From positions 1-33,798 of the forward strand of contig JADFPD010000012.1 of NCBI GenBank assembly GCA_022562475.1: a stretch of 33,798 bases of DNA, in the 5' to 3' direction. Position 1 is the stretch's first letter, and each line of letters starts with the position of its first letter. Below are positions 1-33,798 of this stretch, piece after piece. Origin of the DNA: Chloroflexota bacterium. GTDB taxonomy: Bacteria > Chloroflexota > Dehalococcoidia > Lucifugimonadales > UBA3495. Both the position numbers and the translations under genes were made by a program. Under the pieces are notes generated by a model, which saw nothing but the letters and a program-made list of their open reading frames with translations, did not search any database and was not told the origin of the DNA.

Positions 1-341
1 GTTTACCTTTCTGTTTACTTCGTTTACTTTGTTTACTTTGGCGTTTACTTCCGATCCAACGAAACATCAGGAACCTCAGAAGATTAATCAATATTGGGAA
101 CAACCTGTGGTTTGATTCTTAGGCGATTGTGGAGGGGTAGGATTTCCTAGGAGTGCGCCAAAGGCGGGCTGAGTATTGTTGGTATTGCAGCCTGTTCCCC
201 CTCGGCTTTGATTGGCGGCTTATAGCTAGTAGCTCAGCCTGGATGACCCGTGACGGTCATTGCTTTTAAGTATGAAGGCCGAGACGCGCGAGCCGGCGGC
301 GGTGAACAGCGCCGCCAGAGTGTGATTCCGGGCGGACATTA

Positions 342-382
342 ACGAAGACGGGGACGGGCCGCATGCCCGTCCCCGTCTTCGT
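342..382. terminator. Perfect 18-bp inverted repeat with 5-nt loop, terminator-like hairpin
   Basis: acgaagacggggacgggc / cgcat / gcccgtccccgtcttcgt; lies just past the stop codon (391-393) of the minus-strand Zn-ribbon ORF; no strong T-tract on either side. Confidence 0.6.
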
Positions 383-390
383 CCCTGTCG

Positions 391-531
391 TTATTCCTCT
401 TCGTCTTCGTCACATTCGGGAACCGGAACCTCTTGTTGACAGTGCGGGCAGCTAAGCTCCGATTCGTCGACCTCGAGGTCCTCTACGATAAATGTTTTCC
501 CACACGACAGACATTGGAATTTTAATAGCAT
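391..531 (-). CDS. Small (46 aa) zinc-ribbon protein with acidic tail
   Basis: Reverse-strand translation MLLKFQCLSCGKTFIVEDLEVDESELSCPHCQQEVPVPECDEDEEE*; two CxxC knuckles; GGAGGAG upstream of ATG; below the length cut-off of the supplied ORF track. Confidence 0.6.
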   Translation of the reverse strand: MLLKFQCLSCGKTFIVEDLEVDESELSCPHCQQEVPVPECDEDEEE

Positions 532-576
532 GTCCACGCGTATCTCCTCCTCGACGAGATCGTGTCCCGTCGTATT

Positions 577-819
577 TTAAATTCGGGTTCGGATAGAGTC
601 CTCCTCGCCCCGCGTCGCTCGCAGGATCAACCGAAATGCCCTTTTCATTCGGGCTTTGCCGTCCGGCACTTCGGTGTGGTGAAACGACACGCGAAGCGAG
701 ACTTCGCCGCTTGAGGGTCTTCGCTCATCAGCGAATTCACCGGCGGTTTCCATCCTGGTGACCGGATCTCGGTCTTCATTCCCGTTCTTGCTGTTCAAGG
801 CTAAGGTCCTCTGATTCAA
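577..819 (-). CDS. Hypothetical protein, 80 aa
   Basis: ORF only, same strand and directly upstream of the Zn-ribbon ORF; no recognisable family. Confidence 0.3.
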   Translation of the reverse strand: MNQRTLALNSKNGNEDRDPVTRMETAGEFADERRPSSGEVSLRVSFHHTEVPDGKARMKRAFRLILRATRGEEDSIRTRI

Positions 820-942
820 CCCTTCAACTTACCTTACATGGAGTTACTTTACGTGTCTATACGACTATTAAATAGCATAAAATACTCGACATATGCATCG
901 ACAGAGGCTACATTACCGGCATAAAGTGTGCGGAGATACGAA

Positions 943-1893
943 ATGCCAAAGCGTAAGATCGAAGAAAATATCGCCGAAGAGGCAGCAAGCCTGAAAAGGA
1001 AGGGGCATTCCTTCCGGGCCATCGGTAAATCCCTGAAGATCGATCCGCGCACGGTGAAGGGTTTGGTGGACCGTGTGACAGCGGGCAAGAAGGTAGAACG
1101 TTGGGAGAAGGTCGATATCCAACTGGATGCCCAATATCTGGGTGAGCATTTCCACCTTTTACAGCAGGTCGGGGCAGGAGTGTTCGAGGCGGTGCAGACC
1201 CATGCCAAAAACACGGGGCCAAAAGTGGAGCCCGAGACATGGCTTGATCACCAGGTCGGCGCTGCACTGGCCCAAGGCGGGGAAGCCCTGCTGATCGGGA
1301 GGGGGATCGCTAAAGCACCAGTGATGGACCGGGACATCGAGGTGCCCCAACAGGTCTCGCGTATTTTGTTGAAGGGTCTGATGCAACACGAGACAGGATT
1401 GGCCGAGGCCCTGGATGGCGAGGCCGGGTGGACGAAACGGTGGCTGCACCTCCAGCAGTCCCGACAGAGTATGATCGAACGGGCTCAAGGTCTATTTTTG
1501 CAAAGCGGCTATAAAACTGATCATGCTTCGTCTATGGCGGAAACTGCGGTCAAGACCTTGATAACACGGACCGACGAACAGGTCGAAAGTCACTGGATCG
1601 TTGGTGAGCCTCCTCTGTCAAACGCCCCCGAGGCCGCCGACTATGATCGGGTGGTCAACGATATCAGCTTGCGTGAGATCCGCCGGAGTTTGCAGGATTC
1701 GAGTGATCGGGTCGCGGAGGCCGCCGAACAGGTCGCGAACGCCGTGATCGAGTTCCAACTCCGCGGCAGGCCTGACGGCCACTGCTTTCTGTGCCCTTCA
1801 AAAAGCGGGGAAGAGCCGCAGCAGCTACGCGCAGACGACATATCCAATGGTGATGGTCCCATCACCGCAGAAGGAGAACTTGATGCCGACTGA
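943..1893 (+). CDS. Helix-turn-helix domain hypothetical protein located next to the recombinase
   Basis: MPKRKIEENIAEEAASLKRKGHSFRAIGKSLKIDPRTVKGLV has an HTH-like N-terminus; ATG at 943 preferred over GTG at 928; its 3' end overlaps the recombinase start at 1883. Confidence 0.55.
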   Translation: MPKRKIEENIAEEAASLKRKGHSFRAIGKSLKIDPRTVKGLVDRVTAGKKVERWEKVDIQLDAQYLGEHFHLLQQVGAGVFEAVQTHAKNTGPKVEPETWLDHQVGAALAQGGEALLIGRGIAKAPVMDRDIEVPQQVSRILLKGLMQHETGLAEALDGEAGWTKRWLHLQQSRQSMIERAQGLFLQSGYKTDHASSMAETAVKTLITRTDEQVESHWIVGEPPLSNAPEAADYDRVVNDISLREIRRSLQDSSDRVAEAAEQVANAVIEFQLRGRPDGHCFLCPSKSGEEPQQLRADDISNGDGPITAEGELDAD

Positions 1894-2575
1894 GATACGG
1901 GCCGCGATCTACGTCAGGGTCAGCACCGACCTTCAAGAGAAGGAACAGACCATCCTGAGCCAATTGGAAGCGGTACGAGTGTACGTCTCGGAACGGGGAT
2001 ACATAAATATCGGTGAGTACATCGATGACGGCTTCTCCGGCGCCACCTTAGACCGCCCCGGACTCGATAGGCTTCGTGACGCTCTCCTCACCGGCGAGAT
2101 AGATGTGGTGGTATTCCACTCTCCTGATCGTCTAGCCCGAAAGGCCGTTTACCAAGGCCTGGTCCTGGAGGAGATCGAGAAAGCCGGCATCCGAGTGGAG
2201 TTTCTAAACTACCCGGTGGATGATTCCCCGGAGAGCCGGATGCTCCTTGGGATGCAAGGACTTTTTGCCGAGTACGAGCGGGCTAAGATAATGGAACGGA
2301 CCAGGAGGGGCAAGCTCCAGAGGGCGAGAGAGGGCGCCCTGGTCGGAGGGCACCCGCCGTTTGGGTACCGCTGGATAAAGAGGAGCGAGTCCGGCCGGGC
2401 CAGGTTGGAGATCTCTGATTACCAGGCGGCGGTCATCCGCCGCATGTACCGGATGCAGGTGGATGATCAGCTGAGCACCAGGTCAATCGCCAGGAAGTTG
2501 ACCCAAGAGGGAGTGGCGACCGCAAAGGGGGCAGCCAACGGCGGTATTTCGGATGTTGACCAACCCGGTCTATAA
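1883..2575 (+). pseudogene. Large serine recombinase, N-terminal part (resolvase catalytic domain), frameshifted
   Basis: IRAAIYVRVSTDLQEKEQT...DDGFSGATLDRPGLDRLRDAL...FHSPDRLARK, typical serine recombinase catalytic domain; ORF terminates after ...AANGGISDVDQPGL while the continuation is in another frame. Confidence 0.8.
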
Positions 2576-3428
2576 GGGTAGCTATCGTTACAGACAGTCA
2601 GGACAGGAGGAGATCCTGATCCCGGTCCCGGCTCTGGTGGACGATGTCACCTGGCAGGCAGCGCAATCGCAACTGCTGGCTAACACCCGGTTCTCTGCCC
2701 GGAACAACCGCCGTCACCAGTATCTGCTCCGAGGACTCGTGCGCTGCCCACGGTGCAGCGGAACTTACACTGGATTCACCCAAAGGGGCCGTAGCGGGTA
2801 CCGTTGCAACCGTGCCCATTGGGGTTCGTCATCGACGGGACAAAGGTGCTCTCCTGGCGCCATCTCTGGTGAGCCTCTTGAAAGGGCTGTGTGGGCGGCG
2901 GTCACCGAGGCGCTGCAGAACCCGCAGATCCTGATCGATGAGTACCGAAGTCGGCTAGAGGACTCAGATGCCGGTTCCGGCATCGCGTATGAACTCCGGC
3001 AGGTTGAGCTTGCGCTAAGGCAGGTAGGAGTCCAAGAAGACCGGTTCACGCAGGCGTACGCCAATGAGGCCATGGACCTCAAGCGCTACAAGACGGAGAT
3101 GGACAAGCTACGGGCACGTACTAAAGAGTTGAATGGAACTTCCCGAGACCTGAGGCGGAGGGCAGAGAAGGAGCAGGGCACCGAAAGGGCGCTTGAGCAT
3201 CTCGAGAGCTTTTGCCTCCGGATCGGGGAAGGACTTGATGACATGTCATTCGAGGAGCGCCAAGATTTGCTTAGACTAGTGGTCGACAATATCACCGTCG
3301 AGAACGGCACCGTGAGGATCGATACGATAATCCCCTCGGGGGATGACATGGGTCAATTGCGTACACGTCGTGGTAAGCCTGTCGAACCATCATTTGGCGT
3401 AAGCCTTCTCAACCGTGGAATGGCCTAG
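2553..3428 (+). pseudogene. Large serine recombinase, C-terminal part (recombinase and zinc beta-ribbon domains)
   Basis: MLTNPVYKGSYRYRQSG... and LVRCPRCSGTYTGFTQRGRSGYRCNRA...GQRCSPGAISG zinc ribbon, coiled coil; frame differs from the 1883-2575 ORF. Confidence 0.8.
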
Positions 3429-3462
3429 CAAGGTCCTTTGACGGGCTCAGGACGAACGGATT
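3368..3462. repeat. ~95-bp direct repeat, copy 1 (overlaps recombinase 3' end)
   Basis: cgtggtaagcctgtcgaaccatcatttggcgtaagccttctcaaccgtggaatggcctagcaaggtccttt...gaacggatt; near-identical to 3528-3622. Confidence 0.85.
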
Positions 3463-3527
3463 AGTCGCCATCGTCTCCGCTCTTGGAGGGACCACATACC
3501 CGCTCATGGTGAGGCGACATACCCGTT

Positions 3528-3622
3528 CGTGGTGAGCCTGTCGAACCATCGTTTGGCGTAAGCCTTCTCAACCGTGGAATGGCCTGGCAAGGTCCTTCGG
3601 CGTTCTCAGGAACGAACGGATT
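3528..3622. repeat. ~95-bp direct repeat, copy 2
   Basis: cgtggtgagcctgtcgaaccatcgtttggcgtaagccttctcaaccgtggaatggcctggcaaggtcctt...gaacggatt. Confidence 0.85.
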
Positions 3623-3658
3623 CGGCAAGGTCTCGAGGACCAGGTTGGCGGCCCCACA

Positions 3659-4714
3659 TCAACCATCGCGAAATGATGGCATGATCTTTTCGCTGAGCAG
3701 CTTCAGGGAGACGACAGTCTTCTCCTGGGACATCAGGCCCCGGTTGGTCAGCATCAGGTTCCTGACGCCAACGTCCCGCATCATCGCCACTTGCTCGGCC
3801 ACCCGCTTGTAGCCGCCGATCAGCGACTCCGAAACGTCTGGATTTGGGGTCTCCGCGTAGCCCGAGCGGCCCAGCGGCGCCCTCTGGACCGAGATCTCCA
3901 TCTCGGGCGGGTTCCACTCGGCTCGGACATCCTCTAGATGCTGGTAAGCAGCGTGATGCGCGGGCAGAAACTCGTTCATCGCCTCGTCGTCGGTCTCGGC
4001 GATGTGCATCTCGCGCCAGACCCAGAGCTGGTCCAGGTTTTTCTCCACCGCTTCCTCGCTGAACCCGGCCGCCGACATGGTGTCCCGGTACAGCTTGATC
4101 TTCTCTCCCGTGACGTTGCACGAATTGCCCCGGATCAGGACCGGCCGGCCGATCTTGGCCATCTCGACAAGCGAGGCGTCTCCGGTGCAGGCCCGGGCCA
4201 GCGGCGGGTGGGGCTTCTGGTAGGGCCTGGGCCGGACCGATGGGAACGACACCTGAAAATACTTGCCCTCGAACTTGACGTTGTCTTCGGTCCACGCCTT
4301 GATCAGCAGTTCCTCGGCCTCATCAAGCTGGGCGGCCCCGAGGCCTGTGGAAGTCCCGAAACCGACGTACTCGTAGGCGTTGTAGTTGGAGCCACGGCCC
4401 GTGCCGACCACCAGGCGCCCGTGGCAGAGGTTGTCCAGCAGGGCCGTCTGGATGGCCACGCGCACCGGGTTGTGCAGCGGCAGTTCCAGGATGCCGAAGC
4501 CCAACATGATCTTCTTGGTCTTAACCGCCACCGCGCTGGCGAACACCAGCGGGTCCCCATAGACGCACTCGCCGGTGAAATAATGCTCGGCGAACCAGAT
4601 GGCGTCCATCCCCAACTCCTCGACGAGTTGGGCCTCGTCCAGACAGGCCTGGATCTCCAGACCGTCCTGGCTATCGTCGAACTTCATCGGATAAAAGAAG
4701 TGCCCGAACCGCAT
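3659..4714 (-). CDS. LLM class (bacterial luciferase-like) flavin-dependent oxidoreductase
   Basis: MRFGHFFYPMKFDD...LGMDAIWFAEHYF...LVVGTGRGSNYNAYEYVGFG, luciferase-like monooxygenase motifs. Confidence 0.9.
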   Translation of the reverse strand: MRFGHFFYPMKFDDSQDGLEIQACLDEAQLVEELGMDAIWFAEHYFTGECVYGDPLVFASAVAVKTKKIMLGFGILELPLHNPVRVAIQTALLDNLCHGRLVVGTGRGSNYNAYEYVGFGTSTGLGAAQLDEAEELLIKAWTEDNVKFEGKYFQVSFPSVRPRPYQKPHPPLARACTGDASLVEMAKIGRPVLIRGNSCNVTGEKIKLYRDTMSAAGFSEEAVEKNLDQLWVWREMHIAETDDEAMNEFLPAHHAAYQHLEDVRAEWNPPEMEISVQRAPLGRSGYAETPNPDVSESLIGGYKRVAEQVAMMRDVGVRNLMLTNRGLMSQEKTVVSLKLLSEKIMPSFRDG

Positions 4715-4948
4715 GTGGGTTTACTCCGTGGTGGGGTTTCCAAGCTTTGATGTGGCGCTTGGCGGGCGTATTGTACTACTGATGTTGCTGGGGTGGCCCG
4801 CCCGGAGCATCGATCGAGGCGGGGCGGTTTGTAATATGATGGGCAAGAACCGCTTCGTGGACCCATCGAACAGGACTAGGCAAGCCCGGAGGACGTTCGA
4901 CTTGGATCGAAACCCCCTTATGTTTTCCTTCCCGACGGATGCCTGAAT

Positions 4949-6304
4949 ATGCCTAAACGGATGCTCATGAACGCATTTTCCATGAATTGTGTTTCGCACA
5001 TCCAGCAGGGGTTGTGGGTCCGCGGCGACACCCGCCAGCTCGATTACACCCAGCTAGACCCGTGGGTGGAACTGGCCCAGATCCTAGAGAAGGGCTGTTT
5101 CGATACGCTGTTTCTGGCGGACGTGATCGGGGTCTACGACACCTATCGCGGCGGGCCTGAGACATCGATCACCGAGGGGATGCAGACCCCGGTCAATGAT
5201 CCGGCCATGTTGGTCCCCGCCATGGCCCATGCCACCGAAAACCTTGGCTTTGCCTTCACCAGTTCGGTCCTCCAGATGCATCCCTTCGCGTTCGCCCGGC
5301 AGATGTCGACCCTGGACCATCTGACCCAAGGGCGGGTCGCGTGGAACATCGTGACGTCGTATCTGCCCAACGCCGGCATGAACTTCGGTTTCGGCGGGTT
5401 GCCGTCCCATGACGAACGCTACGACCTGGCCGACGAGTATCTGGAAGTGGTCTACAAGCTGTGGGAGGGTAGTTGGGAGGACGACGCTGTGTTGCGCGAC
5501 ACCAAGCGCGGGATCTACGCCGACCCGGCCAAGGTCCACCCGATCAACCACGTGGGGAAGCACTTCGAGGTAGCCGGACCTCATCTATCCGAGCCGTCGC
5601 CCCAGCGCACGCCCTTGCTCTTTCAGGCGGGCTCTTCCACCCGCGGCAGCAGCTTCGCTGCCAAACATGCCGAATGCGTCTTCATCGTCGACTCGCGGCG
5701 GAGCCTGACCGGCGCGGCCAGCGTCATCGCCGACATCCGGGGCCAAGCCGTCCGAAATGGCCGCCGCCTGGAAGACATCCTATTCTTTCAGGGACTGTCG
5801 CCGGTGGTGGGCGGCACCGAGGCGGAGGCCAAGGCCAAAGAGGCGGAATACTTGGAGCAGTTCAGCACCGAAGGAGCGCTCGCCCACCTGAGCGGCAGCA
5901 TCGGCGTCGACCTGTCCGCCATAGACCTGGATAAGCCACTGGACACCATCGATACCCAATCGATGCGAGGTATGGTGAAGGGGCTGATCGAGTCGAATCC
6001 GGACCAAACGCAAACCTTCCGAGATATCATACGCACCCGCAACGCCGGCCAGTTTCTCACGGGCGCCCCGGAGCAGATCGCCGACCGGTTGCAGGAATGG
6101 CAAGAAGCTGGGGTGGACGGCTTCAACCTCATCTACTCAGTAACCCCCGGCACCTTCACAGACTTCATAGACGCCGTGGTCCCCATCCTCCAACAACGCG
6201 GCCTGATGCAGGCGGAGTACACGCCGGGGCCGTTGCGCCAGAAGATTTTTGGGCAGGCGAGGTTGCCGGGCAGGCATCCAGCGGCGGGGTATCGAAGGGG
6301 GTGA
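4949..6304 (+). CDS. NtaA/SnaA/DszA-type FMN-dependent monooxygenase (LLM class)
   Basis: MNAFSMNCVSHIQQGLWV...FDTLFLADVIGVYDTYRGG...QMSTLDHLTQGRVAWNIVTSY...LLFQAGSSTRGSSFAAKHAECVFI, characteristic of the NtaA/DszA family. Confidence 0.92.
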   Translation: MPKRMLMNAFSMNCVSHIQQGLWVRGDTRQLDYTQLDPWVELAQILEKGCFDTLFLADVIGVYDTYRGGPETSITEGMQTPVNDPAMLVPAMAHATENLGFAFTSSVLQMHPFAFARQMSTLDHLTQGRVAWNIVTSYLPNAGMNFGFGGLPSHDERYDLADEYLEVVYKLWEGSWEDDAVLRDTKRGIYADPAKVHPINHVGKHFEVAGPHLSEPSPQRTPLLFQAGSSTRGSSFAAKHAECVFIVDSRRSLTGAASVIADIRGQAVRNGRRLEDILFFQGLSPVVGGTEAEAKAKEAEYLEQFSTEGALAHLSGSIGVDLSAIDLDKPLDTIDTQSMRGMVKGLIESNPDQTQTFRDIIRTRNAGQFLTGAPEQIADRLQEWQEAGVDGFNLIYSVTPGTFTDFIDAVVPILQQRGLMQAEYTPGPLRQKIFGQARLPGRHPAAGYRRG

Positions 6305-6347
6305 TGGGAACAGGTGGAGGGGCTGACCCTGACCTAGTGTGCTAGGT

Positions 6348-6827
6348 CTAAGCGATGTAAACTTTGACGTTGACCTGCCCTTGGGCGGTATCAACGGTGC
6401 CGATTCCCCATATTTGCAGCGAGTTCACCCAGGCGTAGGCTGGAGAAGATGTGGTCAGCGTGGCATTCTCCCGCAGTTGCAAGACCGGGCTTCCTTCTTC
6501 AGGCGTTGCCACACCATCGGCAAAAAGGGAAATTTTCTGGCGGTCGTTGGTGGTAATTTCAGCGTGAATGTGTAGGTCCACCCGTCCGTCCGCCCGAATA
6601 TTTATGTAGTCGACCCCATTAACCGTGCCCTCAAGTTTTGGACCGGTGAGGGAGCCTTCAAATGCCACGTCGAAACGGGCTCCCTCGTGGGGTGGCGCCG
6701 CTTGGCCCGATAGAATGTCTGCCATGTTTGCACCAAATTCAGTAACGCCGGTAAAGTTTACTTGTATTTGATAGATCAATTCGCCCACGGTAATATTGCT
6801 GGTGGTCATGATAGAAACCTCTCGCAT
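6348..6827 (-). CDS. DUF3237-like protein
   Basis: ARFDVAFEGSLTGPKLEGTVNGVDYINIRADGRVDLHIHAEITTNDRQKISLFADG resembles DUF3237 (UPF0311) family; likely start MTTSNITVG or MREVSIM. Confidence 0.7.
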   Translation of the reverse strand: MREVSIMTTSNITVGELIYQIQVNFTGVTEFGANMADILSGQAAPPHEGARFDVAFEGSLTGPKLEGTVNGVDYINIRADGRVDLHIHAEITTNDRQKISLFADGVATPEEGSPVLQLRENATLTTSSPAYAWVNSLQIWGIGTVDTAQGQVNVKVYIA

Positions 6828-7258
6828 TCTCAGTTTTTAGGGCCGCCCTGCTCCTGGAAAGTCGTCAGCGCCACTGGCGAACGAAGTCGTTTTATTGCAG
6901 GTCGTGGAGACCTCATCAAATTTAGCGGGCGAGTGGCCCAACGGCTAAGAAGTGACAGAACCCGGTTGAAGCCCCGGATGACCGGACTGGCCCCATCCCG
7001 TCCCGTCGGACGCATCCAGTCATTTGCGGGGCTGCAACAGCCGCAACCAGTGTGAGGCTAGGAGTTTTACGACATCCCAGGTCGTCGATGCCCGTTACGG
7101 CGCGAAGTTTACCACACCTGATCGGTCAACCTCTGGCTTTTACGTGGCCAGCCAGATAGCCAAATAGAAACCGGTCACCGCTGCCACAAAGCTGCCGGAG
7201 ACCCCCGCCGCTCCCCACCACCTATCTCCCTTCGCGATCGCAACCATGCCCGCCAAAA

Positions 7259-7728
7259 CCAAAGAGGCGGAATACCTGGAGCAGTTCAGCACCGAAGGAG
7301 CGCTGGCCCACCTGAGCGGCAGCATCGGAGTCGACCTGTCCGCCATAGACTTGGATAAGCCGCTCGATACCATCGATACCCAATCGATGCCAGGCATGGT
7401 GAAGGGGCTGATCGAGTCGAATCCGGACCAGACGCAAACCTTTCGCGATCTCATCCGCACCCGAAACGCGGGCCAGTTTCTCACAGGCGCCCCCGAGCAG
7501 ATCGCCGACCGGTTGCAGGAATGGCAGGATGCCGGAGTGGACGGCTTCAACCTCATCTACTCAGTAACCCCCGGCACCTTCGTGGACTTCATAGACGCCG
7601 TGGTCCCCATCCTCCAACAACGCGGCCTGATGCAGACGGAGTACGCGCCGGGGCCGTTGCGCCAGAAGATTTTTGGTGAGGCTAGGTTGCCGGGCCGGCA
7701 CCCGGCGGCGGGGTGGAGGCGGGGGTGA
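7259..7728 (+). pseudogene. Duplicated C-terminal third of the 4949-6304 monooxygenase (5'-truncated paralogue)
   Basis: KEAEYLEQFSTEGALAHLSGSIGVDLSAIDLDKPLDTIDTQSM...GRHPAAGWRRG* aligns without gaps to 5835-6304; about 9 aa differences over ~157 aa. Confidence 0.85.
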
Positions 7729-7900
7729 TGTGGCACCTGTTCCTCAACTAGTTGGGGTTGGTTCTCCCAAGCCTGTGGTCTCGTTGCCTCCGATTTCCCT
7801 AACCGATAGAATAAGGCGGACCACACCGGTTTTTACGCTATTCATCCTAGTGTAATTCAGTACGAAAGAATCGTTCATCAGATATGCTGGTTGTCGAGAT

Positions 7901-10720
7901 ATGGTAACAATTACCCCACACCAATTTGCCATCAAATGGCGGGCGTCAACGCACAAAGAAATTTCTGCCTACGTATCTCATTTTGAAGATTTGTGTCGGC
8001 TAATTGACCATGCCACGCCCACAGATCTCGATTCGACGGGGGGATTTTTCAGTTATCAAAAAGCGAATTTAAAAGAGTCCGGTCAACAGGGTTTCGCTGA
8101 TGTTTGGTATAAAGATCGGTTTGGTTGGGAATATGTTGGAAAAGGAGGGAACCTTCACGAGAAATATCAGCAATTGTTGCAGTATCGAGACAATCTTGCC
8201 AATCCACCTCTACTCGTCGTATGCGATTTTGACACGATAGAAATACATACGAATTTTAATGGGACCATCTCTCGGATCTACCACATTTCGTTGGATCACC
8301 TTTCCGATAGTACTTTGCAGGTTGCTGGCACAGAATTGACCGGCATCCAAGTGATTCGAGCTTGCTTCTACGATCCAGAGTCCCTAAAGCCCGGTCAGTC
8401 CACCGAAGAATTGACCAAAGAGGCAGCAGATCGCTTCGGGGAAATCGCTGAAAGTTTACGAATCTGGAATAACGACGACGAGCAAATCGCTAAGTACCTT
8501 ACCCGTCTTATCTTTTGTATGTTTGCGAGCGATGTTGGACTACTACCGAAGGGCATCATCACCAACATGATCAATGCGAGTCTAGCGATGCCGGTAGGTA
8601 CGCAGGCGTTCGCTGAGAGATTGCGAATGTTATTCGGGGCGATGCAAAAAGGCGGATTGTTTGGCAACGACCAGATTGAATTCTTTGACGGCGGTCTTTT
8701 CAGCGATGATGAGGCTCTACATGTTGACTCCGACAATCTAGGTGCGCTTCGGAGGGCCGATGAACTTAACTGGGCGGACATCGAGCCCTCAGTCTTCGGA
8801 ACTCTCTTCGAACGCATCGTAAACCCCGCTAAACGCTCTCAATTGGGAGCACATTACACATCTCGGTCTGATATTGAAGAAATTGTTGAACCTACTTTGA
8901 TTTGGCCCCTCGCAAATGAATGGCAAATTATTGAAAAGGAGGTGGCGAACCTCTTAGTTCAGAGCGATGGCGTTGATGCACCAACGCCTCCTGATCAGAG
9001 CGAAGCGACGAACAGGATAACGGAGTTTCTCCACAAACTCGGGGCTACGAAAATCTTGGACCCTGCCTGCGGTTCTGGAAATTTCCTTTATGTCAGCCTT
9101 GCAAAGCTCAAGGAGCTTGAACAAAAAGTGGTCTCCTCCGCAGCAAAATGGGGCATATTTGGGCTCGAACCGAAAGTACATCCGCGCCAACTTTTTGGAA
9201 TAGAAATTGACCCTTATGCCCATCAGCTCGCAAGTATTGTAGTTTGGATTGGATACCTGCAGTGGAAATATCAAAATGGAATCTCGTTTTCGGACGAAAT
9301 TCCCATACTTCAGCCTTTAGATAACATCGTACTAATGAACGGCATTCTGGACATCTCCGATCCGGAGAATCCCGTTGAACCGGATTGGCCAGAAGCAGAA
9401 TTCATTGTCGGAAACCCGCCGTTCTTGGGAGGTAAAAAACTCCGGCAAGGCCTGGGAGACGGATATGTGGACTCGCTATTCCGTGTCTGGAAAGGTCGAG
9501 TCCGCCGAGAGGCGGATTTGTGCTGCTATTGGCACGAAAAAGCACGAGCGATGATTGAAGAAGGCCGAGCGCAACGGGCTGGCCTGCTTGCTACCCAAGC
9601 CATCCGAGGTGGTGCGAATCGGGCGACTTTGGATCGCGTCAAATCAACTGGAGATATTTTCTTTGCAATCCCGGATAGGCCATGGGTTTTAGAAGGAGCA
9701 GCCGTTCATGTTTCGATGGTCGGATTTGATAACGGTGCGGAACAGAATCGCGTCCTCGATGGACAGCCCGTAGGAAATATACTGTCGGATCTCTCATCGG
9801 GTGTTGATGTCACGCACGTATCTAGATTAAAGGAAAACCTGGGTGTCGCATTCATGGGAGATACAAAAGGGGGAGCGTTCGATATATCGGAAGCGGTAGC
9901 GCATGAATTGATGCGTATACCTAACCCTCATAATAGAAGTAACACTGAGGTGCTGTGTAGATGGGTCAATGGCTCCGATATAACTGGTCGGCCGCGAGGG
10001 ATGTGGATCGTTGATTTTGGCACGAATATGAGCCTTGAGCAGGCGGCAATGTTTGAAGGCCCATTTAAGTATATTGACGCACACGTCAAGCCTCGTCGGT
10101 TACGCTTGGACGACGATGGGCAATTCGTGGTTAAGCGAGAGACATACAGAGAATCGTGGTGGCTTCATATGGAGCCTCGACCCACAATGCGCGATGCCCT
10201 ATCGCCACTGAAACGTTTTATTGTCACGCCATGTTTAAGCAAACACCGGTTGTTCTCTTGGCTTGAAGTTGGTACCTTGCCCGACCATGCTTTAATTGTC
10301 TTTGCCCGCGACGATGATTATACCTTTGGATTGCTACATTCGAAGGCCCACGAAATTTGGGCGCTAAAAATGGGTACTCAATTGGAAAGCCGTCCCCGTT
10401 ATACGCCCACTACAACATTCGAAACATTTCCTTTCCCGCAACCTTCCGAATTACAAATTACAGCAATTTCCAAGGCTTCCGAGCAGTTGAATGCCCATCG
10501 GGAATCTTGGCTTAACCCGCCAAAGGACGATATTCTAGAAATTGACCTTGCTGCTCGCACCCTGACGTCCCTGTACAACGAGAGACCCACATGGTTGCAC
10601 CTCGCCCATCAGAAATTGGATGAGGCTGTTTTTAGCGCTTATGGATGGTCGGACAAAATCACCGATGAGGAGATTCTAGGGAGACTGCTGAAATTGAACG
10701 AATCGCGCGACCCGGTTTAG
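7901..10720 (+). CDS. MmeI-like Type IIL restriction-modification fusion (N6-adenine DNA methyltransferase with N-terminal PD-(D/E)XK-type region)
   Basis: N-terminal GFADVWYKDRFGWEYVGKGGNLHEKYQQLLQYRDNLANPPLLVVCDFDTIEIHTNF; FGTLFERIVNPAKRSQLGAHYTSRSDIEEIVEP; SAM motif ILDPACGSGNFLYVSL; motif IV FIVGNPPFLGGKKLRQGLGDGYV; TRD-like C-terminal half; AT-richer than flanks. Confidence 0.9.
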   Translation: MVTITPHQFAIKWRASTHKEISAYVSHFEDLCRLIDHATPTDLDSTGGFFSYQKANLKESGQQGFADVWYKDRFGWEYVGKGGNLHEKYQQLLQYRDNLANPPLLVVCDFDTIEIHTNFNGTISRIYHISLDHLSDSTLQVAGTELTGIQVIRACFYDPESLKPGQSTEELTKEAADRFGEIAESLRIWNNDDEQIAKYLTRLIFCMFASDVGLLPKGIITNMINASLAMPVGTQAFAERLRMLFGAMQKGGLFGNDQIEFFDGGLFSDDEALHVDSDNLGALRRADELNWADIEPSVFGTLFERIVNPAKRSQLGAHYTSRSDIEEIVEPTLIWPLANEWQIIEKEVANLLVQSDGVDAPTPPDQSEATNRITEFLHKLGATKILDPACGSGNFLYVSLAKLKELEQKVVSSAAKWGIFGLEPKVHPRQLFGIEIDPYAHQLASIVVWIGYLQWKYQNGISFSDEIPILQPLDNIVLMNGILDISDPENPVEPDWPEAEFIVGNPPFLGGKKLRQGLGDGYVDSLFRVWKGRVRREADLCCYWHEKARAMIEEGRAQRAGLLATQAIRGGANRATLDRVKSTGDIFFAIPDRPWVLEGAAVHVSMVGFDNGAEQNRVLDGQPVGNILSDLSSGVDVTHVSRLKENLGVAFMGDTKGGAFDISEAVAHELMRIPNPHNRSNTEVLCRWVNGSDITGRPRGMWIVDFGTNMSLEQAAMFEGPFKYIDAHVKPRRLRLDDDGQFVVKRETYRESWWLHMEPRPTMRDALSPLKRFIVTPCLSKHRLFSWLEVGTLPDHALIVFARDDDYTFGLLHSKAHEIWALKMGTQLESRPRYTPTTTFETFPFPQPSELQITAISKASEQLNAHRESWLNPPKDDILEIDLAARTLTSLYNERPTWLHLAHQKLDEAVFSAYGWSDKITDEEILGRLLKLNESRDPV

Positions 10721-10805
10721 TATCCGCAAATTATCTGTGCGATATGTTATTAGCGCGACAATCTAAATTTTGCTCTAATCAATAGGTTTTTTCGACTTCC
10801 CCGTT

Positions 10806-10908
10806 ACCCCTCCAACTGCACCACCGCCGTAACCTCGGCACATCCCCACAACCCGCGTCGTATGCCCGGCGCCGGTCAGGTCTTCGGCTAGGTTTACGTC
10901 GCCGGCCC
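10806..10908 (-). pseudogene. Duplicated 3' tail of the downstream cupin gene
   Basis: acccctccaactgcaccaccgccgtaacctcggcacatcccc...gccggtcaggtcttcggctaggtttacgtc matches 11214-11319. Confidence 0.75.
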
Positions 10909-10918
10909 GAGACGGACC

Positions 10919-11125
10919 TCACCTCCGCATGAACGTATAGCTCAAAACCCCCATTGCGGCTACTGACGCCAGAAGACATATCCCGGCGCTGGTGTATTCG
11001 CTGTCGTAGGCCGCGTTTAGGGCCAAGACGATGCCCAGGATCCAGACGGCGATGGAGCCCCAGAATGTTATCCGTTTGGCCGCATCGGCCATGAAACCGC
11101 CTGATTCTGAAGAATCACCTGGCAT
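10919..11125 (-). CDS. Small predicted membrane protein (68 aa)
   Basis: MPGDSSESGGFMADAAKRITFWGSIAVWILGIVLALNAAYDSEYTSAGICLLASVAAMGVLSYTFMRR; two hydrophobic stretches. Confidence 0.45.
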   Translation of the reverse strand: MPGDSSESGGFMADAAKRITFWGSIAVWILGIVLALNAAYDSEYTSAGICLLASVAAMGVLSYTFMRR

Positions 11126-11211
11126 GCGTTTCCCTCTCCCACCGCTGTCTGATGGTTATGTCCCGGTGCAATAATTGGCGAGTCTTCCACTCTATTGTCT
11201 TGCAAGTGGAA

Positions 11212-11550
11212 CTACCCCTCCAACTGCACCACCGCCGTCACCCGCGGCACATTCCCCACCACACGGGTTGTATGACCGGCGCCGGTCAGGTCTTCGGCTA
11301 GGTTCACGTCTCCGGCTCCCAATCGGTGGATGGTGCCATCTTTCAGGCCGATCTCAGCCTCGCCGGAGAGGGTGATGATGTACTGGCGGCGTGGGGCGAT
11401 GTGCCAGTCGCTGAAGAAGCCGGGCTGCTGCGCCCGGAAGATGATTCCCTTGGCGTCGTGGAGCGCGTTCCAGGCCGGGTGGTCCGACGGGTCGATCTCC
11501 TCTATGTGAGTGTTGCCGTCGTCGCCGGTGTACATTCTGATGGAACCCAT
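11212..11550 (-). CDS. Cupin-domain protein
   Basis: WHIAPRRQYIITLSGEAEIGLKDGTIHRLGAGDVNLAEDLTGAGHTTRVVG, cupin-like beta-barrel motifs. Confidence 0.75.
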   Translation of the reverse strand: MGSIRMYTGDDGNTHIEEIDPSDHPAWNALHDAKGIIFRAQQPGFFSDWHIAPRRQYIITLSGEAEIGLKDGTIHRLGAGDVNLAEDLTGAGHTTRVVGNVPRVTAVVQLEG

Positions 11551-11608
11551 GGTGTTTTCTCCTTTTTGTTCAGTCTATTTATGTTTTGTTGATGGTCTGC
11601 GCATTCCC

Positions 11609-11796
11609 ATCGACGGTCCGCATTACCGTTCGTGGTGAGCCCCGTCGAACCATGACTGCGCCCGGGTCCTTCGACGGAGCTCAGGACGAACGGAGAGGGG
11701 TAACGGTCATTTCCGAAGCGAGGTATCGGTGTTGGGTTTACTCCGATAGGAATCCTTTGATGGCATTGTAGGCCTCGTCGGGCAGTTCTTCCGCTT
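11609..11796. repeat. ~190-bp tandem duplication, copy 1 (contains hydrolase 3' tail and dispersed palindrome)
   Basis: atcgacggtccgcattaccgttcgtggtgagccccgtcgaaccatgactgcgcccgggtccttcgacgg...actccgataggaatcctttgatggc...ggcagttcttcc. Confidence 0.85.
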
Positions 11797-11809
11797 GGTT
11801 ACTGGTGGT

Positions 11810-12000
11810 ATCGACGGTCCGCATTACCTACCGTTCGTGGTGAGCCCCGTCGAACCATGATTGCGCCCGGGTCCTTCGACGGAGCTCAGGACGAACGGAG
11901 GGCGGCTACGGTCATTTCTGAAGGTCGGTATCAGCCTGGCGTCTACTCCGATAGGAATCCTTTGATGGCGTCGTAGGCCTCGTCGGGCAGTTCTTCGGCT
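11810..12000. repeat. ~190-bp tandem duplication, copy 2 (overlaps true 3' end of hydrolase gene)
   Basis: atcgacggtccgcattacctaccgttcgtggtgagccccgtcgaaccatgattgcgcccgggtccttcgacgg...actccgataggaatcctttgatggc...ggcagttcttcg. Confidence 0.85.
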
Positions 12001-12815
12001 ATGTAGTGGCCGCAGGGTAGCGGGAGGCCGCGGACGTTGGTGGCGTAGTCTTGCCAGACATTCAGCACGTCCTGCGTCCGGCCGACGAAGCCCGTGGTGC
12101 TCCACATGGCCAGCATGGGGCAGTTTATCTTCTGGTCGAAATCGGCGTCATCGTGCACCAGGTCGATGCTGGCACCGGCCCGGTAGTCCTCGCAGCAGGC
12201 GTGGATGGTGCCGGGATCCTTGAAACAGCGGAGATAATCGGCCAGCGCCTCGGGAGTGAACACCTTGTCGGCGTCCTTGACCCGGTTGAAACCCCGGCCC
12301 GCATAGAACTCCGGGTCGGCGCCGATCACCCGCTCCGGGAAATCGAAGGGCTGGATCAGGAAGAACCAGTGATAGGTGTTGGTGGCGAAATCTTTATCGA
12401 CGATCTGAAACATCTTGCGGGTCGGGATGATGTCCAAAGTCACCAACTTCAGCACGCTATCGGGATGGTCTTTGGTCAGGCGGTGTGACACGCGGCCGCC
12501 CCGGTCGTGGCCCACCAGGAAGAATTCTTCAAAGCCAAGTTGCCTCATGACGTCCACCTGGTCCTGGGCCATGACGCGCTTGGAGTAATTCATGTGCTCC
12601 GGGTCGCCCTCCACCTTGGCGCTGTCGCCGTAGCCGCGGAGGTCCGGGCAGACCACGGTGAAGTCCTCGGCCAGCCGCGGCGCGATCTTGTTCCACATGG
12701 CGTGGGTCTGGGGGTAGCCGTGGAGCATCAGCATGGGAGGCCCGCTGCCGCCCTTCACCAGGTTGATGGTGGTGCCGTTGGCCTCTAGCTGAAGCTCTTC
12801 GAATCCTTCAAACAT
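11943..12815 (-). CDS. Alpha/beta hydrolase, haloacetate (fluoroacetate) dehalogenase-like
   Basis: Nucleophile motif VGHDRGGRVSHRL (Asp), LDIIPT, YHWFFLIQPFDFPERVIGADPEFY, IHACCEDYRAG, GHYIAEELPDE. Confidence 0.8.
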   Translation of the reverse strand: MFEGFEELQLEANGTTINLVKGGSGPPMLMLHGYPQTHAMWNKIAPRLAEDFTVVCPDLRGYGDSAKVEGDPEHMNYSKRVMAQDQVDVMRQLGFEEFFLVGHDRGGRVSHRLTKDHPDSVLKLVTLDIIPTRKMFQIVDKDFATNTYHWFFLIQPFDFPERVIGADPEFYAGRGFNRVKDADKVFTPEALADYLRCFKDPGTIHACCEDYRAGASIDLVHDDADFDQKINCPMLAMWSTTGFVGRTQDVLNVWQDYATNVRGLPLPCGHYIAEELPDEAYDAIKGFLSE

Positions 12816-12882
12816 AAGTTCGTCCCCCTAGAGAGATATAACTTGCCGCACCTAGTTTACGGTTCGAACGGAATTTAGCGAA

Positions 12883-12980
12883 TGTCACCCTGATCGTTGC
12901 GCAAAAGGAGGAGGGTCTGCCAAGTTCATGATTGGTAGATTCTTTCCCGACGCATCGGGATTTCGCTCCTCAGAATGACA
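12883..12980. repeat. MITE-like intergenic palindromic repeat (TGTCACCCTGA...TCAGAATGACA), copy 1
   Basis: tgtcaccctgatcg...gagggtctgccaagttc...ttggtagattctt...ctcctcagaatgaca; imperfect inverted termini. Confidence 0.75.
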
Positions 12981-13000
12981 GTATGGGCTCAGACATCTTT

Positions 13001-14347
13001 TTAACCCGACGGGGTCAGCGCCCGCTCCAACACCCGCCGGAGCGCCGCGGTGAACTCGTCGATCTCGGCCTCGCCGATCTCCGTGGAGACCGCGCCCACC
13101 AGATTGGCTGCCATCATGATGCCTTCGTTCAGCAACCCCAAGAACACCTGGTGCCGGAAGGCCGCGTCCTCGGTGGCGATGTCCCGGTAGCCCACCAGTT
13201 CTATGCCGGTGAAGTGGAGGCCGAACAAAGACCCCAGGCCCGTCACCTGGACCGGAGTCTCCAGGTCCGCGCCCACCTTGAGGATGCCTGCCCGTAGGTA
13301 CTCGGTCATCTCGGCCAGTTTGCGGTAGACCTCGGGAGTGAGTTGTTCCAGGGTCGCCGCCCCCGCCAGCATCGTCACCGGGTTGGCGTTGAACGTGCCG
13401 GCGTGGGCCACCCTGGGCCCGCCGGCCGCCGTGGGGTCGTAGAGGTCCATGATGTCCTTGCTGCCGCCGAAGGCGCCGATGGAGAAGCCGCCGCCGATTA
13501 TCTTGCCCAAAGACGTCATGTCCGGGGTGATCCCGTAGTACTCCTGGGCGCCGCCCCACGAGGCGCGGTAGCTGATGACCTCGTCGAAGATCAGGATGAT
13601 GCCGTTGTCTCTGGTGAACTCCCGCAGCATGGAAAGATATTCCGGGGTGGCTGGCAGCATCCCGACCGAGCCCAGCATCGGCTCGATGATCACCGCCGCC
13701 AGCTCGTCCTTGTGCTCTTCCAGAATCTTGCGGGCGACGGCCGTCTCGTTGAAGGGCATCACCACCACCTGGTCCAATGTGCCCTCGCTCAGCCCCTCGG
13801 TGGCGGGCATGGCGTCGGGGCGGGAGCGCTCACCGGCCTTGGCCGGGTTGACCCGCACGCTAACGCTCACCTGGTCGTGGCTGCCGTGGTAGCCGCCCTC
13901 GACCTTGGCGATCTTGCTCCTGCCCGTGACGGCCCGCGCCGCCCGGATGGTGTTCAGCGTCGCCTCGGTGCCCGAGTTGGTGAACCGGACCAGGTCGAAG
14001 CTGGGTATGCGCTCACACAGCAGCTTGGCCAGACGGATCTGGTGGACGTTGGGGGCGTTGTAGACCACGCCCTGTTTCAGTTGTTCTTGGACGGCGTCCA
14101 CCACCGCCTTGGGCGAATGGCCCAGGACGAGCGTGGTCATGGTGCCGACGAAATCCAGGCGGTCCACGCCGTCGGAATCGACAACATGGCAGCCCGAGGC
14201 GTGGTCGACAAATATGGGATAGGGCGACCAGAAGATGGAGTTCCGGCTGTCGCCGCCCGGCAGGTAGTTCTTGGCGTCCTCCCAAAGTGCCTTGGACTTG
14301 GGAGTCGATCGTATATATCGATCAACCTCGCTGGTGGTCTCGGCCAT
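13001..14347 (-). CDS. Class III aminotransferase, glutamate-1-semialdehyde 2,1-aminomutase-like
   Basis: KNYLPGGDSRN...RFTNSGTEATLNTIRAARAVTGRSKIAKVEGGYHGSHD...LIFDEVISYRASWGGAQEYYGITPDMTSLGKIIGGGFSIGAFGG (PLP Lys context). Confidence 0.92.
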   Translation of the reverse strand: MAETTSEVDRYIRSTPKSKALWEDAKNYLPGGDSRNSIFWSPYPIFVDHASGCHVVDSDGVDRLDFVGTMTTLVLGHSPKAVVDAVQEQLKQGVVYNAPNVHQIRLAKLLCERIPSFDLVRFTNSGTEATLNTIRAARAVTGRSKIAKVEGGYHGSHDQVSVSVRVNPAKAGERSRPDAMPATEGLSEGTLDQVVVMPFNETAVARKILEEHKDELAAVIIEPMLGSVGMLPATPEYLSMLREFTRDNGIILIFDEVISYRASWGGAQEYYGITPDMTSLGKIIGGGFSIGAFGGSKDIMDLYDPTAAGGPRVAHAGTFNANPVTMLAGAATLEQLTPEVYRKLAEMTEYLRAGILKVGADLETPVQVTGLGSLFGLHFTGIELVGYRDIATEDAAFRHQVFLGLLNEGIMMAANLVGAVSTEIGEAEIDEFTAALRRVLERALTPSG

Positions 14348-14403
14348 GCGCGCCTCCTGATTCCGTGCCTATGTTCGTGAATAATAGGGCCTTCGCCGTC
14401 TTA

Positions 14404-14495
14404 TGTCACCCTGAGAGAGGCGAAGGGTCTCTTTATGCCCGGTTAGGGTTGGCGTATCGGCAACGAGATTCTTCGGCTGACACCTCAGAATGACA
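14404..14495. repeat. MITE-like repeat, copy 2
   Basis: tgtcaccctgagagaggcgaagggtctc...agattcttcggctgacacctcagaatgaca. Confidence 0.75.
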
Positions 14496-14533
14496 ATGGT
14501 GAGGAAGGGGAAGGTTGGGATGGGGGCTTTTAT

Positions 14534-15805
14534 CTAGTCGGCCGCGGCCCCAACTGCCGCCGGTGCAATCCTGGGGAAGTAGAGTCTCCTTAATGTTCCG
14601 CTGCCCAGGCTGATGAATACGATCCCCACGAAGATCAGTCCGCCGACAACCAAAACGGACGAGGCGCTGAACACGTCGGCGATGGCGGCGTTGGCCATGT
14701 TGGTGACGGCCATGCTGCCGCCCACGTGGACCGAGTAGACCCCGGCGACGCGGCCCCTCACATGGTCTTCGGTCAGAGACTGGATGATGGTGTGGCTGAT
14801 GGTCATGAATCCAGCCTGGTTGGCGCCCATCACCACCGTTGCGGCGATGGACACTGTGTTGCTGTCCGACACTGCCAGCAGCAGCGGCACCAGTCCGCTG
14901 CTGAACGCGAAGAACAGGAACAGCTTGCCCCTGGCGGACTCGCTACGGACACCGGCCAAAAAGATTGAAGTGAACAGCGCCCCGCCGCCGATCCCGGCGA
15001 TCAAGAAGCTGACGCCCACGGAACCGGCCCCCAATTTTTCCCTGGATATGGCCGGAAGCAGAGACTCGTAGGACATGGTCAGGGCGCAGTGGGCCAAGAC
15101 CAAGAGGACCATGGACATGATGATGGGCCGCTTGTAGACGTAGACGAAACCCTCAAATAGGTTCGACCAGAAACCCTGGCTCTTGTCGATCACGCCGGTG
15201 GACCGGGTCTTGACGCGCGAGACCTGCAAGAAACCAAAGAAGTAGAAACTGCTGCAGAGCCAGAAAGCCGCCTCGATATTCACGAAGCCCAACAGAGGAA
15301 TTATGGCCAGCGCACCGAACATCCGCGCTCCCTGTTGGGTGGCCTGGTTCAAGGCGATGGCGTTCAAGAGGTGGTCTTTGGAAACCAGGTTGGGTATCAG
15401 GGCGGTGGCCGTCGTCATCTGAGCGGCGCGCAGGGTGCCGTTGGTCAGGGCCAGGAACGTGAGCGTCCACGGTCCCGCATTTCCGGTCATGACCAACAGG
15501 GCCAACACGATGTTGTTGCCCATGTTCAGGGCAAAGATCCAGCGCAATAGCTTCTGCCGGTCGAACCGGTCGGCAAGGAACCCAGCGATCGGGGTGGAGA
15601 AGACCCTGGGCCCGATGGCCGCGAAGGTGACTATTCCGACCCAGAGCGAGCCGTCGGTCAGCTCGAAGGCCAGCCAGCCCCGGGCGATGATCAGCGCCCA
15701 GGCGGCGGAGGCGGAAAATGTGGTGGCGATCCAGAGGTTCCGGTAGTCCTGGTATTGCAGCGCCAGAAGAAACCGGTCTCGCGTAGTGGCTAGTAAGGTT
15801 CTCAT
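14534..15805 (-). CDS. MFS transporter
   Basis: ALQYQDYRNLWIATTFSASAAWALIIARGWLAFELTDGSLWVGIVTFAAIGPRVFSTPIAGFLADRFDRQKLLRW; multiple TM segments. Confidence 0.88.
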   Translation of the reverse strand: MRTLLATTRDRFLLALQYQDYRNLWIATTFSASAAWALIIARGWLAFELTDGSLWVGIVTFAAIGPRVFSTPIAGFLADRFDRQKLLRWIFALNMGNNIVLALLVMTGNAGPWTLTFLALTNGTLRAAQMTTATALIPNLVSKDHLLNAIALNQATQQGARMFGALAIIPLLGFVNIEAAFWLCSSFYFFGFLQVSRVKTRSTGVIDKSQGFWSNLFEGFVYVYKRPIIMSMVLLVLAHCALTMSYESLLPAISREKLGAGSVGVSFLIAGIGGGALFTSIFLAGVRSESARGKLFLFFAFSSGLVPLLLAVSDSNTVSIAATVVMGANQAGFMTISHTIIQSLTEDHVRGRVAGVYSVHVGGSMAVTNMANAAIADVFSASSVLVVGGLIFVGIVFISLGSGTLRRLYFPRIAPAAVGAAAD

Positions 15806-15929
15806 GCCGTCCCTTGATCGTGTGCGGCCTGGATGATTATAGCAGTCGATTCAAGCCTGATCGGTGTGCGTTGCGGGGCCGGACATTGTGGGAAGGAACG
15901 AGTTCGTCAGGAGAAAACGTTTCTTCCGT

Positions 15930-16160
15930 TCGTGGTGAGCTTGCTAAATCCGTTCGTGGTGAGCCCGTCGAACCACCGGCGCGCCGGTGGATAAAATCGG
16001 ACTTGCCGGACCGTAGTTGTAGGCCAGCATTTCCGGCAATACCATGGCTTTTGCGCACCCTTCGAGGGCCTCAGGGCGAACGGTTTTAACGCGTTGGATA
16101 ACAGTGGATGTAACGGGGTTGGCCAAGAGCGGATGTAGCGGCCTCAGGGCGAACGGTGTG
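15930..16160. repeat. Cluster of dispersed GTTCGTGGTGAGC/GAACGG repeat units
   Basis: ccgttcgtggtgagc twice (about 15927 and 15950), gtcgaaccaccggcgcgccggtgg, cacccttcgagggcctcagggcgaacggt, cggcctcagggcgaacggt. Confidence 0.6.
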
Positions 16161-16318
16161 AGAATGGCCGGGGCAGATCTTGAAGGACTCTAGGAAGTCG
16201 ATTCAGTCTTGGCTGTCCTCAGGCCGCTCGCTTCGATTTTCGTCTTGACTGTCCTCAGGCTGCTAACTACAATCGCCAAAGCCGCTCAGGCATCGGCATT
16301 TATCGGCCAAGGAAAAAC

Positions 16319-17554
16319 ATGCCCTTTCAAGCCCCCGCCGCCGGCGTCCTTCTGCCTCCCTACCGCATTCTTGACCTGACGGGCCCCGAAGGCGTGTTCT
16401 GCGGCAAGCTCTTGGCCGACTACGGCGCCGATGTGATCAAGATAGAGCCCCCCGCCGGAGACCCCACCAGGCAAAGGCCGCCGTTTATCGGCGACCGGCC
16501 CGGCCCCGAACGCAGCGCCTACTTCCTGTTCTACAACACAAATAAACGGTCGGTCACCCTGGACCTGGAAAGTTCCCAGGGACAAGACCTGTTCAAGAAG
16601 CTGGCCGCTTCCGCCGACGTTTTGATCGAGAGTTTCCCGGTCGGCTACTTGAAATCCCTGGGACTGGACTTCGAGAGCCTTAAAACGGGCAACCCCGGCC
16701 TGGTGATGGCTTCGATCACGCCCTTCGGTCAGACCGGCCCCTGGAAGGACTTTCAGTCCACGGACCTGATATCGCTGGCCGCCAGCGGCTTCATGCAGAT
16801 CACCGGCGACCCCGACGGACCGCCCATGCGCCAGGGCAACGAGCAGTCCCACTTCCCCGGCGCCCAGCACGCCGCGGCCGCCATCATGGGCGCACTGTTC
16901 TACCGCGACATGCAGGGCGGCCCGGGCCAGTACATCGACGTCTCGATGCAGGAAGCGATGATCACCTACTACACCGACGCGCACCCAGCCCTGGCCTGGA
17001 TGCAGAACGGCGAGAACGTGACCAGGGTCGGCACCAACTCGACCCTGGTGATCCCGCTGGGCGCCTATCCCTGCAAGGACGGCTGGATCTCTGCGGGAAT
17101 CATCACCCCCAGGGAGTGGGAGAACCTGTCCCAGTGGATGTTCGAGGTCACCGGCAACGAAGAGATATTGAATGATGACTTCAAGGGCGGCAACCAGGAC
17201 CGCGCCCCTTACAACGACATCATCACAGCCCTGGTCATCGATTTCACCACCCGTTTCACTTCGGAAGAACTCTTCCACCAGGGCCAGGAGCGGAACTTGG
17301 TCTTCATTCCGGTGAACACGGTGTCCGATTTGCTATCGGACCCCCAGCTTGAGGCCAGCAATTTCTGGTTCGAACTGGACCACGCCGAAGCCGGCACGCT
17401 GAAGTACCCACTGGGCGTGTTCGACAGCGACGAGGTCTCGCCTGGCACCAAGCCGGCCCCGCACCTGGGGCAGGACAACCATGCCATCTTCGGCGTTGAA
17501 TTGGGCCTTGACGAAAATGAGCTTGCGTCCCTACGGTCCCAGGGAGTGATCTAG
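16319..17554 (+). CDS. CaiB/BaiF-type (class III) CoA-transferase
   Basis: ILDLTGPEGVFCGKLLADYGADVIKIEPPAGDPTR...NTNKRSVTLDLES...GGPGQYIDVSMQEAM. Confidence 0.93.
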   Translation: MPFQAPAAGVLLPPYRILDLTGPEGVFCGKLLADYGADVIKIEPPAGDPTRQRPPFIGDRPGPERSAYFLFYNTNKRSVTLDLESSQGQDLFKKLAASADVLIESFPVGYLKSLGLDFESLKTGNPGLVMASITPFGQTGPWKDFQSTDLISLAASGFMQITGDPDGPPMRQGNEQSHFPGAQHAAAAIMGALFYRDMQGGPGQYIDVSMQEAMITYYTDAHPALAWMQNGENVTRVGTNSTLVIPLGAYPCKDGWISAGIITPREWENLSQWMFEVTGNEEILNDDFKGGNQDRAPYNDIITALVIDFTTRFTSEELFHQGQERNLVFIPVNTVSDLLSDPQLEASNFWFELDHAEAGTLKYPLGVFDSDEVSPGTKPAPHLGQDNHAIFGVELGLDENELASLRSQGVI

Positions 17555-17556
17555 GA

Positions 17557-18795
17557 ATGACCAGCCAAGCACTGCCGAAAAAAGCCCTGGCAGGCGTCCG
17601 AATCCTGGAGTTGGGCCCGTATGTGGCCCTGCCCATGACCGGCCGTATCCTGGCGGCCATGGGCGCCGAGGTCATCAAGATCGAGACCAACAAGGTCCTG
17701 GATGAGATGAACTTCATACCCGCCTGGTCCCGGGGCGGCGGCCAGCCGGAGTTTCAGCGGGCCAAGAAACGGGTAACCATCGATGTCCGCACCCCCGGCG
17801 GACTTGAAGTGTTCAAAGAGTTGGTCAAGGTCAGCGATGTCTTCATGACCAACTTCCGGCGCAACATCCTCGACCGGTGGGGCATCGATTTCCCGGAGCT
17901 ACGCCGGCTGCGTCCCGACATCATCCTGATGTGGCAGACCGGACTGGGCGGCATCGGCCCCTACTACACCTACAAGTCCTACGGGATCTTGGTGCAGCAC
18001 ATGGGCGGCGTCTCTCTCATGTCCGGCGAGGAAGGAGAGCCGCCGGCCACCATCAACACGTCCTACTCCGACTACCACACCGGCGTCTTCCAGCCGGTGG
18101 CGATCATGGGCGCATTGATGCGGCGCCGGTTGACCGGCCAACCTGCCACCATGGAATCGTCCATCTTCAAGTCGGGCGCGTTAACCGCCGGGCCGGCCAT
18201 ACTCGACTACCAGTCCACCGGCCGGATGCCCCAACGCATCGGCAACCGCGACCCCTACTCGGCGCCCCACGGAGTCTACCGGTGCCAGGGAGACGACCGC
18301 TGGTGCGCCATCGCGGTGCAGACCGACAGCCAGTGGTCGGCTTTCCGCCAGGCCATCGGCAACCCCGATTGGTGCCGCGAAGACGCCTTTGCATCCTTGG
18401 AGGCCCGGTTGGCAAACCAGGACCGTTTGGACGAACTGGTGGGCCGATGGACCGCCGGCCGGACCGCCGAAGATGCCATGGCCTGCCTCCAAGATTCCGG
18501 TGTCCCGGCCAGTCTGGTGTCCCAGGGCAAGGACCTATACGAAGGCCCGCATCTAAAGGCGCGTGAGTTCTTCCGCCCCACCCCCTTCTACCTGGCCGAC
18601 CGGGGCAAACCAGCCTGGGAATGGGAGCGCGCAGCGGGCGTCTCGTCTGCCAATCCCCCCAAGCTGTCCGAGTCCCCCATGGATTTCGGACACTACAGCA
18701 ACATCGGCGAAGACAACGATTACGTATTCAAAGAGATTTTAGGTATGTCCCAAGCGGAACTGGACATCTTAACCGAAAACCAGTCCCTGTTCTAA
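17557..18795 (+). CDS. CaiB/BaiF-type CoA-transferase, second paralogue
   Basis: GVRILELGPYVALPMTGRILAAMGAEVIKIETNKVLDEM...RAKKRVTIDVRTPGGLEVFKELVKVSDVFMTNFRRNILDRWG. Confidence 0.92.
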   Translation: MTSQALPKKALAGVRILELGPYVALPMTGRILAAMGAEVIKIETNKVLDEMNFIPAWSRGGGQPEFQRAKKRVTIDVRTPGGLEVFKELVKVSDVFMTNFRRNILDRWGIDFPELRRLRPDIILMWQTGLGGIGPYYTYKSYGILVQHMGGVSLMSGEEGEPPATINTSYSDYHTGVFQPVAIMGALMRRRLTGQPATMESSIFKSGALTAGPAILDYQSTGRMPQRIGNRDPYSAPHGVYRCQGDDRWCAIAVQTDSQWSAFRQAIGNPDWCREDAFASLEARLANQDRLDELVGRWTAGRTAEDAMACLQDSGVPASLVSQGKDLYEGPHLKAREFFRPTPFYLADRGKPAWEWERAAGVSSANPPKLSESPMDFGHYSNIGEDNDYVFKEILGMSQAELDILTENQSLF

Positions 18796-18850
18796 CCCGA
18801 TCCCCTGAAAGCTGATAGCTGTTAGCTGACAGCTTGCACCGCGAGGAACC

Positions 18851-19651
18851 ATGTACGACTACAGCAGCTACGAACACTTGATAATCGAAGTCAAAGACGG
18901 CGTTGCCCTTCTGACCATCAACCGTCCGGAGGTCTACAACGCCACCAACTTCAAGTTGCACAACGAATTAAGCGTGGTCTGGCTGGACCTGGGCAAGGAC
19001 GACGATGTACGGGTGGCCGTGATCACCGGCGCCGGCACCGCATTCTCCGCCGGCGGCGACTTCGATCTCATCCAGGACTCGATCGGCAACGGCAAGATCA
19101 TCGCCGGGACCATGGAAGAGGCCCGGGACATCGTCCACAACATGATCAACCTGGACAAGCCGGTGATCTCCGCGATCAACGGCGTGGCGGTGGGCGCCGG
19201 CCTGGCCGTGGCCCTGCTGGCCGACATATCAATAGCATCGGACAAGGCCCGGTTCACCGACGGCCACGTGCGGCTGGGCGTGGCCGCCGGTGACCATGCG
19301 GCGTTGATCTGGCCCATGCTCATCGGAATGGCCAAGGCCAAGTATTACCTGCTCACCTGCGAATTTCTGGACGGGACCGAAGCCGAACGCATCGGCCTGG
19401 TCAGCCAGGTAGTGCCCCACGAAGAACTCATGGACAAGGCCATGGGCGTGGCCCACAAATTGGCCTCCGGTTCCCAGCAGGCCATTCGGTACACCAAGCG
19501 CTCGTTGAACCAGTGGCTGCGCCAGGCCGAGCACACTGCCTTCGACTACTCCCTGGCCCTGGAGATGTTGGGGTTCTTCGGAGAGGACGTTCAGGAGGGC
19601 CTGAACGCGGTAAGGGAGCGCCGGGACCCCAAATTCCCTTCGGCGCAGTAG
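18851..19651 (+). CDS. Enoyl-CoA hydratase/isomerase family protein
   Basis: [24 protein letters not shown]...[18 protein letters not shown]...[46 protein letters not shown]. Confidence 0.93.
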
Positions 19652-19669
19652 TGAGGCATATCCCACAAA

Positions 19670-19752
19670 TGTCATTCTGAGGAGTGCCTTAGGCCGACGA
19701 AGAATCTACCAATTTCAATCCTGGCAGACCCTTCTCTTCGCTCAGGGCGACA
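19670..19752. repeat. MITE-like repeat, copy 3 (inverted orientation)
   Basis: tgtcattctgaggagtgccttaggccgacgaagaatctaccaa...ggcagacccttctcttcgctcagggcgaca. Confidence 0.75.
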
Positions 19753-19834
19753 ATCGGGGATGGGCAGCGCGATTCGGGGACCTGGTGCGGCTGATCCACT
19801 CGAGGAAAATGTTAACGTTGCAACGGACTTATAA

Positions 19835-20827
19835 ATGGACTATAGGAAATTCGGCAATACCGGCATAGAAGTCTCAGAGATCGGGTTCGGCTGCGGCGAT
19901 GTGGGCGGCCTTATGGTACGGGGCGAGCCCGCCGATCAGGTCCGCGCCGTGGCCAGGGCCATGGAGTTGGGCATCAATTACTTCGACACCGCCTCCCGCT
20001 ACGGCGGCGGCCGGTCGGAAACCAACCTAGGCCGGGTGCTGAAAGAGCTTTCGGCCGACGTCTACGTCGGCACAAAGTACAGCCTGGGCGAGTCCGACCC
20101 AAACGATCTGAAGGCTGGGGTCATACAGTCGGTGGAGGCCAGCCTGAAGCGGCTGGGCCGGGAGCAGGTGGACCTGATCCAACTCCACGACCGCATCAGC
20201 TCGCAGACCGACGTTACAATCAGGGCGATTGCGGTATCCGATGTGCTGGGAGAAGTGCGTGAGGCCCTTGAGGAGCTCAAGTCCCAGGGCAAGGTCCGTT
20301 TCTACGGCATGACCGGCGTGGGAGAACCCAAGGGTATCCATGAAGTTGTTGCTTCAGGCCTGGTCAGTACCGTCCAGACCGTATACAACCTGATCAACGC
20401 CAGCGCCGGAGCCACCGCCCCAACCGGGTTCGACATGACCGACTATGACCGTGTGATCGACCTGGCGGCGGACAAAAATGTCGGCATCATCGTGATTCGG
20501 GTATTGGCGGCGGGCGCGCTCACCGGCATATCCGAGCGGCATCCCGTGGCCGTGCCGACCGTGGCGCCCATCGGTTCGGGCAGAGACTTCCAGCAAGACG
20601 AGTCCAGAGCGCGTGAGTTTGCCTTTCTGGTCGATGAAGGATTCGCCGCCGATATGCCCGAGGCGGCCATCCGGTTCGCCCTGAGCAACCCGGGTGTTTC
20701 AACGGTGCTCGTGGGCTATTCCAGCCTGGACCACCTGGAAAAGTCAGTGCAGTACGCAGCCAAAGGCCCGCTGCCCGCGGAGGCGCTGGCCCGGCTGCCA
20801 CAGGCATGGTCTACTTTTGTCAGCTAG
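19835..20827 (+). CDS. Aldo/keto reductase
   Basis: MDYRKFGNTGIEVSEIGFGCGDVGG...GINYFDTASRYGGGRSETNLGRVLKE...VDLIQLHDRIS...VLVGYSSLDHLEKSV. Confidence 0.92.
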   Translation: MDYRKFGNTGIEVSEIGFGCGDVGGLMVRGEPADQVRAVARAMELGINYFDTASRYGGGRSETNLGRVLKELSADVYVGTKYSLGESDPNDLKAGVIQSVEASLKRLGREQVDLIQLHDRISSQTDVTIRAIAVSDVLGEVREALEELKSQGKVRFYGMTGVGEPKGIHEVVASGLVSTVQTVYNLINASAGATAPTGFDMTDYDRVIDLAADKNVGIIVIRVLAAGALTGISERHPVAVPTVAPIGSGRDFQQDESRAREFAFLVDEGFAADMPEAAIRFALSNPGVSTVLVGYSSLDHLEKSVQYAAKGPLPAEALARLPQAWSTFVS

Positions 20828-20869
20828 CCGGCCTCTTGCGGTGGACCTAAATGGAGAAACCCTAGAACC

Positions 20870-21988
20870 ATGAACGAAATATTGGGCAACCTGGACAGTC
20901 TGCGCAGCGCGATGGACAAAAGCGAGTTCGACGCCATCATCGCCATGTCCCCGGAAAACGTGCCCTACACCTCCGGCGTGGGCATCTGGTCCCAGAAAGT
21001 GATCCGCGACCGGCTGGCGCTGGTGGTCTGGCCCAGGGAGGGCGAGCCGACGCTGATCGTGGCCACCAACGAAGTGGGCTACGTCAAAGAAAAGTCTTGG
21101 ATCACTGACGTGCGGGCCTACACCCAGCACCAGGACTCGCCGATCAAGCTGCTCTCCGATGTGCTCCAAGAGAAAGGCCTGGGCGCGGGACGTATCGGAT
21201 TCGAGCCGGCCTACCTGACCACGGACTACTATCTGGAGCTTTTGGAGACCATGCCGGAGGCCAAATTCGAGTCCTGTGAACCAATGCTCCAGAAGGTGCG
21301 GATGATCAAGACCGAGGCGGAGATAGATCTGCTGTGCCGTGCGGCCACCTCAACCGAGCGGGCCCTGATGGCCACTTATTCCACCGCCCGTCCGGGCGAG
21401 AAGGAACGCGACCTGGTGGCCCGGTTGGGCGCCAACATCCTGCAGTCCGGCGCCGAGCTGCCGTCCTTCTTGTTCTTCACCGTGGGCCCGAATACCGGTT
21501 ACGCCCACCCCGACCCCACCGACATCGAGTTGCAGCCCAACGACATCCTGAAAGCGGACTGCGGCGGCTGGTTCTCGGGGTATTTCTCGGATATCGGCCG
21601 GACGGTGGTGGTCGGCAAGGCCACCGATGAGCAACATTCCATCTACAACCGCCTGGCGGAGGTGCACCGGAAGACCATCGCCACCATGCAGCCGGGCGTG
21701 CCGGCCAACGAGGTTTTTCGGCAGAACGTGGCGTTCTACAAAGAAGCGGACATCGAATTCAGCCTGCCCTTCGCCGGACACGGTCTGGGTCTATACATCC
21801 ACGAGATGCCCATGCTGGCCGCCTTTGAAGACACCCCCCTCGCCCCCAACATGGTGTTTGCAGTAGAGACGCGGGTGCGCTGGCCAGGCGTCCAGGGGTT
21901 CCACATAGAAGACCTGGTCGTAATCCGGGAAGACGGACCTGAGATAATCACCAAGTTCATGGACACCAGCCGGTTGATGGAACTCTAG
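20870..21988 (+). CDS. M24 family metallopeptidase (Xaa-Pro aminopeptidase/creatinase fold)
   Basis: Metal ligand context [47 protein letters not shown]. Confidence 0.9.
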
Positions 21989-22023
21989 ATCCAACGTCGG
22001 CCGATGCTAGAAGGAATCACAAA

Positions 22024-22791
22024 GTGACATCAGGACACCCGGCAACCAAAGTAGCCATCGTGACGGGCGCGGGGACCGGCATCGGCCGGGCGTCGGCCCT
22101 TGCCTTGCTGCAAGACGGATATTCGGTGGCGTTGGCCGGCCGGCGCCTGGAGCCTCTGGAAGGGACGCTGGAGCAGGCGGGCAGCGCCGCCTCCCGGGCC
22201 ATAGCCGTCTCCACAGACGTGGGCGACCCCGCCTCGGTGCGGGAACTATTCGCCAAAACTCTGGAGTCATTCGGGCGGCTGGATGTTCTATTCAATAACG
22301 CCGGCGCCAGCGCGCCACCGGTGCCCATGGAAGACCTGACCTACGAGCAATGGAAATCCACGGTTGACGCGAATCTAACCGGCGTCTTTTTGTGCACGCA
22401 GCAAGCGATACTAATAATGAAAAACCAGGACCCCTTGGGCGGACGCATCATCAACAACGGTTCCATCTCCGCCCATGTGCCCCGGCCGAACAGCGCACCT
22501 TACACCGCGACCAAGCACGGAGTGACCGGGTTAACCAAGTCGACTTCTCTGGACGGCCGCAAATATAATATTGCGTGCAGCCAGATCGACATCGGCAACG
22601 CCGCCACCGAGATGTCTGCCCATTTTGAAACCGGAGTCATGCAGCCCCATGGTTCTGTGGCAGTCGAGCCACGATTCGACGTTGGACACGTTGCCGAAGC
22701 GGTGGTCTACATAGCCAACCTGCCCTTGGACACCAACGTCCAGTTCATGACGATAATGGCGACCAAAATGCCCTACATCGGCCGTGGTTAG
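22024..22791 (+). CDS. Short-chain dehydrogenase/reductase
   Basis: [30 protein letters not shown]...LFNNAGAS...[33 protein letters not shown] start. Confidence 0.9.
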
Positions 22792-22807
22792 GGCCGGAAT
22801 CTCGCCC

Positions 22808-23383
22808 CTACGACTGTGTAATCAGGACTGGATTCTCCGGGTCTTCAGACCACTTCGCCGGATTATCGGAAATGTACTTACGGACATCGTCTAAATCATG
22901 GTCGGTTCGGATAATGCTTTCGTAATAATTGCGTTGCCAGACTGGCTGAACAGATCCATGTCGTTCTTCCGCACCCCTCCGCGAAACCGCAGATTTAAAT
23001 GAACGGACAATGGTGGGAATCGATCTCCGCACAGGTTTTCCGAAAGCCTCAGGTGTCGCCTTCCGCTGAGAAGTATCAATCTCGCTTTCACCCGAGCTAG
23101 CGATGAGTAATATACCGTGCAAATGGTTCGGCATCAGCACGAATTCATCAAGCGTAACCCCGGGGAAATGAGTAGGGATCGATTCCCAACACTCGATCAC
23201 TAATTCGCCAATCGGACTGGGTCTCAATGACCGGTCTTCGCCGTCAATTTCACCAAATAGGAATCTGCGTCGTGCCGCGCAGATCGTGATGAAATATGCG
23301 CCTGGCCGGGCGTAGTCGTAGCCGGGCAGTCGAACCGATCTTCGTGAGTGTAATGGGGAGCTGTACGGAGGACAGGCATTCAC
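22808..23383 (-). mobile_element. REP-associated tyrosine transposase (Y1_Tnp/RAYT-like)
   Basis: RLPGYDYARPGAYFITICAARRRFLFGEI...MPNHLHGILLI (HUH-like HLH)...WQRNYYESIIRTDHDLDDVRKYISDNPAKW; the longer ORF (to 23527) reads through a palindrome, so a GTG start at 23383 is preferred. Confidence 0.85.
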
Positions 23384-23435
23384 GGAATTGATTGTCGTGC
23401 AGTTGGATGGGGGTTGGCATCTAGCAAGTGTCAGG

Positions 23436-23468
23436 GCGTAGGGGCACGGCACTGCCGTGCCCCTACGC
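23436..23468. repeat. 33-nt perfect palindrome (REP-like) next to the RAYT gene
   Basis: gcgtaggggcacggca c tgccgtgcccctacgc. Confidence 0.85.
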
Positions 23469-23508
23469 TGGAAAGACGTTGGTTCGGGATGAAAATTCTC
23501 CTCATCCC

Positions 23509-24012
23509 CTACGGCCGGATCAACCACACCGCCAGGACCAGGATGGTCATGGCTGCCAGCAGGTTCACCCCGGCGGTCATGCGGACGATTTTCCGGCCCA
23601 GGCTTTGGGGAAGCGCCTGACCCGCGGCGCGGGCTTGGTCCAGCCTTTCCAAGACCTTGGGGCCAAGCCAGAAATCGTGGACCAGGCTCAACACCACCAC
23701 GATCAGGAACAACAGGCTTTTGGCCTGCAGGATGTGCATGAAACGGCCGTCATCGGTGAAGAACACCCCGGGCCGAATTCCCCAATGCTGCCAGGCCAGG
23801 TAGCCGCCGCTCAGTCCCAGGAGGACCATGGCCGTCCAGGCCACCGGCAGGAACCGCTCGCCGGCATCCCGAAGCATCGCCAGCCCCGCTCCGGTCCCCT
23901 CTGACCGCATGGCCTGCCGGGCAACGGGAATCATCACCATCACCAGGAACAGCATCCCGCCGAGCCAGACCACCGCCGAGACGATGTGCACCGCCACTGC
24001 TGTTTGATACAT
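23509..24012 (-). CDS. CopD-like/DUF integral membrane protein
   Basis: MYQTAVAVHIVSAVVWLGGMLFLVMVMIPVARQ...GVFFTDDGRFMHILQAKSLLFLIVVVLSLVHDFWLGPKV; four hydrophobic helices. Confidence 0.65.
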   Translation of the reverse strand: MYQTAVAVHIVSAVVWLGGMLFLVMVMIPVARQAMRSEGTGAGLAMLRDAGERFLPVAWTAMVLLGLSGGYLAWQHWGIRPGVFFTDDGRFMHILQAKSLLFLIVVVLSLVHDFWLGPKVLERLDQARAAGQALPQSLGRKIVRMTAGVNLLAAMTILVLAVWLIRP

Positions 24013-24014
24013 GG

Positions 24015-24782
24015 TTACTGGGCCAAGTAGCCGCCGTCCACCGGCATGTTATGCCCGGTGACGAAAGATGCAGCGTCCGAGGACAGCCACAAAACAGCCT
24101 CGGCAATCTCAGACGGTTCACCCAACCGGCCGATGGGGTGCCGTGAAGCCACGCGCTCTTCGAACCCATCTATCTCTTCAAAGATGCTTTGGACCATCGG
24201 CGTCTGGATGTAGCCGGGACAAACGGCGTTCACGCGTATACCCGACTTGGCGTACTCCAGGGCCGCCGCCTTGGTTAAACCGGTCACTCCGTGCTTGGCG
24301 GCGATGTAGGCCACGGTCCCAGGGATGCCCACCAGTCCGGCCACGGAGGCAGTGTTCACGATGGCCCCGCCGCCCTGTTTCAACATCTGAGGAATCTCGG
24401 CCTTCATACAAAGCCAAACTCCTTTCAGGTTGATGCTGATCACCCGGTCCCAGTCGTCTTCCCGGTATTCGGCGGTGAGAAGGCGGTCCCTCCCTCCGGA
24501 GATTCCGGCGTTGTTGAAGGCGCAGTCCAGGCTGCCGAAGGCCTCCACCGCCTGGGCCACCATGGCCTGGGTGTCCTCGGGACTGGCGACGTCGGCGTGG
24601 ACCAAGATCGCCTCTCCCCCGGCCTCTTTGATCTGTTGCACCGTCTCCTCGCCGCCCTCCACGTTCACATCGGCCACCACGACCCTCGCGCCTTCTCTGG
24701 CGTAGGCCAGAGAGGCAGCCCGGCCGATGCCTGACCCTGCGCCGGTGACCAGGGCTGTCTTTCCGTCCAGACTTCCAGCCAT
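24015..24782 (-). CDS. Short-chain dehydrogenase/reductase (FabG-like)
   Basis: GKTALVTGAGSGIGRAASLAYAREGARVVVADVN...FNNAGISGG...[50 protein letters not shown]. Confidence 0.93.
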   Translation of the reverse strand: MAGSLDGKTALVTGAGSGIGRAASLAYAREGARVVVADVNVEGGEETVQQIKEAGGEAILVHADVASPEDTQAMVAQAVEAFGSLDCAFNNAGISGGRDRLLTAEYREDDWDRVISINLKGVWLCMKAEIPQMLKQGGGAIVNTASVAGLVGIPGTVAYIAAKHGVTGLTKAAALEYAKSGIRVNAVCPGYIQTPMVQSIFEEIDGFEERVASRHPIGRLGEPSEIAEAVLWLSSDAASFVTGHNMPVDGGYLAQ

Positions 24783-24919
24783 GTGCTATCTCCTTGAGCC
24801 GTCGTTGATCTGACGGAATTATACCCATGCCCCTTGGATTGGCAACTGCCGGCGACCTTCCCCACGCCCAGCGCAACGTGTAGAATAGCCCGGAAATCAC
24901 TCGCGGCTAGGAAGGACCT

Positions 24920-26569
24920 ATGAAAGACATTGCCACCAACATGCCGGACTACGAGTCCGCTTATGCGAACGAACGCCTGGAAGTGCCCGAGTATTTCAAT
25001 TTTGGGTTCGACGTGGTGGACAAGTGGGCTGAAGACCGGACCAAGCTGGCGCTGCTCTCGGTGGACCCAACCGGGGAGAACGTCCAGCACCATACATTCT
25101 GGGACCTGAAAGTCCTGTCCAACAAGTACGCCAACTCCCTTCGGGAAACCGGCATCAAGAAGGGTGACCGGGTGTTCATCATGCTGCCCCGGATCCCTGA
25201 GTGGTACGTCATCATGCTGGGGCTGATGAAACTGGGCGCCCTGCCGATGCCCGGCACAACCCTCCTAACGCCCAAGGACATCGAGTACCGGATCAACACC
25301 TCTGAGGCCGTGATGGCCATCACCGACGATGAAAACGCCGGCAAGGTCGATGAAGCGGCCGGAGGCTGCCCGACGCTGAAGCACCTGGTGGTTGTGAAGG
25401 GCGAGAAACGAGGCTGGTTGTCCTACGATGAGCAGATGGCGGCGGCGTCGACGGTCCTGGAGAATGTGGAGCGCACCCGAAGCGACGACCCGCTGTTGAT
25501 CTACTTCACTTCGGGCACCGTGGGCTATCCCAAGATGGTGCTCCACACCCAGGCTTCCTGCGCCATCGGCCACACGATCTCCGCCAAATATTGGCATGAC
25601 CTGACGGCCACCGACCTGATGTGGACGCTTTCCGACACGGGTTGGGCCAAGGCCGCCTACGGCAAGCTGTTCGGCCAATGGACCCTGGGCGCGGCCGTGA
25701 TGCAGCACGACGCCCGGGGCCGCTTTGACGCCAAACTGACGCTGAGCCTGCTGGAGAAGCACGGCGCGACCGGATTCTGCGCCCCTCCCACCGCCTACCG
25801 CATGCTGGTGCTGGAGGACCTAAGCAAGTACAACCTGGATAACCTGCGCCACTGCACCGGAGCGGGAGAGCCCCTGAATCCCGAGGTCATGAAACAGTGG
25901 GAGGACGGCACCGGCCTGGTGATCTACGACGGCTACGGCCAGACCGAGACGGTGCTGCTGGTGGGCAACTTCCGCTGCAACGAAGTCCGCCCAGGCTCCA
26001 TGGGTAAGCCGACCCCCGGTTTCACCATCGGGGTGGTGGACGATGACGGAAATGAGGTGCCTGCCGGTGAAGAGGGCCAGATCGCGGTCAAGATCAAGCC
26101 CGAGCGTCCCGTGGGGCTGTTCCAGGAATACTGGAAGGACCAGGAGGCCATGGACCGGTCTTTCGTGGGCGATTGGTACCTGACCGGCGACAAGGCCTAC
26201 AAGGACGAGGACGGCTATTACTGGTTCGTGGGCCGCACCGACGACGTGATCATCTCCGCCGGCTACCGCATCGGTCCCTTCGAGGTGGAGAGCGCGCTGA
26301 TCGAGCACCCCGCCGTGGCCGAGTCGGCCGTGGTGGCCAGTCCCGACCCAGTGCGCGGCGACATCGTCAAAGCGTTCGTTATCTTGGCCCCAGACTACGT
26401 CGCCTCAGATGAGTTGGTGCTCAGTCTGCAAGACCACGTCAAGAACGCCACCGCTCCCTACAAGTACCCCCGGCTTATTGAGTTCGTAACCGAACTGCCC
26501 AAGACCGTCAGTGGCAAGATACGCCGCGTGGAGCTACGGCAGCAGGAACTGGACAAGGCGGGCCGGTAA
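24920..26569 (+). CDS. AMP-dependent acyl-CoA synthetase (medium-chain/aryl type)
   Basis: DDPLLIYFTSGTVGYPKMVLH...GYGQTETVLLVGNF...DWYLTGDKAYKDEDGYYWFVGRTDDVIISAGYRIGPFEVESAL...PKTVSGKIRRVELR. Confidence 0.93.
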   Translation: MKDIATNMPDYESAYANERLEVPEYFNFGFDVVDKWAEDRTKLALLSVDPTGENVQHHTFWDLKVLSNKYANSLRETGIKKGDRVFIMLPRIPEWYVIMLGLMKLGALPMPGTTLLTPKDIEYRINTSEAVMAITDDENAGKVDEAAGGCPTLKHLVVVKGEKRGWLSYDEQMAAASTVLENVERTRSDDPLLIYFTSGTVGYPKMVLHTQASCAIGHTISAKYWHDLTATDLMWTLSDTGWAKAAYGKLFGQWTLGAAVMQHDARGRFDAKLTLSLLEKHGATGFCAPPTAYRMLVLEDLSKYNLDNLRHCTGAGEPLNPEVMKQWEDGTGLVIYDGYGQTETVLLVGNFRCNEVRPGSMGKPTPGFTIGVVDDDGNEVPAGEEGQIAVKIKPERPVGLFQEYWKDQEAMDRSFVGDWYLTGDKAYKDEDGYYWFVGRTDDVIISAGYRIGPFEVESALIEHPAVAESAVVASPDPVRGDIVKAFVILAPDYVASDELVLSLQDHVKNATAPYKYPRLIEFVTELPKTVSGKIRRVELRQQELDKAGR

Positions 26570-27222
26570 TGCCCAGTTTCAGCGAGCAGCTCAGGGTCGA
26601 GGCCGAGCCGATCTGGCGGCGGATATTCGACCATCCCTTCCTCAAAGAGATCAAGGATGGGACGCTGCCGTTGGAGACCTTCCAATACTACCTAGCCCAG
26701 GACTACCTTTTCCTGGAGGGGTTTGGACGCACGGTGGCAATGGCCTTGGCCAAAGCGCCCGACTCCCAGACCTTTGAGGACTTGGCCCACCGCGTCATGA
26801 CCCCGGTGGAGCGCCCCCTGCACCACAAGCTGTTCGCCGAGGCCGGGCTGACCCTCTCCGATGCCGAGAACGCCGTTCGTTCGCCGGCTAATACCGCCTA
26901 CGTGGACCACATGTTGAAGACTGTATCGCTGCACGGCCTCGGCGCCACAGCCGCCGCCCTGTTGCCATGCCCCTGGACCTATCACCTGCTCAAGGACGAG
27001 GTGGGCCAGTCGAAGCACCCGCTCTACGGGCAATGGACAAGCTTCTACGTGCAAGGTCTTCTGGAGGACAGCGTGGCAGCCTGGCGGGGGTTCGTCGACC
27101 AGATGGCCGAGAACGCCGGTCCGGCGGAACTTGAAGCCATGCGCCGAGCCTTCATGACCAGCAGCCGCTACGAGTTCATGTTCTGGGAGGCCGCCTACAA
27201 CCGACAGGAATGGCCAGTGTGA
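26569..27222 (+). CDS. TenA/thiaminase II-like protein
   Basis: IWRRIFDHPFLKEIKDGTLPLETFQYYLAQDYLFLEGFGR...AALLPCPWTYHLL...FVQGLL-type C-terminus ending FMFWEAAYNRQEWPV. Confidence 0.88.
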   Translation: MPSFSEQLRVEAEPIWRRIFDHPFLKEIKDGTLPLETFQYYLAQDYLFLEGFGRTVAMALAKAPDSQTFEDLAHRVMTPVERPLHHKLFAEAGLTLSDAENAVRSPANTAYVDHMLKTVSLHGLGATAAALLPCPWTYHLLKDEVGQSKHPLYGQWTSFYVQGLLEDSVAAWRGFVDQMAENAGPAELEAMRRAFMTSSRYEFMFWEAAYNRQEWPV

Positions 27223-27304
27223 AGGCCAACCCTCTTTTAGGAATCATCAGCACCGCGTAACTGTCACCGTTGCATATTAATCGTTGGAACGGAGGCAAGG
27301 CCGT

Positions 27305-27378
27305 TGTCACCCTGAGTGAAACGAAGGGTCTGCCAAGTTGGGGTTGGCAGATTCTTCGGCTGACGCCTCAGAATGACA
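27305..27378. repeat. MITE-like repeat, copy 4
   Basis: tgtcaccctgagtgaaacgaagggtctgccaagttggggttggcagattcttcggctgacgcctcagaatgaca. Confidence 0.8.
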
Positions 27379-27496
27379 TTAATATCACGACCGGCAAGTA
27401 GCAGTGCCGATCGGCCCGGCAAAAAAGGCCGAAAGCCCCCGACAACTGTATACTTGCGGCAAGTCTCATCAAACCTAAAATGAACGGAGGCGCACC

Positions 27497-28297
27497 GTGC
27501 CCAAAGCACTGGTAAACGGGATCGACCTTTACTACGAGTCCCACGGCGACGAATCGGCCCCGGCCATAGTCTTTGCCCACGGACGCGGCGGCAACCATAT
27601 GAGCTGGTGGCAGCAGGTGGCCGCCTTCTCCGGCGAATTTCGCTGCATCACCTTCGACCACCGGGGTTGGGGCGCGTCGATTGCCGAGCAAGGTTCGCCG
27701 CTGCGGGAGAGATTCATCGAGGACCTAACCGCCCTTCTGGACCACCTGAAGATCGACAAGACATTCTTGGTCGCCCAGTCCATGGGAGGTTTTTGCTGCT
27801 TGGGGTTCGCGTTGGCCCACCCGGAGCGCACCCTGGGACTGGTCCTAGGAGACACCACCGGCGGAGTGGCCACCGAGGGCACGCTAGAGGCGCTTAAGAA
27901 CACCAACCCGCCGCCAGATGGACCGGCCCGCTCGTTGTCGGCAAGTTTCGTCCGGGAGAACCCGGCTTTGACCTTCCTCTACCAGCAGATCGGCGGACTG
28001 AACCCGCCCCGGGGCGAGGACGGAGTCATCTCCGGCTTCAGGCGAGAGGACGGCCACCAAGTCGAAGCCTTCGCCAACTGGACCATCCCCACCCTGATGA
28101 TCGTCGGCCAGGAAGACGCGATATTCCCGCCCGAGGTCATCGCCGAGGTGCAAAAAGTGATACCCGGCTCCCGAATGGAAGTGGTCCCCGGCGCGGCCCA
28201 TTCGGCCCACTTCGAACAAGCGGCCGTATTCAACAAGTTGTTGTCCGAGTTATTCGCCGGAGCGCTTTCCGGCAGCGCCGTGGCGGCTGCGGACTAA
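27497..28297 (+). CDS. Alpha/beta hydrolase
   Basis: PAIVFAHGRGGNHMSWWQQV...ITFDHRGWGAS...FLVAQSMGGFCCLGFAL...VVPGAAHSAHFEQ. Confidence 0.9.
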   Translation: MPKALVNGIDLYYESHGDESAPAIVFAHGRGGNHMSWWQQVAAFSGEFRCITFDHRGWGASIAEQGSPLRERFIEDLTALLDHLKIDKTFLVAQSMGGFCCLGFALAHPERTLGLVLGDTTGGVATEGTLEALKNTNPPPDGPARSLSASFVRENPALTFLYQQIGGLNPPRGEDGVISGFRREDGHQVEAFANWTIPTLMIVGQEDAIFPPEVIAEVQKVIPGSRMEVVPGAAHSAHFEQAAVFNKLLSELFAGALSGSAVAAAD

Positions 28298-28333
28298 ACC
28301 CGTTTATTTGCAGGCGAAGTTGCGGAGACTCAG

Positions 28334-28930
28334 ATGCCGCCGGTGATCAGACTCGCAGAAGGGGGCGATGCCGCGCCGGTCCAGGCGATATACGCTCCCG
28401 TCGTCCGCGACACCGCCATCTCCTTCGAGTTGGAGATTCCGGACGTGCCCGAGATGCGGCGGCGCATCGTGAATGCTCTGGAAGGCCTACCCTGGCTGGT
28501 CTGTGAGAGCGATGAGCGCATCTTGGGGTACGCCTATGCCGGCCCGCACCGGGCCCGCGCCGCGTACCAGTGGTCCGTCGAGGTCTCGGTGTACGTTCAG
28601 GCCGATGCCAGGCAGATGGGTGTCGGACGGGCTCTCTACCGGTCGCTATTCGATCTCTTGACCTTGCAGGGATTCCGTAACGCGTTCGCCGGTATCACCT
28701 TGCCCAATCCGGCCAGCGTCGCGCTACACGAATCCTTGGGATTCCAACCGATCGGGGTCTACCGCGACGTGGGCCACAAGCTGGGACGTTGGCACGATGT
28801 TGGGTGGTGGCAACTGCCGTTGGGGGAAGACGACGGCCCTCCGGGACCGCCGGTCGAACTGCCAAGCGCCGCCGGGTCTCCGGCTTGGAAAGCGGCGATG
28901 GAGAGCGGGTTGGGCCTGCTGCGGTTGTAG
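28334..28930 (+). CDS. GNAT acetyltransferase, phosphinothricin/methionine sulfoximine acetyltransferase-like
   Basis: IRLAEGGDAAPVQAIYAPVVRDTAISFELE...VSVYVQADARQMGVGRALYRSLFDLL...GFRNAFAGITLPNPASVALHESLGFQPIGVYRDVGHKLGRWHDVGWWQ. Confidence 0.88.
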   Translation: MPPVIRLAEGGDAAPVQAIYAPVVRDTAISFELEIPDVPEMRRRIVNALEGLPWLVCESDERILGYAYAGPHRARAAYQWSVEVSVYVQADARQMGVGRALYRSLFDLLTLQGFRNAFAGITLPNPASVALHESLGFQPIGVYRDVGHKLGRWHDVGWWQLPLGEDDGPPGPPVELPSAAGSPAWKAAMESGLGLLRL

Positions 28931-28949
28931 CCCGGTACCAATCAAAGGT

Positions 28950-28987
28950 GTAGGGGCACGGTCACGACGGTATCGGGATGCCCCTAC
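28950..28987. repeat. Second REP-like element sharing arms with the RAYT-adjacent palindrome
   Basis: gtaggggcacgg...gatgcccctac; 9-bp arms; shares GTAGGGGCACGG with 23438-23449. Confidence 0.6.
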
Positions 28988-29014
28988 GTCACGCGCGATG
29001 ATTTTATCCGGTCT

Positions 29015-30112
29015 CTACGGAGAGACCGTGCCCCGGCCCCAGTTGTTGGGGATGTTGATCAGGCCGGAGTCCAGGTTGGTCACATCGCTCTGGCCGCAGA
29101 AATCCATGACCCGGCCCACCTCTTCCCGGAGCAGTTCCAGGACGTTGTGGACACCGTCTTCGCCCTCGGTGGCCAGACCCCAGTACAGGGGGCGCCCGAT
29201 GCCCACGGCCTTAACTCCGAAGGAAAGGGCTTTTAGCACGTCGCTGCCGCGGCGGACGCCGGAGTCCAGGTATATCTCGCAATTGCCGTTCACTGCGTCG
29301 ATGATCTCGGGGACCATCTCGATGGAACTCATCGTCTGGTCCAACTGCCGCCCGCCGTGGGTCGACACCAAGATGCCTTCGACGCCGCTTTCGGCGGCGA
29401 TCTTGGCGTCTTCGGCGATCCGGACACCCTTCAGCACCAGGGGTAGGGAGGTCAGGCCCCGGAGCCATTCCAGGTCGTTCCAGGTGAGGGGGTCGGCCCG
29501 CGAAACTTCCCAGCCTGGGGTGTCGTCGGTGCCGCTGATCTCGCTGCGCGACAGGCCCGTGTCCCGGAAGTTGCCCAACTCCAGGGTGCGCTCGAATTGG
29601 TTGCGCAGGTCCCGTTCTTTCGGGCTGGGCACAGGGGTGTCGATAGTCAGCACGATGGCCTTGAATCCCGCTTCCTCGGCGCGGTGCACCAGCATCTCGG
29701 TCAGGGCGGCGCCGCGGTGGTAGAGCTGGAACCAAAGCGGCCCGGTGGCGGCTTCGGCCACCTCTTCCATACTGCAGTTGGACGACGTGCTGAGCATCAT
29801 CAGGGTGTTCGACCGGCCGGCCGCCCTGGCGGTGGCGACTTCGGCGTCGGGATGGGCTATCCCATGGCTGCCGGCCGGACAGACAAATACTGGGAAGCTC
29901 AGGTCCTCCCCCAGCATGGTGGTGGAGATCTTCCGCTCCTCGATGCTGCGCATGAACCGGGGACGCAAGGTCAGTTGGTCAAAGGCGCTCCGGTTCCGTT
30001 TGGTGGTGAATTCGTCCATGGCGCCGGCGTCGATAAAGTCCCATTTGTTGTGGGCCAATGCAAGTTTGGCCCTGGCTTCATAGTCGTAAAGATTGATGGG
30101 GTCGTTCGCCAT
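29015..30112 (-). CDS. FMN-dependent alpha-hydroxy acid dehydrogenase/oxidase (lactate dehydrogenase-like)
   Basis: INLYDYEARAKLALAHNKWDFIDAGAMDEFTTKRNRSAFDQLTLRPRFM...GILVSTHGGRQLDQTMSS...IYLDSGVRRGSDVLKALSFGVKAVGIGRPLYWGL; ATG at 30112 preceded by AGGAGGAACGG. Confidence 0.9.
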   Translation of the reverse strand: MANDPINLYDYEARAKLALAHNKWDFIDAGAMDEFTTKRNRSAFDQLTLRPRFMRSIEERKISTTMLGEDLSFPVFVCPAGSHGIAHPDAEVATARAAGRSNTLMMLSTSSNCSMEEVAEAATGPLWFQLYHRGAALTEMLVHRAEEAGFKAIVLTIDTPVPSPKERDLRNQFERTLELGNFRDTGLSRSEISGTDDTPGWEVSRADPLTWNDLEWLRGLTSLPLVLKGVRIAEDAKIAAESGVEGILVSTHGGRQLDQTMSSIEMVPEIIDAVNGNCEIYLDSGVRRGSDVLKALSFGVKAVGIGRPLYWGLATEGEDGVHNVLELLREEVGRVMDFCGQSDVTNLDSGLINIPNNWGRGTVSP

Positions 30113-30169
30113 CCGTTCCTCCTGAAATCTCGGGCTGGAATCTTTGTTTGATGCCTTTATCAAGACATA

Positions 30170-30204
30170 GCATCACCACGCATTCAGAGATACTGTGGTG
30201 ATGC
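30170..30204. promoter_or_regulatory. 10-bp inverted repeat upstream of the alpha-hydroxy acid oxidase, possible operator
   Basis: GCATCACCAC-15nt-GTGGTGATGC. Confidence 0.35.
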
Positions 30205-30364
30205 CAAAATCGAACTTACTCTAACGCGGACCGGCGTTGGTGGCAAGTGTAGGGAAAAGACACGATTACCCCTTTGACTATCGAAGTCGACTGCAATATG
30301 CTTCGGGAATCCTTACCATCTCAGAATGAGATTATTACCTTTAAAAACGTAGAGGATTTCTATA

Positions 30365-31141
30365 TTGGGACATGAAAGAATCGGTGTCCTTCCCCAGACG
30401 AAAGCTTGGCGTGATGTCATCGATGGAATTTCATCGGCGATCAACCTAGAAATCGGGACGCAGGAATTGGCATGGGCTACTTTAGAAAACGTCCGAAATC
30501 AATTCCGAAGAATTCACGAGGATCCCGGAGTGGCGGCCGCTTTTAAATTTCTTTTGGAGCTTTCTAGGTCATCGTTGCCTAATCCATCGGTTCGGGGTGC
30601 GGACACACCTGAGATTGAACTGGCATCGAATCCGTCGATTTTACGCATCGTGATATCGCTCCGGGCTTGGGTTGACGAACACCGGGTTTCAACGGAATAT
30701 GCCGACCTCGCCAAAAAGGCAGCAGCTGACGTAATAACTGCGTGGTCTAACCAACAATCTCAACAACCGTCGCTGTTCAGTGGGGCTATAGACTCTCAAG
30801 AAATTTGGAGACGCGCTGCCAACGGATCGGGTTTCTGCGAGGTATCCAGGTTATTCTTTGCCAGGTTCACAGAGCGCTATTTAAACTATTTCTTAGACCG
30901 GGCTGCCTCAGCCGTCTTGCCTAGTGCGTCAGAACGAGACCAATTTGCAGCGAAGGTACATGAACACCTTGATGACATATCAAAGTACGCTTTCGAAACA
31001 TCTAGAATCACTCAATCATTTGCTGCAGGATGGTTCAACCTTTATGCCTTGGAGCGAGCGCCTTCAAACCAAGAGCTGACATCGTTTCTCTCGATAGCTT
31101 TCGGAAAGATTCGCGATGAGCTATCTCGGGAGGCACGCTGA
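30365..31141 (+). CDS. Partner protein of QueC/QatC-like enzyme (QatB-like by position; unknown function)
   Basis: TTG start giving MGHERIGVLPQTKAWRDVIDGISSAIN...; in-frame stop TAG at 30350; AGAGG at 30351-30355; stop codon 2 nt before next ATG. Confidence 0.7.
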   Translation: MGHERIGVLPQTKAWRDVIDGISSAINLEIGTQELAWATLENVRNQFRRIHEDPGVAAAFKFLLELSRSSLPNPSVRGADTPEIELASNPSILRIVISLRAWVDEHRVSTEYADLAKKAAADVITAWSNQQSQQPSLFSGAIDSQEIWRRAANGSGFCEVSRLFFARFTERYLNYFLDRAASAVLPSASERDQFAAKVHEHLDDISKYAFETSRITQSFAAGWFNLYALERAPSNQELTSFLSIAFGKIRDELSREAR

Positions 31142-31143
31142 TC

Positions 31144-33018
31144 ATGATTGTCAGCCCTCCGGTGTATGTATTTTGCAATGGAGCCAACATAAACGAGATC
31201 ACAGAGGATGCATCTCTGGAAAAAACCCTGATTTTGAATTATGAACATGGTAAAGGCTCTGATCAAAATATCCACCTTGAATTGCCGGATTTTGTGAGAT
31301 CTGTTTACAACTTACCGGATAGAATCTTAGATTTGCTCGAGATTGCTGCTTTCGTATTTTGTGCCGACCGACTAAATATTAGAGGTTCAAAAGACGCCGT
31401 GGAGTTCCACAGTTGGTCAAGGACATTTGAATTTGTGATAAAAGTCCGTGACATCACTTTCTGGGAGCAATCTGAAGTCAAACAAGCTCTTTCTGCCGCA
31501 CTTGAGTTCATGACGGGTGATCGGGAATTCCGGTTTACGTTTTTACCCGGCCATTCAACGCCGATCACTAGCTTGTTCGATAACAAACAATTTCGAATTG
31601 AGGACGGTAATAATATATCCGTGGCTTTGTTTTCGGGGGGGCTCGATTCTCTTACAGGCGTAGTCCAACTATTGGAAAAAACTGACGATTCAATCTGCTT
31701 GGTAAGCCATCAATCTCAGACAGGAACAACAAGAACACAACGTCAATTGGTAGAGGCATTGGCCCGGAAATATTCAGGAAGAGTATCGCATTACAAATTT
31801 AAATGCACTCTCCGAGGCAAACGAGCCAACGAGGAGACGCAACGGACGAGATCGTTTTTATATATGAGCATAGCGTTTGCGATTGGGCATGCTTTTTCCA
31901 GAGACGAGTTTTATGTATTTGAAAATGGAATTACAGGTATGAATTTTGGGAGGAGGGAAGATTTATCGAATGCGCGGGCAAGCAGGACTGTACATCCACA
32001 GACCCTCCACCACCTCCGCAAGCTTTTTGAATTGATAACTGGAAATCAAATGGTTATCCACACGCCATTTTTGTGGTCGACGAAAACAGAGGTCTTTCAA
32101 ATGCTCCTCGCAAGTGACAATTCGGATTTAATCTCGAGCTCAGTTTCGTGCAGCAAGACATTCGCCAATTTAGGCCAAGCATCACATTGTGGTGGATGTT
32201 CTCAATGCATAGATCGGCGGATAGCCGCATATGCAGCGAAAGCTGATGATCTTGATGATGCTGGAATCTATCATCGGAATATAATCGTTGAACCAATAAC
32301 AGAAGCAGAAGTTAAGACAACCGCGATCGATTATATAAGGCAAGCAAAAGATTTTGGAGATTGGAATTTCGATCATTTCTGTTCACAGATGATTAGCGAA
32401 TTATCAGAACTTGTGGATTACCTACCGAATGTTAGCGACGAATTTGAAGCGATTGAACGGGTTTGGGATCTCTGTCGGCGCCACGGCCAGCAGGTGTTTT
32501 TAGGCATGCATCGAATGAGGGCTATCCATGACGACCTCTCGAAGAGCCTCGAAAGCGATTCTTTGCTCCAACTTATTTCCGTGCGCGAGTATTTACGAAA
32601 TCCAGTGGAAAGGTTGATGACAGCAATACGGGATATTGTTTCTACCGGGGTCCCACGTATGTTCAGAGATTATCCACCTAAAAACGAGGCGGATTTAAAT
32701 AGCAAGATTAACGCACTGTTGGATACCCACTCAATGGACCTAAGAAGTGAGCACCCGGCACCATCATTTGCGTGTGCCAGTGTGGTGCCAGATCACTCCT
32801 TTGAAGACCGCGATCTTCTGATTGAATCAAAATACATACGCACGGGAACGTCACCAAGCAAGGCATCTGAAGGTATTGCAGCCGATATTACTAAATACCC
32901 AAAAGACTCCCATATTCTTTTCCTTGTATACGATCCTTTACGCGCAATCAAAGATGACGAGACTTTTTGTAGTGACTTCGAGTCGACCGGCAGATGCACA
33001 ATCTGCATTATTAGATAA
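31144..33018 (+). CDS. QueC/QatC-like PP-loop ATPase with C-terminal PD-(D/E)XK-like domain
   Basis: PP-loop VALFSGGLDSLTGVVQLL; Zn motif SCSKTFANLGQASHCGGCSQCIDRRIAAYAA; C-terminal PDHSFEDRDLLIESKYIRTGTSPSKASEGIAADITKYPKDSHILFLVYDP. Confidence 0.8.
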   Translation: MIVSPPVYVFCNGANINEITEDASLEKTLILNYEHGKGSDQNIHLELPDFVRSVYNLPDRILDLLEIAAFVFCADRLNIRGSKDAVEFHSWSRTFEFVIKVRDITFWEQSEVKQALSAALEFMTGDREFRFTFLPGHSTPITSLFDNKQFRIEDGNNISVALFSGGLDSLTGVVQLLEKTDDSICLVSHQSQTGTTRTQRQLVEALARKYSGRVSHYKFKCTLRGKRANEETQRTRSFLYMSIAFAIGHAFSRDEFYVFENGITGMNFGRREDLSNARASRTVHPQTLHHLRKLFELITGNQMVIHTPFLWSTKTEVFQMLLASDNSDLISSSVSCSKTFANLGQASHCGGCSQCIDRRIAAYAAKADDLDDAGIYHRNIIVEPITEAEVKTTAIDYIRQAKDFGDWNFDHFCSQMISELSELVDYLPNVSDEFEAIERVWDLCRRHGQQVFLGMHRMRAIHDDLSKSLESDSLLQLISVREYLRNPVERLMTAIRDIVSTGVPRMFRDYPPKNEADLNSKINALLDTHSMDLRSEHPAPSFACASVVPDHSFEDRDLLIESKYIRTGTSPSKASEGIAADITKYPKDSHILFLVYDPLRAIKDDETFCSDFESTGRCTICIIR

Positions 33019-33051
33019 TTGAAAAGCTCGGTTTTCGAGATAAATAACGGA

Positions 33052-33078
33052 CAAAAAGGGGCGGACTTAGTCCGCCCC
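33052..33078 (-). terminator. Intrinsic terminator for the minus-strand ferredoxin oxidoreductase gene
   Basis: On the minus strand GGGGCGGAC TAA GTCCGCCCC followed by TTTTTG; 9-bp stem. Confidence 0.75.
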
Positions 33079-33128
33079 CTCTCTATGCTAGAACGATTTT
33101 TGGTACCCAGCGTACGCAGTACCAGCGC

Positions 33129-33798
33129 CTACTCTTCTTGGCTGGCCGAGATCGGAATTACGCCGGGGAGCCACCAACTCTCCCAACTCTCGTCCACCTT
33201 GTCCTGGAAGTGTTTGATGTCTTCCGGGGTGAAGTGGGCGAAGCGGCCTTGGCGCATCAGGTAATCTTCCACGGGCTTCCGCTTCCGGATACCCTTGGCG
33301 ATCGACCGGCTGGGGCCGTTCAGGGTCAGCTTACCCTCGATGATCTCGTATTGGACCCAGATTCCCGTCTCGATGGACAGCATCCCCAATTCGTGGGAGT
33401 ACTTGGGGTCGTAGTCCCAGCCCTTGGGACAGGGATCTATGCTGTGGATGAAGGTGGGGCCGCCGATGGTCAGGGCGCGGCGAATCTTGTTGTTGAAATC
33501 CAACCCATAAGAACCGCAGGCGGTGGCCACATACTTAACGTTGGGATGGCCAACGGCGAGCATGGGGGCCATGTTTTTCTTCCAGCGGTTGTTCATGATC
33601 CGGGTCTCTTTGCCGGGGGGGCTGAACGTGGTGTTGGCGCCCCACGGCGTGCCGCCAGAAGCCTGGATATCGGTGTTGGCGTAAGACTCGTTGTCATAGC
33701 AGAGGATCAACAGGTTGTACTCATCGTGCTGCAGGGCCGCCGAGATGGCGGAGAGCCCCATGTCCATGCCGCCGCCATCGCCGCAGAAGGCAATGACG
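33129..33798 (-). CDS. 2-oxoacid (pyruvate):ferredoxin oxidoreductase beta subunit, truncated by window edge
   Basis: VIAFCGDGGGMDMGLSAISAALQHDEYNLLILCYDNESYANTDIQASGGTPWGANTTFSPPGK...VKYVATACGSYGLDFNNKIRRAL...GPTFIHSIDPCPKGW, TPP-binding beta subunit. Confidence 0.9.
   Translation of the reverse strand, partial: VIAFCGDGGGMDMGLSAISAALQHDEYNLLILCYDNESYANTDIQASGGTPWGANTTFSPPGKETRIMNNRWKKNMAPMLAVGHPNVKYVATACGSYGLDFNNKIRRALTIGGPTFIHSIDPCPKGWDYDPKYSHELGMLSIETGIWVQYEIIEGKLTLNGPSRSIAKGIRKRKPVEDYLMRQGRFAHFTPEDIKHFQDKVDESWESWWLPGVIPISASQEE

Follow-up and report, generated by a model that had tools for sequence, protein, structure and literature searches.

The window analysed here, a 33,798-nucleotide stretch of a Chloroflexota contig, carries on its forward strand two adjacent genes, B (30365..31141), which encodes a 258-residue acceptor-like protein, and C (31144..33018), which encodes a 624-residue fusion of a QatC-class ATP-pyrophosphatase and a C-terminal nuclease domain. 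The pair is flanked on both sides by metabolic genes and has a GC content of 43-50%, compared with 57-65% upstream and a value that climbs again downstream; because of this lower GC content relative to the metabolic genes around it, the pair looks acquired.

The start of B was placed by the initial annotation at the TTG at 30365, and the features on which that choice relied are all found in the sequence. The in-frame stop upstream is a TAG (30350-30352), separated from the TTG by four codons only (RISI), a Shine-Dalgarno-like AGAGG lies at 30351-30355 on the forward strand, nine bases 5' of the TTG, the next in-frame ATG, GTG or TTG occurs more than 30 codons downstream, and the frame from 30365-30367 reads L(M)-G-H-E-R-I-G-V-L-P and continues to a stop at 31141. 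The AGAGG is a possible ribosome-binding site which, taken on its own, adds little to the argument for the TTG start. Homologous starts align at exactly this position; among the 48 examined there are 46 ATG codons, one GTG (L009) and the single TTG of the window, and in intact members of the family the upstream stop is mostly within a few tens of codons, with a common start point that is ATG in nearly all. The Gly 2 codon of B is GGA (30368-30370, forward strand).

The B protein consists of an N-terminal tail (residues 1-15, M-G-H-E-R-I-G-V-L-P-Q-T-K-A-W; 30365..30409, forward strand) and an all-helical domain, as delineated by the open reading frame, its homologues and AlphaFold2. The AlphaFold2 model (mean pLDDT 86, pTM 0.86; one row, from a plasmid record, was left out of the run) contains ten helices, and residues 1-7 have pLDDT values below 50, such that the tail is predicted to be disordered on a ten-helix body. 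No relatives of B were found in Pfam, NCBIfam or the PDB, and no PADLOC-DB model matches it. Homology with QatB was considered and rejected, as neither phmmer nor hmmsearch gave a significant match among PDB chains, hhalign comparisons with QatB sets of 8 and 12 proteins gave 16.7% and 5.7%, and no significant Foldseek match was obtained, though the QatB-QatC entries 9y01 and 9y02 were in the library. Nothing significant was retrieved from the viral structures of BFVD, a CD-NTase assignment found no Pfam or PADLOC CD-NTase match, and a match to a type I specificity protein (E 0.038) was taken as noise.

The neighbouring gene had been described as QueC-like, which stands at the level of the QueC superfamily (Pfam QueC, PF06508, E 1.7e-9) but not beyond it, the protein being of the class of QatC, itself cluster 2 of the QueC family, and neither QueC proper nor Cap9-like. 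C is matched by the QatC model of PADLOC (1.2e-46) and by that of NCBIfam (NF041925; 9.6e-55, 186.1 bits, below the equivalog cut-off of 280), and aligns with one QatC by hhalign at 99.9% over residues 56-446. A Foldseek search with its AlphaFold2 model retrieves QatC (9y01_B, E 2.5e-15, TM 0.73 on the target, extensions included), followed by QueC and Cap9 (Cap9-CdnD 9nto_B, E 1.7e-4). The Rossmann ATP-pyrophosphatase core and the zinc site are shared with canonical QueC (PF06508), in comparison with which C is a 624-residue protein with extensions; furthermore, a canonical queC is present elsewhere in the host genome (G000:C12:3497-4183).

In a joint alignment of 27 proteins of the new family and 8 QatC proteins, the invariant positions are the catalytic D63, D(x)4R, WxR, SGGxDS, RxR, ENG, RT-HP, TK, Y376 and four zinc-binding cysteines. 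The ATP pyrophosphate loop, SGGLDS, occupies residues 164-169 (31633..31650, forward strand), with Ser 164, Gly 165, Gly 166, Asp 168 and Ser 169 unchanged throughout the new family and the eight QatC proteins, and the zinc site is formed by Cys 336, Cys 349, Cys 352 and Cys 355 (32149..32208, forward strand), all invariant in the 35 sequences. A QatC-type loop surrounds ARASRTVHP (31960..31998, forward strand), where Ser 280 and Thr 282 align with QatC Thr 278 and Thr 280 and replace the nucleobase-reading Tyr/Asp pair; in L035 and L037 the replacement is Thr/Thr. The R80-W91 spacing and the spacing of the first two cysteines are unlike those of QatC, and a phylogenetic tree separates the C family from QatC, both sides being supported at 100/100. 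Judged from its fold and active-site residues, C is a QatC-class enzyme; it belongs to a separate clade.

The C-terminal part of C (about residues 511-617; 32674..32995, forward strand) is a predicted DpnII/MboI-type PD-(D/E)xK nuclease domain (PF18742, E 4.7e-12, 46.1 bits versus a cut-off of 27) with the catalytic residues Asp 550 and E561-x-K563; Asp 550, Glu 561 and Lys 563 are invariant in 19 proteins. Most relatives of C carry the nuclease domain at this end, whereas in L019 and L034 a TIR domain takes its place (Pfam 4e-15 and 1e-16; ThsB-like in PADLOC). The C-terminus of L031 contains a region common to a PADLOC candidate family, and no recognised domain was found in the C-terminal regions of L016, L033, L035, L037 and L040 or of the distant members, where these regions are short, so that the fused effector is not universal. 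Mapped onto the C tree, the nuclease label changes at least four times, on well-supported branches. That nuclease and TIR domains alternate on the same core suggests that the core is a sensor or trigger to which different killing domains can be attached. The short-Argonaute systems SPARTA and SPARDA (TIR-APAZ and nuclease-APAZ) offer an analogy, and no more than that, in that their recognition core, too, is found with either a nuclease or a TIR as the killing domain; unlike these, the B-C module has no Argonaute or APAZ. In L085, L087, L088, L094 and L095 the C-termini are short or unrecognised, and the effector may be encoded apart from C; by eye, two of these C-termini (L094 and L095) resemble winged helices, with no database match.

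The presence of QueC-like and restriction-nuclease domains in one protein would also be expected of a restriction-type system, in which a deazaguanine made by the QueC-like half would serve to modify DNA, leaving unmodified DNA open to cleavage by the fused nuclease. We regard this as very improbable, given that the enzyme is QatC-class, that B is a conserved helical protein, that the interval bounded by the flanking metabolic genes contains no transglycosylase gene, and that the nuclease is swapped for TIR, which modifies no DNA.

A pattern scan of 84,980 species genomes recovered 33 loci, from more than ten phyla, together with one viral contig, and the B-C pair is also found on a Leptospira plasmid. 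With few exceptions the C gene lies directly 3' of B, most often overlapping it by 4 bases, and the loci departing from this adjacency either are cut by a contig end or hold a broken copy (L025, L032, L038, L039, L041 and L042). A phage origin of the pair was rejected, since the Leptospira B protein is unmatched in 50,697 phage records and only one viral contig was recovered. In that contig (L042, IMGVR_UViG_3300012973_000028), the C gene stops after about 250 residues (9532-9586) at a break point that resembles a tRNA 3' end (GGTTCGACTCC...CCA), which would fit the integration of an element, and a tRNA cluster lies at 6051-6735.

The flanks of the relatives contain type I, IIG and III restriction-modification, DISARM, BREX, Hma and MADS genes, a tally of the module's own neighbourhoods that is supporting only. 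By tblastn, neither qatA nor qatD was found in the window or in the loci searched, with flanks of up to 8 kb, whereas five control qat loci were matched. On the indirect grounds of its homology to QatC and of these defence-gene neighbours, we consider that the B-C pair is probably an anti-virus defence system.

The initial annotation had proposed that B is an N-terminal-glycine acceptor, and had looked to the homologues for invariance of the glycine and of the segment that follows it. Glycine is present at residue 2 in 47 of 47 aligned full-length homologues, which come from many phyla, and only Met 1, Gly 2 and Trp 223 are invariant in the entire alignment. Elsewhere in the tail, His 3 and Pro 10 are each conserved in 46 of the 47 sequences and Trp 15 in 45; within a 34-sequence set the invariant columns are Met 1, Gly 2, His 3, Arg 5, Pro 10, Trp 15 and Trp 223, six of the seven falling in residues 1-15. 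Mean column entropy is 0.92 bits in residues 1-15 versus 2.11 bits in the rest of the protein. Invariance does not, however, extend to the whole GHERxGxLP segment, the distant members reading MGHNLLSRVP, MGDKIVGTLP or MGHKHLYGLP; the other tail residues drift while Gly 2 stays.

One of the scan patterns spanned the B N-terminus, and a degenerate pattern of this kind might itself create conservation, for which reason Gly 2 was re-examined in 17 sequences that do not match the N-terminal pattern. All 17, found by the C-terminal pattern only, have the glycine, and a whole-protein B profile run against about 1,170 genomes added 13 full-length and more distant members, such that 30 of the 47 sequences were found without the N-terminal pattern. 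Furthermore, the Gly 2 codons among the B genes comprise 23 GGA, 11 GGC, 9 GGG and 5 GGT, and this use of all four GGN codons indicates that the amino acid is conserved rather than the DNA. Broken or truncated B genes were also encountered (L041 8001-8165, L006 1501-1638, L073 and L075), with the MGH start kept in L041 and L006; such copies suggest frequent loss.

Bacterial proteins commonly have a small residue at position 2, and the Met-Gly start could in principle be incidental, with Gly 2 kept for the start region or for N-terminal processing only. This we find hardly credible: Ala, Ser, Thr and Pro, which would be equally good for Met removal, never occur in the 47 sequences, the tail is otherwise conserved too, and at position 2 of neighbouring ORFs in the same loci glycine is outside the eight commonest residues. 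No conserved N-terminal extension occurs in any homologue, and with the invariant glycine and the predicted disorder of the tail the proposal that B is a glycine acceptor for the neighbouring enzyme is well supported.

The closest comparison is with the qatABCD system (PDB 9y01, 9y02, 9zee and 9vll), in which the N-terminal glycine of QatB is essential, its tail has been modelled into the QatC active site, and defence is lost with QatB G2D, with QatB lacking residues 16-22 and with mutations in the QatC active site (PMC13279940). C shares with QatC the fold with its N- and C-terminal extensions, the SGGxDS motif and the zinc site; in place of Tyr/Asp, C has Ser/Thr and QatC Thr/Thr, a correspondence that is conservative rather than identical. 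QatB has the layout of a disordered tail on a helical body (PMC13279940); B likewise is encoded just upstream of the enzyme, is helical and begins Met-Gly, on a tail predicted to be disordered that includes Pro and Trp. The B-C module differs in having neither qatA (KAP NTPase) nor qatD (TatD), B has no detectable QatB homology and continues after Met-Gly with His (46 of 47) where QatB reads MGTS or MGTT, and the C family is fused to a nuclease or TIR domain and forms its own clade.

From the homology of the enzyme and the invariance of Gly 2, B is best read as an acceptor whose state controls the fused effector. The reading that we favour, and think reasonably probable, is that B-C is a two-gene Qat-like modify-and-trigger defence module that carries its own fused effector. 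B would lose its initiator Met, exposing a flexible Gly-His tail, which the QatC-class domain of C, with ATP, would hold in its active site, and C would then attach, by acylation, a small activated carboxylate to the amine of the glycine. The modification, or the presence of the tail in the active site, would determine what state the complex is in, and disturbance by phage would release the action of the fused effector, the nuclease acting on phage or cell DNA and TIR on NAD. In chemistry, Gly-His(n) tags, with several His per tag, favour acylation at the amine of their glycine (PMC6098153), and by analogy the single His 3 beside the glycine of B could be a built-in base for acylation.

An invariant tail glycine would, however, be equally expected if the B tail merely docks or inhibits. 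The tail could be a docking or auto-inhibitory peptide whose Gly 2, placed in a QatC-like site, senses ATP or a phage-altered metabolite and is never covalently modified. Such a role would account equally well for the conserved Pro 10 and Trp 15 and for the disorder of the tail, and qatABCD was characterised with no QatC-catalysed product found and the activity of QatC not reconstituted (PMC13279940). Against this, the ATP pyrophosphatase and zinc sites of C are complete and invariant, as would be the case for an enzyme, and the homologous Cap9 reaction does conjugate an N-terminal glycine; we therefore hold docking without modification to be somewhat unlikely, and retain acylation of B as the preferred reading.

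The work on type IV CBASS to which the initial annotation referred exists: Cap9 couples the N-terminal glycine of its partner protein to a 7-deazaguanine carboxylate (PMC11996544). The resemblance lies in a QueC-superfamily enzyme encoded with a Met-Gly partner (Cap9/CdnD, PDB 9nto), whereas B is no CD-NTase, no Cap10 lies between the flanking genes, and Cap9 retains the Tyr/Asp nucleobase pair that C does not. The annotation's extension of the same deazaguanine chemistry to this locus is not supported. That Gly 2 receives exactly the CBASS modification, 7-amido-7-deazaguanine derived from CDG, appears unlikely, the kinship of the enzyme superfamily and the kind of acceptor notwithstanding. 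The window's own genome contains queE, queC and queD together on contig C12 (G000:C12:2753-4613), and CDG should consequently be available there; by the same token, a canonical queuosine precursor pathway exists separately from the module. However, the Tyr/Asp reader pair is Ser/Thr in C, just as Thr 278 and Thr 280 stand in QatC where the CDG-reading Tyr/Asp would be (PMC13279940), and QueD was undetected in 4 of the 25 module-bearing genomes examined (G201, G301, G304 and G315), one of which, G301, a single-record chromosome of 3.18 Mb, holds the closest relative, L009. Some of these absences could reflect incomplete assembly or an unusual QueD. Together, the missing Tyr/Asp pair and the undetected QueD in some hosts argue against assuming 7-deazaguanine. 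The tRNA-guanine transglycosylase gene of the Bipolaricaulota genome G304 (G304:C16:3662-4867) contains one in-frame TGA.

The B-C module is neither a qatABCD system nor CBASS, and a further departure from both is possible, if rather less probable than the Qat-like module described above: a separate family of glycine modification, in which the acceptor is unrelated to QatB or CD-NTases, a group other than 7-deazaguanine is placed on Gly-His, and the conjugate is the switch of interchangeable nuclease or TIR effectors. Such a family would suggest that bacterial immunity makes general use of QueC-family protein modification as a trigger module. If the favoured reading of B-C holds, N-terminal-glycine modification by QueC-family enzymes would extend beyond CBASS and Qat. 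For qatABCD, the action of QatC on QatB and the route by which phage is stopped are posed as a question in PMC13279940, and the B-C pair makes that question testable, as enzyme, acceptor and effector can be inactivated singly and the output would be DNA damage or NAD loss. No paper on a nuclease- or TIR-fused QatC was found in the literature searched, a body that leaves many subscription journals outside it.

In the course of the comparison with classical Qat loci, the RefSeq qatB genes of five plasmid records (L044, L053, L054, L059 and L061) were observed to have starts apparently annotated late, which cuts off the tail, so that the MGTS motif is missing from the database protein; in L044, homology begins 5' of the annotated start. 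In L059 (Bradyrhizobium ottawaense, NZ_CP150124.1 51846-53975), the gene annotated as qatC, from position 1459 onward, has about 709 codons versus the usual 450, and classical Qat may thus also have fused forms.

Follow-up and report, generated by a model that had tools for sequence, protein, structure and literature searches.

A two-gene cassette pairing a nuclease-tailed QatC-type protein with an unnamed partner, a candidate Qat-like defence module in a Chloroflexota genome

The closest described relatives of the locus analysed here are the Qat system and type IV CBASS. A 1:1 complex of QatB with QatC is enough for defence against some phages, and both the ATP site of QatC and Gly2 of QatB are essential for that defence (PMC13279940). 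The QatB N-terminus reads MGTS, with the essential glycine, and is followed by a Pro/Trp element (PMC13279940). In type IV CBASS, Cap9 conjugates the 7-deazaguanine CDG to Gly2 of the CD-NTase, which begins with MGGS (PMC13279940). The action of QatC on the N-terminal glycine of QatB has only been proposed, and the QatC reaction is unresolved; the QatC pocket is devoid of the CDG-binding Tyr/Asp and furnished with two threonines instead (PMC13279940). A QatC that was tested has lost preQ0 synthesis (PMC13329287). How phage comes to be restricted once QatC has acted on its partner is, according to the 2026 structural paper, still an open question (PMC13279940).

The locus lies in the genome of a Chloroflexota bacterium. 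The window, i.e., the whole stretch of DNA that was analysed, comprises 33,798 nucleotides (contig JADFPD010000012.1), and the features relevant to this work are as follows:

30254..33035, no strand assigned: inserted low-GC accessory segment, made up of the cassette genes plus some 110 bp ahead of them, with flanks syntenic in cassette-free congeners
30365-31141, plus strand: ORF1, 258 aa, TTG start, with the N-terminal motif MGHxRxGxLPxTxxW; all-helical by prediction and of no named family; putative substrate of ORF2 and possibly a sensor
30365..30409, plus strand: first 15 residues of ORF1, MGHERIGVLPQTKAW, a conserved low-confidence tail, probably disordered, whose Gly2 is the putative acceptor in the QatC reaction
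31144-33018, plus strand: ORF2, 624 aa, ATG start; QatC-type protein with a C-terminal nuclease domain
31618..32220, plus strand: QueC/QatC core of ORF2 (about residues 159-359), with SGGLDS, RTRSF, ENG, SRTxHP, PFLWSTK and C-x12-CxxCxxC-IDRR, matching PF06508
32680..33015, plus strand: DpnII/MboI-type PD-(D/E)xK nuclease domain, residues 513-624, with P549-D550 ... E561-S-K563 (PF18742)

The initial annotation had described two ORFs of 258 and 624 aa on the same strand, 2 nt apart, in an AT-richer block. The coordinates and the TGA-tc-ATG junction held, as did the base composition, since the GC content of 30254-33035 is 45% vs about 60% around it. An in-frame TAG at 30350-30352, five codons upstream, leaves TTG as the sole usable start of ORF1, and the purine-rich, ribosome-site-like AGAGG lies 9 nt upstream of it, at suitable spacing. 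A promoter-like site at 30274-30302 is suitably placed 5' of ORF1; such sites were equally frequent in shuffled sequence.

ORF2 carries the SGGLDS motif (S164-S169), the C-x12-C-x2-C-x2-C zinc motif (C336, C349, C352, C355) and the N- and C-terminal extensions, all of which had been recognised at the outset. It matched the NCBIfam QatC profile with an E-value of 9.6e-55 (186 bits, cut-off 280 bits) and the PADLOC QatC profile with an E-value of 1.2e-46, while its score with the QueC profile TIGR00364 was 30 bits, below the cut-off of 150. Its best solved relative by sequence in the PDB was QatC 9vlk (E 5.4e-23), and its AlphaFold2 model (mean pLDDT 82) matched 9y01_B, the QatC chain of a QatB-QatC crystal structure (E 1.5e-16, TM 0.72 by target length). 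The core motif columns of ORF2 were invariant in 21 QatC proteins, canonical ones included. With ten canonical QatC proteins from qat operons the ATP loop, the zinc ligands and the RxR, NG and HP positions were invariant, and the columns common to ORF2 and canonical QatC were D75, R80, R93, W107, R234, R236, HP, T313, CGxCxxC and RR. The positions that hold the CDG-binding Tyr/Asp in a Cap9/QueC-type pocket aligned to S280 and T282 of ORF2 (SRTxHP), a Ser/Thr pair at the place of the QatC-type threonines. By profile, by solved sequence and by predicted fold, ORF2 is a complete QatC-type protein, though one that scores below the NCBIfam cut-off and branches apart from canonical QatC, and neither a queuosine QueC nor Cap9.

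A queuosine/preQ0 biosynthesis enzyme, or another housekeeping QueC paralogue, would also match PF06508, and the PP-loop SGGxDS and the four-Cys zinc site of ORF2 are indeed shared with canonical QueC. We regard this explanation as practically untenable. ORF2 is far nearer to QatC than to QueC, with QatC-specific motifs, extensions and a nuclease domain, it is absent from most relatives, it lies in an insertion not found in congeners, and the genome has its own queE-queC-queD cluster on a separate contig (C12). The initial annotation had noted that queD, queE, queF and tgt are lacking from the window; none was noticed there, without a systematic search, but queD and queE do occur elsewhere in the genome. 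As queD and queE are present, a supply of CDG is conceivable in this genome, and the altered pocket leaves another donor possible.

With type IV CBASS the cassette shares a QueC-family protein next to a partner with an N-terminal MG motif, the proposed acceptor. It differs in its Thr/Ser pocket in place of Tyr/Asp, and in that its effector is fused rather than signalled. Moreover, no CD-NTase or Cap10-like gene was seen by the cassette; ORF1 had no CD-NTase match and the flanking genes are metabolic, in agreement with what had been claimed for CD-NTase.

In the alignment, canonical QatC stops where the extra domain of ORF2 starts. Residues 513-616 of this tail matched PF18742 with an E-value of 4.7e-12 (46.1 bits vs the cut-off of 27), and the PADLOC Aga_Helical-REase profile also matched it (E 8e-6). 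P549, D550, E561 and K563 are kept in all nuclease-bearing relatives, including loci L019 and L020 and a Leptospira plasmid copy. Judging from the sequence, the nuclease residues of ORF2 are intact, and DNA cleavage is inferred. The ESK motif that had been flagged proved to be the nuclease active site, even though the DpnII/MboI domain itself had gone unnamed. ORF2 shares this C-terminal nuclease family with other PF18742 proteins, the PADLOC Aga_Helical-REase among them, but its nuclease is fused to QatC, in a unit without Argonaute or methyltransferase.

Two short peptide patterns, run over 85,462 species genomes, gave 28 loci, distributed among Chloroflexota, Verrucomicrobiota, Poribacteria, Armatimonadota, Bacillota, Pseudomonadota, Calditrichota and others. 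An intact MGH partner lay directly upstream of the QatC gene in 25 of them, mostly with an overlap of a few nucleotides, often 4 nt; the remaining three comprised one decayed partner in Pelotomaculum, one contig end within the partner and one fragment without a partner. In another family of the same order an intact pair is adjacent as well, with 58% identity to ORF2 and 57% to ORF1. This adjacency elsewhere in the order, together with the recurrence across phyla, argues that the pair is not a chance arrangement, and bears out the earlier expectation that the two genes co-occur. Within the order the partner family was met in 4 of 250 genomes. Carriage of the pair by viruses found no support, as no phage record contained it and a viral scan limited to two short patterns gave no viral contig. 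Clustering of the neighbours across loci did not find a third gene common to all, although recombinases, restriction-modification (R-M) enzymes and other unclassified ORFs recurred at some loci.

In the tree, ORF2 and its relatives branch apart from canonical QatC (support 100/99), and the subclade that holds ORF2 is also well supported (100/100). Two kinds of tail occur in this subclade: the DpnII/MboI nuclease in the window and at loci L018, L019, L020 and L054, and a TIR domain at L021, L022 and L023 (E 1e-14 to 1e-16), which, by analogy with known TIR immune proteins, is probably an NADase. A swap of nuclease and TIR at one position is the pattern expected for effectors, so we read the tail as an exchangeable output module. 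The same interchange strengthens, by comparison only, the initial proposal that an effector is fused to the QueC-type enzyme. Since most tails outside the REase/TIR subclade had no Pfam match, the effector nature of the tail is supported for a part of the family only, and the trees of the subclade were too poorly resolved for tail exchanges to be counted.

The tail exchange also bears on whether the cassette might be a modification-dependent or sequence-specific restriction enzyme, in which the nuclease would cut DNA directly and the QueC-like part would recognise or make a 7-deazaguanine base. The tail does belong to the DpnII/MboI restriction family, and R-M genes are frequent neighbours of the pair. 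However, the sister loci have TIR, and no DNA-cutting restriction domain, in the place of the nuclease, no methyltransferase or other third gene constantly accompanies the pair, and the pocket is of the QatC type, whose tested representative has lost preQ0 synthesis (PMC13329287). We consider a restriction enzyme very unlikely.

ORF1 proved harder to place than ORF2. No family was matched among the Pfam, NCBIfam and PHROG profiles, and the single PADLOC match was judged spurious. Its predicted model is all-helical (pLDDT 85), with pLDDT below 50 only at residues 1-10 (pLDDT 43). Foldseek of this model against the PDB gave no credible match (best E 0.13), which leaves ORF1 without a fold name, and a profile of the ORF1 family met only chance matches among PDB sequences. 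The MGHxRxGxLPxTxxW N-terminus ranks among the best-conserved stretches of ORF1, and every partner with a readable start begins with MGH, under ATG, GTG and TTG start codons alike.

The constant position of the partner gene upstream, often with a 4-nt overlap that suggests translational coupling, and the toxic type of the effectors would fit an abortive-infection or toxin-antitoxin pair, in which ORF1, as an immunity protein, inhibits the nuclease of ORF2, a phage relieves the inhibition, and the QueC domain is a scaffold only. A bare scaffold would need none of the PP-loop, the zinc site and the QatC-specific pocket residues, yet all of these are invariant, and few parts of ORF1 are as constrained as its low-confidence MGH N-terminus. 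A toxin-antitoxin arrangement is thus improbable in our judgement, without being negligible.

Whether ORF1 is related to QatB was not established. No QatB match for ORF1 was found by sequence in NCBIfam, PADLOC or the PDB, and QatB was absent among the 50 Foldseek matches listed, though the library includes QatB-QatC entries. An hhalign comparison of ORF1 with QatB gave a probability of 24% and a score of 32.4, whereas none of 40 block shuffles exceeded 25.3 and reversed QatB reached 27.0; we treat this signal as suggestive and do not use it as homology. ORF1 does have Gly2 and a low-confidence tail, but within the motif MGHxRxGxLP rather than MGTS.

The cassette resembles qatABCD in its two-protein core, where a helical partner with Gly2 and a probably disordered N-terminus precedes a QatC-type enzyme extended at both termini, and differs from it in the MGHxRxGxLP..W partner without significant homology to QatB, in the additional nuclease domain (TIR or other domains in relatives), in its separate clade, and in lacking QatA and QatD. 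In tblastn searches with three QatA and three QatD queries, in which the positive controls were detected, neither gene adjoined the pair in the window or in its relatives, with the exception of a weak, distant KAP ATPase match on the opposite strand at L039. This upheld the initial statement that no QatA-type ATPase or TatD nuclease lies beside the pair. It could be argued that the cassette is the remnant of an ordinary qatABCD operon that has lost qatA and qatD and in which QatBC still works, given that ORF2 is of the QatC type, that a weak profile signal links ORF1 to QatB, and that QatBC alone defends against some phages (PMC13279940). Against such a remnant stand the position of the ORF2 group outside canonical QatC (100/99), the maintenance of the MGH pair without qatA and qatD across several phyla, the ORF2 tail, which has no counterpart in canonical QatC, and the partner motif MGHxRxGxLP in place of MGTS. 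We therefore find a remnant unlikely, and the initial label of a reduced Qat-like system could not be kept for a separate branch of the QatC family whose partner has not been shown to be QatB. With this correction the initial hypothesis stands, on comparative support only, as none of the three outcomes named beforehand as refuting it was encountered.

When the window was compared by blastn with 10 genomes of the same genus, the cassette proved to be missing between the same flanking genes in all 10. The empty sites have a flank spacing of 209-1301 bp vs about 2.8-3 kb in the window, where the FMN-dehydrogenase flank runs to about 30128-30253 and the TPP-enzyme flank from about 33036-33190. Because these congeners carry the flanks without the cassette, it is an accessory insertion, and their empty sites argue against a chimeric contig. 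At the insertion edges we found no target-site duplication, no longer shared word and no signs of transposition.

The relatives lie beside defence and mobile-element genes rather than in queuosine operons, in line with the initial hypothesis. Their neighbours include Hma genes, CBASS effectors and adjoining type I and type IIG R-M genes, and, by eye, BREX-like genes; no matched control loci were used. L018 has an HmaC/DUF499-type gene on one side and CBASS-type TIR and phospholipase effectors on the other, L020 is flanked by type I and II methyltransferase-like genes and by a type I restriction subunit, and L021 and L022 lie 5' of type IIG enzymes. Such neighbours may also be explained as general cargo of mobile elements.

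From comparative evidence alone, the cassette is very probably an anti-phage defence system, with the defence activity inferred. The reading that we favour, with reasonable but limited confidence, is that of a two-gene Qat-like module, in which the QatC-type protein acts on the N-terminal glycine of ORF1 and the damage comes from a fused, exchangeable effector. Removal of Met1 would expose this glycine, and the QueC-like pocket of ORF2 would act on it in an ATP-dependent manner, a step demonstrated for Cap9 with its CD-NTase and so far only proposed for QatC with QatB. ORF1 and ORF2 would most likely form a complex. Infection would change the modification state or the engagement of the ORF1 tail and so release the fused nuclease, which may cut phage or cell DNA, and the TIR or other tails of relatives would be swapped output modules on a conserved two-protein chassis. 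What sequence and comparison yield is a core of the QatC type, an intact set of nuclease residues, the conserved MGH start, the near-constant pairing, the tail exchange, the defence context and the site insertion; complex formation, the reaction at Gly2, the trigger, nuclease activation and defence itself are inferred. Against this two-gene reading count the lack of any functional data, an ORF1 that is not detectably QatB, and the unresolved chemistry of QatC.

A bolder proposition, which we hold only tentatively, sees in the pair a bacterial immunity class of its own with a wide distribution: the QatC-type enzyme would attach a small molecule to Gly2 at the N-terminus of an unnamed partner family, and this switch would directly gate the effector fused to the enzyme, be it a nuclease, TIR or another domain. 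If true, sensing, modification and killing would be united in one two-protein machine.

The QatBC-like chassis is already known. The variant with a separate QatC clade, an MGH partner and fused exchangeable effectors, and without QatA and QatD, was not matched as a system in Pfam, NCBIfam, PADLOC 2.0.0 (2023) or PHROGs, and the absence of the pair from catalogued subtypes, as first supposed, agrees with an ORF1 without a family and an ORF2 below the NCBIfam QatC cut-off. No description of a QatC-effector fusion or of the MGH partner family was found in the papers searched, which did not cover preprints, so an earlier description is possible.

The nuclease or TIR fused to QatC is a likely answer to how the QatC reaction restricts phage, and since the output is fused it should be readable by simple assays of DNA cleavage or NAD loss. 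The partner glycine, the QatC pocket and the effector are separately mutable in the cassette, and the tail-swapped relatives make it possible to ask directly by what means QatC-type immunity kills phages. The MGH partner family also widens the idea of an N-terminal MG substrate past QatB and type IV CBASS.

Several further loci and elements were observed. On the Leptospira noguchii plasmid p1_LIP1709037 (L054, 8001-10645), an intact MGH partner and QatC-nuclease, annotated as hypothetical proteins, adjoin IS982 and IS3 transposases. In Pelotomaculum terephthalicicum (L024, 8800-12200) a decayed copy was met, in which the partner frame is joined to an apparent BrxL start, nuclease remnants lie in another frame and a PglZ-like gene is located upstream; this copy was probably overwritten within a BREX locus. 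A genome of the same genus as the window (G008; L079, 1374-5830) has an MGH/QatC pair beside a large serine recombinase, and because its tail is not a nuclease, no fewer than two different cassette versions have been acquired within the genus. Two other genomes (G136, L011, 746-2754; G049, L012, 722-2484) encode another two-gene pair, of a QatC-like protein with a different partner that starts with MP[DE]LDRF; an XRE/ImmA-IrrE-like gene comes next, and the pair may be a further minimal QatC variant that has not been recorded. A stand-alone 250-aa DpnII/MboI-domain protein lies by a KAP-type ATPase and an integrase-like ORF in G145 (L015, 1-2244).

In the window itself, a second defence gene, about 20 kb from the cassette, encodes a 939-aa MmeI-type (type IIL) R-M enzyme (7901-10720, plus strand; PF20473, E 2e-28) within a low-GC block at 7.5-11 kb. 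A dispersed repeat of about 76 bp (TGTCACCCTGAG...CTCAGAATGACAT) occurs at 27301-27385, 14404-14495 and 19668-19753 of the window and at 8478-8736 of L067; it has several copies in the genus, one of them in the empty insertion site of a congener.
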